Shown here: positions 1-50,907 of the stretch, piece by piece | Numbering within the stretch: the first letter of the stretch is position 1 | Layout: the number at the start of each line of letters is the position of its first letter | Virus record (IMG/VR): IMGVR_UViG_3300032222_000236 | Coordinates: 1-50,907 of that record | Length of the DNA stretch: 50,907 nt | Strand: one strand, 5' to 3' | Source: a virus | Translations under genes and position numbers: made by a program | The notes under the pieces: model-generated | Databases searched by the model: none | The model's input: only the letters and a program-made list of their open reading frames with translations | What the model was told of the DNA's origin: nothing

Positions 1-83
1 AATGAACCTGCAATCTTTTCAAAAGCCTTAACAGCTCTTTCTTCGATGTTATCGGTTTGTTCTGGTTTTTTAGATGTTGCCAT
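1..83 (-). CDS. Hypothetical protein, N-terminal fragment
   Basis: Only the first 27 codons are inside the window; the gene continues beyond its left edge. The visible peptide begins MATSKKPEQTDNIEER and is charged and probably helical. It starts two bases after the stop of the next gene upstream (85-333), which fits a co-transcribed pair. No function can be assigned from this fragment. Confidence 0.6.
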   Translation of the reverse strand, partial: MATSKKPEQTDNIEERAVKAFEKIAGS

Positions 84-84
84 T

Positions 85-333
85 TTATTTATTTTTTAAT
101 TTATTTTCTGTTTTGTGTTGAAAGAATCCTGTTGGAAATGGAGTAGCCTGCCTCGATGAATAATATTCTCTTAATAATTCTAATGCAGAGAATATTATCG
201 GCTGTACATATGAGAAGGTTTGAAGTGTTTTATTCTTTTCAAAAACTTCTAATGCTTCCGCTACTCTTTCCGCTTTACTAACAAACTCTTCGTTGTTAAT
301 AAGTTTTTTTACTATAGAACTATCTTTATCCAT
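85..333 (-). CDS. Hypothetical 82-residue protein
   Basis: A small, largely helical protein, rich in Lys and Glu in its first half and ending in a basic tail. No family recognised. Its start lies inside the end of the glycosyltransferase-LamG gene (22-base overlap), and its stop sits just before the start of the next gene, so it is probably the penultimate visible gene of the operon that begins near 3408. The tight packing and same-strand coding support a real gene. Confidence 0.6.
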   Translation of the reverse strand: MDKDSSIVKKLINNEEFVSKAERVAEALEVFEKNKTLQTFSYVQPIIFSALELLREYYSSRQATPFPTGFFQHKTENKLKNK

Positions 334-1799
334 GTTGCTTTTTCATTTATTTGTTCTTCTGATAAAATCTTATAATTTAAATAATTCAATCCTACCTCTT
401 TTGTATCTAACCTATTTGTTAATACTTCGTTGAAATATATCTGAGAGTTCTGTACGATGTCCGGGTCCCAACTATAAAACTTCTCCGTTATTTGGTCATC
501 ACCTTCGTGGATTAGAGATTGATACTTACCTAATATTCTAGATGGAACTGATAAACGGGATGTTTTTGGTATTGTATCTTTTTTAAGATACTCCGAATAG
601 TTTCCGAATTCAGGCCCATATATCTTAACGTGATTAAGAGTTAATGAATCATCTAAAATAAAATCTCTATATGTTTTATCAAACTTAATATTCAATACAG
701 GCTCTAAATCCGTATTCTTTTTCTCATCATTATATCCCTCTAAATAAAGGTTATCAATTTCTCTTTGTTCTAACACATAATCAAATAACAATACGTTAGC
801 CATCTTACCATTATATCTAGCAGTATTTAAACTACTACATCCTAAGAATAAGTGTTCGTTTGTATAATCATATAAAGGTGTTACGATGTAAGGTTGTTGG
901 TCTCCTGTATAACTTATCTTAACTGAATTTAAATACATTTCAATTAATTCCTTATTATAATCAACAACAAACACTACATGATTCCAAACACCTGGTTCAT
1001 ACTTCTTATAAGCAAAACAATACTGCTTATCATTATCATAAACGTTTACTCTTATCGTTCCATCTTTTTGTAATGATATACCGGTATTAAATCCTTTCCA
1101 CGCAATTAAGTATTCCTCTTCCTCTACCATATCAGAATTGAACCATAGTGAAGCAGTAAAACTATCTCTCGTAATATCTCTTAATTGAGCATTAGGAAAT
1201 ATCTTTAGGTATAAATCGTTACCACTAAAGTCCGCATAGTTTACCTGCTCAATATATTTCTTATCTGTTATCTTAATCTTTTCAAACTCATAATACGAAT
1301 CTATGCGAGGAAAAATTGTTTCTTCATCTAATTCAATTTCGTTTATTCTACATCTGTGAAGTAAATCTAAATCAGCAAATCCCCAACCCCAGTATTCATT
1401 AGAGTATCCGTTTATTTTTTCAAAATCTTCTTTACTAAACATAACAACTCCACCCATATATTCTAAGTAAGGTAACTTAAATTTGTGAGCAGATACTCTA
1501 GTTGCCATGTGAACTGGATAACCACCGATGTGAATATAATTGTAATCACAATCATCACTTACCGGCAACATATCAATATCATGAAAACAAAAGTAATCAA
1601 ACTTATCCTTCAATAAAGAGAATCCTATATTACAGATTTTACCATAGTTAAATGGCTTATCATCGGTTTGTTCAACAATAAAGATTTCATACTCCACATC
1701 TTTGTTCTTAAAGAACTCAATCATGTGAGGTACGAAAGTATCTAACTGCTCTCGTCTATCCCTATAGGGTACTATTATCGCTATCTTTTTTCCGTACAT
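312..1799 (-). CDS. GT7-type galactosyltransferase-like enzyme fused to a LamG/ConA-like lectin domain
   Basis: Residues 1-150 resemble the beta-1,4-galactosyltransferase (GT7) GT-A fold: IIVPYRDRREQL near the start, FHDIDMLP at 72-79 as the metal/nucleotide-sugar DxD-type motif, MGGVVMF near 115-121 and YWGWGFADLDL at 136-146, matching the family's WGWGxEDxD acceptor block. Residues about 211-356 look like a LamG/concanavalin-like sandwich (SFTASLWFNSD, WNHVVFVVDY, GKMANVLLFD then REIDNLYLEG). The last 140 residues are unassigned. The enzyme probably moves a sugar onto a glycan that the lectin domain binds. Stop is TAG followed immediately by TAA. It abuts a second glycosyltransferase (1-base overlap). 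The GT7 fold is convincing; the sugar and acceptor are unknown. Confidence 0.85.
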   Translation of the reverse strand: MYGKKIAIIVPYRDRREQLDTFVPHMIEFFKNKDVEYEIFIVEQTDDKPFNYGKICNIGFSLLKDKFDYFCFHDIDMLPVSDDCDYNYIHIGGYPVHMATRVSAHKFKLPYLEYMGGVVMFSKEDFEKINGYSNEYWGWGFADLDLLHRCRINEIELDEETIFPRIDSYYEFEKIKITDKKYIEQVNYADFSGNDLYLKIFPNAQLRDITRDSFTASLWFNSDMVEEEEYLIAWKGFNTGISLQKDGTIRVNVYDNDKQYCFAYKKYEPGVWNHVVFVVDYNKELIEMYLNSVKISYTGDQQPYIVTPLYDYTNEHLFLGCSSLNTARYNGKMANVLLFDYVLEQREIDNLYLEGYNDEKKNTDLEPVLNIKFDKTYRDFILDDSLTLNHVKIYGPEFGNYSEYLKKDTIPKTSRLSVPSRILGKYQSLIHEGDDQITEKFYSWDPDIVQNSQIYFNEVLTNRLDTKEVGLNYLNYKILSEEQINEKATWIKIVL

Positions 1800-2653
1800 T
1801 ATATTGAAACTATGTGTTTAGATAGTTTATTCCAATTACTGAAAGATACGAAAGATTTTTCGGATTTCCAAGTGAATTCTTTGTATTTTTCCAAATCTAT
1901 ACAATACCCATAATCCTCTATCCCATTCAACATTATCTGATATTCTCTTGAGTAAGAATAATCTTGTCCAATTTTAGCTACCGCTTTCAATCTATCTACT
2001 ACACTCTTATCCCATTTGAAATGATGAACCTGAGTAAACCCTCTTTGAATTGGATACCTAAGTGGGTGATTCCAACCTTGCCATCTCCAAGTTGATTGTC
2101 CTTCTATTTGAGCATAATGTTGGCCGGATGTTACCTCAATTCTACCTTTACATAGAGTTACTTTATTTGGACAGGCTCCACTCATTGGGTATCTAAAAAA
2201 TGAACTAATAGGAAATGCTTCCCATAAATCCGTATTCTCATCTACAAAAGGAAAACTACCATCTTCACCAATCTTATCTATGAATCCACCCGTTACAAAT
2301 TCCCATCCATTGTTTTCACAATCTTCTATTATAGAGTTTACATCATCCCAATATAAATGTAACTCATCATCATCGGCTACAATCCACCAATCATTAGGAT
2401 ATAAGTTTTTGATTTCGTTATAAAAATGTGTTACGGAAATCCAATTAAATGCATCTGATTCTCTTTCGTGCACAATGCATCCAAACTCTTCGGCAATCTC
2501 ATTAACTCTATCGAATGATTCTTTATTGTTTACATCAAGAGTTCTATAATTAACCAAATGAATTTCACTCACCATATCCTTATAATGAGATAGCATCTGT
2601 CGTAGAGTATTTGTTCTATGACCAGTAACGGTTATTAATCGAGGTTTTTTCAT
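1799..2653 (-). CDS. GT-A glycosyltransferase (family 2-like)
   Basis: The protein opens with a beta-strand and turn (RLITVTGHR), followed by a helix and strand (SEIHLVNYRT). The sequence WWIVADDDELHLYW near residues 89-102 supplies the Asp-rich metal/UDP-sugar motif of GT-A enzymes (DDDE at 94-97). At 284 residues the length is usual for a single-domain family 2-like transferase. It overlaps its upstream neighbour, a methyltransferase, by 4 bases and its downstream neighbour by 1, so the three are translationally coupled. Substrate unknown. It could instead belong to a GT92-like group, because the acceptor half is atypical. Confidence 0.75.
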   Translation of the reverse strand: MKKPRLITVTGHRTNTLRQMLSHYKDMVSEIHLVNYRTLDVNNKESFDRVNEIAEEFGCIVHERESDAFNWISVTHFYNEIKNLYPNDWWIVADDDELHLYWDDVNSIIEDCENNGWEFVTGGFIDKIGEDGSFPFVDENTDLWEAFPISSFFRYPMSGACPNKVTLCKGRIEVTSGQHYAQIEGQSTWRWQGWNHPLRYPIQRGFTQVHHFKWDKSVVDRLKAVAKIGQDYSYSREYQIMLNGIEDYGYCIDLEKYKEFTWKSEKSFVSFSNWNKLSKHIVSI

Positions 2654-3408
2654 TTTCTTCGTATGAGTGTTAATCCGGTAGATGATGGTTTATTTTTTAT
2701 GATACCAAAATTGAATAAATTAAATACTTCCCAATCTTTACTATCTTTCAATTCTTTTACAAATTGAATAGGCCCACTCCAATCATCGTGGTCACCTCTA
2801 TCTTTTATTTCATTTGTTACAATATAGTTATCAGCATATTTCGAATCAGTATCGTGTATTGAGATGATACCATTTTCTGATAATATTTGTGAGTATAAAT
2901 CAAAATCTTCTTTAACATTTTCATACGAATGTCCTGCATCTATGTGTAAGTAAACAATCTTAATATCGTTTAGAACAAAGTAATTGTGAAATGCCTCTTC
3001 TGTAGTTGTGTTAATAATTCTAGGATGGAAAGTTCTTCTATAAAATGATTCTTCTGCAAACCAATCTACATTACCACCTATACCATTCATCGCATCAACT
3101 ACATAAGTTGTTCCAATATCTCCCCAATTGTAATCAGCATTTCCTTCGAAGATTCCTTGTCTATGTAAATCAAATCTAGCCTGTGTCATTAAGCGAGGAA
3201 TGAATCCACCTCCACTTCCTAAACATACACATACTTTGGCTCTCATATATTGTATAATAGAATATATGATTAAACCATCTCCTAAATGTACATCAGTTGC
3301 TCCGTGAGACCATCTATAAGGAACAGGATGTTCCTCTTCTTCACCTCTAAAATCAAACTCTAAATTGTTTGTGAGGTACTTCTTTATGTAGTTTAAATCT
3401 TGTAACAT
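2650..3408 (-). CDS. Class I SAM-dependent methyltransferase
   Basis: A Rossmann-type glycine motif (VCVCLGSGGGF, residues 59-69) binds S-adenosylmethionine. VYLHIDAGHSYENVKEDF at 152-169 and the following ISIHDTD near 183-188 are hallmarks of the Methyltransf_24 group, which often acts on sugars or small molecules in glycan clusters. It is the first gene after a Bacteroidota-type promoter at 3437-3467 and overlaps the glycosyltransferase behind it, so it probably methylates the sugar chain those enzymes build. Acceptor not known. Confidence 0.8.
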   Translation of the reverse strand: MLQDLNYIKKYLTNNLEFDFRGEEEEHPVPYRWSHGATDVHLGDGLIIYSIIQYMRAKVCVCLGSGGGFIPRLMTQARFDLHRQGIFEGNADYNWGDIGTTYVVDAMNGIGGNVDWFAEESFYRRTFHPRIINTTTEEAFHNYFVLNDIKIVYLHIDAGHSYENVKEDFDLYSQILSENGIISIHDTDSKYADNYIVTNEIKDRGDHDDWSGPIQFVKELKDSKDWEVFNLFNFGIIKNKPSSTGLTLIRRK

Positions 3409-3436
3409 CTATTGTATATAACTATTATAATTACTA

Positions 3437-3467
3437 CAAAGATACTAAAAATTCATCACTTTTCCAA
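3437..3467 (-). promoter_or_regulatory. Bacteroidota-type promoter (TATCTTTG, TTG 20 bases upstream)
   Basis: On the minus strand TATCTTTG occupies 3444-3437 and TTG 3467-3465, separated by 20 bases. The -7 box ends 28 bases before the ATG at 3408. It lies at the very end of the upstream glycosyltransferase gene and would start a transcript for 3408 down to about position 1. Confidence 0.65.
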
Positions 3468-4437
3468 CTTTATTTTTCCAATTTTCTAAGGATGCAAACC
3501 CCTCCATATACTCTCTTAACTTATTGAATTCCAACACTTTAGAACCGTAGTTTTCGGTTGAAATTTCCCTTACGATTTCATCAAAATCTTCCTTAGTTTC
3601 TGCCCTATATTTGTAATTACATTGTACCCCCCAATCTTTGTGAAGGATGGGTAATTTACCATAATTTACAGCATCAAATACCGAATACCCAAATGGTTCG
3701 TTTTTATAAGCCGAATGAAATGTTTGCCAACTCTTATCAATAAACCATTGACGATGAATACTCATATCGAACTCATAGAACTTACATCTCTTAAAATCGT
3801 ATTGTTCTGATATGTTATAATAATCATATTTGTGTGTGAGAACTTTTGCAGTATGCCCACTTAACCAATGTGGATTCTTTCTACTTTCAAAACGGGCTGC
3901 ATATCCAATAGTTTCTGTATCTACATCAACCAATTCTCTATTCTCTGTAAAGGTATAATAATTAGGTATCGTTATACAATCCCACTCATCTAAAAGTGAA
4001 GAATGATTTAATCCTATCCAAACCCTATTTTTACATTTTCGTAGTAGTAAATTCTGCCATCCCAAATCAATCTTTGTTGGATATAATTTAAAATCAGTTC
4101 CAGCTTCTGTTATATCTTTTGCGTATGCCTGAATGAATACCGAATCCCATTTATCCTGATATTCCATAAGGTACTCTCTATGTGAATACGGTGGGTGTAG
4201 GAAGATTATTCTATCACACCTATCCAATGTATCCTCTACCAACTTAGGGTTCTCTAAACGGAAGATATGGGGTATAGAAATGGATGATTGAATATGCTTA
4301 GCAGGTCGTTTGTTATCGATTATCAAACATACCTCTTCTTCGATGGTAGGAATTATATGTTGAATAAAATTATTTACCCATATATCCCCACCACCGATAA
4401 TTTGATTACCCGCAGATGTCGTAACAAATACTATCAT
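3445..4437 (-). CDS. GT-B glycosyltransferase (GT4-like)
   Basis: The N-terminus (MIVFVTTSAGNQIIGGGDIWVNN) has the glycine-rich first loop of GT-B enzymes that act on nucleotide sugars. The second half carries IGYAARFESRKNP, typical of the start of the GT4 donor-binding domain, and later EPFGYSVFDAVNYGKLPIL, which matches the GT4 pattern E-x-FG-xxxxEA-xxxGxPVI with Asp in place of the second Glu. Length 330 residues, close to the family norm. It stops with TAG only 37 bases before the methyltransferase gene. Product and acceptor unknown. Confidence 0.75.
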   Translation of the reverse strand: MIVFVTTSAGNQIIGGGDIWVNNFIQHIIPTIEEEVCLIIDNKRPAKHIQSSISIPHIFRLENPKLVEDTLDRCDRIIFLHPPYSHREYLMEYQDKWDSVFIQAYAKDITEAGTDFKLYPTKIDLGWQNLLLRKCKNRVWIGLNHSSLLDEWDCITIPNYYTFTENRELVDVDTETIGYAARFESRKNPHWLSGHTAKVLTHKYDYYNISEQYDFKRCKFYEFDMSIHRQWFIDKSWQTFHSAYKNEPFGYSVFDAVNYGKLPILHKDWGVQCNYKYRAETKEDFDEIVREISTENYGSKVLEFNKLREYMEGFASLENWKNKVGKVMNF

Positions 4438-4440
4438 AAC

Positions 4441-4704
4441 TTATTTTGTATATGGAGAAGGGCCCAATAACTCTTCATTCCATAATGCCTTCAATTCATC
4501 TAATGTAGAAATATTACTAATATCTATATCAGTTATATCTCTTAATGCCTGTTTTTTAGTTCCAATTTCAGTAGATAGAGTAGTATTACCTTGCTCCAAT
4601 GCTTTCATAAATTGAATATCCAAATCTTTGAAAACTACTTCTCTTCGTTCTCTAATTTTTGTCTTATGAATTTGCAATGCTGATTCTATGTTTATAGGTA
4701 TCAT
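4441..4704 (-). CDS. Small tail-fibre-associated protein (assembly-protein-like)
   Basis: 87 residues, mainly helical. The segment KKQALRDITDIDISN resembles the QALRDIT block seen in many small proteins encoded beside phage tail fibres (fibre assembly proteins and XkdW-like proteins). It sits two genes downstream of the giant fibre gene, as those proteins often do. A role in fibre folding or attachment is inferred from motif and position only. Confidence 0.55.
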   Translation of the reverse strand: MIPINIESALQIHKTKIRERREVVFKDLDIQFMKALEQGNTTLSTEIGTKKQALRDITDIDISNISTLDELKALWNEELLGPSPYTK

Positions 4705-4713
4705 AATATAATT

Positions 4714-4992
4714 TTAAAATTCTTCGGTGTATCCCATTGCTAAAAAATTGTTTCTCATTTTTTCATTAGTTCCTTTCCAAATTCTATCGTTCCAATTTGG
4801 TTCGTAAGCGTTGTGAAATGTTTTATCATATTCACTTTGTGGATAAACTATTATAGGCCATTCTAATGGAACTGCAACTGTAGCCTGTTTTGCAGCATCT
4901 ATTTCTGATTCTGCTTCTATGTTGGCTGCGCCCACACATACTTTAGCATCTAAAGTCGGGTCTGTGTTTGGAAAAAGTGCGATATATTTCAT
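4714..4992 (-). CDS. Hypothetical 92-residue protein next to the tail fibre
   Basis: A compact acidic protein beginning MKYIALFPNTDPTLDAKV, with the segment EAESEIDAAKQATVAVPLEWPI. No catalytic motif, signal peptide or membrane segment. It lies 7 bases after the fibre gene and is probably co-expressed with it. Function unknown; a fibre cap or chaperone is possible. Confidence 0.6.
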   Translation of the reverse strand: MKYIALFPNTDPTLDAKVCVGAANIEAESEIDAAKQATVAVPLEWPIIVYPQSEYDKTFHNAYEPNWNDRIWKGTNEKMRNNFLAMGYTEEF

Positions 4993-4999
4993 AATATTT

Positions 5000-7900
5000 T
5001 TATTTATGTACTGCTATTGATAATCTAGACCCATCACTTGCTTCACTATCCAATATTAATCTAAATCCAGAATATTTTAGATTGGTAATAGAAACAACTT
5101 TTGGGCAAGTTGGGCCCTGCCATCCTACTTCAACGGTATAATAACTAAATTTATTTGTATTAGCTGGATTGACAATACCCTGTGTATCCCATGATTCATT
5201 ACTATATATAGGTTCTACAAAAGTTATATCAAATGTATTAGCACCAGCATAAGTAACAGTTTCTATATTATATGAGAATGGCCACCATATCGTAGAGTAT
5301 ATAGTATGATTAGTGGATGAATCGGGTTCAAAAAATCCATATGCTCTTAACGTTTGAAATGCTCTATTAAATCCTCCGAAAAAATAATTGGTGAAAAAAC
5401 TACCACCCGCACTTCTGTTTGAACGAGGATATGCTGCATTGTTAATATAAATTCTTTGATTATTAGAGAGGTGACCTTTTGAATCCGAATTATATAATAT
5501 AAATGAACCTCCTATTTCTCCAATAGTTTGTCTATTTTGCGCACTATCATTACCTGCTACACTATTGGGAACACCATTGACTAATGCATCACTCGATAAC
5601 CACAAATCTAATAATCCTGGTTTTGTAAAAATATACCTATCAGTATCCTGTCCCAAATTAATACCACTTTGGTTCATATTAGATGATGCTACCGCTGCAT
5701 TATATAAAACGTTAATGTTTGGAAAATAATAATTTATATTTAAAACATTATTATAATCCACATTAAAAACGATGTATTGAAGAAGAAAAGCATATGTTAC
5801 ACCTGCTACTAAGTTAACACTATTCATATAGAAAGCGTTAACAGTACTGGTAGGATACCCTTCTGTTCCATACGCACCACCATGCGCACTCTCTACTAAT
5901 CCTGAAACATATTCTTCGGAGTACATATTTGTGCTACCTGGACCATAGATGTATAATCTTAACGCCACATATGGGCCTGGAAAAGATTCAGGTGCAGTAT
6001 CCGGTAATGCAGTAACAGAAAGTGCCATTGTGGTTGGCAGGTTTAATGTAAATTCATATGTAGCTGTAAGAGGTACCGTAAAATTAGTCGTTGAATTCCA
6101 AGTTGGTGCATAGGGCCATGTTGGATAAGAAGGACCAGGCACTTGCAAATATCCGTTCGCACCCTGACCCTCTAATGAACCGGTTTCAAAGTGAGCAGTT
6201 CCGGCTGCAATGCCGGTAAGCGGAATAGTTCCAGCAGTTGCGTTTAATGGGTCAGTTGCATTAGTGGTATCATAATTAAGTGATACTTTAGTTACACCAT
6301 TAGCATCTCTTAATTTAATTACACCATCACTCTGTAAAAGTGTCTGTCCTCCTGTCAATGTATTTGAACTAATAGTCCATCCTCCAATAGTACCGGCCGT
6401 ATTCGCCGTTAATGTTGTTGCAGTTAAATTACCACTCAATGTTACACTTGATGCATTTATATTACCACTCGTATCCAATGAAAAGTTACCTGCTGCAATT
6501 GAAAGGTTCTCACCATCCCATAAGATATACTTACTTCCAGCAGTATTTTTTACAGATATTTTCGAAGTAGAGGCACTAGTTCCTAAGAATATACCTTTTC
6601 CACTAGCTGCATATCCTTTGGTTGCACCCTGTCCAATTGAAATATAAGGTGAACCATCTCCTCCCCAAATTGTTATATTCGCCGCATTTCCCGCTGCATT
6701 AGTACCAACATTAATTGTGTTTTGTACATAAGATTCTTCTGCAATTAAGAGACCCGTTGATATTGCACTAAATGATGTGAATTCTTCCCAACTTGCATCA
6801 CCCCCGTTTGTCGGAGTAGATGTTGCACCAATCGTTGTTAAATCTGCACCTCTAAACGCATAGAATTTTCCACTATGTTTAACCGCATCTTTTTTAGTAG
6901 CATTATTATTTAATACAAATCCAGGGTCGGCCGCTTTCTTAGTTGCATAATCACCTATAAATAAAAGACCAGGCCCTTGTCTACCTTCTTTCGATACTGA
7001 TACCTTATGAGTTCTTACTTCACTACCCGCTACACCTTCTGAGTTAACGTAACTAATTGTAACAGAAACTGTCACTCCTGCATCCGTTGTAGGTGTACTA
7101 GGTGTTATAGTTCCGTTTGCATTATTAGTTCCACCGGTAATAGCAGAAACATAATAAGTACTTGCTCCCAAACCGGTTGAATATGAATATGATGTAGTTT
7201 CTTTTACGGTTATACTAAAGTTTGAAGGTGCTGCAAAAGTAGATGATGATGCAACGTTTTGTGAATCCGCTGAAAAACTTACTAATGTAGTAGGCGGTGC
7301 GTTTTTAATTTTTGATAATGAAACGGTATCAGTTACACTTCTACTCGTTCCCTCACTATCAGTTACAGTCGCACTTACAGAAACTACAGTACCATCAGTT
7401 CCATTTGCTAATGTTCTACCACTTAATGTAATAGTTCCTGTTCCAGGAGTTGTTACAATTGTTGCTATATCAGCTGATGTTGCACTTAATGCAGTAATTG
7501 TTTTTGTTGTAGTAGCACCATTATATGTTTCACTAACTGTCACAACGGGATTACTAAATGCTCCGATTTGAACACCCGTTGATTTCGCAGTTACACTTTG
7601 TGATTTATTTGTTATTTCTACTTTTAATACCGGAGCTGCTTTTCTTGATTTAGAAATTGTAGCAGTACCAACTAAAGTTCTAACTACTCCTTCGGAATCT
7701 GTTACAAGTCCGGTAATAGTTAATACTGAAGTATCCGTTCCGTTTGCCAAATTAGCTAATGTAATCGTAGTAGCATTTGTTGCACTAAATCCAGTATATG
7801 AATTAGTTGCAGTAACAGTTGCAGCCGCATTTAAATTTCTATCTGTAGTTGTACCCTGATATGTATCTTTTACACTTAATGTAATATTACCAAATGCAGT

Positions 7901-10768
7901 TATCTGTTCTCCGGTTGATTTAGCATCAGTTGTCTGTGAACGATTATTTATTATAAAATCTAAAACAGGTGCCGCTCTTTTTGCTTTAGAGTAAACTATT
8001 GTTTTAGAATATGTTTCAACTGCACCACTACCATCTTTATAAGTTATAGTTACAGAAACGGTTGCAGTATCAGTAGCAGTTGGGAAAGATGATATACCAA
8101 CGGTTGCAGATGTTGCCGATGTACCTAATGTTTTTATAACAGGTGTACCCGTATTTCCTGCAATTGTATATGAACTAACATACCATCTATTATTAACTAA
8201 GTTGGTTGAATTAGTTGCACTCGCATCATAATTAATTTGCTCATCTCCAATAAAAGCAGTTATTACCGAATCACCATTTGTGTAAGTATCATCAAACTCT
8301 CCAGTTGATTTTGCAGTAAACGTATGTGATTCTTTTGAGAACTTAGTAAGTAATGGAGTTTGTAAAATCACCGGGTCAATTGTTACCGAACCTGTGTACG
8401 CTACTCCTCTTCTATCTAATTGTTGGAATATATAAGTAGTTGAACCGAACCCACTTCCTGTTACAAAAGTTGTAGCAGAATTAGTTCCTGCATCTAATGT
8501 AAAAGTTAATGGTGAAGTATTAGCAGAACCACTTAGGGTTGCTAATAAGTTTCCTCCACTCTTAACATGCTGGATTGGATATACCGATGATGATGGTAGG
8601 TTTAATCTATCAACTGATAATACTATTCTTTGTGTAGATGGGTCTGGAGCTAATGTTGTTCTCTTATATGTAAATTGATTTTTATTTGCTCTCGCTAAAA
8701 CTTGCTTATCTTTCTCACCATCTGATTGTCTAAATATTGTAAAGTTTTTAGTAGCCGGCAATGATGAAGATGTTTCAGTTAAAGTGTAAACAATTCTATC
8801 TACAATAACTGATGTTGCAGTTGTTGGATTTGCATGTCTACTTCCAGTAAAACTACTTAGGGTTAATGTTGCGCTCGCACTATAAAGATTTTCAGAATAA
8901 CTTCCAAACGCACCAGGATATGGAGATAAAACTGCGGAGTATGAGGCAGGTGGGATTGGAACTCCACCACTATCAAATGCCTGTGATGTAATTAATAAAT
9001 TACCTAATACTCTATTTTTACTAATAGCTATATTAAGTTGTTGAGTTTCCGGAGTTGCAATTAAATCTGAATCAAATGAGAAATAATTTTTATCTGCATC
9101 TACTATAATCTCTTTATCAATTAATTTAAGATTACCACTTGCAAATTGTTTCTGAGTGAATACATCTATTGGGACGTAGTTATTGTTTATATCAAAAAAT
9201 TCAAACTTAAAATCAAATGTTTCCTGCTCCAACTGTCTATCAATTGGGATTGTAAAATTAAATGAATCAGGTGAATATCCTAATTCATTTGAGGTTTTCA
9301 AACTAACCGAACCCACTTGCCAATAAGAGTTTACATCATTATTTGTTCCTTCAAAATTAATTTTCCAATCGTCTGTTTTTTGTGGTATAAAATTAATTGA
9401 ACGCTTATTAGGATTTCTGAATTGGTTTGAGCCAGTTATCTCTTCTATACTTTGAGTTAAGTAATAATTAGCCACCCCACTTCCACTTCTCAGCGTAGAT
9501 GTTAAATAAATTTTTAATCTATCTGATTGATTATTTATCGCAGAATCATATAGAGAATAGTATTCTAAAGTATATTCACTTCCACTAAATAATCTTAAAT
9601 CATCTCCTATATTACTTGATATTCTATTATTTTTAAACTTAACTGCTTTGTAAATTTTGGAAGAATCTAATGTAGTATTAGCAGAACTTTGTGTTGCCCA
9701 ATATGTATTCCAATTTGTCCCATCTAAATAAGAGCCAGTAAAATATCCTATTCGTTCTATTGAACCTTGAATTACACTTGTAAGTATTTCAGCTGAATCT
9801 ACTCTGGTATCCTGAATAACTGCATAATCTAAATTAGTTGCCCTACTCTTTTTAAAAACTTTTAACCTTTCAACATCACCAACAAATGTGGCTAAATTAC
9901 TAATCGAAAATCTACCGAATGAACCTAATATAGGAGATTCAGTTGGATTGGTAAAATATTGATAATTCATCGAATAGGATGCACTCTCAAATCTACTTAT
10001 AGTATTATCAGAACCCGTAAATGGAATTCTTACTATTAAAGTTTTTTCATTAAGATATTCTAACACATCCGCATCTCGTATTCCCGTACCATTTACCGTT
10101 ATAGTTGTTCCACCATCTTTAAAACTACCACTTTGAATTTCTAAAAAGTATCTAATTCCTCCTCTATATCCTCTTACATCAGTTCCTTCTGTAGGAGTTT
10201 GTGCATATCCTTTAAGTGTAGATGATGATTGAGCAGTTTGAACTAATGTTTTAGCATAAAAACTTTCATCTAATTCTTCAATTTCGACCTGAGGTCTTTT
10301 TATAAATCTAACTCTTGTTTCGTTGGGTATATTTTTATTAATCTTTATTTCCTTTTCCCACTTAACATTGTAGATACCAACCCATTCTTCTGGAACTTGA
10401 GAAACAACACCATACTCATCTATATAAGTTTCTAACTCTCCTAATATAGTAATCTTACCAATTCCAATAGGAGTATCCTGATAAACATGAGCAGTTACTA
10501 ATTTAGATAATCCTTCATAATATTCCGGAATACCTTCTCCAGGCTGAACAAATAATGGATTGCCATCCACATCTAATACTTCTATTTTAATTTCCGTTGC
10601 TCCTTTTAAGAAGGTAGAACCTTCTATCAAAAACCCATTTTTACCAGAAGTAAATGTATCGGATAATTCAGATACTCTAAAAAAGTTAGAGCTAGGAGAT
10701 GTATCCGTAACCAATGTTTGAAAATCGGTTAATCTTAATAAAGGTGATGTTTTTTGGATTTTTGCCAT
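5000..10768 (-). CDS. Giant tail fibre / receptor-binding adhesin, 1922 residues
   Basis: By far the largest gene. Residues 1-160 form a conserved-looking attachment region (YYEGLSKLVTAHVYQDTPIGIGKI in two halves). The centre holds at least four Ig-like repeats of about 110-130 residues starting near 804, 933, 1044 and 1156; each opens with a PPL/APVL-type strand and, in the first three, a nearby T-A-K-S-T-G or D-A-K-S-T-G turn. From about 1266 the chain changes to a GLLFIGDY segment, then Thr/Ser/Asn/Gly-rich beta-solenoid-like sequence (1350-1530), then an aromatic-rich C-terminal domain that probably contacts the receptor. A non-enzymatic distal fibre fits best; no hydrolase motif was seen. 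A late-promoter-like palindrome lies 41 bases upstream. Confidence 0.85.
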   Translation of the reverse strand: MAKIQKTSPLLRLTDFQTLVTDTSPSSNFFRVSELSDTFTSGKNGFLIEGSTFLKGATEIKIEVLDVDGNPLFVQPGEGIPEYYEGLSKLVTAHVYQDTPIGIGKITILGELETYIDEYGVVSQVPEEWVGIYNVKWEKEIKINKNIPNETRVRFIKRPQVEIEELDESFYAKTLVQTAQSSSTLKGYAQTPTEGTDVRGYRGGIRYFLEIQSGSFKDGGTTITVNGTGIRDADVLEYLNEKTLIVRIPFTGSDNTISRFESASYSMNYQYFTNPTESPILGSFGRFSISNLATFVGDVERLKVFKKSRATNLDYAVIQDTRVDSAEILTSVIQGSIERIGYFTGSYLDGTNWNTYWATQSSANTTLDSSKIYKAVKFKNNRISSNIGDDLRLFSGSEYTLEYYSLYDSAINNQSDRLKIYLTSTLRSGSGVANYYLTQSIEEITGSNQFRNPNKRSINFIPQKTDDWKINFEGTNNDVNSYWQVGSVSLKTSNELGYSPDSFNFTIPIDRQLEQETFDFKFEFFDINNNYVPIDVFTQKQFASGNLKLIDKEIIVDADKNYFSFDSDLIATPETQQLNIAISKNRVLGNLLITSQAFDSGGVPIPPASYSAVLSPYPGAFGSYSENLYSASATLTLSSFTGSRHANPTTATSVIVDRIVYTLTETSSSLPATKNFTIFRQSDGEKDKQVLARANKNQFTYKRTTLAPDPSTQRIVLSVDRLNLPSSSVYPIQHVKSGGNLLATLSGSANTSPLTFTLDAGTNSATTFVTGSGFGSTTYIFQQLDRRGVAYTGSVTIDPVILQTPLLTKFSKESHTFTAKSTGEFDDTYTNGDSVITAFIGDEQINYDASATNSTNLVNNRWYVSSYTIAGNTGTPVIKTLGTSATSATVGISSFPTATDTATVSVTITYKDGSGAVETYSKTIVYSKAKRAAPVLDFIINNRSQTTDAKSTGEQITAFGNITLSVKDTYQGTTTDRNLNAAATVTATNSYTGFSATNATTITLANLANGTDTSVLTITGLVTDSEGVVRTLVGTATISKSRKAAPVLKVEITNKSQSVTAKSTGVQIGAFSNPVVTVSETYNGATTTKTITALSATSADIATIVTTPGTGTITLSGRTLANGTDGTVVSVSATVTDSEGTSRSVTDTVSLSKIKNAPPTTLVSFSADSQNVASSSTFAAPSNFSITVKETTSYSYSTGLGASTYYVSAITGGTNNANGTITPSTPTTDAGVTVSVTISYVNSEGVAGSEVRTHKVSVSKEGRQGPGLLFIGDYATKKAADPGFVLNNNATKKDAVKHSGKFYAFRGADLTTIGATSTPTNGGDASWEEFTSFSAISTGLLIAEESYVQNTINVGTNAAGNAANITIWGGDGSPYISIGQGATKGYAASGKGIFLGTSASTSKISVKNTAGSKYILWDGENLSIAAGNFSLDTSGNINASSVTLSGNLTATTLTANTAGTIGGWTISSNTLTGGQTLLQSDGVIKLRDANGVTKVSLNYDTTNATDPLNATAGTIPLTGIAAGTAHFETGSLEGQGANGYLQVPGPSYPTWPYAPTWNSTTNFTVPLTATYEFTLNLPTTMALSVTALPDTAPESFPGPYVALRLYIYGPGSTNMYSEEYVSGLVESAHGGAYGTEGYPTSTVNAFYMNSVNLVAGVTYAFLLQYIVFNVDYNNVLNINYYFPNINVLYNAAVASSNMNQSGINLGQDTDRYIFTKPGLLDLWLSSDALVNGVPNSVAGNDSAQNRQTIGEIGGSFILYNSDSKGHLSNNQRIYINNAAYPRSNRSAGGSFFTNYFFGGFNRAFQTLRAYGFFEPDSSTNHTIYSTIWWPFSYNIETVTYAGANTFDITFVEPIYSNESWDTQGIVNPANTNKFSYYTVEVGWQGPTCPKVVSITNLKYSGFRLILDSEASDGSRLSIAVHK

Positions 10769-10809
10769 TCTGTATAATTTCTTATAGATAAATACACTTT
10801 CGTTGTATT

Positions 10810-10821
10810 TATTTATAAATA
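10810..10821. promoter_or_regulatory. Palindromic late-promoter-like element between divergent genes
   Basis: TATTTATAAATA is a perfect 12-base palindrome. Read either way it shares the TATTTATA core of the ATATTTATAATA elements found before other virion genes, and it contains T4's late consensus TATAAATA. It ends 19 bases before the plus-strand gene at 10841 and lies 41 bases before the fibre gene at 10768. It could fire in both directions. Confidence 0.4.
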
Positions 10822-10840
10822 TACTAAAGAAATCTAAAGA

Positions 10841-11026
10841 ATGATAAAGAAATCAGAAAGATATGCTATGTTACAACTCCCAAAAGAGATTCATACTGCA
10901 TTAAAAGACTATTGCGATGAGAGAGGTTATAAAATGAGTAGGTTCGTATCTAACCTAATTAAGGATAAAATACGAACCACTAATAAATCTAGGAATGTTC
11001 TTCCTGTGGATAAAGTTAGAATTTAA
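10841..11026 (+). CDS. Ribbon-helix-helix DNA-binding protein
   Basis: 61 residues with the pattern of a CopG/Arc-type ribbon-helix-helix domain: a short beta strand (RYAMLQLP), helix A (KEIHTALKDYCDERG) and helix B (KMSRFVSNLIKDKI), then a basic tail. Such proteins bind DNA as dimers and usually act as repressors. It is one of only two convincing plus-strand genes. It lies divergent from the tail fibre and overlaps the end of the Mre11-Rad50 gene by 11 bases. Its target sites are unknown; the palindrome at 10810-10821 upstream of its own start is a candidate. Confidence 0.8.
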   Translation: MIKKSERYAMLQLPKEIHTALKDYCDERGYKMSRFVSNLIKDKIRTTNKSRNVLPVDKVRI

Positions 11027-14000
11027 CCGAACTGAATCCGTTATCTTTTTTAATCTCCAATAAACTATCTACCACATCTCTCATTGAATCAATGTGTGAG
11101 ATTACTATTACAAACTCAAATTGAGTTTTAAGATATGCAAATGCCATAAATAGGGATTGTAAGTTCTCACTATCTAATGTACCAAATCCTTCATCTATTA
11201 CTAAGAAGTTTGGACGAGGTAGGTTACATATATTGATTAAAGCAACTCTGATTGCCAACCCACTAACAAACTTCTCCATACCACTGCACATCTCCAACGG
11301 CCACTTTCTATTATCTCCGTAATTGATATAAGCATTAACATTCTTACCATCCATCTGTAGGTTCATACTGAAATCTACAATCTGACCTAATATGTTATTA
11401 ATCTCTCCTTCAATTGCAGGAAGTGTTCTACTGATTAATTCATAGGATATACCATCTCTTTTTACCGCATCCAAATAGTAATCGTATAATTTATTAGTTT
11501 CTTCTAACTTCTTAATTTGAGCAATCCTACCTTCGATTCCTTCTTTTTCTTGCTTTGCTTTAGAAACTATACTATTGATAGATAATTTTTCATCATCAAC
11601 TTCTTTGATTTGTTTTTTAATACCATTGATAACCTCTTTGGTATCAGTAATATCTTTACGAAGTTGTTTATTCAATTCTATTTGCTCTTTGTTTCTATGA
11701 TACTCTTCAATCTTAGAAGTTGAATCTTTTATACCATCCTCAGAATCTCTTATATCCAATTTAGTTTTAGAAATATACTCTTTGATTCTACTAACTAAAG
11801 TTTTGGAATCATTTACCTCTTTATGTTTAGATTGATATGATTTATATGCTTCTTCGACATCATCCCAACTATCCAAAGTTTGTTGGATACCGGTAGCATC
11901 AACTAATGCCTGTTTAACTATTGCTTCCAATTCAGGTAATGCATTTTTCGCAACCATCGCATCTTTAACAAATGTATTATCACAACAATATTTACAATTT
12001 GGGTCATATTCATGTTTATCCAAATGTTTTATCTTTTCTTCAGCTAAACTTAAATATAATTTTGCATTTGAATATACTTTCTCTGCTTCAATTAGTTTTT
12101 TCTGTTCTTCTTGATAATTTGAATATACAACTTCTATATCAATACCATTATATTTAGATAGATGGGATTGTGATTCGATTAATTCCGATACTATACCTTC
12201 TGCCTGTGTTAATTGTTCTTCCATCTTCACAAGTTTACCATTATTAGTTTCTAATGAACTTGTAAAAGATTCTAATCGTTTTGTTTCAACATCTAAATCA
12301 ATTGAAAGAGTAGTTTGTTGAATTTGAGATTCTAAATTAGATAACTTCCTTTCTACTTCGGTTTTATCTTGCTCAAACTCATCCTTCTTTTCAACTAACT
12401 CATTAAATACCTTTCCGTTAGTTTTAACAATCTCATCTAATTCCGCTAATCTCAAAGAAAAATCATCCTTCTTAAAATTCTTTAATAAGATTGCAGCTTC
12501 TTTATTATCTTCGTTTACAACATCAAATAATTTATCGAATACATTTACACCGATATATTGTGCAAGAATATCTTTTCTTTCCGATTGTGATTTATCAATG
12601 AATAAAGCATTATTACCTTGCAATGAAAGTGAAGTCATTACAAAATCTTCATAAGTACCTAAATACTTTTTGATTACATCATTTGTGTTTCTTCTCTCAT
12701 CGCCATTAAGTGATTCATTGATTCCATCTACTACTCTCCAAAAATTAACATTTACTTTAACCTTTTCAGTTTTAGTAGTATGTGCCTCCCTTTCTATAAA
12801 ATAATCTATACCATCAATCTCAAAATTAAATTTACAACTGAATGTATCTTTTTGATTATTCATAATATGAGTAGCCTTAAATGCTCTACTACACTTATCA
12901 AATATGCAAAATGAAAGTGAATCGAATAGGGATGATTTACCCTGTGTGTTCGGTGCAAATAAACCAATGATTCCCTTTGCTCTATCAAACTCTATTTTGT
13001 TTCCTTCACCATATGAGAACATATTACTGAATTCAAACTTCTTAGGAATCCATAGAATATTATCCGTATCCTCATGTGTAATCTTCGTATTAACGTTATT
13101 ATTAATCTCAATTACCTTATTAAGGGTTTCATCATCTAAAAGAAATTGCCTCTCTAAATACTCCTTAATTAACCCATTCTGAACGTTTACATCTTTAACA
13201 TTACCCGCTAAGTTTCTAGCATTACGATTCTTTGTTTTCATAGAATTCAAAGTATCTTGTCGAGTAACGGTAATCTCAGAAATGTTAAACATCTTTTGTA
13301 ATTCAGTTGATACTAATTTAATATCAGCTGCTTCCGTTTCCTGAAATCTAACTCTTAAGCGTGGTTGTTTAGGAAGTTTAGTTCCAATCTCATCACGAAC
13401 CCATTGTGGTATAACACCATTTGTTACATCAATAGTTAAGTAACCATAATCGTTGTGAATATTAAACTCTTCAAAAGTTTCATTCTTCACATCCCATAAT
13501 AGGTAACCATGATTCTCTAAGTATTCTCCGTGATTTTGTTGAACAACCGAACCCGCATAAACTACAATCGGTTTACCATTTGCCTTATCTCTTTGTTGAA
13601 CGATTTGTCTTTTATGAATATCTCCCATCAATACCATATCAAACCCATCAAACATATCAGGTGTGAAATTGTTAGATGATACTATGTAACCAATATCGGT
13701 TCTCGCAGCATCTACCGGTCCATGAAAGAAACATATTTTAGTTTTACCTTCTACATCTTTACCCAAAGGCCAGTTTGCTTTCTTATCTAAAATTGAATAG
13801 ACTGTAAAAGTTAATTCATCATTGATATGAATTGTGCCTGTATCTCTTAAGTAATATAAATTTGGATTGTTTAGGTTATCACAGATAGGAGTTAATACAT
13901 CCAATCTATCCATATTGTTTAAGTTACAATCGTGGTTTCCTGTGATTACAAATGTAGGGAAACGATTTGCACATTCATTGAAGAACCAAGTGATTTCTCT

Positions 14001-14195
14001 AACTAATTCCGGACTCATCTCCGTTTTAGCGTGAGCAATATCACCCGCTAAATAAATAATAGCGTTTTCTTTCTTTTGTGAATCTACATCCACTAAGAAT
14101 TTATTTAGAATCTCTCTATACTCCTTATGACGTTTTAAGTTACGGATGTGTAAATCCGCTAAGTGATAGATGTAATCTACTTTTATGTTAAGCAT
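11016..14195 (-). CDS. Mre11-Rad50 (SbcD-SbcC, T4 gp47-gp46) fusion, recombination nuclease-ATPase
   Basis: One 1059-residue chain joins both subunits of the exonuclease complex. The Mre11 phosphoesterase comes first: DLH (14-16), GDIAH (51-55), GNHD (86-89), HGP (158-160) and GDIHK (191-195) supply the metal ligands. The Rad50 ATPase follows: Walker A GLFAPNTQGKSS (411-422), a coiled coil interrupted near residue 735 by the zinc hook CKYC, a signature-like CSGMEKF near 970, and Walker B with catalytic Glu in FLVIDEGFGTLD near 1001. In T4 and most bacteria these are two proteins encoded by adjacent genes. The complex processes DNA ends for recombination-dependent replication. A strong host-type promoter sits 22 bases upstream. 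Confidence 0.93.
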   Translation of the reverse strand: MLNIKVDYIYHLADLHIRNLKRHKEYREILNKFLVDVDSQKKENAIIYLAGDIAHAKTEMSPELVREITWFFNECANRFPTFVITGNHDCNLNNMDRLDVLTPICDNLNNPNLYYLRDTGTIHINDELTFTVYSILDKKANWPLGKDVEGKTKICFFHGPVDAARTDIGYIVSSNNFTPDMFDGFDMVLMGDIHKRQIVQQRDKANGKPIVVYAGSVVQQNHGEYLENHGYLLWDVKNETFEEFNIHNDYGYLTIDVTNGVIPQWVRDEIGTKLPKQPRLRVRFQETEAADIKLVSTELQKMFNISEITVTRQDTLNSMKTKNRNARNLAGNVKDVNVQNGLIKEYLERQFLLDDETLNKVIEINNNVNTKITHEDTDNILWIPKKFEFSNMFSYGEGNKIEFDRAKGIIGLFAPNTQGKSSLFDSLSFCIFDKCSRAFKATHIMNNQKDTFSCKFNFEIDGIDYFIEREAHTTKTEKVKVNVNFWRVVDGINESLNGDERRNTNDVIKKYLGTYEDFVMTSLSLQGNNALFIDKSQSERKDILAQYIGVNVFDKLFDVVNEDNKEAAILLKNFKKDDFSLRLAELDEIVKTNGKVFNELVEKKDEFEQDKTEVERKLSNLESQIQQTTLSIDLDVETKRLESFTSSLETNNGKLVKMEEQLTQAEGIVSELIESQSHLSKYNGIDIEVVYSNYQEEQKKLIEAEKVYSNAKLYLSLAEEKIKHLDKHEYDPNCKYCCDNTFVKDAMVAKNALPELEAIVKQALVDATGIQQTLDSWDDVEEAYKSYQSKHKEVNDSKTLVSRIKEYISKTKLDIRDSEDGIKDSTSKIEEYHRNKEQIELNKQLRKDITDTKEVINGIKKQIKEVDDEKLSINSIVSKAKQEKEGIEGRIAQIKKLEETNKLYDYYLDAVKRDGISYELISRTLPAIEGEINNILGQIVDFSMNLQMDGKNVNAYINYGDNRKWPLEMCSGMEKFVSGLAIRVALINICNLPRPNFLVIDEGFGTLDSENLQSLFMAFAYLKTQFEFVIVISHIDSMRDVVDSLLEIKKDNGFSSVKF

Positions 14196-14217
14196 GTTTA
14201 TACTATATGTTGTGTTA

Positions 14218-14248
14218 CAAAGATACGAAAAAAAGGTGAGAATACCAA
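14218..14248 (-). promoter_or_regulatory. Bacteroidota-type promoter for the Mre11-Rad50 gene
   Basis: TATCTTTG at 14225-14218 and TTG at 14248-14246 on the minus strand, again 20 bases apart. The box ends 22 bases before the ATG at 14195. It lies just past the end of the cupin gene. Confidence 0.7.
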
Positions 14249-14249
14249 A

Positions 14250-14642
14250 TTATTTACCAATTAAATCCATTGGTGTATTGCGGAATATTCTATATGAATC
14301 CTCATTAAAGTGTTGAGTACTAACCTCGTATATAGTAGATAAATCATCTATAGCTTGCAGTTGGTGTGGCAATCCTCTTTCTATCGTAACCGAATCACCT
14401 ACTTTGATTATCTGAGATACCAACTTACCATCTTCTACATCCAACCAACTGAATATAAAACTTCCCTGTTGTACATACCAACTCTCTTTTTTCTTTAAGT
14501 GATAATGCATAGAGAATTTATCTCCGGTATAGTTGAATACTAATAATTTTCCACAATACTCTTCATCATTGTGAATCCATAATTCGTGCCCCCATGCCTT
14601 TTCTACTTTAAGGGGTTGTTTAATTTCTACTTCTAATTTCAT
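14250..14642 (-). CDS. Cupin-domain protein, phosphomannose-isomerase/WbuC-like
   Basis: A 130-residue single-domain cupin. KVEKAWGHELWI near the start is the strand seen in type II mannose-6-phosphate isomerases. HYHLKKKESWYV gives the H-x-H-(x)n-E metal ligands of cupin motif 1, and a second motif ends in GLPHQLQA. These enzymes or binding proteins usually handle sugar nucleotides or sugar phosphates. It is last in a run with thymidylate synthase and primase, with one base between its start and the thyA stop. It may serve the phage glycan genes; the exact reaction is unknown. Confidence 0.75.
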   Translation of the reverse strand: MKLEVEIKQPLKVEKAWGHELWIHNDEEYCGKLLVFNYTGDKFSMHYHLKKKESWYVQQGSFIFSWLDVEDGKLVSQIIKVGDSVTIERGLPHQLQAIDDLSTIYEVSTQHFNEDSYRIFRNTPMDLIGK

Positions 14643-14643
14643 A

Positions 14644-15690
14644 TTAATTACTTAGTGGTGCTTTAATTTTTGGATGTGATTCATATCCTATTAATTCAAA
14701 ACAATCAGGTCTGTAACTTTTAAGTTTTTCATCTAAAGTTTTCTCACCCAATCGTTCTTTAACCAATTGATGTTGATACCAATTCCTTTCGGTAATTTGT
14801 ATCGTTGGTAAATCAAATGATGTTCTACTGATTTGTTCTTTTGCTTGTTCAATATGATTTTTATATAAATGAACATCTCCTAAGTTTCCAATCAATTCAT
14901 CCGGAATCATATTCACTTCCTTTGCGATAATCTCTAATAACAATCCATAAGATGCAATGTTAAATGGTAACCCTAAAAATGTATCCACACTTCTTTGATT
15001 CCACATTAAAGAGATTGCTCTATATTTTCCTGGATTAACTATCTTTTCTTCTCTTGTTGTTTTTCTTGTGTAAAGTTGAAATCCATAATGACAGGGTGGA
15101 AGAACCATTTTATCTAATTCACCTACATTCCAAGCAGATACCATCAATCTTCTACTATCAGGATTTGTTTTTAGTTCGTTGATTAGGTTTTGTATTTGGT
15201 CGGTATCTTTACTACTCCAATCTTCTTGCCAATACTGACTTGTATCTACACTTTCCCAATTTCTCCATTGCTTACCATAGATAGGTCCTAACTCACCCCA
15301 TTTTTCAGCAAATGTTTCATCAGCTTTGATTTTGTTTGTGAATTGTTCCTTTGTTAAACAAACATTATCATATGGCCCAGAGAATGGTGGATTTTCTTTT
15401 AACCATTCTGTTTGATAGTTTTTATAAGCATCACCATCCCAAATGTGACAATCATAATCTAATAGGAATTTAATGTTAGTATCCCCTCTTAAAAACCATA
15501 GGAGTTCTGTAACTATTGATTTCCAATGCATCTTCTTTGTAGTGAGTAGCGGAAATCCTTCACTCATTTTATGGCGGATTTGATGTCCGAATTCTGATAT
15601 AGTACCCGTTCCGGTTCTATCTTCTTTCTCTACACCGAATTCAATTATATCACTTAATAGTTGTTGATATTTTTTGTCTAAGTTATTCAT
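14644..15690 (-). CDS. thyA: Thymidylate synthase
   Basis: Converts dUMP to dTMP using methylenetetrahydrofolate. All key motifs are present: RTGTGT (25-30), the active-site LPPCHYGFQ with Cys200, NQRSVDTFLGLPFNIASY (Asn244 recognises dUMP) and GDVHLYKNH (271-279). At 348 residues it is longer than the E. coli enzyme (264) because of an insertion around 95-160, as seen in other long ThyA forms. Asn rather than Asp at 244 argues against a dCMP hydroxymethylase. It overlaps the primase gene by one base. Confidence 0.96.
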   Translation of the reverse strand: MNNLDKKYQQLLSDIIEFGVEKEDRTGTGTISEFGHQIRHKMSEGFPLLTTKKMHWKSIVTELLWFLRGDTNIKFLLDYDCHIWDGDAYKNYQTEWLKENPPFSGPYDNVCLTKEQFTNKIKADETFAEKWGELGPIYGKQWRNWESVDTSQYWQEDWSSKDTDQIQNLINELKTNPDSRRLMVSAWNVGELDKMVLPPCHYGFQLYTRKTTREEKIVNPGKYRAISLMWNQRSVDTFLGLPFNIASYGLLLEIIAKEVNMIPDELIGNLGDVHLYKNHIEQAKEQISRTSFDLPTIQITERNWYQHQLVKERLGEKTLDEKLKSYRPDCFELIGYESHPKIKAPLSN

Positions 15691-16619
15691 TATGTAAACG
15701 ATAGTTTTAATCTTATTAAATCCTCAAATGATGAGGTTGTGTTTTGTTGTATCTGTTTTGTTACTTCTACAAATCCCATTTCCGAAGGGTCTTTCCCACT
15801 TAATCTAACTAACTTACAATCGATTCCATTTGCAGTTAAGTATTCATAATGCCTAATAGCATCTCCCATTGCATCATCATCTAATACAATATTGATTGGT
15901 GGTTTCTCCGTTAGAATTTTATCCGTTAATTCTTTGGAAAGTGTTTTACCTAATATTGGAGAAGCATTTCGTTTGATTGCAATTGCATCAAATGCTCCTT
16001 CACAGAGTGTTACCGGCATTTTCCAATTTATCATTGATTCAAATCCAATTATATTCTTTGATACAGGTGGATTCTTATATTTTAATTTCTCATCTGGATA
16101 AATACTTCTAGCTAAAAAGAAATTAAGTTGATGAAGTGAATTGTAAGATGGTACAATGATTCTTCCTTTATACATACCACCATCACAGTATCCTATTTTA
16201 TGTTTAAGAATATCCTTATCACTTATGCCTCTTTTCTTTAAATAATTATAAGCAACTCTAAATTCAATAATATGCTGATTATCTAATAGTGTTTTATATT
16301 CAGATGGTAAATGTATTTCTACAAAATCCTCATCCTCTGCTTTAGCTATATATCCCGATTCATCGTAGATTTTCATTACCCTTTGGATAACATCATAATC
16401 TACACTTAACTTCTTCAATAGAGAATGAACCTTCTTACCTCTAGCATTACACACCCAACATCTCCACTTTTGTGATTCTAAGTTGACCTGTAATTTAGGT
16501 TTATGATGGGAACAAAATGGGCAATAGTATTGGATTTCGGAACTACCTAAGTTTCTTCCTTCTCCCAAAACTACATTCATTTGACCTAATACATATTGTT
16601 TATCTATTTCCGAAATCAT
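15690..16619 (-). CDS. DNA primase (T4 gp61-like)
   Basis: Makes RNA primers for lagging-strand synthesis. An N-terminal zinc ribbon is formed by CPFC (33-36) and CWVC (54-57). A Toprim catalytic domain follows, with LCEGAFDAI (Glu207) and the metal-binding IVLDDDA (247-249). GRIIVPSYN at 152-160 matches the start of DnaG-type catalytic cores. At 309 residues it is similar in size to T4 gp61. No helicase gene lies in the window. Its start overlaps the end of the upstream SGNH gene by 20 bases. Confidence 0.88.
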   Translation of the reverse strand: MISEIDKQYVLGQMNVVLGEGRNLGSSEIQYYCPFCSHHKPKLQVNLESQKWRCWVCNARGKKVHSLLKKLSVDYDVIQRVMKIYDESGYIAKAEDEDFVEIHLPSEYKTLLDNQHIIEFRVAYNYLKKRGISDKDILKHKIGYCDGGMYKGRIIVPSYNSLHQLNFFLARSIYPDEKLKYKNPPVSKNIIGFESMINWKMPVTLCEGAFDAIAIKRNASPILGKTLSKELTDKILTEKPPINIVLDDDAMGDAIRHYEYLTANGIDCKLVRLSGKDPSEMGFVEVTKQIQQNTTSSFEDLIRLKLSFT

Positions 16620-17346
16620 ATCTTTCTTTTAACCAATTAATGTACCACCTATTTCCGTTATCATTAAAGTGTATATCCATTTTAGATACAAAGTATTCGG
16701 GATGAGTTTCTGTTATATAAGATTGAATACTATTAAACTCACCAAACATAATGTGATTATTATTTATTTCACGAAGAAGAACTTTATCCTTTTTATATGA
16801 ACTAAGCCCATTGAAGCATAAATCAAAATCACTTGAGTAGAAAAAGTATTCTAAATTAATACCGATTGATTTTGCTAGATTCTTTAATAGATTTACTTCC
16901 AACAATAAATCGTTTAGTATATTTAATTCATTTCGAGTTATAAAAAATCCCAAATAAGGCATGAATACCATTTTGACTAAATCTGAATTCATTGAACTCA
17001 TATTCGGATATAAACTATAATATCTATTGTGGAAAACATCTCTATCGGCATATTCTATGGTTTTATTATCATAGGAATACACACTTCTCAATACACCTTT
17101 TTCTAACGGCATATTGGATTCATTAACACATATTCTACTACATACAGTTAATTGAACTAATATGGTACTACCACTTACATCAATATTCTGTTCTATAATT
17201 TTATTAAGTTTTAACTTAACTAATTTAAGAATATGGTCATTTGATAATGAATGGTGTGTATTGAATTCTACATCATTACGATGGGATTCTTTAATATCTC
17301 CGGTAAATAAAGAGAATGAGTCTCCGAAAAGATACAATTTTTTCAT
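16600..17346 (-). CDS. SGNH/GDSL-type hydrolase, first of four
   Basis: 248 residues starting MKKLYLFGDSFSLF: the GDS block with the nucleophile Ser is at the N-terminus. The C-terminal catalytic pair is in KMDIHFNDNGNRWY (D-x-H). The middle is divergent. An upstream in-frame TTG at 17352 is rejected as start because it is part of the promoter box at 17357-17350; the ATG at 17346 is used. The box ends only 3 bases before that ATG, so the mRNA is probably leaderless. Family members are esterases or acyl-transferring enzymes acting on glycans or lipids; the substrate here is unknown. First gene of the primase-thyA-cupin operon. Confidence 0.72.
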   Translation of the reverse strand: MKKLYLFGDSFSLFTGDIKESHRNDVEFNTHHSLSNDHILKLVKLKLNKIIEQNIDVSGSTILVQLTVCSRICVNESNMPLEKGVLRSVYSYDNKTIEYADRDVFHNRYYSLYPNMSSMNSDLVKMVFMPYLGFFITRNELNILNDLLLEVNLLKNLAKSIGINLEYFFYSSDFDLCFNGLSSYKKDKVLLREINNNHIMFGEFNSIQSYITETHPEYFVSKMDIHFNDNGNRWYINWLKERYDFGNR

Positions 17347-17349
17347 ACC

Positions 17350-17380
17350 CAAATATACGAAATTATTTCGATATTTCCAA
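17350..17380 (-). promoter_or_regulatory. Bacteroidota-type promoter, likely giving a leaderless transcript
   Basis: TATATTTG at 17357-17350, TTG at 17380-17378, 20-base gap. Only three bases (GGT) separate the box from the ATG at 17346. With the usual spacing for this promoter class, transcription would begin at or next to the A of the start codon. Confidence 0.65.
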
Positions 17381-18187
17381 ATACTTTTTGTAGAGTTGGT
17401 TTGCTAACCAATGGTGGGAATCTAAGCAAGGGTGGTCATCGTTTACTCCGATATTCTCCCTTAATGTCCATTTGTTCGTTCGATTCATAACATCCCAACT
17501 TTCGTATGGGGTATCATTGTATATAATCGGTAAATTATATGGGTCATCTTTAACAACCTCATATATCAAATGTTTGGAATATTCTTCTACTGAACCGATT
17601 AGATAGATACATTTACACCCATATTTATCCTCTAAGATACTAAATCTTTTTTTAACTTCCAAGAGCATTATTTGGAATATTTTGGTAAGGATTGGGTTCA
17701 TTTTTTCAACATCCTCTTTGGTTTGGATGTGAACCGGATTTAATCTAGCAATTGCATATTTTATATCTTCATAAAATTCAGGCCCAAAAATACCACCTGT
17801 GCTTCTATATTTACTTTGGGTATGCCCAATATCTCTTACAACGTTAGTGAATTGGAAAACTAATAATTTTGGATGTATTGCCTTTTCCGATTTCAAATAA
17901 TCTAACCATATATCAAGAGTTTCGATTGCACCATAGTTACTACCCCCATTTCCAAAATTAGATACCGTTTGAGTATTTAATAATTTTCCTAATACACCAC
18001 TATAATTGTTGTTGGTTCTAAATTCATAGAATTCCGAAAATGTTTCACTTACAGTCTGACAGGGTTCGTATGAAGTTTTTCCTTTGAACATATCAAAGGT
18101 GTTTGTATATCTATTTTTCCATAGATGAAATTGCAATCCTTCGCCATATGTGAAAGAATCACCAATTGTAATTAATAAATCACTCAT
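17363..18187 (-). CDS. SGNH/GDSL-type hydrolase, second of four
   Basis: 274 residues. Block I is TIGDSFTYGEGL (Ser about residue 11), block II NFGNGGSNYGAIET (oxyanion Gly/Asn), block III-like LVFQFTNVVRD, and the catalytic D-x-x-H is in CLDSHHWLANQLY near the C-terminus. All four expected blocks are present, so it is probably active. It overlaps the upstream GIY-YIG gene by 8 bases and ends just inside the promoter region of the next SGNH gene, forming a tandem pair. Likely an esterase on a surface or virion glycan; inference only. Confidence 0.78.
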   Translation of the reverse strand: MSDLLITIGDSFTYGEGLQFHLWKNRYTNTFDMFKGKTSYEPCQTVSETFSEFYEFRTNNNYSGVLGKLLNTQTVSNFGNGGSNYGAIETLDIWLDYLKSEKAIHPKLLVFQFTNVVRDIGHTQSKYRSTGGIFGPEFYEDIKYAIARLNPVHIQTKEDVEKMNPILTKIFQIMLLEVKKRFSILEDKYGCKCIYLIGSVEEYSKHLIYEVVKDDPYNLPIIYNDTPYESWDVMNRTNKWTLRENIGVNDDHPCLDSHHWLANQLYKKYLEISK

Positions 18188-18626
18188 ATCTCGGTATATC
18201 TTTTCGGAAGAATTTCCCTAATATATTATCGTTAAAATAAACATCTCCATTTTCTAAAACTCCTAATGAAAATAGGTACTTTGTTTCTAAATATGTAAGA
18301 TGCTTTGGAGCAAAGGCAAATTCGATAATCGTTCTTTCGAACTCTTCTTTTTTACCTTCTTTAATAAGTTGTTTGATTTCAGAGTGAGAACCATAGTATG
18401 TTTTCCAATCACTCTCTTTTTGAACTTTCTTTTTCTTACTAGCTCTTTTATCAGTTATTTCAGCTAATTCTTTTTTACCTAATGCTTTTGTGGTAACTGA
18501 TATAAGTTGCTTCCTTCCAATATATTTTTTACCGGATGGAATATGCTTCACCTCATACACAAACCCAAATGCCCCATAGGGAATCTCATTTATATCTGAG
18601 ATTACCCCATTTTGATATTTCCACAT
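18180..18626 (-). CDS. GIY-YIG family endonuclease
   Basis: 148 residues. GFVYEVKHIPSGKKYIGRK supplies the degenerate GIY (FVY) and the YIG strand with the following Arg/Lys. DWKTYYGSHSEIKQLI is the W-x-x-YYGS segment common in phage GIY-YIG proteins, and YLETKYLFSLG carries the Glu expected to bind metal. It may be a homing-type or repair nuclease. There is no second DNA-binding domain, so target specificity is unclear. It overlaps the following SGNH gene. Confidence 0.75.
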   Translation of the reverse strand: MWKYQNGVISDINEIPYGAFGFVYEVKHIPSGKKYIGRKQLISVTTKALGKKELAEITDKRASKKKKVQKESDWKTYYGSHSEIKQLIKEGKKEEFERTIIEFAFAPKHLTYLETKYLFSLGVLENGDVYFNDNILGKFFRKDIPRYE

Positions 18627-18647
18627 ACTATAACCTTTTAGTTTGAA

Positions 18648-18884
18648 TTATTTTTTAACACCCGCTGAATAAGGAGCAGTTGTATTAACATTACCCTTTC
18701 TAGCTGCGTTTAAAACATTATCCTTCAAATTATAATCGGTCATACCGCTCATAGCCTTCGAAGTAAATCCAGCAACAGCAATTTCACCTGCAATTTTAGT
18801 ACTGATGAAATCTGTTTTTTGTCCAGGAGCTCCCTTTTCTTTTAACTTAGAAGTGTTGTAAGTATCAATTAATGATTTTGCCAT
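18648..18884 (-). CDS. Small conserved-looking virion-region protein
   Basis: 78 residues, Ala/Gly/Lys-rich, beginning MAKSLIDTYNTSKLKEKG. No membrane segment or catalytic motif. A perfect copy of the ATATTTATAATA element ends 11 bases before its start, so it is probably a late-expressed structural or assembly protein. Family not recognised. Confidence 0.6.
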   Translation of the reverse strand: MAKSLIDTYNTSKLKEKGAPGQKTDFISTKIAGEIAVAGFTSKAMSGMTDYNLKDNVLNAARKGNVNTTAPYSAGVKK

Positions 18885-18895
18885 TTTATTTTATT

Positions 18896-18907
18896 TATTA
18901 TAAATAT
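18896..18907 (-). promoter_or_regulatory. Candidate late promoter ATATTTATAATA
   Basis: Exact copy on the minus strand of a 12-mer also found at 22471-22482 and 43010-43021. It lies 11 bases upstream of the ATG at 18884. The core resembles T4 late promoters in composition, and the phage encodes a gp55-like factor at 39737-40456. Confidence 0.5.
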
Positions 18908-18921
18908 TAAAACTATAACGA

Positions 18922-20475
18922 TTAAGTATCAAAACGAACCACAATGTTAACCGGTAAATCTGGAGTAGATTTAGGTTTCGCGGGTATTTTTGCAACTGCA
19001 ACTAAATTCATTTCATCATCATATAAACCAACTGTAGTAATGTATGGTGCCAGGAACGAACCCGTTGGGTCTAAAGAAGAACTAAACTCATAATCATCAA
19101 ACCCAACTGCACCTGATAAAGTTTTAGAAGAGGTTATCATTTGCCCCAATACTCTACTTCCAGATGTAAATGTGTGTTCTGATTTAATTCGGAAATCTAA
19201 ATCAAAGAAAGAACCACTATCACCTAATGCCGGTGGCTTAACTTCGATGTATTTGTTAACATAGGCTGCACCACTATAAAATGTGGTAGCCGATGGATTG
19301 GTTGATATATTAAATTCATTAGGTTTAACTTCTAAAAATACTTCATTTTCAAATATAGTTTTAGTAGATTGAAAATTCATCTGGTATCCTTCACTCCCAA
19401 AGTTAAAGTTTCTGCCTTCAACAAAAACTCCACTACTCGTACCAAATCCAGTTTGCCAAGTTATAGTTGCAATACCATTCGCATAAAATATATTACCAAT
19501 TGATTTTTTAGGATTCTGAATAGGGTATGGTAAATCCCATTCTTCATCAGCAAACATAGTTCCTGACAAAACATCTATCTCATCTATATCTCTAGTATCA
19601 ATTTCATATGGTCTATCGTTTTGATATTGGTATGTTAACACTTCATCGTTATTAACTATATCATCACCAAAATCACCTTCATATAAATTAAAGTTATAAT
19701 TTAAACCCTCGGTAGTTCTAATAATCATACTACCGGTATCATTACTCCCACTAAAATCTAATTCAACTACACCTAAGAAATCTCTATCATTATCAATTAA
19801 ATTTGATTTACCATCATCAACTATGGTTACGAATTCACCTTTTTTACCTTTTGAATTTCTTTTTCTACCATAATCAACTACTCTAAATGAACCAGGTTTA
19901 ATCCCCTCTCCTACGAATTTTTGAGGTATATTCCATACAAAAAATCTATTATCTAAATTTCTCTCTTGCACCGAGCCTAAACTATTCATACTACCGTACA
20001 TTTTCGTAATATCGGTAAATTTGCCAGTTAGTATTTGGCCTCTATCACTTACTATAAATGCGTTATTATCTAAATACGACTGAAATTCATCTATATAAGA
20101 ATCTGTAGTAGAATCATAGTAATACTCATATGTAGTTGTACTATTTGTATAATCATTGATATTTTGAACTACATAATACCTTTGTTTTTTAGCTTTATGT
20201 TTTTCAAAGTTCCAATTTGTTACCACCGCAACCAATTTAGGTGCGTTTCCATAAAACATTGCTCTTATACTCCTATCCGCTGAATATTCACTATATTCGT
20301 ATGGAAAATCATAGTTACTACCTGAGCCATATAATTTAAATCCTTCATAATCTTCAAACGCACCTTCTCTATGTTGAATAGCGTGGAGATTAATGGTATC
20401 TTCATTAAAAGACCAGTTTTTGTAGACCTTAAACGGTCTTATCGTAATATCAGATTTAGAAATTGACTTAAACAT
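18922..20475 (-). CDS. Virion structural protein with shared C-terminal domain
   Basis: 517 residues, beta-rich, no enzymatic motif. It begins MFKSISKSDITIRPFKVYKNW. The last about 140 residues share a pattern with the C-terminus of the next upstream gene (20562-21818): EFNxSxNP, then YITxVGLxxD, LxAVAK and a final VxIxVxxD. Related C-terminal blocks occur, from memory, in T4-like phage tail and baseplate proteins. Its position in the tail block supports a tail or fibre-connector role. A terminator lies just before its start, so it probably has its own promoter; a degenerate ATATTTAT lies 6-13 bases upstream. Confidence 0.7.
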   Translation of the reverse strand: MFKSISKSDITIRPFKVYKNWSFNEDTINLHAIQHREGAFEDYEGFKLYGSGSNYDFPYEYSEYSADRSIRAMFYGNAPKLVAVVTNWNFEKHKAKKQRYYVVQNINDYTNSTTTYEYYYDSTTDSYIDEFQSYLDNNAFIVSDRGQILTGKFTDITKMYGSMNSLGSVQERNLDNRFFVWNIPQKFVGEGIKPGSFRVVDYGRKRNSKGKKGEFVTIVDDGKSNLIDNDRDFLGVVELDFSGSNDTGSMIIRTTEGLNYNFNLYEGDFGDDIVNNDEVLTYQYQNDRPYEIDTRDIDEIDVLSGTMFADEEWDLPYPIQNPKKSIGNIFYANGIATITWQTGFGTSSGVFVEGRNFNFGSEGYQMNFQSTKTIFENEVFLEVKPNEFNISTNPSATTFYSGAAYVNKYIEVKPPALGDSGSFFDLDFRIKSEHTFTSGSRVLGQMITSSKTLSGAVGFDDYEFSSSLDPTGSFLAPYITTVGLYDDEMNLVAVAKIPAKPKSTPDLPVNIVVRFDT

Positions 20476-20494
20476 ACACCAATAAATATCACAA

Positions 20495-20519
20495 TTAAAA
20501 AAACCCGCCGAAGCGGGTT
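20495..20519 (-). terminator. Rho-independent terminator with TTCG tetraloop
   Basis: On the minus strand AACCCGC-TTCG-GCGGGTT forms a perfect 7-bp GC-rich stem (20519-20502) followed by a T run. The TTCG loop is especially stable. It ends transcripts of 20562-21818 before 18922-20475. Confidence 0.92.
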
Positions 20520-20531
20520 CTATTAAAATTA

Positions 20532-20577
20532 AAGTTTAAAAATTAAGTTTAAAAATCAAGTTTAAAAATCAAGTTTT
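20532..20577 (-). repeat. 13-base tandem repeat spanning the stop codon
   Basis: Three units of AAGTTTAAAAAT(C/T) in plus orientation, plus a partial fourth. Each unit contains the last codons and stop of the gene ending at 20562 (Leu-Asp-Phe-stop). The copies downstream of the stop are untranslated, which suggests slippage duplications of the gene's end. Confidence 0.8.
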
Positions 20578-21818
20578 ACTTTAATAAGTACCTCCTTATC
20601 GAAGGATTTCGCTATTGGTTGTGAAGTTTTAGCCACAGCCATTAATTCGTTAGCATCGTTGAATAAACCAACTGCTGTAATGTATGTTTTAGGGTCTGTC
20701 TCGAATGAAGGTTCTCTCAAAGTACCATCTGAACCACTTGTGAACGTAGGGTTATTAGAGAAGTTAAATTCTCTGTTTGTAGCTCTTACGAAGAAGTGTT
20801 GAGTTGATACGTTTTCAGTTCTTCTCATTTCAAAATCACCACCCGCTTTAATTGCGTTGAATAATTTATGATGGTTATATGTTTCCACTACAGGATTTGA
20901 AGTGGTATCAGGAGTTAACGCTCCCCCCACTACTTCCGCTATTGCAGTTGGGTTTAAAATTATAATACCTAAGTGTGGATAAAATTTACCATATCCTTGT
21001 TTAGAAGATGGTGCAGAATATCCAGCTACAGGGTCAATAGTAGCCTGAAGTTCTGTACCTAAGTTATTAGAACCTGATACTATATTAAATACAGTTCCAG
21101 CTTTTCCTGCTTTATCTGAGAATTTCTTACCACTATCATCTATAAATGTACGAGTAGTACCACCTACAGTTAAAGTTAATTTGATATTACCCGCATCTGC
21201 CTGCTGTCTGTATCTCGCTCTAGCTAAGTTGATAACATATATTTGGTTACTTTGGTATCCATTTTCAGTTAAATCATTATAAAATGTAAAGAACTCATCT
21301 GCTTCACCTTCAAAATTATCGTTTAAGAGAATTCTATATTGAGAATAAATTGCCTTAGTAGGATATAATGCTTCATCAGAAGTAGTTAATTGAATTGAAC
21401 CACTTCCGTATTTATGTCCGTACGCAACCGCAAATTCAATAGGTGCAGTAGAACCGGTATTAGAACCAGTTAAGAACACATTTAAATAGTATTTGGATGC
21501 AGCAGAACCACTATGCCCCGCTATAGTTGCGGTAGAACCTGTGGCGATACTAGAAGATAAACTTCCACTACCATTGCTCCACAATCCTTCTGTTACAACT
21601 TCAATTTTATTTGAAATAACATCAAACTCTCCAAATTTTTTGTATATACCAGAAGAAAGTACTCCACCGCTAGTTAAACCAATTTTATCATTTGGTGGTA
21701 AGTATTGATTCATTAGATTAGCAAGTGCAGTAGAATCAATTACCCCCGCATTATCTACTAAATATTGCGAAAGTTTCTGAGTTAAATCTGCTCCTTGTGT
21801 TCCTGTAATTTGTGCCAT
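20562..21818 (-). CDS. Virion structural protein (tail/baseplate region)
   Basis: 418 residues, Gly/Ser/Thr-rich and beta-rich. The N-terminus (MAQITGTQGADLTQKLSQYL) is helical. The C-terminal block NREFNFSNNPTF, then TYITAVGLFNDANELMAVAK and a final KVKLDF, is shared with the next gene downstream, so the two are partial paralogues. No catalytic residues recognised. It is followed by a tandem repeat and a strong terminator. The identity within the tail is unknown. Confidence 0.7.
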   Translation of the reverse strand: MAQITGTQGADLTQKLSQYLVDNAGVIDSTALANLMNQYLPPNDKIGLTSGGVLSSGIYKKFGEFDVISNKIEVVTEGLWSNGSGSLSSSIATGSTATIAGHSGSAASKYYLNVFLTGSNTGSTAPIEFAVAYGHKYGSGSIQLTTSDEALYPTKAIYSQYRILLNDNFEGEADEFFTFYNDLTENGYQSNQIYVINLARARYRQQADAGNIKLTLTVGGTTRTFIDDSGKKFSDKAGKAGTVFNIVSGSNNLGTELQATIDPVAGYSAPSSKQGYGKFYPHLGIIILNPTAIAEVVGGALTPDTTSNPVVETYNHHKLFNAIKAGGDFEMRRTENVSTQHFFVRATNREFNFSNNPTFTSGSDGTLREPSFETDPKTYITAVGLFNDANELMAVAKTSQPIAKSFDKEVLIKVKLDF

Positions 21819-21833
21819 GTTATATTAATTATT

Positions 21834-22448
21834 TTATGCTACATAATTTACTGTCACAGGTATAGAAACTGAACCTCCGGTTTCGTTTCCATAAACTGTT
21901 AATGTCGTTACAACCGCTGAAGTTAAGTTAGGGTTAGGAATAAACTCAAAAGTTAATCCTTTCTTTACATCCGCTGTAGCGGTAACTTGGTCACTAACAG
22001 AAATTTGTCCTGCAGCTGCCACACCGATACCTACCAATGTACCTGCTGTCTTATCAGCCAATACCGCAGTATATCCACTTGTAGTGTTTCCTGCTGGAGA
22101 AGTTGTTGGTGAAATGGTAACTTTACCTCTTGTTTGATTTGTAGTAATCGATGTTACACCGATTGATACTTGAGGTATCTTAGTTGTGTTTTTTGGAAGA
22201 GTTACTAGTTTGTATTTCAAAACTTGTGTTTCATCTGGAGATGCTTCTAAAACGGGAATAGCTTTGATTGCCGCATCATAATAAGCAGAACCCTTTGGGT
22301 GTGCTGCATCAAATAATTGATAATCAATTTCATCATCCCCTAAAGCGAATTGAGTAATGTTTAAAGCTTGTCCAGCTGCCAACTTTTCTCTACCTTTTTT
22401 AGTTAGAATAGCATCTACAATAATTTCCGAGTTATCTAAATATGCCAT
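21834..22448 (-). CDS. Virion protein with conserved 'LTKKGREKLA' N-terminus
   Basis: 204 residues. The first about 55 residues (EIIVDAILTKKGREKLAAG, then ITQFALGDDEIDY) look like a conserved module of phage structural proteins; the remainder is Thr/Val-rich Ig-like beta sequence. It sits 15 bases before the next structural gene and has a perfect late-promoter candidate 22 bases upstream. A decoration or tail-tip role is possible; not assigned. Confidence 0.68.
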   Translation of the reverse strand: MAYLDNSEIIVDAILTKKGREKLAAGQALNITQFALGDDEIDYQLFDAAHPKGSAYYDAAIKAIPVLEASPDETQVLKYKLVTLPKNTTKIPQVSIGVTSITTNQTRGKVTISPTTSPAGNTTSGYTAVLADKTAGTLVGIGVAAAGQISVSDQVTATADVKKGLTFEFIPNPNLTSAVVTTLTVYGNETGGSVSIPVTVNYVA

Positions 22449-22470
22449 ATTGTGTTCTTTTTGTTATTTC

Positions 22471-22482
22471 TATTATAAATAT
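22471..22482 (-). promoter_or_regulatory. Candidate late promoter ATATTTATAATA
   Basis: Second exact copy of the 12-mer, on the minus strand 22 bases upstream of the ATG at 22448. Confidence 0.5.
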
Positions 22483-22510
22483 ATAACTTATTAGTTTTAT
22501 ACAAAATCTT

Positions 22511-25500
22511 TTAATCTACCTCCAATATTGGTTCTCCACTACCTCTTCCAGCTGGTCCAACTTTCAATCTATTAGGGTTAGTACTAAATGTTTCAACCGC
22601 AGGCGTACCATCTAAAGTAGTTAGTGATGTTTGCTTAGAACCATTGAAGAAACTATTTTCTAAACCTCTAGATGTGTCCTTTGTATTACTATAGTGCCCC
22701 GAAGTGTACCCTGCGAAAGGTCGTATCTCAACTATAACACCATTTTTATATGGATATGTTCCTAAATTAGCTAATATATCCAAATAGAACGAATGTTGTA
22801 ATGGCCCTCTAAAAGCAGGTGGGTTAACAGAAGGTGAATAATCTATTGGCTCAATTAGTATTAATTTGCTTTCATATCTATCTATTTTTTCCAATACTAC
22901 TTTATCCGTTGCCGAAAGCTTTGTGTTTCTATATAATGAACCAGATAATCCACCCAATGGTACTCTTCTAGGAATACTTCTAGTATATTTAACTTTTATA
23001 ATATAAGCATTACTTCTCTCTGTCAATATAAGATTTGAATTATCATCAAAGTATGTTCTATCAACTGCTCCTTTTTCACCTACTATACCAAATCCTTTAT
23101 TAAATGGTGAATCTGGGTCGTTACCAACCTGCTGATATGCATCCTCTAAATCTACTTCACCTAAAATAGTAGGCTCTTTTAACCCACAATCGATATTAAT
23201 AACTATTCCTCCCTCATTATTTAAATTAGATAGTATGGCCGCACTTGATGTTAAACCATTAATAACACTATATTCACCCATATAAGTTGGATATTCCGTA
23301 CTTAGATGAATCATATCCCCTACACTATAACTACCTGTGTAAGTAGGTATAGCCGATGTTATTGTAATATTATTATTTATATCTAATACGGATTCATAAG
23401 TAGGTACAGTTAATGTTATATCTGCAAATTCTCTCGTATCAATAGAAGCGGTATGATATATGCTATCCGCAACTGGCTTAGTAATCTTTATCTTACTTCT
23501 TTCTAATAAAGATGGTTCTATTAATAATCCTTTTGAAACATTAGCTCTCGCAGGAATTACCTGGTCTAACATATCAAATAAAGATTTATCAATTGATTTA
23601 ATTAATTTGATATACTCATCAAAATTCAATTGAGTTCTTTCAAAATAATAATTTCTTAGTTGGTCTAAATCTTTATAAGTATCTGTTCCATATTCATCAT
23701 CCCAATCTCCAATATAATCACCTATATTAATAGGCCCTAATGAACGAAGAATATCCAAATTTATTTCTTTAACAGGAGAGAAAAATAATCCCAATCTGTT
23801 AGAATCCATCGGTGCTCTATCAAATGATTTTTTAGTTGCTCTTTGTTTGTATGATAATTGGCCATTTAGAGTTATATCTTCTAAACGAACTTTATCCTTT
23901 CCCACAAATCCAATGGATGGAACTTCCGCAGTTACAAATCTTTCATAAACTTCATATTGATATGGATAATCACTAGCGGTTGTAAAAATACTAGCAGTAG
24001 CATAACCACTATATCCACTAGCTACTTTCTGTTTTCCATTTGAATCCGATGAAGTTTCATATGTTACAAAAGGTGCAACATTCTTTATAAATCTATCACT
24101 TCCAATACTTCCACTTTGTCTATTTTTAGGATATTCAAAATCTAAACGGAAAAATAAATCACTTGTAGATGAATATACATCATTACCAAATATTGTATCA
24201 GGATTTAATGTATGCGATGTCACTACCGATTCACTTAATGCACCTCCCCAAATTCTTACCTCATCTATTGAACCACTTATACCTCCTGCATTTTGTCCAC
24301 CGAAATTAATAGTACTACCACTTAACCAAGATATACCATTATAATATTTTGCATTAGAAACTAGAGAACCGGAGCCTGATGTGATTAATAAATTTAATTC
24401 ATCTGATTCGCTTAATGATATTCTATCACCATTAGCCTGTTTGTAGTACATTGTGTATTGCTCATAATCTAAACTTCTAGTTAGAGTATTACCAACGTAT
24501 TCGTCTCTACTAACAACTTCTCTTTGAATTGTAAAATGTTTAAATTCATTATCGAATATAGGAACGTTCTGAATACTCATTGATACCAATTCCGGAGTTG
24601 TAGTTATTAAACCAGGACCGTTGTAAATATTACTACTCGCACTCATTTGGAATACTATATCCCCATATATGGTAGAACCTGATGGAACTAATTTAACATT
24701 CCATATACCACTTCCCGCTCCACCAATGTTTACCAAACTTTGTGTATGGTAAAGAGTTGTAGATGGTGGTAATAAATAAGGTAATACAGATGTTCTAAAT
24801 CTAAGTTCAACCGAATCAGGGTCATTGAATGATGTACCCTCTTTCCAATCAACGGTAAGATATTCATCTCTCGCAATGTTAATAGCAGCAGTTCTATCTT
24901 CGTATGTATATTTAGTTGATGCGGCATCTGTATTACCAGGTCCACCAAATTCAACTATCGTTAATAAAGAAGAAGGTACTCCATAACAAGCTATAATTGC
25001 GTTTATAGCTTTTCTAGTTCCCTTATGTTTTAAAAGGTATGGTAAGTTATTTAAGATTCTTCTCCAAACTTCATTTCTAGCAGTTTCAGGTGTGTAACTC
25101 GTCGCTACATTATCACCTAACACATTTTTATTAGAAGTTGTAGTTCCATCTTCGTTTAAACCAAATGCGTGTTTCCATAGTTGTTGTCCACTAAATGGTT
25201 GTTTCGGGTCCCATCCAAATGATTCTAATAAAGTATGAACCAATTTGTCGGATATACCATCTGTTGATTTATGAGTTACTCTTCTTAATCTACTAATTCC
25301 GTTTATATAAGCCCATATAATATCAAAGTGTTGACCTATCATTTCTAAGAATAATAGGTACTCTCCATTCTCTTCATCTTGTTGTAAGTATGTAGGAATG
25401 TGTCTTATTAAATAATTTCTATTTATCTTATCATACACACTGGCTGCATCTACCTGTGATGGGAAAAATGATGCGTTTGAAGATGTTATAGAATAATCTC

Positions 25501-27268
25501 TATACATAGTTTTCTCAAACCCATCAAAACCATTTTTAACCGCAGTAATCTTATCATTGTAAGATGCACTTGTCAATAATGATATAGAAGATGTACTTTG
25601 TACTAATGTAGTTGGACTATATGTAGATGTTATTATTTTATCTTCCCAGCTTTCAATTGTTTCTAATTTGTATTGGAAATTTTCTATTCTAGAAACTGCT
25701 CCTCCAAAATTAATAAAATTTTCAAATTTTAAAAAATTAACAGAATCTACATCACTGCCACTTGTGTATTCAATGTTAAGTTCCTCTAATGAAAACTTAC
25801 TCTTAGATACATATTGATTAACTATATCCTGTGAAGTAACAGAACCACTTGATACTATTTGTTCGAAAAATTCATATCCAGTTTCATCTAATATATCTAC
25901 ACCAAAATTTGGCTTAAGTGGAATACACTTATCAAAATCTGTATCTGTTAATATGATTGATTCTACAATAGTTGGTATGATTTGCTTAGAAATCCATATT
26001 AAACTATTATTCGTTATATCAGTAGGAAGTGGTTCTAATAATTTAACAACTAATGAACCATAATCAATTTGATTTCTTTTTCTTCTTGTACTACCAGATT
26101 GAGGGTCTATTTCATAATCAGTTGGTACAACTTTTCCATTTTCTAATGAGAATGTAAATGTATCACTCGCTACATTGGATATAAGATAAGAATTATCATT
26201 ATCAAATCTTATACTATAATATAAGTGTTTATCATCTTCAAAAATTATCTTATCTTCATAATTAACTTTTGTTGCTCCACCTGAGAATAATTTTGAAAAT
26301 GCTCCACTAAATGTATTAAGGGCTTCTTGCTTAGATATTAAATATTTTGCTCTTTGTACAAATACAGTAACACTTTCTGATTTACCTACTATTTTACCAC
26401 CTATACCATTAAAATAAGGTTTGAATGAAAATGTAACTTCATAAGAAGTACTTGTTTCATTGAAGTAGGCTTTATATGCATTATATAGTTCTGTAGCAGA
26501 ATATGAAACTCCGCCTTTTCCTTCCGATATTGCAATATTGGAAATAAAGTTTTCTCCTAAATAAACATCAACTCCTTCGGAATTAACCGTATCAAGTTTA
26601 AAATTAAATGAAAATTTAAGTGGACTTAAATCTGCCTCAGTTATGTTCCTATCATATACTATATTAGTTACATCAGGCTGCCCGTAAAATCTTTGTCTAT
26701 ATACATTAAAAGATGCTCTAGTAACCCCACCATCACCCAATTGTTCATTACCTGCAAAAACAACAAGTTCATAAGTTCCTATTGCTTTTGGATTTTTCAA
26801 CGAAATAGTAGCACTACCTTCTGAATTTACAGGAACTTTTATTGCTCCATCTTGGTCTGCTCCAGGTTGGTTAGGAAAGAAATATTTTACATAACTTGCT
26901 TTTTGTGTTCTTATTTCAATGAAATATTCAGATTTCTCTTCTATATTCCAATCGTAAACTGCATTCTGTAAATCAGATAATAATAAAGCTGCATCTTCTA
27001 TTGTTAGTATCTCTACACTCGTTACTATCGCCGTATGCTCTCTCTGAATTCCCTCTATATCAAATAGATTTGATTTACTTGTTTTTACAAGATTTTCTTC
27101 CCCATCAAATAATTCAATTTTTTCAATATTATAGTTTACAGAATCATTTCTTACAATCGATACCTTTGAATTAAATTCTATATCTAATGTAACTGCAGAT
27201 TGAACTATAGTTTGACTATCAACTCCATTTATATCTTTATAGTAAACCTTTACGGATGGCAATCCCAA
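22511..27268 (-). CDS. Large baseplate/tail protein with gpI-like and LamG-like domains
   Basis: 1585 residues from a TTG at 27268; the open frame continues upstream to an in-frame TAA (see 27269-27403). The N-terminal third is Ig-like. Around residues 610-770, DEENGEYLLFLEMIGQHFD and YLLKHKGTRKAINAIIACYG resemble the P2 gpI/tail protein I family, which links the baseplate to fibres. About 815-1020 looks like a LamG/ConA lectin sandwich ending GGISGSIDEVRIWGGALS. The C-terminal 500 residues are beta-rich. It probably forms part of the baseplate rim or fibre attachment. The start is uncertain: TTG is weak, and coding-like sequence (PVRFIVQNT) precedes it. Confidence 0.75.
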   Translation of the reverse strand: MGLPSVKVYYKDINGVDSQTIVQSAVTLDIEFNSKVSIVRNDSVNYNIEKIELFDGEENLVKTSKSNLFDIEGIQREHTAIVTSVEILTIEDAALLLSDLQNAVYDWNIEEKSEYFIEIRTQKASYVKYFFPNQPGADQDGAIKVPVNSEGSATISLKNPKAIGTYELVVFAGNEQLGDGGVTRASFNVYRQRFYGQPDVTNIVYDRNITEADLSPLKFSFNFKLDTVNSEGVDVYLGENFISNIAISEGKGGVSYSATELYNAYKAYFNETSTSYEVTFSFKPYFNGIGGKIVGKSESVTVFVQRAKYLISKQEALNTFSGAFSKLFSGGATKVNYEDKIIFEDDKHLYYSIRFDNDNSYLISNVASDTFTFSLENGKVVPTDYEIDPQSGSTRRKRNQIDYGSLVVKLLEPLPTDITNNSLIWISKQIIPTIVESIILTDTDFDKCIPLKPNFGVDILDETGYEFFEQIVSSGSVTSQDIVNQYVSKSKFSLEELNIEYTSGSDVDSVNFLKFENFINFGGAVSRIENFQYKLETIESWEDKIITSTYSPTTLVQSTSSISLLTSASYNDKITAVKNGFDGFEKTMYRDYSITSSNASFFPSQVDAASVYDKINRNYLIRHIPTYLQQDEENGEYLLFLEMIGQHFDIIWAYINGISRLRRVTHKSTDGISDKLVHTLLESFGWDPKQPFSGQQLWKHAFGLNEDGTTTSNKNVLGDNVATSYTPETARNEVWRRILNNLPYLLKHKGTRKAINAIIACYGVPSSLLTIVEFGGPGNTDAASTKYTYEDRTAAINIARDEYLTVDWKEGTSFNDPDSVELRFRTSVLPYLLPPSTTLYHTQSLVNIGGAGSGIWNVKLVPSGSTIYGDIVFQMSASSNIYNGPGLITTTPELVSMSIQNVPIFDNEFKHFTIQREVVSRDEYVGNTLTRSLDYEQYTMYYKQANGDRISLSESDELNLLITSGSGSLVSNAKYYNGISWLSGSTINFGGQNAGGISGSIDEVRIWGGALSESVVTSHTLNPDTIFGNDVYSSTSDLFFRLDFEYPKNRQSGSIGSDRFIKNVAPFVTYETSSDSNGKQKVASGYSGYATASIFTTASDYPYQYEVYERFVTAEVPSIGFVGKDKVRLEDITLNGQLSYKQRATKKSFDRAPMDSNRLGLFFSPVKEINLDILRSLGPINIGDYIGDWDDEYGTDTYKDLDQLRNYYFERTQLNFDEYIKLIKSIDKSLFDMLDQVIPARANVSKGLLIEPSLLERSKIKITKPVADSIYHTASIDTREFADITLTVPTYESVLDINNNITITSAIPTYTGSYSVGDMIHLSTEYPTYMGEYSVINGLTSSAAILSNLNNEGGIVINIDCGLKEPTILGEVDLEDAYQQVGNDPDSPFNKGFGIVGEKGAVDRTYFDDNSNLILTERSNAYIIKVKYTRSIPRRVPLGGLSGSLYRNTKLSATDKVVLEKIDRYESKLILIEPIDYSPSVNPPAFRGPLQHSFYLDILANLGTYPYKNGVIVEIRPFAGYTSGHYSNTKDTSRGLENSFFNGSKQTSLTTLDGTPAVETFSTNPNRLKVGPAGRGSGEPILEVD

Positions 27269-27403
27269 AGTATTTTGTACAATAAATCTTACCGGTCCAG
27301 GAGGAGCAGGTTCTTCTTTTGGAATCGGTGCTTACATCGCATCCAATACTATATCCGCTCTATAATCGGTAAAATATTTTACTATGGTTTTTTGTGATGG
27401 CAT
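27269..27403 (-). other. 5' extension of the baseplate gene interrupted by an in-frame TAA
   Basis: From an ATG at 27403 the same frame as 22511-27268 reads 23 codons (MPSQKTIVKYFTDYR, then ADIVLDAM), hits TAA at 27334-27332, and continues without another stop through APIPKEEPAPPGP and VRFIVQNT into the main gene. Protein-like sequence on both sides of the stop suggests one original gene of about 1630 codons. Nonsense mutation, stop readthrough, restart at TTG, or a consensus error are all possible. Confidence 0.6.
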
Positions 27404-27430
27404 CTATTAATAAATAATATATTTTTAAAA

Positions 27431-28042
27431 TTATAACTGCGGTGCTTGTGCTTCTTGAGCAAATTGTTGATTTAACGCTTCTAAATATGGATTGTTACTT
27501 TGATTAAATATAGCACCTCCGCCACCTCCACTGCCTCCTCCGCCTCCCGTTGGTGGAGTAGGGCTTGGGTCTGCCGGTGGTGTAACAGGTGGAGTTATAG
27601 TATCCTCTTCGTTATCATTAAATATTACAATATTAACATCGTTGAACGCATTCTTTCTAGCTTGTACCTGAAATCTGTTTATCGGCTTTAAATCTCCACT
27701 AATTAATGTTATTGTTGATTGATTTAATATTTGTTGCTCACTTAATGTAAATGTTACTTTACCTTTAGATGTAGTTTGACCTTCTATTTCAATTCCATTT
27801 AAATATGCTTTAGCTGATACCGGCTGATTACTCTTATCCGTATATGTGTTTATTGTAAAAAATACTTGTCTTTGTGTATTTGAATAACTACCCACATACG
27901 AACTACCAGCACTCGCTGCTCCACCATATGTACCGTAATCGTAATATAGTTTCCATTGGTTGTCCGCCCATATATAATACTGCATATCCCCACCAAAATC
28001 TCTTACGATTTCCCCTGTGTACATTCCCGGTCTTTGTATCAT
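27431..28042 (-). CDS. Baseplate-region protein with Pro-rich and poly-Gly linker
   Basis: 203 residues. Residues 1-45 (MIQRPGMYTGEIVRDFGG) and an Ig-like middle (QRQVFFTINTYTD; STITLISGDL) are followed by a linker TPPVTPPADPSPTPPT and two runs of five Gly, then a short tail. The flexible linker followed by a tail peptide resembles a tethering element. A similar linker is present in the next gene upstream. No enzymatic motif. It probably connects baseplate parts; inference from sequence style and position. Confidence 0.65.
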   Translation of the reverse strand: MIQRPGMYTGEIVRDFGGDMQYYIWADNQWKLYYDYGTYGGAASAGSSYVGSYSNTQRQVFFTINTYTDKSNQPVSAKAYLNGIEIEGQTTSKGKVTFTLSEQQILNQSTITLISGDLKPINRFQVQARKNAFNDVNIVIFNDNEEDTITPPVTPPADPSPTPPTGGGGGSGGGGGAIFNQSNNPYLEALNQQFAQEAQAPQL

Positions 28043-28058
28043 AGTTATTTAATTTATA

Positions 28059-29327
28059 TTATTGATATGCGATTCTTTCTCTACCCATACCACCATCTGC
28101 CAAACCCTGTCTATCCAATGATTGTGTATCAAATTGACCACCACCTCCACCACCTCCACCACCATATGGTGGACTTGGCTCCGGTTGCAATGCGGGTGGG
28201 GTTGGTTCAGGAGCCGGTGTTGGAACTATAATTTGAATAGGTTCTACGGCTGGACTAACAGGTGTAACGGTTATCGGAGTATATGTGAATGCTTCTTTTA
28301 TTTCAGCAAACGTAGGAGGTGTAACTGAATTTGGTATCGCCTTTACGTTTGTATTATTAACATCGGAATCCAATCTTTGTATCAATTTAACTAATTCATC
28401 GATACTCTCCTGAGTTTTCTTATCTATAAGAACCTCATTTAATAATGTTCTCTTAGGTAAATGATAATCCACTGCCTCAGTAAATTTATCATTTAATAAT
28501 GTAACAATATCTCTTTTATTGTAATATGCGAAATCTATTCCATCACCTAATGGTTTACCAAATAAATCACTTCCTATTGTGGAGTTCTTGTGTAATAATG
28601 TATGTCTAACAGCTTGCTTCATAGATTCCAATACCTTAGCAAAAAATTGGTCATAATTAACTATACCAAATTCATTTTGAATACTATCTAAGTATGATTG
28701 TGATTTAATTGTTTTAAATGTGTCAATCAATTCAGCTACGGTTAATCTATTTATTATTTCATCTATTTCATAATAAACTTCATCTCCACTAAATTTACCC
28801 ATCGTAAAACTATCATATGATTGATTCAAATCTCGTTTGATGTCAAGTTCTAATGGGTCTGATTCGTTAAAGTTATTAAATGGTAGTAATCTTACTTCGG
28901 TTCTAGTTGGAGATATTTCATGTATCCACATTCTATCTCTTTCTATATCAGAACCAACTCTGTTATTTACGAAATTAAATTGAACTCTGAATATACCAAT
29001 GTTATATCCTGCATCTGTAATTAGCTTTTTAACATCGATTAAATATCCACCACCCTGTTGTTTATCTAATATATTCTCACTTTTTATAAGGTATGCATCC
29101 ATTTGGTTAGCATCCATATATCTAATATTACCGTAATTCAGTTGTTCTAATACATTATTAGCTGAATCATATAGAACGAATTCCAAAACATCGTTGTTAC
29201 CAATATCAAATGGAGTAGGTATAAATCCTCTATCGATTAATTTTAAATCGACATCGGAAATTTCCTTCGTTATAGAAGTTCCTTCGGTTATTACCTCATC
29301 AATATTTTTAAATCTATCTAACGCCAT
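28059..29327 (-). CDS. Baseplate structural protein with C-terminal poly-Gly linker
   Basis: 422 residues. Mixed alpha/beta N-terminal region (MALDRFKNIDEVITEGTSI), helical middle (residues about 190-330), and a C-terminal Pro-rich stretch (VPTPAPEPTPPALQPEP) followed by nine Gly and a 27-residue tail. It lies between a coiled-coil protein and the other poly-Gly protein in the baseplate block. It is not clearly related to a T4 protein by eye; a wedge or tail-pin function is plausible. Confidence 0.65.
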   Translation of the reverse strand: MALDRFKNIDEVITEGTSITKEISDVDLKLIDRGFIPTPFDIGNNDVLEFVLYDSANNVLEQLNYGNIRYMDANQMDAYLIKSENILDKQQGGGYLIDVKKLITDAGYNIGIFRVQFNFVNNRVGSDIERDRMWIHEISPTRTEVRLLPFNNFNESDPLELDIKRDLNQSYDSFTMGKFSGDEVYYEIDEIINRLTVAELIDTFKTIKSQSYLDSIQNEFGIVNYDQFFAKVLESMKQAVRHTLLHKNSTIGSDLFGKPLGDGIDFAYYNKRDIVTLLNDKFTEAVDYHLPKRTLLNEVLIDKKTQESIDELVKLIQRLDSDVNNTNVKAIPNSVTPPTFAEIKEAFTYTPITVTPVSPAVEPIQIIVPTPAPEPTPPALQPEPSPPYGGGGGGGGGQFDTQSLDRQGLADGGMGRERIAYQ

Positions 29328-29337
29328 TTCTTATTTT

Positions 29338-30318
29338 TTATGTTTTGTGTCTCCACATATTAGCAGTTAATGTCACTTCGTTTGTACCAGATTTTATGGA
29401 TACTATTCCTCCATGATTAGCACCCTTTTCTCTCTTCCAATTAAATCCAGGATAGTTAGCTTCAAGTATTATCGTTTTCTTTTCCTGAGGTGCTAATGTT
29501 GTTTTAGCATTCTTAAGCCAAACTAAATCACCACGACTATCAAATGTTATATCAACATTCATTGTTTCCAATGAACTATTGAAAAGTTCTATAGATGGAC
29601 CGGATAGGAAAACACCTTTTGGTGATTTATTCTTATAATCGAAATAAATATCTTTCTGACCAGGTTCTCCTTTTTCAATAACCCTAACAGTTAATTCACC
29701 CCCTACTTTAGCACCCTCTGCAATTCTAGCGCTTTTACCCATCAATTGCTGAGTTAAACTATCTACCTGCTTTTGAAGAGATTGAATTGTAGAACCCTGT
29801 CCCTCATTTCTAGATTGAAGTGAAACTCTTTCTATACCCTCTAAAACAGAACGTTCTAAGGATACTTGCAATGAGTCGTTTGTTAACGTAAACTGCTTTC
29901 TTATCTGTTCTGTATTTGCTTCGGCTGTTACTCTTAATAACCTCTCACTATCTAATTTAATATCCAAAGCCGCTGAAACTGCTAATAAACTAGAAACATC
30001 TGCTTCTAAATTTGATATAGTAATTGATTGTTCATCGATTATACCTAATGCATCGTTTAATGATTGAGTTACTTCATTATACAAAGGTCTCGGTACCAAA
30101 TCTAATTCATTGGATTGAGTTTCAGGTATTAATTCCGTAATGTTTACATCAATTGCCTTTTTAAGTTCATCTATATTATAGATTCTTTTCTTTGTAGCAG
30201 CATAGATATATCCCTCCGCATCATTATCCATAGCAGCCTGAAAGTTTACACCGACCCTATCTCTAGCTACCAGTGAACCACTCATCTGCAAATCTTTTCT
30301 TATCAATTCAAACTCCAT
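29338..30318 (-). CDS. Baseplate-region coiled-coil protein
   Basis: 326 residues. Residues about 85-200 show heptad-like Leu/Ile spacing (long helices, e.g. SLQKQVDSLTQQL), expected for a coiled coil or trimeric stalk. The last 100 residues form a beta domain (TVRVIEKGEPGQKDIYF; ending EVTLTANMWRHKT). It overlaps the upstream DNRLRE-like gene by one base, indicating coupling. Likely a fibrous baseplate part. Confidence 0.65.
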   Translation of the reverse strand: MEFELIRKDLQMSGSLVARDRVGVNFQAAMDNDAEGYIYAATKKRIYNIDELKKAIDVNITELIPETQSNELDLVPRPLYNEVTQSLNDALGIIDEQSITISNLEADVSSLLAVSAALDIKLDSERLLRVTAEANTEQIRKQFTLTNDSLQVSLERSVLEGIERVSLQSRNEGQGSTIQSLQKQVDSLTQQLMGKSARIAEGAKVGGELTVRVIEKGEPGQKDIYFDYKNKSPKGVFLSGPSIELFNSSLETMNVDITFDSRGDLVWLKNAKTTLAPQEKKTIILEANYPGFNWKREKGANHGGIVSIKSGTNEVTLTANMWRHKT

Positions 30319-31283
30319 TACTTAATTATAAATGTTAAATCATCATCAATAAATTCACTTATACCGTCTCTTACTACTTTAAACAATAATCTGTAAACTC
30401 TATTTTTAGGAAAATTTGATGTATCCATTATAATAAAGTTTCCATCGGAATTACAGCTTATTTTTGTATATTCTGAAAAATCTACTATTATTCTTTTAGT
30501 TATCTCTTCTCTTACTGCATAATATGAAGTTTGAGGTAGATATTTAACATCGTTGTAGGCAAAGGTATTTGTAAAAGTTTTAGTTGGATATAAACCCCTA
30601 CCTATAACTTTTATTTTTATTTTATTACCCTCATTATATGAATCTCTCAATTCTTTACTTCTTACTATTATCTGTGAATCTGTTAGTGGTAATAATGAAC
30701 CTGTTGTAAATACAGAATCATCCCATTGAAGTTTCATCAAAGGTTGTAGGAAAGTGTTAGTTTCCTTTGAATAAAATTTTAACACACCGTATTCTAATCC
30801 AGATAATTCTATAGAAGATGTATGTGATAATCTTATTCCATAATTTACAGAACCTGTCCAATAATCATAGATAGGTTTAATATCCATATTAACATCTCCG
30901 CCAAAATAAGTAAAAGATTGAGATACTTCGGTTGTAAAATCAACTCCAGTTTGGATTTCCCAATTTATACCATCGGTGTTTATGGTCTCCGGCCAAGTTC
31001 CTCTACCCATTTCCCAACTTTCTGTTACCGGATACCCATATAGAGTATATGAACCCGCTAACTCTTCTGGTTGGGCAAGTGATAAGTGTAATTCAACATT
31101 AGATGCAGTTACATAAGATGGTATATTATCTATATCAAATTGAATAAAAGTTCTAGCATTATCTCTTTCTTCGAACCTACTATAATGTTTAGATATAGTT
31201 AATATTTCATCTAACCCCGTATTTTTTGTAGGAGTTAAATCATAAACAGATGCATCTTTTGATGCGGTTACAAAATATATCAT
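30318..31283 (-). CDS. Baseplate protein with DNRLRE-like N-terminal domain
   Basis: 321 residues. The opening (SKDASVYDLTPTKNTGLDEIL, in two halves) followed by FIQFDIDNIPSYVTASNVELHL matches the DNRLRE/disaggregatase-related beta sandwich pattern: D-A-x-V, N-x-G, FD-x-x-x-IP, then A-x-L-x-L. This fold is often carbohydrate-binding. The C-terminal 120 residues are a separate beta domain. It sits directly after gp6 in the operon with a one-base overlap. A glycan-binding baseplate element is inferred. Confidence 0.62.
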   Translation of the reverse strand: MIYFVTASKDASVYDLTPTKNTGLDEILTISKHYSRFEERDNARTFIQFDIDNIPSYVTASNVELHLSLAQPEELAGSYTLYGYPVTESWEMGRGTWPETINTDGINWEIQTGVDFTTEVSQSFTYFGGDVNMDIKPIYDYWTGSVNYGIRLSHTSSIELSGLEYGVLKFYSKETNTFLQPLMKLQWDDSVFTTGSLLPLTDSQIIVRSKELRDSYNEGNKIKIKVIGRGLYPTKTFTNTFAYNDVKYLPQTSYYAVREEITKRIIVDFSEYTKISCNSDGNFIIMDTSNFPKNRVYRLLFKVVRDGISEFIDDDLTFIIK

Positions 31284-33322
31284 TATATTGCTCTTCCTTT
31301 AATATCTTTATCAGGAAACTTAACTTCAAATATAGATGGGTCTAATGATGGATAGATTATCTTATTCTTTGTAGCTGAGTTTATATCGTAACTATTTCTA
31401 GCGTATATTCCTCCACACTTATTTACAATTTCAACTTTTTGAACTGATGCAACTCCTTCAACCATAGCGATAACCAATTCTATATCGGAAAGGTTTATGG
31501 TTTGGTTAAATTGCCAGTTAGCTATATTGAAAAATTCTTTTATTTCTTCGATACAAGTAAGAACTACTTCTCTACTATTAAAATTTCTATAAACCGTTAC
31601 ATCAAAGTTCACACCTACGTTAATGATAAACCCATCTATAATGTTAACTCCATCCGTCAACATTCTATATTCATTGATATAGGTTTTTAGGTTTTGTTTT
31701 ACAGCTCTATTTAGAGTAGTTAGATTACCATTAGTATCATAACCAAGTGTATATAAATTTATTGCAAAAGGATTAATCTGTTCTGCATTTTGTGTTGTTT
31801 TTTGTACAAAATTTCTAACTTCTGTTTTAATCTCATCAGTTGTAGGAACTTTATTTCCTTTTGATATAGCCTTCTGAACTATTGTTTTAGTTATTTCTGC
31901 AAATTGAGTAACATTATCAGTTGAATTTAAAATACTCTCAGGTGAATTTGCATTGAGAGAATTATCACCTATAGCGAATACTTTTGCAACAGAACCGAAT
32001 TTAGAAGGCATTGATAATGCTCTAATCTGATAATCTTTTGCAGTTACTGCTCTATTTTGTGATGCAAAGTTTGCCAACGCAGCTTCTCTTATCTCATCTA
32101 TGTTTTCTAATCCTCTACCACCTTTAGCGGGTATTTCGTTTTCTACTGCTATTGAGCTTTTAACATAATTGTAAACAGAGTCATCTAATTCCAAATTATT
32201 AATCAAATCATCATCAAACGAAATTGATTGTATAGTTGTTAAATCACTTTGAGGTACATTTGAAGAAACTCCCCCACCTGTTAAATAAATTATATTTAAT
32301 ATAGTTCCTGCACTAGGAGATTGCCCGTATGTTTTTGTTTTAAGGAAATTTGTTGGGTCATAAGATTCTGCCATTCTATCTATAGAATTATTCAATCCAA
32401 GACCAACATTCTTAACATTAGGTATAAGTAACTCATCTGATAATGAACTATCTCCACCACCAAAATGAATTGAAGTGGTAAAATCATCATTTACCTTTGT
32501 TACAAATCTTCTACTAGTTTTTAATAATTTTAAGAGATACGGAACAGTATCCTTAAATTGATATAAATCAGGGTCGTTCTGTTCTACATTTGGATAATCT
32601 ATATAAATTGTTTCCTGTGCCAAATATGGAACTTCATACCATTTGTTTCCATTATCATCGGTTACAGATTCTATTGAAATTATATTAGTTTCATCTAATT
32701 TTATGGATTGAAATGATTCAGTTGCTCCAATAACACGAGTAGCTATCTGTGCATTCGCAGATATTGCTTGTATTTTCTTTTTTACTAAATAGTAATCAGG
32801 AAGCTTAGTACTTTCATCTATACTATATACACTTATATCTCTATCAGTTGGGTCATTGAAATCTAATGCTTCCGTTGTTCTGAATGTTATATCAGAGTTT
32901 GCAGTAGATGATACACTAAATCCTTGTTGTATTCTTACTAAATATCGGGTATCTAATTCACCCACACTATCCGCTTTACATAACTGATAAACTGATAGTG
33001 TAGTTACTGCCGGAGAGGTTGATTTTGGTTTATATCCTAAAAGATTTGCCAAAGCAAATACATTCCTTTCTTCCGCAGCATATTGAATTAAACTCTCTCT
33101 TAATGATGAATCTGTATAATAGCTTAACACATCCCCTATGTAGGAAGCCATTTCAATAAACATCATACCAGGTGATGTTTCATTAAAATCATTATATGTG
33201 TTAGGGAAATAGGTTTTAGAATATTCTATAAGATTATCCCTAAATGAGGTAAAATCTTTAGAAAGGTAGGAAATATCCCTACTATTTCTTCCTATTTTTT
33301 TATTTGTTATTTTGAATGCCAT
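31283..33322 (-). CDS. Baseplate wedge protein (T4 gp6 / gpJ-like)
   Basis: 679 residues, close to T4 gp6 (660). The N-terminal helical region SRDISYLSKDFTSFRDNL, FNETSPGMMFIEMASYIGD and SLRESLIQYAAEERNVFALA are hallmarks of gp6-like wedges, as is AANLLGYKP-type sequence (LANLLGYKPKS). Later ENIDEIREAALANFASQNRAVT and the YQIRAL segment fit the gpJ fold shared with contractile tails. gp6 forms the iris ring that triggers sheath contraction. It is followed upstream by gp25, the same partner as in T4. Confidence 0.9.
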   Translation of the reverse strand: MAFKITNKKIGRNSRDISYLSKDFTSFRDNLIEYSKTYFPNTYNDFNETSPGMMFIEMASYIGDVLSYYTDSSLRESLIQYAAEERNVFALANLLGYKPKSTSPAVTTLSVYQLCKADSVGELDTRYLVRIQQGFSVSSTANSDITFRTTEALDFNDPTDRDISVYSIDESTKLPDYYLVKKKIQAISANAQIATRVIGATESFQSIKLDETNIISIESVTDDNGNKWYEVPYLAQETIYIDYPNVEQNDPDLYQFKDTVPYLLKLLKTSRRFVTKVNDDFTTSIHFGGGDSSLSDELLIPNVKNVGLGLNNSIDRMAESYDPTNFLKTKTYGQSPSAGTILNIIYLTGGGVSSNVPQSDLTTIQSISFDDDLINNLELDDSVYNYVKSSIAVENEIPAKGGRGLENIDEIREAALANFASQNRAVTAKDYQIRALSMPSKFGSVAKVFAIGDNSLNANSPESILNSTDNVTQFAEITKTIVQKAISKGNKVPTTDEIKTEVRNFVQKTTQNAEQINPFAINLYTLGYDTNGNLTTLNRAVKQNLKTYINEYRMLTDGVNIIDGFIINVGVNFDVTVYRNFNSREVVLTCIEEIKEFFNIANWQFNQTINLSDIELVIAMVEGVASVQKVEIVNKCGGIYARNSYDINSATKNKIIYPSLDPSIFEVKFPDKDIKGRAI

Positions 33323-33324
33323 TA

Positions 33325-33753
33325 TTATCCAACATTAAATGTTACTGTCTCCAGGGTTTGTTGTCCTGAAATTTGATACTTCAACGAAACCGCAAAGATA
33401 TTTCTATCAATGTTTGTATTATTTTGGTCTACAAATATCTCAACAATATTAATATAAGGCATCCAAAGTGAAATCGCATCTTCAATACTATCCTGTATGC
33501 TTTGTTCCAAATCATCTGTGTTTTGACTAAACAATACATCATATAAATTTGTACCAAAATCAGGCTGCATCAACCTTTCTCCTTTAGTAGTTAATATCAA
33601 ATTTTTAATATTTGATTTAACTTGGTCTTTAGTTTGAAATGATTGAGAAAAATACCCATTAGAGCCCTTTTGAAGTGGCAGAGTTATTCCTATTGCAACT
33701 CTGTCGTTTTCAACAAGGTCTAAGGTATTTTTTCTATCAATTACAATTGCCAT
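33325..33753 (-). CDS. Baseplate wedge protein (T4 gp25-like)
   Basis: 142 residues, matching gp25/GPW family size. QTKDQVKSNIKNLILTTKGERLMQPDFGT (in two pieces) and LYDVLFSQNTDDL are the family's core: N-x-L-x-T-x-x-GER-x-x-PxFG. gp25 binds gp6 and starts sheath assembly. It lies 2 bases from the gp6-like gene. Confidence 0.93.
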   Translation of the reverse strand: MAIVIDRKNTLDLVENDRVAIGITLPLQKGSNGYFSQSFQTKDQVKSNIKNLILTTKGERLMQPDFGTNLYDVLFSQNTDDLEQSIQDSIEDAISLWMPYINIVEIFVDQNNTNIDRNIFAVSLKYQISGQQTLETVTFNVG

Positions 33754-33759
33754 AGTTTA

Positions 33760-34236
33760 TTATCTATTCTTATCTTTACTCGCCGCCAAAACCTTAGCAC
33801 TTCTTGCTATCGCTTTATCTAATATATCGTTTCCAGTACTAATTGGAGTAGATGGATTAGTATAGTGTGGTTGTATTCCCATCTGTGGATTACCATATCC
33901 AATCATTTCAGGTGTTAATGTTCCATACTCACCATCTGTTCTAGAAAAATTAGGTCTTACCATTGTTTCGTTTAAAACCTGATTTAATAGAGGATTTCTA
34001 GATAACGTCTTTTCTTCTCTATCTCTGTTAAGAATTTTGTCAGCTAAATCGAACGGGTCAGCACTTTCCTCAACTAAGTTCATAAGAGATGAATTAGTTG
34101 TCTTAGTAGATGGTTGCGATTTCTTAACCTCTGCTAATACCTCTTTTCGTATCTCCTCCTTAATTAGGGATATTTCTTTCTTTACTTCCTCCTGAACGAT
34201 TATCTGAATTGCTTTAAATAGTTTGTTCGTGTCCAT
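33760..34236 (-). CDS. Hypothetical tail-region protein with N-terminal helix
   Basis: 158 residues. The first 40 are a highly charged amphipathic helix (FKAIQIIVQEEVKKEISLIK), probably a coiled coil; the rest is low-complexity Asn/Pro/Thr-rich with helices near the end. It sits between gp25 and the peptidase-like protein. The promoter candidate ATATTTATATAA (34251-34262) lies 14 bases upstream. Small proteins at this position are often baseplate hub or tape-measure partners; unassigned. Confidence 0.6.
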   Translation of the reverse strand: MDTNKLFKAIQIIVQEEVKKEISLIKEEIRKEVLAEVKKSQPSTKTTNSSLMNLVEESADPFDLADKILNRDREEKTLSRNPLLNQVLNETMVRPNFSRTDGEYGTLTPEMIGYGNPQMGIQPHYTNPSTPISTGNDILDKAIARSAKVLAASKDKNR

Positions 34237-34268
34237 ACATTGTTTATTGTTTATATAAATATTTAGTT

Positions 34269-35627
34269 TTATGATTTGGTAAAATACATTGCATCGAAGT
34301 TAAATCCGGAATCTGCTTCACCCCCAGCTAACATCCTTGAGGGTGTATATGTTTTATCCGACCTAACCGATTTCTGACTACCACAATCCCTTACAATTAT
34401 CTCTCCTCCTTTATCTCCTACTTTCTTAGTTATACCAACCATTATCACAAAATGGCCTCTAGGTCTCCTAGATGTACCAGATACTCTGATAATCATAGGT
34501 GCTTTTATGCTCCTTAGTAGTGTTTTATAAGCTTCATAAACATCATTTTGGCTAGTGTTTCCTTTGATATTTCGTTGGCTTCTAGTAAACTTACCTCCTA
34601 AAAGTTTAGGTGCATCTGCAAAAAATACTCCAGAACTAAAATTGTTACCGGACATATACTTTCCTTTTGCAACATTTTTATCCGAATATTGATACCCACC
34701 TTTAAAATCTATAAATGTTGACTCATTTACCACATCAATTCCTTCTTTATTCTTTATTTTATACTTTTTAAGTAAATTAGCTAAACTGGTAACCAAACAC
34801 GCCCAGTTGGTTTTTTGAGCAGCAAACCCTACATCCTGTCCATAATATACATCTATATCTTCTTTTTGAAATTCTTTACCCTTACTATCAGGCAATCTTT
34901 CATTATATTCTTTTTCCGCCTGTGTATCATTTTTGTTTAGTGCACCACCATGATACTCCTTTGCAGTTGGCTCTGTCGTAACTACTGATTCATCAACATC
35001 AGGTTCTGTAGTTTCTCTCGGGTTTTGCTCTAATATATCATTTACTATTGGTGATGTTTCCGCTCTTTCTACTTCAAATCCAGCCCATGGTACTAACCCA
35101 TCCATAATAGTTTGGGTAGGTGGTGCGCCATATAATGCCTTAACATTTACAACTCCACTAACAGTTAATAAATGTTTTGTCGCAGCATTTATCAGTTTAT
35201 CAATAAATGGTTCAATTTGATTTAAACCATCCATACCATATATCTGTGGGACAGGTACACCCGGATTTGTTACAATTACACTTGTTACAGATATATTACT
35301 AGTCGCTCCCACCGCGGGAATAGGTGGTAGATTTGTTTTTTTTAAAGTTGCACCTGTCCAATATTGTATAAATCCAGTTACGAACAAATTAATTATTGGA
35401 AGTTGAACTACACTAGCGGATTGTTGGGTAAGCACGGTCACTAGCCAAGCTTTCATAGCTTGGGTATTACCCTTATCTACAGAATTTCTAAAATTCCTAT
35501 CACCTGATGAAAGAGATGTTACGGCTTTGTTATATGAGTTTGTTATACCTTCGGCTACGGTATCGATGTCAGGTGGCCCTGAACTCATTAAAGACAATAC
35601 CTCATTTTTAAAAATTTGCCAACTCAT
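34269..35627 (-). CDS. Tail protein with C-terminal papain/C39-like cysteine peptidase domain
   Basis: 452 residues. The N-terminal 200 are structural-looking (helical, then Pro-rich), with an acidic linker at about 200-255. The C-terminal domain begins QDVGFAAQKTNWACLVTSL: the Trp-Ala-Cys-Leu with a following helix fits a papain-like nucleophile (Cys near 275). RPRGHFVIMVGI provides the His (near 391) and EIIVRDCGSQ the Asp (near 411), in the order Cys-His-Asp of C39/papain-fold enzymes. It follows the spike gene by one base, so it could be carried on the tail tip and cut a wall or surface peptide at entry, or process tail proteins. Activity is not proven. Confidence 0.65.
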   Translation of the reverse strand: MSWQIFKNEVLSLMSSGPPDIDTVAEGITNSYNKAVTSLSSGDRNFRNSVDKGNTQAMKAWLVTVLTQQSASVVQLPIINLFVTGFIQYWTGATLKKTNLPPIPAVGATSNISVTSVIVTNPGVPVPQIYGMDGLNQIEPFIDKLINAATKHLLTVSGVVNVKALYGAPPTQTIMDGLVPWAGFEVERAETSPIVNDILEQNPRETTEPDVDESVVTTEPTAKEYHGGALNKNDTQAEKEYNERLPDSKGKEFQKEDIDVYYGQDVGFAAQKTNWACLVTSLANLLKKYKIKNKEGIDVVNESTFIDFKGGYQYSDKNVAKGKYMSGNNFSSGVFFADAPKLLGGKFTRSQRNIKGNTSQNDVYEAYKTLLRSIKAPMIIRVSGTSRRPRGHFVIMVGITKKVGDKGGEIIVRDCGSQKSVRSDKTYTPSRMLAGGEADSGFNFDAMYFTKS

Positions 35628-35628
35628 A

Positions 35629-36828
35629 TTAAGCTACATTTACTCTCTTAGATTTGATATTTACTAACTTGTTCTGAATAGCTTTCAAAGCATTAAGATT
35701 TGCAGGATTCATTCCACTTGTAGGTCCAGCTGGCGTTAATAATCCTCCTGCTTGTAGATTTATGATTTCCGTAATTATTTCTATTAGAATATTTTCTAAT
35801 GCATTACCCAATACGGCAGGTTGTATATTTTTATCTCCTAAATTTATAGTCCCACCATCCCCTATGTAAAGTGTAGTTCTTTTATCAACTGCACTAATAT
35901 CAATATCTCCTTTGGATTCTATGGTTATTCCTAAATTAGTATCAACCGAAAATACTCCATCGGTTACAATTGCATAATTTCCCTTTGAAAAAAAGATTGT
36001 TTCCGCAGTTCTGGTGGAAAATACTAATCTATCAGATGTGATTATTATTTGATTTCCTTTTAGCTCAGATGGGTATCCTTCAAGTGCTTCTTTCTTATTA
36101 GTTATATAGGATGGATTGAATTTAGATATATAATCACCACTTGTCATTGCAATCGTAGAGCCATCTTTATTGATGCTTTCTTCAACCTCCTTATTTAGGT
36201 CTACCGAAGAAAATTCAGGTGATTCACCATTTCTTAATATAATAGTAGGACTAATTGATTTTTTATCATTATTGAATGCACTAAATCGTATAGATTGACC
36301 AAATCTACTTTGAATTACATGGTCACCCTCATATAATTTTAATCTTCTACTTTTTCCAATTTTAAAATATTCTCCTATCTTTTTCTTAACATCTTTACCT
36401 GAGTTAGTTTGCTGAAAATTCGTTTTAAAATCCTTTAAACTTGTGCTAGGGTTTACTTTTGTAGCATTGTCATTCGCGGAAGTTTCTGTCTCACCATCGG
36501 TTGCAGAAAATAAATTTGAATTAAAATTAAATCTTCTATAATAAGGAACTCCTGATTGAGTTACAATTTCAACTATTTCGGTAATAAGAGGAATTCCATA
36601 AAAATTCTCATCTAATGGTCGTATAATGGTATCAACATTTCTACCAGGCCCACTACCCTGAACGAGTATTGACCCTGGAACAATCGGTCTACCAGTATCA
36701 TCTTTATCGAATACAAGAAAAACTTCGGTAACCTGAGCGATATATGCCCCCGCCTTACCAGAGGACATATTACCAGATGTACTTACTTTATATCCACCAC
36801 CGGTCTGTAATTGTTCATTTGTTGCCAT
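35629..36828 (-). CDS. Baseplate hub/spike protein (gp5/VgrG-like OB and beta-helix)
   Basis: 399 residues. The N-terminus (GAYIAQVTEVFLVFD; GSILVQGSGPG; PLITEIVEIV) fits an OB-fold with a variable insert. Later KLYEGDHVIQSRFGQSIRFSA is very close to the conserved EGD-x-x-xxGRFGQSIRFG motif of gp5-like/phage spike proteins. The region ITIESKGDIDISAVDKRTTLYIGDGG resembles the repetitive strands of a spike beta-helix. No lysozyme domain is present, unlike T4 gp5. Its last codon overlaps the next gene's region. It probably pierces the outer membrane. Confidence 0.82.
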   Translation of the reverse strand: MATNEQLQTGGGYKVSTSGNMSSGKAGAYIAQVTEVFLVFDKDDTGRPIVPGSILVQGSGPGRNVDTIIRPLDENFYGIPLITEIVEIVTQSGVPYYRRFNFNSNLFSATDGETETSANDNATKVNPSTSLKDFKTNFQQTNSGKDVKKKIGEYFKIGKSRRLKLYEGDHVIQSRFGQSIRFSAFNNDKKSISPTIILRNGESPEFSSVDLNKEVEESINKDGSTIAMTSGDYISKFNPSYITNKKEALEGYPSELKGNQIIITSDRLVFSTRTAETIFFSKGNYAIVTDGVFSVDTNLGITIESKGDIDISAVDKRTTLYIGDGGTINLGDKNIQPAVLGNALENILIEIITEIINLQAGGLLTPAGPTSGMNPANLNALKAIQNKLVNIKSKRVNVA

Positions 36829-37259
36829 TATTTTTTAGTTTCCTCAAGTTTCCTTTGGATTTCCTCTAATTCATATTCAATATCATCTACTTTATCCATA
36901 GTTTTGGCTTGAACATCTTTTGAAATTTTTTCCAATTCACCAAGTAACTCCTCTTTTTCTCTATCGGATAGCAATCCTCCATCGTTAGTTCCCTTATATT
37001 CCATAGCAACAAATCTTTGTCCAATTGTTGCCAATCTAATCAATATATCATCATTCTCTACCGAGAACTTAACCAAATCTTTGATAACCGGTCCAATTGC
37101 AGCAATATCCCCTGCATGTCTGATTTGTTTTTTGAATTCCTCAATCAAATCACTTATTTTCTGTTTTTTTGAATGTTGGTTAGTATATATCTCACCGAAT
37201 AAGTCAGATAACTTCTTTTCCCCAAACATTACAAAATCTGTAGATTGTTGTTTTGCCAT
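36828..37259 (-). CDS. Hypothetical 143-residue helical protein
   Basis: Charged and helical (GEKKLSDLFGEIY; ELLGELEKISKDV; a C-terminal coil ending IQRKLEETKK). I choose the ATG at 37259 (MAKQQSTDF). The frame stays open to 37412, with further ATGs at 37316 and 37382, but that stretch is better explained as the C-terminal coding of the upstream SGNH gene in another frame, which ends at 37276. The gene lies immediately before the spike gene with a one-base overlap. Possibly a hub or tail-assembly partner; family unknown. Confidence 0.6.
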   Translation of the reverse strand: MAKQQSTDFVMFGEKKLSDLFGEIYTNQHSKKQKISDLIEEFKKQIRHAGDIAAIGPVIKDLVKFSVENDDILIRLATIGQRFVAMEYKGTNDGGLLSDREKEELLGELEKISKDVQAKTMDKVDDIEYELEEIQRKLEETKK

Positions 37260-37275
37260 ATCAATAAATACCTTA

Positions 37276-37383
37276 TTAAATAATTTTTTGTGTATCGATG
37301 AATCTATGTAACTCATCTGATAATAATATATATCCTTCTGAATTAGGATGCTGTGTTCCTCTTGTATCCCATCGTTCCACATG
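37276..37383 (-). other. SGNH C-terminal catalytic block downstream of an in-frame TAG
   Basis: After the TAG at 37386-37384 the same frame runs on for 35 codons to TAA at 37278-37276. It reads HVERWDTRGTQHPNSEGY, then ILLSDELHRFID. This is the D-(x)n-HPN-x-x-GY block expected at the C-terminus of SGNH hydrolases and missing from the gene as terminated. The extension ends 16 bases before the next gene's best start. It indicates that the TAG lies inside the gene. Confidence 0.72.
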
Positions 37384-38058
37384 CTACCATAAATCAGCCC
37401 TATTAAACTCATTTAGATACCCTCTAGCGGTTTGTTTTTTGAATTGCCAATAAACTCTACTATCTATCAAATCCGTTCTATCGTAGTGAGGCAAAACACC
37501 CATAAACATATCTTCTATACCATCAATAAACATATGTTTAATTTTATAATGTTTAAAAAATTCCTGTAAAAATATTATATAGTTTTGATTAACTATACTA
37601 TAATAATTTTCGTTATATAAATTAGTTAAATAGAATTTTTTATAATCTTCCATAAAGAAATCATAATATCTATTCTCTGTTTGGGTAGATGTGAAGAATC
37701 TATCAGGTGTCTCCATTAGATGTTTTGTACTCCAACTCAACCATTCACCTTTAGGCCCTTTTGGAAAAAATGGTAGATAATCTCTAAGTGAAGAAGACCA
37801 CATAACAATAACAAAATCGTTTTTTGTAGTCTCTCCACTTTTTATATCATCTACTATTTGGTTGAATATAACATTATTGGGGTTACCACTTATCCCATTA
37901 TTTTGATAAGGTAACCCCAATTTATCACTTAGGTACTTAACCCAACTATTTTCTTTTTGATAGATTATCTTTTCGTGTTTAGAGAGGGTGTCTTCGATTT
38001 CTCTATTACAACCCTCTCCAACTGTCCAACTATCTCCGTATGCAACTATTCGTTTCAT
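37384..38058 (-). CDS. SGNH/GDSL-type hydrolase, third of four, cut short by TAG
   Basis: 224 residues to the TAG. Block I: MKRIVAYGDSWTVGEG (Ser10). Block II: NNGISGNPNNVIFNQI. Block III-like: DFVIVMWSSSLRD. The Asp-His block is absent from this product but lies immediately downstream in the same frame (37383-37276), so the protein as written would lack its catalytic His. It could be a recent pseudogene, a readthrough product of 260 residues counting the TAG, or a sequence error. It overlaps the carbamoyltransferase gene by 4 bases (ATGA), so the two are translationally coupled and may act on the same glycan. Confidence 0.75.
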   Translation of the reverse strand: MKRIVAYGDSWTVGEGCNREIEDTLSKHEKIIYQKENSWVKYLSDKLGLPYQNNGISGNPNNVIFNQIVDDIKSGETTKNDFVIVMWSSSLRDYLPFFPKGPKGEWLSWSTKHLMETPDRFFTSTQTENRYYDFFMEDYKKFYLTNLYNENYYSIVNQNYIIFLQEFFKHYKIKHMFIDGIEDMFMGVLPHYDRTDLIDSRVYWQFKKQTARGYLNEFNRADLW

Positions 38059-39740
38059 TTCTTAGTTATAACATAATCCTCTATTACTAACATATCCAAT
38101 TCAACTTCCAAAAATGTATCTATTGCAGTTTTAGGGTCTCTAATCATTGTTTGGTCTTTAATATTGAATGATGTATTAAGAACTATTGGGTATTCGTTTT
38201 GTTTTTCTAATTCAGTAAGTAAATCGTATATTCTAACGCAATCTTCTCTATTTAGGGTTTGTATTCTAGCAGTTCCATCAACATGAGTAATTGCAGGTAG
38301 CATATTTCTATACTCTTTTTTAACACCTACTATTTGATTCATATAAGGAACTGATTTATCCCATTCAAAATAGGTAGAAACATCTTCCAATTTTACAATC
38401 GGTGCGAATGGTCTAAACCCTTCTCTCTTTTTTACTATCCTATTTATTCTACTTTTCATTTCCCCATTTGTAGGGTCAGCCAAAATAGAACGATGCCCAA
38501 GGGCTCTAGCACCAAATTCCAATCTACCTTCGAACCAAGCCACAACTTTACCATTTGATATTGCATTTGCAACAACTGAAATAATTTCATCATCGGATAG
38601 TTTATTGTATATTAATTTTTTATTGTAATTTTGTAATTCTTTTTTAACCACATCACTTAAATATTTTGGGCCCAAATAAGGATTCGTATTATCAATTCTA
38701 TGTGGATGTGTACTATTATAATATGATATTAAACATGCACCAATTGAAGAACCCGCATCAGATGGTGCATTTGGTATCCATACATTTTTAAATCCTGTCT
38801 TCTTTGAAATTTTTCCATTAGCAGTTCCATTGTATGCACATCCTCCTCCTAATACTAAATTATCACATTTTGTTCTACGATGTAAATCTTTTAATAAACG
38901 AAAAAAATACATCTCATAAATGAATTGTATCGTTGCTGCTAAATCTTTATGTTGTTGTGTAATTTCTTCTTCAGGTAATCTAGGTAGAATTCCTAAATGA
39001 TTTGATAATTCTGAAGTGAACATAACCTCATCACTTTTATCATATTGAAACATTTTCATATTCAAAGTATATCCACCTTTCTTAGAAGGAAAAATTATTT
39101 CTCTAAATTTGTGCGAAAATGTTTTTGGGTTACCATATGGTGCTAACCCCATAACTTTATATTCTCCTTCATTAGGTTTGAATCCTAAGAATGCAGTAAA
39201 TGTAGAATATAACATTCCCAAAGAATGTGGGAACTTTGTAGTTTCTAATGTATCCCACTCATTTCCTTTTCCATGCGCTAAAACAGTGGTATCCCATTCT
39301 CCAACCCCATCAATACTTAATATTGCCGATTCTCTATATGGAGAGGTTAAATACGAATATCCAATATGTGAATTGTGATGTGATGTAAATTTAAGTTCAG
39401 CTTTTGAAAACATCCATTTCAATCTTTTCCTTAATTCATTATACTGTTTAACTCCTTTAAACGCAAATTTAAAAGCATCTACTATTTGTAGATTTTTTAA
39501 ACAGGTAGTTACTATTCTATGTGTTTTTATTAATGGGCTTTCATAAAAACAAACTTCTTCAACATCTTCAAATGGGATGTTAGATTCTTGCATAATCCAC
39601 TTAATGGATTTTTCTGGAAATGAACTATCATGCTTTATCCCACTAAATCTTTCTTCTTCTACTGCTAAAACCACTTTACCATCCTTAACTAAACATACGG
39701 ATGAATCGTGATAATAACAACTTATTCCTAATTGTATCAT
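38055..39740 (-). CDS. Carbamoyltransferase, NodU/TobZ family
   Basis: 561 residues, the usual size. It starts with LGISCYYHDSSVCLVKDG and EEERFSGIKHD (the YrdC-like/Kae1-like N-terminal signature of NodU-CmcH enzymes), has HHNSHIGYSY, SIDGVGEWDTT and LGGGCAYNGTANGK in the middle, and ends with the C-terminal motif EGRLEFGARALGHRSILADP. These enzymes transfer a carbamoyl group from carbamoyl phosphate onto a hydroxyl, normally of a sugar or antibiotic; some phage relatives have been proposed to act on modified DNA bases. Flanked by the sigma factor and an SGNH hydrolase with 4-base overlaps. Acceptor unknown. Confidence 0.92.
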   Translation of the reverse strand: MIQLGISCYYHDSSVCLVKDGKVVLAVEEERFSGIKHDSSFPEKSIKWIMQESNIPFEDVEEVCFYESPLIKTHRIVTTCLKNLQIVDAFKFAFKGVKQYNELRKRLKWMFSKAELKFTSHHNSHIGYSYLTSPYRESAILSIDGVGEWDTTVLAHGKGNEWDTLETTKFPHSLGMLYSTFTAFLGFKPNEGEYKVMGLAPYGNPKTFSHKFREIIFPSKKGGYTLNMKMFQYDKSDEVMFTSELSNHLGILPRLPEEEITQQHKDLAATIQFIYEMYFFRLLKDLHRRTKCDNLVLGGGCAYNGTANGKISKKTGFKNVWIPNAPSDAGSSIGACLISYYNSTHPHRIDNTNPYLGPKYLSDVVKKELQNYNKKLIYNKLSDDEIISVVANAISNGKVVAWFEGRLEFGARALGHRSILADPTNGEMKSRINRIVKKREGFRPFAPIVKLEDVSTYFEWDKSVPYMNQIVGVKKEYRNMLPAITHVDGTARIQTLNREDCVRIYDLLTELEKQNEYPIVLNTSFNIKDQTMIRDPKTAIDTFLEVELDMLVIEDYVITKK

Positions 39741-40456
39741 TTATAAAATATATCTTCTTCTATAGTAATATCTCCTGTATTAAGGTATTCTTCTAATATC
39801 GCATCCTGATGCGTTTTCATAGTAGATATTACTTTTGTTATGTAATGTGTTTTATGACCTGTCATTTCTCTTATTAACAGGTATAAACTTTTTTTGTTAA
39901 AATTTTCTATGTAATCAACTCTCCTAAATAATTCTAATATAGCATCTGCAATTTGAATATCTCTCTTCTTATCAAACACCACATTTAGTTTTACATCCCA
40001 ATATGATAACATAAGTGTTCGGAATTCAACGTGATTACTATCCGTTTCAATTGCCAAAGTATCCTCCGATGGATTCCAACTCTCAGGCATCGCAGACATC
40101 AATTCATTTTGCTTGTATCTTTTATAATTCGAATTATTTAATAGAATTAGATGATTTAATGCCATTCTAGTAAAATAAGAAAATGCCTTTCCTTTTCCTT
40201 CTTGAAACATATGAATTTTATAAATCATCTGAGATACTACTTCTCTTTTTACATCTGAATGCCCATCATCGAAGTATGAGAATTTATAAGTATTAAGCAC
40301 GTTTTCTGCTATTTTTTCAAATGGGTACTTAATCCTCTCTGTATATAATGTGTTTCTCTCTCTAAGATTATCCGATTTATTGTATGCAATTATCGCTTCT
40401 TCCGTGTCTAGAGTGAAATACATTTTACTCTTCGGTGTTTTTGGTTTTCTCGGCAT
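39737..40456 (-). CDS. Late-transcription sigma factor (T4 gp55-like)
   Basis: 239 residues. The N-terminal YFTLDTEEAIIAYNKSD followed by RNTLYTERIKYPFEKIAENV and QEGKGKAFSYFTRMALNHLI matches the short region-2-like sigma domain of T4-type gp55: binding to core RNA polymerase and recognition of an AT-rich -10 element. The C-terminal part is helical and could contact a sliding clamp as in T4, but no clamp-binding motif is obvious. It lies downstream of the host-type promoter at 41575-41605. It probably recognises the ATATTTATAATA elements. Confidence 0.82.
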   Translation of the reverse strand: MPRKPKTPKSKMYFTLDTEEAIIAYNKSDNLRERNTLYTERIKYPFEKIAENVLNTYKFSYFDDGHSDVKREVVSQMIYKIHMFQEGKGKAFSYFTRMALNHLILLNNSNYKRYKQNELMSAMPESWNPSEDTLAIETDSNHVEFRTLMLSYWDVKLNVVFDKKRDIQIADAILELFRRVDYIENFNKKSLYLLIREMTGHKTHYITKVISTMKTHQDAILEEYLNTGDITIEEDIFYK

Positions 40457-40457
40457 T

Positions 40458-40706
40458 TTATTCTATAATGTTTTTAAATTCTTCTATCTCAGTTTTGATT
40501 TCATCAAACGTAACTCCTACCTCATCATCTTTTTCAAATATTTGTTTTGCATCAATATCTCTAATATTCTGAAGTAGTTGATAATATGCATCTCTTCTAT
40601 CGATTATAAATTGCTCATATATTTCTATTTTATCTAAAGCAGTTTTTAATGTATAAAACAATACACCAATTATTACAATTAATACCGTTATCAACATGTA
40701 TTCCAT
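40458..40706 (-). CDS. Small single-pass membrane protein
   Basis: 82 residues. One N-terminal hydrophobic segment (MLITVLIVIIGVLFYTL), then a charged cytoplasmic helix and the segment RDAYYQLLQNIRDIDAKQIF with an acidic tail. It lies two bases before the gp55-like gene. The type is reminiscent of small conserved membrane proteins beside sigma factors in T4-like phages; function unknown. Confidence 0.65.
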   Translation of the reverse strand: MEYMLITVLIVIIGVLFYTLKTALDKIEIYEQFIIDRRDAYYQLLQNIRDIDAKQIFEKDDEVGVTFDEIKTEIEEFKNIIE

Positions 40707-40717
40707 AATTTTTTATT

Positions 40718-40999
40718 TTAAGCTTCACCAGGTTCTCCGAAATGCATCATAAAAGGAGAATCATCTTTTTTCTTTTTTTTGTGAATTTTCACTTCATCTT
40801 TAATCCAGTTCTCTACAATTTCTTTTTTAGTATCTATCATAGATTCTAAATCTTCTTTTGAAACTAATTCTTTTTCTATAACCAAATCAACTATTGAATA
40901 TAATAATATCTGAGTAGATAATAATTGATTACTTTGTTCTAACATTTTAGAAGTAAGAAAATCATTTAGTTCCTTTTGTGTTTGTGGTAATCCTTCCAT
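40718..40999 (-). CDS. Hypothetical 93-residue helical protein
   Basis: A helical protein (KELNDFLTSKMLEQSNQLL) with a Lys run (HKKKKKDD) and the C-terminal peptide PFMMHFGEPGEA. No family recognised. Same operon as the deformylase-like gene, three bases away. Confidence 0.6.
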   Translation of the reverse strand: MEGLPQTQKELNDFLTSKMLEQSNQLLSTQILLYSIVDLVIEKELVSKEDLESMIDTKKEIVENWIKDEVKIHKKKKKDDSPFMMHFGEPGEA

Positions 41000-41002
41000 A
41001 GT

Positions 41003-41554
41003 TTACATCAAAATATATCCTTTATCAATGTATTTGGATATATGTTTATATTTAATTTGTTCAATGTTACCACTAGGGTCTTTCGCCATAACCAATTGGT
41101 TTCTTTCATATTGAACCTGCTTTCTAATAGGTTGATTTATATTTTTATCCGCAATTGTTATACCATCTAATAGGTCAATCATTTGTTGTGCAAAAATACA
41201 CTCATCCAAACCTTCCCTATCATTTTCCATATCACCTTTGAATACCACTAATCCTAAATTATCAGTTTGAACTTCAATTGAAAAAGCTCTAACTACTATT
41301 CTACTTTTTCCATTTGTATCAAACTCCGACATTTCAGTAGATTGAAATGCATCATTTGAATACTTTGTTATGTATGGATTAATTAAAAGGAGTGGAGTTT
41401 CTGTGTTAAGATAAAATGCCCTGAATGGTAAATTAACACTTCTGGTACAAACTGCTGAAAGTTTTGTGCTGCTAGCGTAACGCTTTAATGTTTTCAATAT
41501 CAACTCCTCATCTGATTTTGTGAAAGGAGTAGATTCAATTTTAGTTAATTTCAT
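41003..41554 (-). CDS. Degenerate peptide deformylase homologue (probable pseudoenzyme)
   Basis: 183 residues with the outline of peptide deformylase: LLLINPYITKYS matches the xINPxI strand, and QQMIDLLDGITI aligns with the deformylase QHEIDHLNGVLF signature. The two metal-binding His and the catalytic Glu of that motif are Gln, Leu and Met here. The GxGLAAxQ loop is replaced by TKLSAVCT, and no EGCLS loop is seen. The fold seems kept but metal binding lost. It may serve as a binding or structural protein. First gene after the promoter at 41575-41605, upstream of the late sigma operon. Confidence 0.65.
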   Translation of the reverse strand: MKLTKIESTPFTKSDEELILKTLKRYASSTKLSAVCTRSVNLPFRAFYLNTETPLLLINPYITKYSNDAFQSTEMSEFDTNGKSRIVVRAFSIEVQTDNLGLVVFKGDMENDREGLDECIFAQQMIDLLDGITIADKNINQPIRKQVQYERNQLVMAKDPSGNIEQIKYKHISKYIDKGYILM

Positions 41555-41574
41555 ATTTTTTATTTAATATTATA

Positions 41575-41605
41575 CAAAGATAATAAAACTTTTTGAAATT
41601 TACAA
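41575..41605 (-). promoter_or_regulatory. Bacteroidota-type promoter for the sigma-factor operon
   Basis: TATCTTTG at 41582-41575 and TTG at 41605-41603, 20 bases apart, ending 20 bases before the ATG at 41554. It would start an operon of deformylase-like, two small genes, gp55-like sigma factor and carbamoyltransferase. Confidence 0.7.
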
Positions 41606-41610
41606 ATAAA

Positions 41611-41922
41611 TCAATATGTTTTTGAATTAAAATCAGTAGGATATTTAATTGGTTCTTTATGAGTTAGCCAATAGTTTACTGCATTTTGGTCGTTTATCCA
41701 CTTTTGTGTATCATTCCAATTAAATTCAGGTCTAGCATAATATGGTAACATATTCTTCATTACCAATGCTCTGTTTGGATGTGCAGTTACTTTATTTATT
41801 AAACCATCCCCATCTGTATCGATTCCGTCTATAGAACCATCTCCATCTAAATCAATCCCTCTGGCACTAAAATCTCTAGTAAGTTTTGTTAAATCTACAT
41901 CTTCATCAGATTTTTCTACGAC
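41611..41922 (-). CDS. -1 frameshift extension with DxDGDG calcium-binding motifs
   Basis: In the -1 frame relative to the membrane protein, codons run open from the slippery site to TGA at 41613-41611: 103 residues with no ATG until about residue 55, so it cannot easily be translated alone. It contains GIDLDGDGSIDGIDTDGDGL, two calcium-binding loops of the EF-hand/thrombospondin type 3 kind, and a well-formed C-terminal part (MLPYYARPEFNWND; KWINDQNAVNYWL). Together with the first 297 residues of the membrane protein it would make a 400-residue protein. This explains almost all of 41555-41915, otherwise the only gene-free stretch over 300 bases. Confidence 0.7.
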   Translation of the reverse strand, partial: VVEKSDEDVDLTKLTRDFSARGIDLDGDGSIDGIDTDGDGLINKVTAHPNRALVMKNMLPYYARPEFNWNDTQKWINDQNAVNYWLTHKEPIKYPTDFNSKTY

Positions 41923-42812
41923 TTTTTTTTTAAAAGTTCATCATAGTTTTCCTTTGCTTCCAATAAATCTTCATTTGGTGGAGTAGGATTCTCTATTTCA
42001 TTAAAAAACACCTCAGCATCTTTTTCAGAAGCTAATATCGGTTTTTCTCCATACACTTCATACATAGAAGGTACTGTTTCTTCCTCTCTTTTCATCACTA
42101 ATCCATTAAATGCGATAATTAGAGCGATTGCGAGTGGGTCAAACACTATCACAATCAAAAATATGAAGAATTTCACTACATTTTTCAATTCTATACCAAA
42201 TGCTTCGGCTACAAATCGGAATCCACCTACTTCTTTCTCTAAATCGATGTTAGCAATCTTAATTTTGTTGATTTCTTCGGTATTTTTAGCGTTTTCAGTC
42301 TGTAATTTACCGATTTTATCGTTTAATTTACTGATTTCTCTATCTCTATTATCAACTGAACGAAGTAATCTACTATTTACCTTACCACCATCCAAAATTT
42401 TACCCTGATTGGTGTTAGATTCGGTAATTTGAGTGGATAATTGGGTAATTTGAGTGTTATTTTGGTCTATTTTCGTTTGCCACACCGCAACTTCCCTATC
42501 TACCTGTTGTAATTGTAAGGATTGTTGTTGGAATGCATTAGAAAGATAACCAAATATACCCGCAGAGGTAATTAACATCAGGATACCCACCGAAATGGTT
42601 AAATACCACTTATTAAACCCCTTAATATCATCCCAAGTCTGTTTTAGATAGGTTGCAGCCACTAATTTAGCAAATTCTAATGAACCCGCCATTACCATAA
42701 CAGAGGTAGATGCTCCCGCAAAGAGAACACCTAATCCTGTTACGGAAAAGAACGCAGCGCATCCTGCTATAATAACTGCTGATACCCCTACTAAAAATTT
42801 TAACCAATTCAT
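41916..42812 (-). CDS. Inner-membrane coiled-coil protein (zero-frame product)
   Basis: 298 residues. Two or three hydrophobic helices occupy residues 1-95 (including FLVGVSAVIIAGCAAFFSV and YLTISVGILMLITSAGIFG). A coiled coil with Gln/Asn-rich heptads spans about 98-195, another membrane segment near 212-240 contains FIFLIVIVFDPLAIALIIAF, and a cytosolic acidic tail ends LLKKKS. The FDPLAxxLxxAxN signature is known in phage and DUF4407-like membrane proteins. The zero frame ends in TAG two codons past a slippery A run; a frameshifted longer form is likely. Role unknown; perhaps lysis timing, superinfection exclusion or membrane anchoring. Confidence 0.8.
   Translation of the reverse strand: MNWLKFLVGVSAVIIAGCAAFFSVTGLGVLFAGASTSVMVMAGSLEFAKLVAATYLKQTWDDIKGFNKWYLTISVGILMLITSAGIFGYLSNAFQQQSLQLQQVDREVAVWQTKIDQNNTQITQLSTQITESNTNQGKILDGGKVNSRLLRSVDNRDREISKLNDKIGKLQTENAKNTEEINKIKIANIDLEKEVGGFRFVAEAFGIELKNVVKFFIFLIVIVFDPLAIALIIAFNGLVMKREEETVPSMYEVYGEKPILASEKDAEVFFNEIENPTPPNEDLLEAKENYDELLKKKS
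41922..41928 (-). promoter_or_regulatory. -1 ribosomal frameshift site A-AAA-AAG
   Basis: The heptamer, in the zero frame AAA-AAG (inside a run of nine A), is the same as the E. coli dnaX frameshift site. A weak hairpin with arms AAATCT and AGATTT begins about 8 bases downstream. An AAAGGA purine element lies roughly 17-20 bases upstream. Confidence 0.6.
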
Positions 42813-42813
42813 A

Positions 42814-42990
42814 TTACCCTAAAGTAACTAAGTCGTTGTTTGTGTCTATTAAATTCTTAACCTCTTCTAATAAACGAATTGCTTCTACGTTATTAGCCGG
42901 TCTTCCACCGTTCATCATATCTAATACGATACGAAGTCTTTGTTTTGCCGCATCATTGTTATCGATGATTCTTTGTTGAAACTTTGCCAT
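42814..42990 (-). CDS. Small 58-residue helical protein
   Basis: Starts MAKFQQRIIDNNDAAKQRL and ends NNDLVTLG; a compact two-helix protein with Arg/Glu-rich faces (ILDMMNGGRPANN-like turn in the middle). Its stop is one base before the start of the membrane protein. A perfect ATATTTATAATA element sits 19 bases upstream. Not recognised; short but with clear codon structure and correct spacing. Confidence 0.65.
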   Translation of the reverse strand: MAKFQQRIIDNNDAAKQRLRIVLDMMNGGRPANNVEAIRLLEEVKNLIDTNNDLVTLG

Positions 42991-43009
42991 AATTGTTTTG
43001 TTTGTTGTA

Positions 43010-43021
43010 TATTATAAATAT
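43010..43021 (-). promoter_or_regulatory. Candidate late promoter ATATTTATAATA
   Basis: Third exact copy of the 12-mer, 19 bases upstream of the ATG at 42990 and just after the terminator of the Hsp20 gene. Confidence 0.5.
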
Positions 43022-43030
43022 ATATTAAAT

Positions 43031-43059
43031 AAAAAAGGAAGACTGTATTAGTCTTCCTT
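43031..43059 (-). terminator. Rho-independent terminator after the Hsp20 gene
   Basis: On the minus strand AAGGAAGACT-AATAC-AGTCTTCCTT forms a perfect 10-bp stem with a 5-base loop, followed by a T run. It separates 43084-43485 from the late promoter at 43010-43021. Confidence 0.9.
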
Positions 43060-43060
43060 A

Positions 43061-43091
43061 CAAAGATAGGTATAATTTTTCAATTAACCAA
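43061..43091 (-). promoter_or_regulatory. Promoter-like TATCTTTG directly before a terminator
   Basis: TATCTTTG at 43068-43061 and TTG at 43091-43089 with the usual 20-base gap. Any transcript would begin inside or next to the hairpin at 43035-43059. Function unclear. Confidence 0.4.
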
Positions 43092-43485
43092 CTTTAATCG
43101 TAACCTTTTTTGGTTTTGCTTCTTCCTTCTTAGGAATAGTTAAATAAAGAATACCATTTAAGATTTTAGCTGATGTTTTTTCTCCATCAAATTTGTCTCC
43201 TACCGAAATTCTATCATTAATAGTAGAAATAAGTTCTTTCTCAACTTTTGATAATTCTCTTTCTTTTGATTTTACAAAAATTGCATCTTCTTCTAATTCA
43301 ATAGTAATATCATCTTTACTATGACCTAAAACAGATAGAGCTATAACTGCTTCCTCTTCTGTAATATCAATAGATAATCTAGAGTTTTGATACTTTACGG
43401 TTGGTAAAGATAAAACTGCATCATTGAAAAACGAATCTAACACTTTATCAAGTGTTGTGTAATTTTTTTTAGTTGTGTTGTACAT
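43084..43485 (-). CDS. Small heat-shock protein (Hsp20/alpha-crystallin)
   Basis: 133 residues. The beta-sandwich is visible as SRLSIDITEEEAVIALSVLG, DDITIELEEDAIFVKSK and a C-terminal strand GILYLTIPKKEEAKPKKVTI, where the GxLxLxIPK motif and the terminal I-x-V/I are family hallmarks. It holds unfolded proteins in solution without ATP. Phages of the T4-like group often carry one. It is ended by the terminator at 43031-43059; a terminator of the preceding gene lies upstream, so it has its own promoter (a degenerate TTTTTATAGTAT is 20 bases upstream). Confidence 0.88.
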   Translation of the reverse strand: MYNTTKKNYTTLDKVLDSFFNDAVLSLPTVKYQNSRLSIDITEEEAVIALSVLGHSKDDITIELEEDAIFVKSKERELSKVEKELISTINDRISVGDKFDGEKTSAKILNGILYLTIPKKEEAKPKKVTIKVG

Positions 43486-43511
43486 AATATTTTTGTTTAG
43501 TTTATACTATA

Positions 43512-43548
43512 AAAACAATTACCATACCACCGTAGTGATATGGTAAAA
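43512..43548 (-). terminator. Terminator hairpin after the ParB-like gene
   Basis: The minus strand carries ACCATATCAC-TACG-GTGGTATGGT with one mismatched pair, flanked by complementary CAATT/AATTG, followed by five T. It is weaker than the other three terminators but well placed. Confidence 0.6.
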
Positions 43549-43549
43549 T

Positions 43550-43580
43550 TGTCAGTATAAGTGTGAAAAAGTGTCAGTAT
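43550..43580. repeat. Pair of 9-base direct repeats TGTCAGTAT
   Basis: Copies at 43550-43558 and 43572-43580 are 22 bases apart, about two helical turns, between the ParB-like stop codon and its terminator. The spacing fits a protein-binding site; no evidence of which protein. Confidence 0.4.
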
Positions 43581-45127
43581 TAATTCACCCAATGTGCCCT
43601 TTCAACCAATCTACCTTTGGAAATATAATTTCCTGATTTATTGAAAACGGTTTCTCCTTCTACGAAAACTTTCATTTCGTTTGGTTTAGATGGAAATTTG
43701 AACATAGTATCCAAGTCCAATCTGTTAAATTCTGTTTCGGTTTTAGGAGTAGGTAATCCCATTTTAGTCCAAAACTTAGCATCTACGTTATTGATTACCG
43801 ATTCAAAATCTTCTGGATTAGTAAACCATAAAGATTTAAGTGATGTAGCAAATTGTCTCATCATCACTGCTTTCGCAGATGGTAATTCACGAGTAATCAT
43901 TGTATTACCCTCTCTCATTTGTAGTTTTCCTCCTACTAAAACCGGCTTTAACGCTTCCTTACTATCATTGATTGCTTTAACTAGGATTAAAACTTGCTCT
44001 AAAATCTTAGATTGAACTCTATCATAATCGTTCTGATTGAATGATAAATTACCGGTTCTCATATTATTAAGATTCTCACCAAAGTTGGAGATAGCTTTCT
44101 TAGATTCGATACAATACGATTGTAATATAACACCACCTTTATCAGGGTCATTAGAACCCAACTCTTTAGCACATAGTTTCATATCGTTCATTAGTTTATC
44201 GTATGGAAATAACTTCTCTTCATTTCCAGTAGATTCAAATGTGGTTTTCCATGCTTTAACATAAGAGAAGTTATCCCAATTCTTAACAATAACATTGATA
44301 GAACTCATAAGTTGTGTTACTTCTTCAGGATGAACACCATTTAAGTGTTGTAGTATCATAACTGGCACTTCATCTATTTCATATCCATAAAAATCTCTAA
44401 CAATTTTAACGGCTTCTCTTAAGTGATGTGCATCAACTAGAACCACTTTACCATCAACTTTAAGTGCGGTGAATGGTCGTATTAACCCAACCTGCACTTT
44501 TGATTTACCTAAGATTGTTAAAATTGAGTCTACTAAACTCCATACATGCTCCCAATCAATTTCTCGGTTAGTTACATTCTTAATCAAATCGTTTACCTTA
44601 TGGTATTCCATTTGACCTACATTCAATGGTTTAGTTAAAATTTGTTGGATTGATTTGTTGGAAATCCACTTTTCAATTTCTTGCAATCCGTAAATAACAT
44701 TTACGTTAGCGTGTTTCAGTCTATCAGCCATTATATCAGCCGGTCTATTCTGAACGAATACAACATATTCGTATTTAGATGGGTCTAATGTTACTGATTG
44801 CTTGGATACATAAAATTCCTTTTCCTTTGTATCGGAAATTCCTGTTGTAACCTCCACCAACAAATTGTACTTAGGTACATAAAAATCTGTTAGTTTTGAG
44901 TGTACAGTGATTTGATTTCCGTTCTCATCGATAAGAATGTTAGGGAAGTACTTTGTCTTAAAAGGAGAACCCTTTAATGATGTTACTGCGGGTAACATTC
45001 TGTACTTCTTAAGTAAGCTTTCAACTTCCTTTTCGAAGTTAGCTCCTCTCTTTACTTTTGCTGAATTGGCAATAGAAGTTGCTGCATCTGCACTTAGAGT
45101 TTTAAACTCTTGGAAATTCATTTCCAT
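43580..45127 (-). CDS. Nuclease-like and ParB-like two-domain protein
   Basis: 515 residues. Residues about 25-160 show a restriction-endonuclease-like layout: RGANFEKEVESLLKKY helix, then LTDFYVPKYNLLVEVTTG, where D and E-x-T could be a PD-(D/E)xK core with Thr in place of Lys. Residues about 200-270 fit a ParB/Srx nuclease-binding fold: KVQVGLIRPFTALKV and VLVDAHHLREAVKIV, close to the ParB LVDGHHR-xxA motif. The C-terminal half is helical and unassigned. It may bind or cut DNA in replication, partition or defence. The leader from the promoter at 45233-45263 is over 100 bases long. Confidence 0.62.
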   Translation of the reverse strand: MEMNFQEFKTLSADAATSIANSAKVKRGANFEKEVESLLKKYRMLPAVTSLKGSPFKTKYFPNILIDENGNQITVHSKLTDFYVPKYNLLVEVTTGISDTKEKEFYVSKQSVTLDPSKYEYVVFVQNRPADIMADRLKHANVNVIYGLQEIEKWISNKSIQQILTKPLNVGQMEYHKVNDLIKNVTNREIDWEHVWSLVDSILTILGKSKVQVGLIRPFTALKVDGKVVLVDAHHLREAVKIVRDFYGYEIDEVPVMILQHLNGVHPEEVTQLMSSINVIVKNWDNFSYVKAWKTTFESTGNEEKLFPYDKLMNDMKLCAKELGSNDPDKGGVILQSYCIESKKAISNFGENLNNMRTGNLSFNQNDYDRVQSKILEQVLILVKAINDSKEALKPVLVGGKLQMREGNTMITRELPSAKAVMMRQFATSLKSLWFTNPEDFESVINNVDAKFWTKMGLPTPKTETEFNRLDLDTMFKFPSKPNEMKVFVEGETVFNKSGNYISKGRLVERAHWVN

Positions 45128-45232
45128 AATTATTGTACTTGTTCACTTTTCCAAGTCCTACAAGGGGAGGGTTTTTGTTTTGTGTAACTCTTTAATATAG
45201 GTGGTTACTCATTACCTTTTATTTTTATTTTG

Positions 45233-45263
45233 TAAATATACAACTTTATGTCGAATCTACCAA
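45233..45263 (-). promoter_or_regulatory. Bacteroidota-type promoter with long leader
   Basis: TATATTTA at 45240-45233 (one change from consensus) and TTG at 45263-45261, 20 bases apart. It leaves about 105 bases before the ATG at 45127; the leader holds a 6-codon ATG-frame near 45213-45193 and a C-rich patch, but no clear riboswitch. Confidence 0.5.
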
Positions 45264-45279
45264 ATTTATTTTAAAATAA

Positions 45280-45930
45280 TTATGCTTTCAATCCCTGCTG
45301 TCTTTCGATAACAGTACTCATATGGTCTGCCCAATGTAGGATATACTGAATAGTGTAACGAAGATACTTAGAAGTGTCATATACCTTATAATACTTCTCA
45401 TTGTCTTCATCGTAAACACCATCTGTTAATTTGATACCAAACCACTCCTTATCTGATAAACTAATACCATATTGATTCATAGTAAAGAATCCTCTATCTG
45501 TAATAGCCATAAAAGGAATTGCTTCATTTCTTTTAAAGTATTCACCTCTGTTCTTAATGTGCCAATCTGAATCATTAGCAACATAATGAAGCTCTCCTTT
45601 AGTGCCTAACTTACCTAAATCATGATGTAAAGCTGAGAAGATTAATTCTTCGTCTGTGAAATCAATAGTACCTCCACACTCAACAAAAAGATTCTTCATC
45701 TTTAAAGAATGCTTACAAACATTAAAAATATGGTCAATATAACCACCTTCATAAGCGTAGTGAAAGTTTTTGTTACCACTTGCAGGTGATAACATTAAAT
45801 TAGGACCTAATTCGTCCATTGAGTACATCTTCAAAAGTTTTTCCTTCCTTTCTCCTGTGATGTACTTATCTACGATACCTAAGAACTTCTTATAGTTCGT
45901 CTCTAACTCTTGATTCGTGTAACTTTTCAT
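45280..45930 (-). CDS. HD-domain phosphohydrolase
   Basis: 216 residues. The metal ligands of the HD superfamily appear in order: His in GGYIDHIFNVCKHS, His-Asp in FSALHHDLGKLG, and a last Asp in HWADHMSTVIE. Similar phage enzymes hydrolyse nucleotides or cyclic nucleotides, or remove phosphate from metabolites. Its upstream promoter is at 46021-46051 with a 90-base A-rich leader. Substrate unknown. Confidence 0.82.
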   Translation of the reverse strand: MKSYTNQELETNYKKFLGIVDKYITGERKEKLLKMYSMDELGPNLMLSPASGNKNFHYAYEGGYIDHIFNVCKHSLKMKNLFVECGGTIDFTDEELIFSALHHDLGKLGTKGELHYVANDSDWHIKNRGEYFKRNEAIPFMAITDRGFFTMNQYGISLSDKEWFGIKLTDGVYDEDNEKYYKVYDTSKYLRYTIQYILHWADHMSTVIERQQGLKA

Positions 45931-46020
45931 TTTCTTTCTTTTTTTTCTTTGTTTTAAGTTTTATTTTTTTAAGCTTTTCTTTTGTCTGTCCTGGTATTAT
46001 GATACTATAAAAAGATACCA

Positions 46021-46051
46021 CAAATATACAAAAAATTTTTCACTTTTCCAA
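46021..46051 (-). promoter_or_regulatory. Bacteroidota-type promoter for the HD-domain gene
   Basis: TATATTTG at 46028-46021 and TTG at 46051-46049, 20 bases apart. The transcript has about 85 bases of leader including A-rich runs and GGTAT/ATACC arms. Confidence 0.65.
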
Positions 46052-46063
46052 CTTTTCCCCAAC

Positions 46064-46387
46064 TTATTTTTCATTTGGGTATATAGAAAGTTTCGTGAGA
46101 ACGTAATACAGCATATCTACCTCCTCTATTGAGGTGCAAAATCCTAATCCTCCACTATCGAATAATTCTACTATGTATTCACCCTCACTTAATCCTATTT
46201 CCTTCCATTCATTGTTATAAGAAGAAATCAGGCACATACAATTAGGGTCTAATGAATCTTTTGGTAATCGGAGGATATAATTGTAAAATCCACTGCCATC
46301 ATCTTCGATAACCTGCTCAAATCCCAACTGCTGTAACCTCTCCTCTGTTATAGGTGTTAATTCTAATTCTATTTTAGGTTGTTTCAT
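46064..46387 (-). CDS. Hypothetical 107-residue protein
   Basis: Acidic soluble protein (ELTPITEERLQQLGFEQV; NYILRLPKDSL; a final YVLTKLSIYPNEK). The 'TxERLxxLGFxxV' opening is common in small uncharacterised Bacteroidota and phage proteins. It directly follows the lipoprotein gene (TAA-ATG). Function unknown. Confidence 0.65.
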   Translation of the reverse strand: MKQPKIELELTPITEERLQQLGFEQVIEDDGSGFYNYILRLPKDSLDPNCMCLISSYNNEWKEIGLSEGEYIVELFDSGGLGFCTSIEEVDMLYYVLTKLSIYPNEK

Positions 46388-46927
46388 TTATTCTAATACA
46401 ATTTTTTTCATTACAAATAACTTAGAGCTATAATTACTCGCTTTAATAACTAAGGTATCACCCTTCATCCTATATATCGGTGCAATCATAGTGTTTATTT
46501 CTCCATTGTCTCCACTATAAGAGGATGAATTGATTGTTGGTACTAATTCATCTTTGGAAGCAATTAGAGGTGGCAGCTGAACGATTTGGTACTGACCTGT
46601 GAAGTAATTGATATACGTCTTTGTAATAGTAGCAACGGTATCATTTCTTCTTAGTAACCAATACAAATTACTCTCCCATTCTACTTTTTCTGCTGGATAA
46701 GGTTCTCTTCCATTTACCAATATTCTACCATTTACTCTATGTACGGTTTGGTTTTTAGTTTTATCCAATTTAAGATGATAATATCCATTGACATCTTTAG
46801 GAAGTGAACCTATTCCATTTTGATTCATTACTCCATTTATTTCTAATGTGTAAGTTTTGTTAGGAATTGGTATATCTACATCCTTCGTACATCCGAATAA
46901 AAATAATATCGGTATTAAACGTTTCAT
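46388..46927 (-). CDS. Phage-encoded lipoprotein
   Basis: 179 residues. A short signal peptide MKRLIPILFLFGC ends in a lipobox (LFGC), so the mature protein would begin at Cys13 and be lipid-anchored. The next residues TKDVD resemble, loosely, the K-(D/E) surface-export signal of Bacteroidota lipoproteins. The rest is beta-rich with no catalytic motif. It overlaps the HAD gene (TAATG). Phage lipoproteins sometimes block superinfection; that is an inference. Confidence 0.75.
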   Translation of the reverse strand: MKRLIPILFLFGCTKDVDIPIPNKTYTLEINGVMNQNGIGSLPKDVNGYYHLKLDKTKNQTVHRVNGRILVNGREPYPAEKVEWESNLYWLLRRNDTVATITKTYINYFTGQYQIVQLPPLIASKDELVPTINSSSYSGDNGEINTMIAPIYRMKGDTLVIKASNYSSKLFVMKKIVLE

Positions 46928-47310
46928 TACAAACCTACTTTAGCAAATCGTTCTGAATCAAACCCCGCATCTCTCGCAACGTCAACTGCTAATGCTCTCG
47001 GTACTTCCGGAGTTCCTTTGGAGTTGTTGTTAATTAAGATTCTCTCATCTCTTCCGATTCCCATTACCAATTGGTGGTAAAGAATTCCTGCGGTTAACAT
47101 TTGTTGTTTAGTAATCTCTCTTAATTCTTCTGGTCTAGCAGTAGTTAAAACGATGTAGTGTCCGGCGTTCATCCATTCGGTCATCTTTTCTTTAACACCC
47201 GGTAGAACATTTACTACATTTGGGTTTAAATCATTAAAATCTACTTGCTCAATTAAAGTACCATCAATATCACTAAAAATTGTTTTAAATCCTTTTTCTC
47301 TTACACTCAT
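46927..47310 (-). CDS. HAD-superfamily phosphatase
   Basis: 127 residues from ATG 47310; a longer frame reaches 47406 but overlaps the upstream gene and lacks family sequence. IFSDIDGTLIEQ gives the nucleophile DxDGT, YIVLTTARPEE the Thr of motif 2, and GRDERILINNNSKGTP the loop before motif 4. The short length fits a capless HAD that removes phosphate from sugars or nucleotides; possibly polysaccharide-related. A run of TTTATTTG repeats precedes the start. Confidence 0.78.
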   Translation of the reverse strand: MSVREKGFKTIFSDIDGTLIEQVDFNDLNPNVVNVLPGVKEKMTEWMNAGHYIVLTTARPEELREITKQQMLTAGILYHQLVMGIGRDERILINNNSKGTPEVPRALAVDVARDAGFDSERFAKVGL

Positions 47311-47341
47311 TTTCTTTTTGTTTATTTGTTTATTTGTTTTT

Positions 47342-47689
47342 TTATAAATACTCAGGTCCGTATGTTGAATAACGAGCAGTTCCATCGATAATGTTTCCTC
47401 TCGCATGCTTCGCCGGTGCTTTCCAACTCGCTGGCTTTAATAAATCACCTTTCTTAATCGGTGAACCTTTTAAATCACCATCAACTCTACTGATGAATCC
47501 CCAACACGAAGTTCCATCCCATAAACGGAGGAATTTATTACCAACTTCCATAACCAAGTCAGTTTTACCCCACATACTACTCATATTTTTGTAGTGTTCT
47601 TTTCGTTCTTCGTTTACCTTTGTTATGAATTCAGCTACTTTAGGATTTCCCTTCAAATAACTTAAGGCTTTTTCATTCATTGTTCTCAT
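47342..47689 (-). CDS. Hypothetical 115-residue protein
   Basis: Begins MRTMNEKALSYLKGNPKVAEF; C-terminal half contains LRLWDGTSCWGFISR and ARGNIIDGTARYSTYGPEYL. Mixed helix and strand, no catalytic motif recognised. First gene after the promoter at 47713-47743. Confidence 0.65.
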   Translation of the reverse strand: MRTMNEKALSYLKGNPKVAEFITKVNEERKEHYKNMSSMWGKTDLVMEVGNKFLRLWDGTSCWGFISRVDGDLKGSPIKKGDLLKPASWKAPAKHARGNIIDGTARYSTYGPEYL

Positions 47690-47712
47690 AGTGTTTATCT
47701 CTTAGTACATAG

Positions 47713-47743
47713 TAAAGGTACATAATCTCGGTGATATATCCAA
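47713..47743 (-). promoter_or_regulatory. Bacteroidota-type promoter for the lipoprotein operon
   Basis: TACCTTTA at 47720-47713 (last base differs from consensus) and TTG at 47743-47741, 20 bases apart. The box ends 23 bases before the ATG at 47689. Confidence 0.55.
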
Positions 47744-47807
47744 GCATTTTACCAACTTTTTCTAGTCTATTAAGAAAAGTTTTTCATTGATTATCAACGA
47801 CTTACGA

Positions 47808-47842
47808 ATAAAAAAACCCCTAATATGTAAAACATTAGGGGT
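47808..47842 (-). terminator. Rho-independent terminator after the metallophosphoesterase
   Basis: The minus strand carries ACCCCTAAT, a 9-base loop, and ATTAGGGGT, followed by seven T. It ends the transcript of 47850-48623. Confidence 0.9.
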
Positions 47843-47849
47843 CAATTGG

Positions 47850-48623
47850 TTACATAAGGAACTCTATTTCCCTACTTACAAAATCATAGTTGAATTTGAT
47901 AGGGTCTTGAATTGCTTCATATCTTAGATTACAAGTTGATGCGTTGAATGTGTATATATCTCCCCATTCATCTTTGTAAGGTATAGTTCCCCACCCATAT
48001 CCTTCGTGTATGTGACCGGCAAAGTGTAAATGAGGTTTCACTTCATGTAATCTGTGATATAAATCTGAACACCCTACATTTTCGTTTGTGTTAGATGTTC
48101 TATCATTATATCCATAGATAGGAGAGTGAGTAATTACTATATCGGTATCTAATGGTATTTGATTCCAAATCTGAGCCGCATCATATCCTCTATCCACATT
48201 AAATCCCCAGCCATATCCGAATGATGGTGAATACGGTGAACCCCATATATTCAATCCTTCGATTTTAACACCACTATCCTCTAAATAATAAACTCCATTT
48301 GGAAGATTACCCAACATATCCTTTAACCATTGAGGCTTACGTTCTGCACATTCAGTATCATATTCAGTTCTACCTTCAAAATAAGCCAACTTATCTCTCA
48401 ATAATCTTTCTCTATCGAAAGACATATCATGATTACCAGCTATGAATATTTTATGAGTATAATCTTGCTTACCAAACCATTTAATAAAATCAGCTACCTC
48501 ATACTTTCTACCCAACGATGTAATATCTCCACTATGGATTAGGATATGCCCACCTGGTAACTTACCATTAAGTTGATTGTGTTTGTTATGGGTATCTGAT
48601 ATTGCAGTAATATTATATTTCAT
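47850..48623 (-). CDS. Calcineurin-like metallophosphoesterase
   Basis: 257 residues from ATG 48623. Metal-ligand motifs: ISDTHNKHN (Asp10, His12), HSGDITSLG, IAGNHDMSF, ITHSPIYG and FAGHIHEGY, in the correct order. Phosphate-ester substrate unknown (nucleotide, cyclic or protein). The in-frame TTG at 48629 is rejected as a start: it lies in the promoter box TATATTTG, which ends three bases before the ATG, implying a leaderless mRNA. Followed by a strong terminator, so a one-gene unit. Confidence 0.85.
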   Translation of the reverse strand: MKYNITAISDTHNKHNQLNGKLPGGHILIHSGDITSLGRKYEVADFIKWFGKQDYTHKIFIAGNHDMSFDRERLLRDKLAYFEGRTEYDTECAERKPQWLKDMLGNLPNGVYYLEDSGVKIEGLNIWGSPYSPSFGYGWGFNVDRGYDAAQIWNQIPLDTDIVITHSPIYGYNDRTSNTNENVGCSDLYHRLHEVKPHLHFAGHIHEGYGWGTIPYKDEWGDIYTFNASTCNLRYEAIQDPIKFNYDFVSREIEFLM

Positions 48624-48626
48624 ACT

Positions 48627-48657
48627 CAAATATACGAAAAAAATCTGATAAAAACAA
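48627..48657 (-). promoter_or_regulatory. Bacteroidota-type promoter, likely leaderless
   Basis: TATATTTG at 48634-48627, TTG at 48657-48655, 20 bases apart, and only AGT between box and the ATG at 48623. Same layout as 17350-17380. Confidence 0.65.
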
Positions 48658-48658
48658 A

Positions 48659-49315
48659 TTATTTATTATACTGAATGTTAAACAATAATGCAAACCTATT
48701 TACATCTTCCGTTACTTTACTTACTTCATGAAACGGGTCGGAATCTTCGGTGAAATTAAGAAACAATATATCGGCAAAGTTTGGAACTATCTCTTCATCA
48801 TCAACTACAAACAATCCACCATATTCTTTTTTATATTCCTTATTTAGATATATCAGCACATTTGCAGGTTTTTGTTGTTGAAATTTTTCATACCCATCTG
48901 GTTTACCATCTCTATGACCTCCTAATAAACATCCTTTTGTGTAAAGTGTCAATAGTGGGTTTCCTGAAAATAACGTATGTTTCTTTTTACATTGCTCTCC
49001 AAATAATTCAAAAGATTTATCAATTATCCAATTATGTGTATTGGGGTAATCTTGCCAATCTAACTCTGCACCATTTAAACATAATTGACCTATCCTAGAA
49101 TCTCCTTTATCCTCATACCAATTGACAATCATATCCATAAAAGATTTAGCTTTGACATGGGATTCGTGTACCTCCATCATACCAAAATGTGCAGACCCTC
49201 TGTGAAGTGTTTTGGTATATCTCTCTAAATCAGTTGCTATGCTATATATCTTATCTAATTCCGCTTTTAAATGATTTATATCATATAGATTCTCTTTGTG
49301 GTACGCACCTTCCAT
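48659..49315 (-). CDS. 2-oxoglutarate-Fe(II) dioxygenase-like protein
   Basis: 218 residues. LGGHRDGKPDGYEKF gives H-x-D, followed by the strand NVLIYLNKEYKKEYGGLFVV, and FHEVSKVTEDVNRFALLF supplies the distal His and 2OG-binding Arg: the H-x-D...H...R set of the prolyl-hydroxylase-like group. It may hydroxylate a protein, sugar or nucleobase. It lies divergent from 49372-50334. A weak ATATCTATAATT promoter-like site sits 19 bases upstream. Confidence 0.78.
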   Translation of the reverse strand: MEGAYHKENLYDINHLKAELDKIYSIATDLERYTKTLHRGSAHFGMMEVHESHVKAKSFMDMIVNWYEDKGDSRIGQLCLNGAELDWQDYPNTHNWIIDKSFELFGEQCKKKHTLFSGNPLLTLYTKGCLLGGHRDGKPDGYEKFQQQKPANVLIYLNKEYKKEYGGLFVVDDEEIVPNFADILFLNFTEDSDPFHEVSKVTEDVNRFALLFNIQYNK

Positions 49316-49371
49316 AATTTTGTATTTATGTTATAATTATAGATATAATCGTTTTATTAAAATGTTTTGAT

Positions 49372-50334
49372 ATGAAAAGAACCTTCACTATAGATTTCGG
49401 CAAATTCGATGAGAACCGATTAGTTTCTGAATATTCATTGGATTTTGAAGTGCAAGAAAATCCTATTGCCGGATTGTGGTATGAAATGCTAGAAGGATTA
49501 CTTAGGGATGAAACCTGGAAACTAGAAACCCGTTGGGGTGCATTTAAACTACCAACTCGCCATCCAAAAATATTAGTTGAAAAACTTAAGAAGTGTGTAG
49601 ATACAATCAACAATTCAGATTGGTTTGAATATCATATTATTGAATCCGATATGATTACTGAGGATTATCCAATGGAAGTTCATAATATTATTCATCACCA
49701 TTTCGAAACTCTAATTGGACAAGTTTGGAGACCATCCGAATATTGGACTCGAATATGTGAAAGACAAGATTGGGATTTAATAAATGCGGTTAGAGGTTTG
49801 AATGACCTTTCACACGAAATTGAAGAATGGAATATGAGAGGAGATGCTACAATATACACTACATTTATGAACGGTGTTTCTCCTATACAAAAAGTAGAAC
49901 TCCCAAAGGAAGCCGATGAATGGTTTACATTAGATGGTGCATTTGGTAGAGGTTATTTACACTATGCACAATTAGGTAAGACGTGGCAAGAAGTATGCAT
50001 TGATGATGATGACCAAATAGAACCAGGAAATATTTCGGAACACCGATTACTTAGTGGTGAATTTGATTTACAATTTTCTCTTTATGATAGAAGACACGAA
50101 GAAATGATTGAATCGTTTGGTATGAGAGATAAACTCGCTAAGTTCGATAGAACACCAGAAGATAAAAGTTTAAGATTAGGTTATTGCCCCATATTCGACA
50201 TCAAAGGACAAGAGAAGTTTAATAGTACCGATAAGGAAAACATTATAGAAGCAATTCGAAATCATCCTCAAATTATTAGAATGAGAATGAGTGAAGTGGG
50301 AAGAGCATTTACCCCATATTACGACCCATATTAA
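49372..50334 (+). CDS. Unknown 320-residue protein on the plus strand
   Basis: Acidic soluble protein (MKRTFTIDFGKFDENRLVSEY). Segments such as YPMEVHNIIHHHFETLIGQV, GFGRGYLHYAQLG-like (AFGRGYLHYAQLGKTWQEV) and ISEHRLLSGEFDLQFSLYD look like a folded enzyme, and His/Asp residues are frequent, but no family is recognised. One of two plus-strand genes; its end overlaps the convergent SGNH gene by 26 bases. Coding is supported by length and by the absence of any other good frame. Confidence 0.75.
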   Translation: MKRTFTIDFGKFDENRLVSEYSLDFEVQENPIAGLWYEMLEGLLRDETWKLETRWGAFKLPTRHPKILVEKLKKCVDTINNSDWFEYHIIESDMITEDYPMEVHNIIHHHFETLIGQVWRPSEYWTRICERQDWDLINAVRGLNDLSHEIEEWNMRGDATIYTTFMNGVSPIQKVELPKEADEWFTLDGAFGRGYLHYAQLGKTWQEVCIDDDDQIEPGNISEHRLLSGEFDLQFSLYDRRHEEMIESFGMRDKLAKFDRTPEDKSLRLGYCPIFDIKGQEKFNSTDKENIIEAIRNHPQIIRMRMSEVGRAFTPYYDPY

Positions 50335-50907
50335 TTATCTTTTCTGCCAAAACTTTATTACCCTCTTCGGAAAGATGCAAATCTTCTTTTGAATAAGTTA
50401 AGTTGTTTTTCTTAGCCCAATTAAGGCAAGATAATTCATTCTCAAATCTAAGGAAATTAATTTTATTAAACATAGGTGTAGATTTATACCAGGTATCGAA
50501 GTATATGAATATTATTTTCGAACCTATTTTTTCCACACTACTCTGAATATTGTATAGAGAGTAAAGTAATTTATTATACTCATACTCATCATTATACAGA
50601 TACTTTTGGTAATCTCTATATAGTTGTATCTTTTTTTCATAGAACTCAATTGATTCATTTTCATTTTCATCAAACATTACTCTAAAATTAGAAACAACTT
50701 CATCTCCTTTATTAGAATTTACCATATTCTGTAAAGATATTAAGTTTCTAAATTTAGAATCGTAATAAGAATATCTAGTTAAAAATGTAGGTTGAAATAA
50801 AATTAGCGAATCCTTTAATTCATAATGATGGTATCTCTTATTGAATTCATGTATAATAGATTCGTTTGAGTTACCTGGTATAGAATGATTCTGATATTGA
50901 ACACCAT
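50309..50907 (-). CDS. SGNH/GDSL-type hydrolase, fourth of four (C-terminal part)
   Basis: The frame is open to the right edge, so the gene starts outside; an ATG at 50725 is internal. The visible end begins GVQYQNHSIPGNSNESIIHE, which matches SGNH block II (N-x-x-PGNSN), and closes with YSKEDLHLSEEGNKVLAEKI, the D-x-H catalytic block. The GDS block should lie just outside the window. It overlaps the plus-strand gene by 26 bases, convergent. Confidence 0.72.
   Translation of the reverse strand, partial: GVQYQNHSIPGNSNESIIHEFNKRYHHYELKDSLILFQPTFLTRYSYYDSKFRNLISLQNMVNSNKGDEVVSNFRVMFDENENESIEFYEKKIQLYRDYQKYLYNDEYEYNKLLYSLYNIQSSVEKIGSKIIFIYFDTWYKSTPMFNKINFLRFENELSCLNWAKKNNLTYSKEDLHLSEEGNKVLAEKIINMGRNMG

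Follow-up and report, generated by a model that had tools for sequence, protein, structure and literature searches.

A conserved run of nine A's as a probable programmed slippage site in a phage membrane protein gene

The locus, its out-of-frame tail, and its relatives

The window, the whole stretch of DNA that we analyzed, corresponds to a 50,907-base virus record in IMG/VR. It comes from a freshwater virus of bacteria that appears to encode short and long versions of a membrane protein in one gene. The features of this locus are as follows.

41916-42812, minus strand: membrane protein gene in the zero frame, 298 amino acids, the short product, ending KKKS-stop (from the sequence and relatives)
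41920-41933, minus strand: slip site TTAAAAAAAAAGTC, invariant in 24/24 distinct split relatives
41923-41931 and 41922-41928, minus strand: the A9 run and the heptamer A_AAA_AAG, respectively, both inside the slip site
41916-41918, minus strand: zero-frame stop TAG, two codons past the slip site
41611-41922, minus strand: -1-frame tail, 103 codons plus stop, reachable only via the slip site (dN/dS 0.21)
41794-41853, minus strand: tandem acidic loops DLDGDGSIDGIDTDGDGLIN, probable metal-binding loops, with Asp and Gly invariant or nearly so in 55 tails
41668-41745, minus strand: tail core PYYARPEFNWNDTQKWINDQNAVNYW, a signature common to the tail and its in-frame relatives, with invariant P60, Y61, Y62, W69, and W75-W85

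The 3' end of the membrane protein gene reads GAT GAA CTT TTA AAA AAA AAG TCG TAG. An earlier note on this DNA had described a zero frame of A-AAA-AAG followed by TCG TAG, and this was confirmed at its minus-strand coordinates. The 298-residue protein has hydrophobic segments at about 1-46, 69-92, and 204-242, with a long coiled coil between them. Pfam and PHROGs profiles found nothing in the membrane part beyond coiled-coil noise, and matches to Rz-spanin PHROGs (E 4e-4 or weaker) were rejected as coiled-coil artefacts. The reported 103-codon -1 frame with two DxDGDG loops was also present, running from GTC at 41922 to a stop at 41613-41611. As had been claimed, it has no early start, with the first ATG, GTG, or TTG at codon 52 (counted from 0), and it fills the largest gene-free stretch, a 361-base gap between neighboring genes when open reading frames of at least 90 amino acids are considered. 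With no start codon close to the junction, the tail would escape standard gene calling. The A9 at the slip site is the only run of nine or more A's or T's in the 50.9-kb window, and flanking DNA of related contigs contained 16 such runs per 508 kb.

The downstream neighbor is a 183-amino-acid peptide-deformylase-like gene (41003-41554, minus strand; Pfam E 1.1e-4, just under the cut-off), and a homologous MKLTKIESTPF-type start follows the tail in several split relatives. Upstream is a phage-borne gene for an Hsp20 small heat-shock protein (43084-43485, minus strand). With these two as its neighbors, the membrane protein gene has no tape-measure gene right downstream. We therefore rejected the phage tail-chaperone G/GT frameshift as its identity, since the product is a membrane protein and the gene is not next to a tape-measure gene.

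Relatives were gathered from IMG/VR viral contigs by protein searches with the membrane part and by searches with the tail, which gave several hundred stretches. After removal of duplicates, 121 genes had the membrane domain and a detectable C-terminal relative. The tail was in the -1 frame in 24 of them (split) and in the zero frame in 97 (fused). A later tail-centered count, which included two more tail-based scans, gave 98 fused and 19 split tails besides that of the window. Split genes were almost all found through protein similarity and not by a DNA motif, the exception being L246, which came from a motif scan. All 24 distinct split genes have the identical 14 bases TTAAAAAAAAAGTC at the frame overlap, and no split gene without this motif was found among the relatives, tail-centered scans included. 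Their membrane domains are 59-98% identical to that of the window, a difference of up to 41%. The -1 tail of the window shares 47-71% amino acid identity with the in-frame C-terminus of relatives. Therefore, with a homologous C-terminal region in frame in about 97 distinct relatives, the tail is a real domain. Homologs were not found in bacterial genomes.

The earlier note had proposed comparing the A-run length in relatives and had held that a fused relative with ten A's would point to an indel. The run was A9 in all 24 split genes, and in one close relative (L014) the run at the window's site is indeed A10, which puts the tail in the zero frame. Its default product is long, and an extra A at the A10 run leads to KKKSQ-stop. 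However, this does not turn the split gene of the window into an indel artefact, since 24 distinct and divergent genes all have A9 and selection acts on the tail in the -1 frame (see below). At this site among the relatives, we found that one A10 and no A8 or A11. A third group of relatives, with or without acidic loops, has no long A run. On the membrane-domain tree, the split state costs seven changes, at least six of them forced by well-supported branches. Either repeated switching or recombination that exchanged linker-tail modules could account for these changes.

The tail has two loops, DLDGDGSID and DTDGDGLIN, that follow the D-x-D-x-D-G-x-x-D consensus, and their aspartates are invariant or nearly so in 55 tails. 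The loops overlap at D35 to give D-x-D-x-D-G-x-x-D-x-x-D-x-D-x-D-G, a shared-aspartate pattern that we take to resemble thrombospondin type-3 spacing. The W/Y-rich stretch that follows ends WINDQNAVNYW. In one relative (L004, 2680-2922), the second acidic loop has been lost by an in-frame six-codon deletion compared with the near-identical L006.

The best Pfam matches to the tail were EF-hand models below the cut-off (E 0.21-0.46), and neither a dockerin nor a TSP3 model matched. A structure model of the tail had a pLDDT of 84, and its fold had no match in the PDB at E<=10 and none that was useful among viral models (BFVD). Sequence and fold searches of the tail against the PDB and viral models thus gave nothing, and none of 50,697 phage records matched it. 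It is a small domain, strongly conserved, that belongs to no recognized family. The earlier note had called it calcium binding. The loop pattern is nearly invariant, but neither a Pfam model at the cut-off nor a solved fold supports this name. Metal binding by the loops is plausible, and the loop pattern is what suggests calcium. A full-length model of a fused relative (L017) was of low confidence (pLDDT 66), and only secondary structure was taken from it. Judging from the hydrophobic segments and positive charges, the C-terminus would lie in the cytoplasm.

Selection on the slip site and the tail

Synonymous variation was examined in the 23 split genes with usable alignments. Degenerate codon columns with an invariant amino acid showed such variation in 102 of 119 cases (86%), whereas the slip site showed none. 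TTA, which is 58% of Leu codons, is fixed at the slip site. GTC accounts for only 2% of Val codons in the membrane part and 3/86 in the tails but is nonetheless fixed there as well. This suggests that the run is kept for its nucleotides.

The median dN/dS was 0.21 for the tail in the -1 frame (216 pairs) and 0.18 for the membrane part, indicating purifying selection on both. Therefore, the out-of-frame tail must be translated. Most split tails (19/24) have no ATG, GTG, or TTG ahead of the first loop, which makes independent initiation unlikely, and we rejected an own start for the tail on this basis.

We propose that the conserved A9 run in TTAAAAAAAAAGTC serves as a site of programmed slippage. 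Without a slip, translation would give the 298-residue membrane protein, ending directly after the run. If one base is effectively gained at the run, either because RNA polymerase adds an A or because the ribosome moves back one base on AAA AAG, then reading of the -1 frame would append the 103-residue tail, which contains the conserved W/Y-rich core and both acidic DxDGDG loops and probably faces the cytoplasm. The outcome would be a short and a long form from one phage gene, and we consider it very probable that programmed slippage at the conserved A9 produces them. The site, the homology, the frame-specific selection, and the conservation of the run across divergent phages are established. 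The production of both forms, their importance, and their ratio are inferred. A long A run is absent from many fused relatives, which would yield the long form only, so the short form may not be essential. The earlier claim of two proteins from one gene thus stands as far as a conserved site and two possible products are concerned, but not in naming the ribosome as the agent.

A runs in fused relatives with the opposite default

Many fused genes encode a KK(K/N) motif in the linker with an in-frame run of A9-A11, for example, ATA AAA AAA AAC GAA ATT (L017, L035, L141, and L106 are such relatives). The A9 site of several split genes (L124, L131, and L012) falls at the equivalent point of the linker in the alignment, YEEDLKKK versus YESELKKN. 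The base after the in-frame runs varies (C, G, or T). At least nine A's were kept in all 48 genes with the KK(K/N) linker motif, a set made up of fused genes and of split genes that carry this motif in addition. From amino acids and codon usage, the chance expectation per gene is about 0.1-0.6 (12-60%). When each of the 11 sequence clusters was represented by its highest chance, the joint P was about 1e-4, a crude test in which shared ancestry among the 48 genes is only partly removed. Across whole linkers, A9 runs were in mild excess (39/90 versus 31 expected from amino acids). A clear excess is confined to the KK(K/N) site, so the evidence from in-frame runs is suggestive.

A -1 slip at an in-frame linker run leads to a stop within 0-2 codons, such as KKKRN-stop, and thus to a tail-less protein. 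These stops are no closer to the runs than chance; their nearness matches the amino acid expectation. It is therefore a consequence of the amino acids and adds no further evidence. Fused relatives with a linker run have the opposite default and probably the same two products. There would then be two polarities: default short with a slip to long (A9, as in the window) and default long with a slip to short (in-frame A9-A11, and the A10 of L014). We tentatively suggest, at a little below even chances, that long linker A runs set the ratio of tailed to tail-less protein throughout a widespread freshwater phage family, with the polarity flipped repeatedly and the two-product output conserved rather than the frame.

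Polymerase, ribosome, and other explanations

The earlier note had assigned the slip to the ribosome. A conserved -1 recoding site is there, but the ribosomal level did not hold up as the only reading, since A9 is also a classical polymerase run and no stimulator was found. In favor of RNA polymerase, nine A's is the minimum run length in both the split and in-frame states, and the base that follows the in-frame runs is not constant. A conserved run of nine A's in homologs is a published mark of purposeful transcriptional slippage (PMC1088944), and here runs of about nine or more have conserved lengths, A9 in 24/24 split genes and A9-A11 in 48/48 linker sites. Since the constant element is A9 and stimulators are not apparent, we slightly favor RNA polymerase slippage over the ribosome, at roughly even odds, and both may contribute. 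The invariant G-T-C after the run exceeds what polymerase slippage needs and hints at a ribosomal heptamer context.

Purely ribosomal -1 frameshifting, by a tandem tRNA-Lys slip on A_AAA_AAG with the A9 extension incidental, is a serious possibility that we rate somewhat short of even. Programmed -1 ribosomal frameshifting usually, but not universally, has a stimulator such as a stem-loop, pseudoknot, or Shine-Dalgarno-like sequence. The site has the canonical strong X_XXY_YYZ heptamer in the zero frame ahead of the zero-frame stop, ending in AAG and then TC in all 24 split genes. In an unrelated phage contig, L092, the identical TTTAAAAAAAAAGTCGTAG stands at the end of a gene whose downstream neighbor is tape-measure-like, as is classical for a phage tail-chaperone -1 frameshift, and shifts in tailed phages can work without stimulators (PMC5009743). 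However, E. coli heptamers without stimulators reach at most about ten times the 0.055% background (PMC4066793), so stimulator-free shifting is weak there. We found no unusually stable downstream fold in any relative (z about 0, range -1.3 to 1.7; single-sequence folds of the 70 nt after the site versus base-composition shuffles) and no conserved Shine-Dalgarno-like sequence, with GAGG just upstream in L155 and L246 only. Without a conserved structure or Shine-Dalgarno-like stimulator, a ribosomal level is unproven. Furthermore, the invariance extends in full to TTA and the first AAA, bases that for the most part are not within the heptamer, and every in-frame run in the relatives has at least nine A's.

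Other explanations concern the origin of the split itself. An ancestral fused gene might have lost a base in its A run, with slippage rescuing enough long protein and the short product functionless. Most relatives do have the tail in frame, and some of these lack an A run and would make the long form only; a single base toggles the state in L014; and a comparable rescue is known in Citrobacter tssM1, although both forms matter there (PMC4256274). However, the split state has survived extensive divergence (median pS of the tail 0.58 across split relatives), the split/fused label needs at least six changes on the membrane-domain tree, and a run with the opposite default is kept in fused relatives. 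We therefore regard such a tolerated indel as unlikely. Switching of the tail on and off by A9-A10 changes in the phage DNA is much less likely still. Homopolymers are hypermutable and the A10 of L014 is in frame, but a locus that switches should vary in length, and this site is A9 in 24/24 distinct split genes, A10 in a single relative, and never A8 or A11. An error of sequencing or assembly, or decay of the gene, has only the homopolymer position in its favor and is close to negligible. The same state occurs in independent metagenomes, the tail is under purifying selection in the -1 frame, and a site unchanged in some two dozen relatives is a genuine signal that excludes sequencing error. 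The identical motif in 24/24, the -1-frame selection, and the lack of any motif-free split gene together rule out assembly error, decay, and a plain indel.

The proposed slippage at the A9 run is of a kind already known from dnaX, tssM, and phage Ig-like extensions. Poly-A transcriptional slippage in tssM1 of Citrobacter rodentium and tssM3 of Yersinia pseudotuberculosis likewise occurs on a long A run toward the 3' end of a gene for an inner-membrane protein (PMC4256274). There too, an extra base restores a C-terminal domain, there are two length variants, and both polarities occur in one family (PMC4256274). However, tssM1 has A11 and is a bacterial secretion gene in which slippage was shown in the laboratory (PMC4256274), whereas the window has A9 in a phage gene, invariant with its flanks across many relatives. 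The dnaX genes of Thermus thermophilus (A9 slippage) and E. coli (A_AAA_AAG ribosomal shift) have the same run or heptamer, and each encodes two products. The in-frame relatives described here would behave like dnaX, in that a slip would give the short form. The dnaX protein is unrelated, and in the window the direction resembles that in IS elements, with the slip leading to the long form. In phages T3, A2, and others, Ig-like extensions also provide a second product with an extra C-terminal domain, and relatives fuse it in frame or by frameshift (PMC5009743). They sit on capsid and tail proteins (PMC5009743), whereas here a membrane protein has an acidic-loop tail. The lambda gpG/gpGT-type frameshift is likewise a -1 shift near a phage gene end without obvious strong stimulators, but it serves a tail chaperone and not a membrane protein. 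A literature search for phage programmed frameshifting with a transmembrane and calcium-binding protein found nothing relevant. Within the literature and databases searched, there was no precedent for this gene family, for the tail, or for the apparent switching of polarity.

Among these phages the run occurs as A9 with the tail out of frame, as A10 with the tail in frame, as an in-frame A9-A11, or not at all, which amounts to a natural series. It lets one ask whether phages select a product ratio or the long protein only, and comparing sites within it could separate RNA polymerase slippage from ribosomal slippage.

Other candidate recoding sites were seen in the contigs. One is the TTTAAAAAAAAAGTCGTAG of L092 (minus strand, about 6698-6715 of IMGVR_UViG_3300035698_033498), which resembles a tail-chaperone frameshift of the G/GT type. 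In L243 and L250 (IMGVR_UViG_3300042309_000614 and 3300043786_000852, similar contigs), a Bacteroidota-phage-type large terminase gene is split between frames, with the first residues MKANPNFLYLKKK in one frame and the remainder in the -1 frame after TTTAAAAAAAAAGTC; this is possibly a second recoded gene. Elsewhere in the window are a complete NodU-type carbamoyltransferase gene (38055-39740, minus strand; both Pfam domains, E about 1e-63) and an SbcC-like gene (PHROGs) and separate calcineurin-like phosphoesterase gene (Pfam) at 11016-14195 and 47850-48629 (minus strand), the latter possibly an SbcD-type partner of the former.

Follow-up and report, generated by a model that had tools for sequence, protein, structure and literature searches.

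Two gene starts directly behind promoter boxes

The window (i.e. the whole stretch of DNA analysed) is a virus record of 50,907 bases in which nearly all genes lie on the minus strand. A gene at 47850-48623 (minus strand) encodes a calcineurin-like metallophosphoesterase of 257 amino acids (Pfam Metallophos, E = 3e-12; PHROG 1649) and was proposed to be leaderless. Alignments with its relatives begin at residue 1 or at residues 2-5, indicating that the ATG at 48623-48621 is a credible start. A -7 box, TATATTTG (48627-48634, minus strand), stands 3 nt (AGT) ahead of this ATG and a -33 box, TTTG (48655-48658, minus strand), lies 20 nt 5' of the -7 box. The preceding gene, coding for a 2OG-Fe(II) oxygenase (48659-49315, minus strand), ends where the promoter begins and the promoter occupies the whole of the 35-nt gap. 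Other products encoded in the window include T4-type baseplate wedge subunits, a primase, a thymidylate synthase and an SbcC-like protein. Among phage records, the best matches to the metallophosphoesterase were the Flavobacterium phages immuto (~36% identity), which, together with the promoter type, suggests that the virus host is probably a member of Bacteroidota.

A second gene with a matching layout (16600-17346, minus strand; ATG at 17346-17344) encodes a protein of 248 amino acids with no confident family, the top Pfam match having an E-value of only 0.023. Its -7 box, again TATATTTG (17350-17357, minus strand), is 3 nt (GGT) ahead of the ATG and its -33 box TTTG (17378-17381, minus strand) is separated from the -7 box by N20 and falls within the 3' end of the gene at 17363-18187. 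The sequences TATATTTG-AGT-ATG (48634-48621) and TATATTTG-GGT-ATG (17357-17344), both on the minus strand, are exactly as given in a preliminary description of this DNA, which had read them as leaderless-type starts and had missed that each box is preceded by a TTTG at a distance of exactly 20 nt; with this element, both starts are predicted to be promoter-driven. The -7 box of the Bacteroidota sigma-ABfr promoter is TAnnTTTG (TAHHTTTG), with which TATATTTG agrees at both sites, and its -33 TTTG at ~20 nt is present at exactly N20 in both. Judged by these elements, both sites are complete Bacteroidota housekeeping promoters (sigma-ABfr type/sigma-A) that would be read by the host sigma factor.

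For both genes, conserved protein sequence begins at the ATG or no more than 4 residues from it, which leaves no start codon further downstream that could create a leader. The TTG within each -7 box (48629-48627 and 17352-17350) is in frame with the gene as an upstream start codon; the ORF list placed the gene start there in both cases, a point of relevance to annotation. If the promoter is right, this TTG cannot be in the transcript.

Conservation was examined in relatives of each gene. Both boxes of the metallophosphoesterase promoter were invariant across five close aligned relatives, in which the bases from the -7 box to the ATG varied and the gap was 3 or 4 nt long. A wider survey covered 56 relatives whose upstream region could be read (L035, a C-terminal match only, was omitted). 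TAnnTTTG was found 3-5 nt before the start in 14/56 loci, down to ~39% protein identity, at 8 nt in two and at 16-37 nt in nine; one locus had no assigned start and 30/56 had no TAnnTTTG box within 40 nt of the start. A TTG was present 19-20 nt upstream of the box in 11 of the 14 loci with a 3-5 nt gap, at 22 nt in two and not at all in one. For the second gene, the box, GGT and ATG were kept in 9/9 relatives read with that start (L058, L059, L060, L063, L064 and L141-L144), several of which are near-identical; L059 and L060 have one changed box base (TACATTTG) and also differ in their flanks.

The nearest long relatives, virus records of 164 and 94 kb, each have three such genes, including both window genes. 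The third, TATATTTG-TAT-ATG (L583:2104-2463 and L581:1604-1963), encodes 119 amino acids, for which Pfam gave nothing better than a sub-threshold hit (E = 0.065) to a family of DNA-mimic proteins. The 164 kb record has two extra matches that were excluded from this count: L582 is in a different frame from the called gene, and the one at 156891 appeared accidental on the basis of its sequence. The preliminary description had named a lack of further examples in the full genome as grounds for refutation; in these larger relatives, further examples do occur, and the arrangement thus recurs there, in the relatives of each gene and in the viral distances described below.

Within the window, TTTG-N20-TAnnTTTG was found at four sites, all on the coding strand and each directly before a gene. 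Leadered promoters used for comparison, TTTG-N20-TATCTTTG, are located at 41575-41606 (minus strand), where 20 nt lie between the box and the ATG of gene 41003-41554, and at 14218-14249 (minus strand), with 22 nt to the ATG of gene 11016-14195. Clear leadered promoters had box-to-ATG distances of 20, 22 and 28 nt, and boxes at 43068, 46028 and 45268 were about 70, 90 and 133 nt from the ATG, bearing out for the clear promoters the earlier statement that the others leave 20 or more bases. The leadered promoters at 46028-46021 and 3444-3437 (minus strand) share a -33 region, AAAGTTGGAAAAGTG, which contrasts with the ATTTG-type -33 of other window promoters; AAAGTTGG also occurs at 43068. Promoters with this -33 region are possibly a second viral subtype. 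One further, weak candidate is TAGGTTTG (46937-46927, minus strand): 2 nt separate it from the ATG of gene 46388-46927, and its upstream TTG is at a spacing of 21 nt. It is probably accidental and has a G inside the box, a base described as virtually absent from the -7 box in F. johnsoniae (PMC6847099).

Box-to-start distances in viruses and hosts

The IMG/VR collection was scanned for TTTG-N20-TATATTTG-N0-30-ATG, and for the same pattern with TATCTTTG, yielding at least 234 loci in which starts were assigned with a simple ORF caller. Among the matches listed, 34 starts were at 3-5 nt from the box, 9 at 6-13 nt and 85 at 14-30 nt. Fourteen wrong spacers, when pooled, gave 7, 0 and 14 starts, respectively, among the matches listed. 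Viral box-to-start distances are therefore bimodal among these matches, with a near-empty stretch at 6-13 nt separating two real modes. The short-distance starts were split as 4/34 at 3 nt, 24/34 at 4 nt and 6/34 at 5 nt (among the matches listed). Hence the identical spacing emphasized in the preliminary description holds for the two window genes, with 3 nt at each, and fails as a hallmark, since metallophosphoesterase orthologues use gaps of 3, 4 or 5 nt and the viral mode is 4 nt. Transcription is reported to start 4 or 5 nt after the -7 element in F. johnsoniae (PMC6847099), and the box is placed at -12 to -5 in F. psychrophilum, where 5.5% of mRNAs are leaderless (PMC9723704). On these published positions, the viral 3-5 nt mode would correspond to leaderless mRNA, the start coinciding with the ATG for the 4-nt mode.

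Host sequences were sampled as at least 117 genome_contigs loci matching the TATATTTG pattern, including some non-Bacteroidota contigs. Starts among the matches listed were at 3-5 nt in three cases, at 6-13 nt in none and at 14-30 nt in 31, such that the share at 3-5 nt was 3/34 in hosts vs 34/128 in viruses (Fisher p = 0.037, among the matches listed). A further sample of 149 genomes, from the class to which one Flavobacterium belongs, had 24 matches at 3-5 nt (21 genomes), 21 at 8-10 nt (19 genomes) and 49 at 20-22 nt (38 genomes). Called gene starts accounted for 11/24, 3/21 and 16/30, respectively, of the loci examined. A comparison of any ATG at 3-5 vs 20-22 nt, in place of called gene starts, showed a weaker difference, with ratios of 49:54 for viruses (among the matches listed) and 24:49 for hosts (p = 0.063). 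Hosts too have a 3-5 nt class, consistent with the published 3.7-5.5%, and viruses are likely, though not proven, to be enriched in leaderless-type starts relative to hosts.

Leaderless-type use varies by virus. A 107 kb record (IMGVR_UViG_3300042451_001197; L580, L049) matched TTTG-N19/21-TAnnTTTG-N2/5-ATG 23 times, with an overlap between two of the matches at a single site; many of the matches read TATCTTTG-TATT-ATG. Twenty kb of this record held six starts at 4 nt with both boxes, one more at 4 nt without a -33 TTG, one at 9 nt and six at 19-25 nt. No 3-5 nt starts were detected in 150 of the 160 kb of Flavobacterium phage immuto, the nearest isolate with the metallophosphoesterase, or in the first 50 kb (half of the genome) of crAss001. 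It is conceivable, and only tentatively suggested, that viruses of Bacteroidota use leaderless initiation as a major strategy for gene starts, at a level well above that of their hosts and, in some, for about half of the promoter-proximal genes. If so, this could give viral mRNAs an advantage on ribosomes that can do without a leader, and promoters could be packed into tiny gaps.

Predicted leaderless initiation and its alternatives

Both window genes are predicted to be leaderless: the TTTG-N20-TATATTTG placement probably sets the start of transcription from these sigma-ABfr promoters at, or within one nucleotide of, the A of the ATG. Host RNA polymerase would then make an mRNA with a 5'-terminal AUG, which would be translated without a leader. 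Such leader-independent initiation is plausible because Shine-Dalgarno sequences are generally missing from Bacteroidota mRNAs. The layout would also let a promoter fit where closely spaced genes leave gaps of only 35 and 16 nt. Leaderless viral starts had shorter intergenic gaps than leadered ones (medians of 47.5 and 62 nt; p = 0.047), a difference that vanished after subtraction of the box-to-start gap length (p = 0.79). Compaction was thus discarded as the reason, since, apart from the missing leader, leaderless promoters have no less room than leadered ones. Nor was a pyrimidine preceding the ATG accepted as proof of an initiator, because leadered viral starts often have T at -1 as well (0.62 vs 0.79). 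No clear YR initiator was apparent in leadered viral promoters, in which there was only a weak pattern with no position standing out.

The 3-nt gap is the weakest step for both window genes. The box does place the start on the start codon, at a distance one short of the 4-5 nt published for flavobacteria (PMC6847099, PMC9723704). With a 3-nt gap, the published rule would have transcription begin at the T or the G of the ATG, and an intact AUG would require an upstream slip of 1-2 nt. The 30/56 metallophosphoesterase relatives that lack a nearby box, and the lack of one in immuto, also count against the leaderless reading. An alternative reading is that the promoters fire 4-5 nt past the box, making transcripts with an incomplete AUG, and that translation occurs only from upstream read-through mRNA. 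The upstream genes are co-directional and abutting at both sites, and read-through mRNA from them may indeed supply a leader. This alternative is nevertheless unlikely: orthologues switch among 3, 4 and 5 nt without other change, the 3-nt start is kept in all of the second-gene relatives read, and the viral 3-5 nt mode and the gap at 6-13 nt (among the matches listed) would be unexpected if placement were neutral for translation.

More unlikely still is the view in the preliminary description that leaderless starts make up a separate class for early expression; such a class might also have a dedicated regulator. Three of 33 pooled leaderless genes matched primase families (among the matches listed), and a clamp loader and a helicase loader were among 25 of 56 leaderless-gene families listed. 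Leadered genes, however, include the same kinds (primase, clamp loader and DnaB; 25 of 78 families listed, 50/90 proteins). Leaderless (33) and leadered (89) viral promoters also had one extended consensus among the matches listed, with G after TTTG in 19/33 and 56/89, respectively, which contradicts a separate promoter class. This G was uncommon in host loci (3/14 and 10/56). TTTGG was found at -33 in 58-63% of pooled viral loci (L145-L264 and L436-L549, among the matches listed) vs 18-21% of host loci, where the host sets mix loci picked at particular distances and can be read for composition and not for proportions. The common consensus argues that leaderlessness is a matter of where the usual viral promoter is placed rather than of a separate regulon.

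Chance expectations were derived from shuffles of the window. The arrangement TATATTTG-N3-ATG was observed three times vs 0.16 expected, with three or more in 0/100 shuffles. The third match (19357) looks accidental, being inside ORF 18922-20475 with no TTG 17-23 nt upstream. TTTG-N20-TATATTTG-N3-ATG was observed twice vs 0.003 expected, with two or more in 0/300 shuffles; this excess of ~600-fold comes from two sites only. Loosening the boxes and allowing gaps of 3-5 nt gave two observed vs 0.08 expected, a number reached in 3/300 shuffles. The significance of both sites derives from the TTTG standing exactly 20 nt upstream of each box, and the two full sites are not due to chance. Least probable of all is the reading that the boxes are chance A+T-rich matches before ordinary internal operon genes, with which the frequency of TATATTTG alone in the window (8 found vs 8.27 expected, i.e. 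no enrichment) would agree, but not the excess of the two-box arrangement, the conservation of boxes across diverged flanks or the specificity for the correct spacer.

Comparison with known systems

An arrangement in which the box abuts the start is uncommon but known. In Bacteroidota, leaderless mRNAs are reported to be rare and Shine-Dalgarno leaders are absent too. If viruses use leaderless starts several times oftener, they would provide a natural and tractable set for studying how these ribosomes choose a start codon in the absence of a leader. A search of literature listings under open licence found no report on leaderless genes of Bacteroidota phages.

In phage lambda, the gene cI has a leaderless mRNA that starts with the AUG, as is predicted for the window genes. 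It differs from them in having another host promoter type and a host mostly using Shine-Dalgarno leaders. Leaderless initiation was first found in this phage, according to a survey of start signals that also placed many Bacteroidetes genes under 'atypical' signals (PMC3160421). The TA-led leaderless genes of Actinobacteria and Deinococcus-Thermus described there are marked, as here, by a -10-type box some 10 nt ahead of the start codon, but belong to other phyla, in which they constitute >20% of genes (PMC3160421).

The closest likeness is to the leaderless sigma-A mRNAs already published for Bacteroidota, namely those of F. psychrophilum, F. johnsoniae and Bacteroides thetaiotaomicron, which have the same TAnnTTTG box and box-to-start geometry (PMC9723704, PMC6847099 and PMC7366714, respectively). 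The shares given in these reports are minorities: leaderless mRNAs make up 5.5%, leaders of at most 10 nt 13% (the complement of the stated 87%) and leaders below 10 nt ~3.7%. Those cases concern host genes with mapped starts, whereas the present ones concern viral genes with predicted starts and an apparently higher proportion of the leaderless type.
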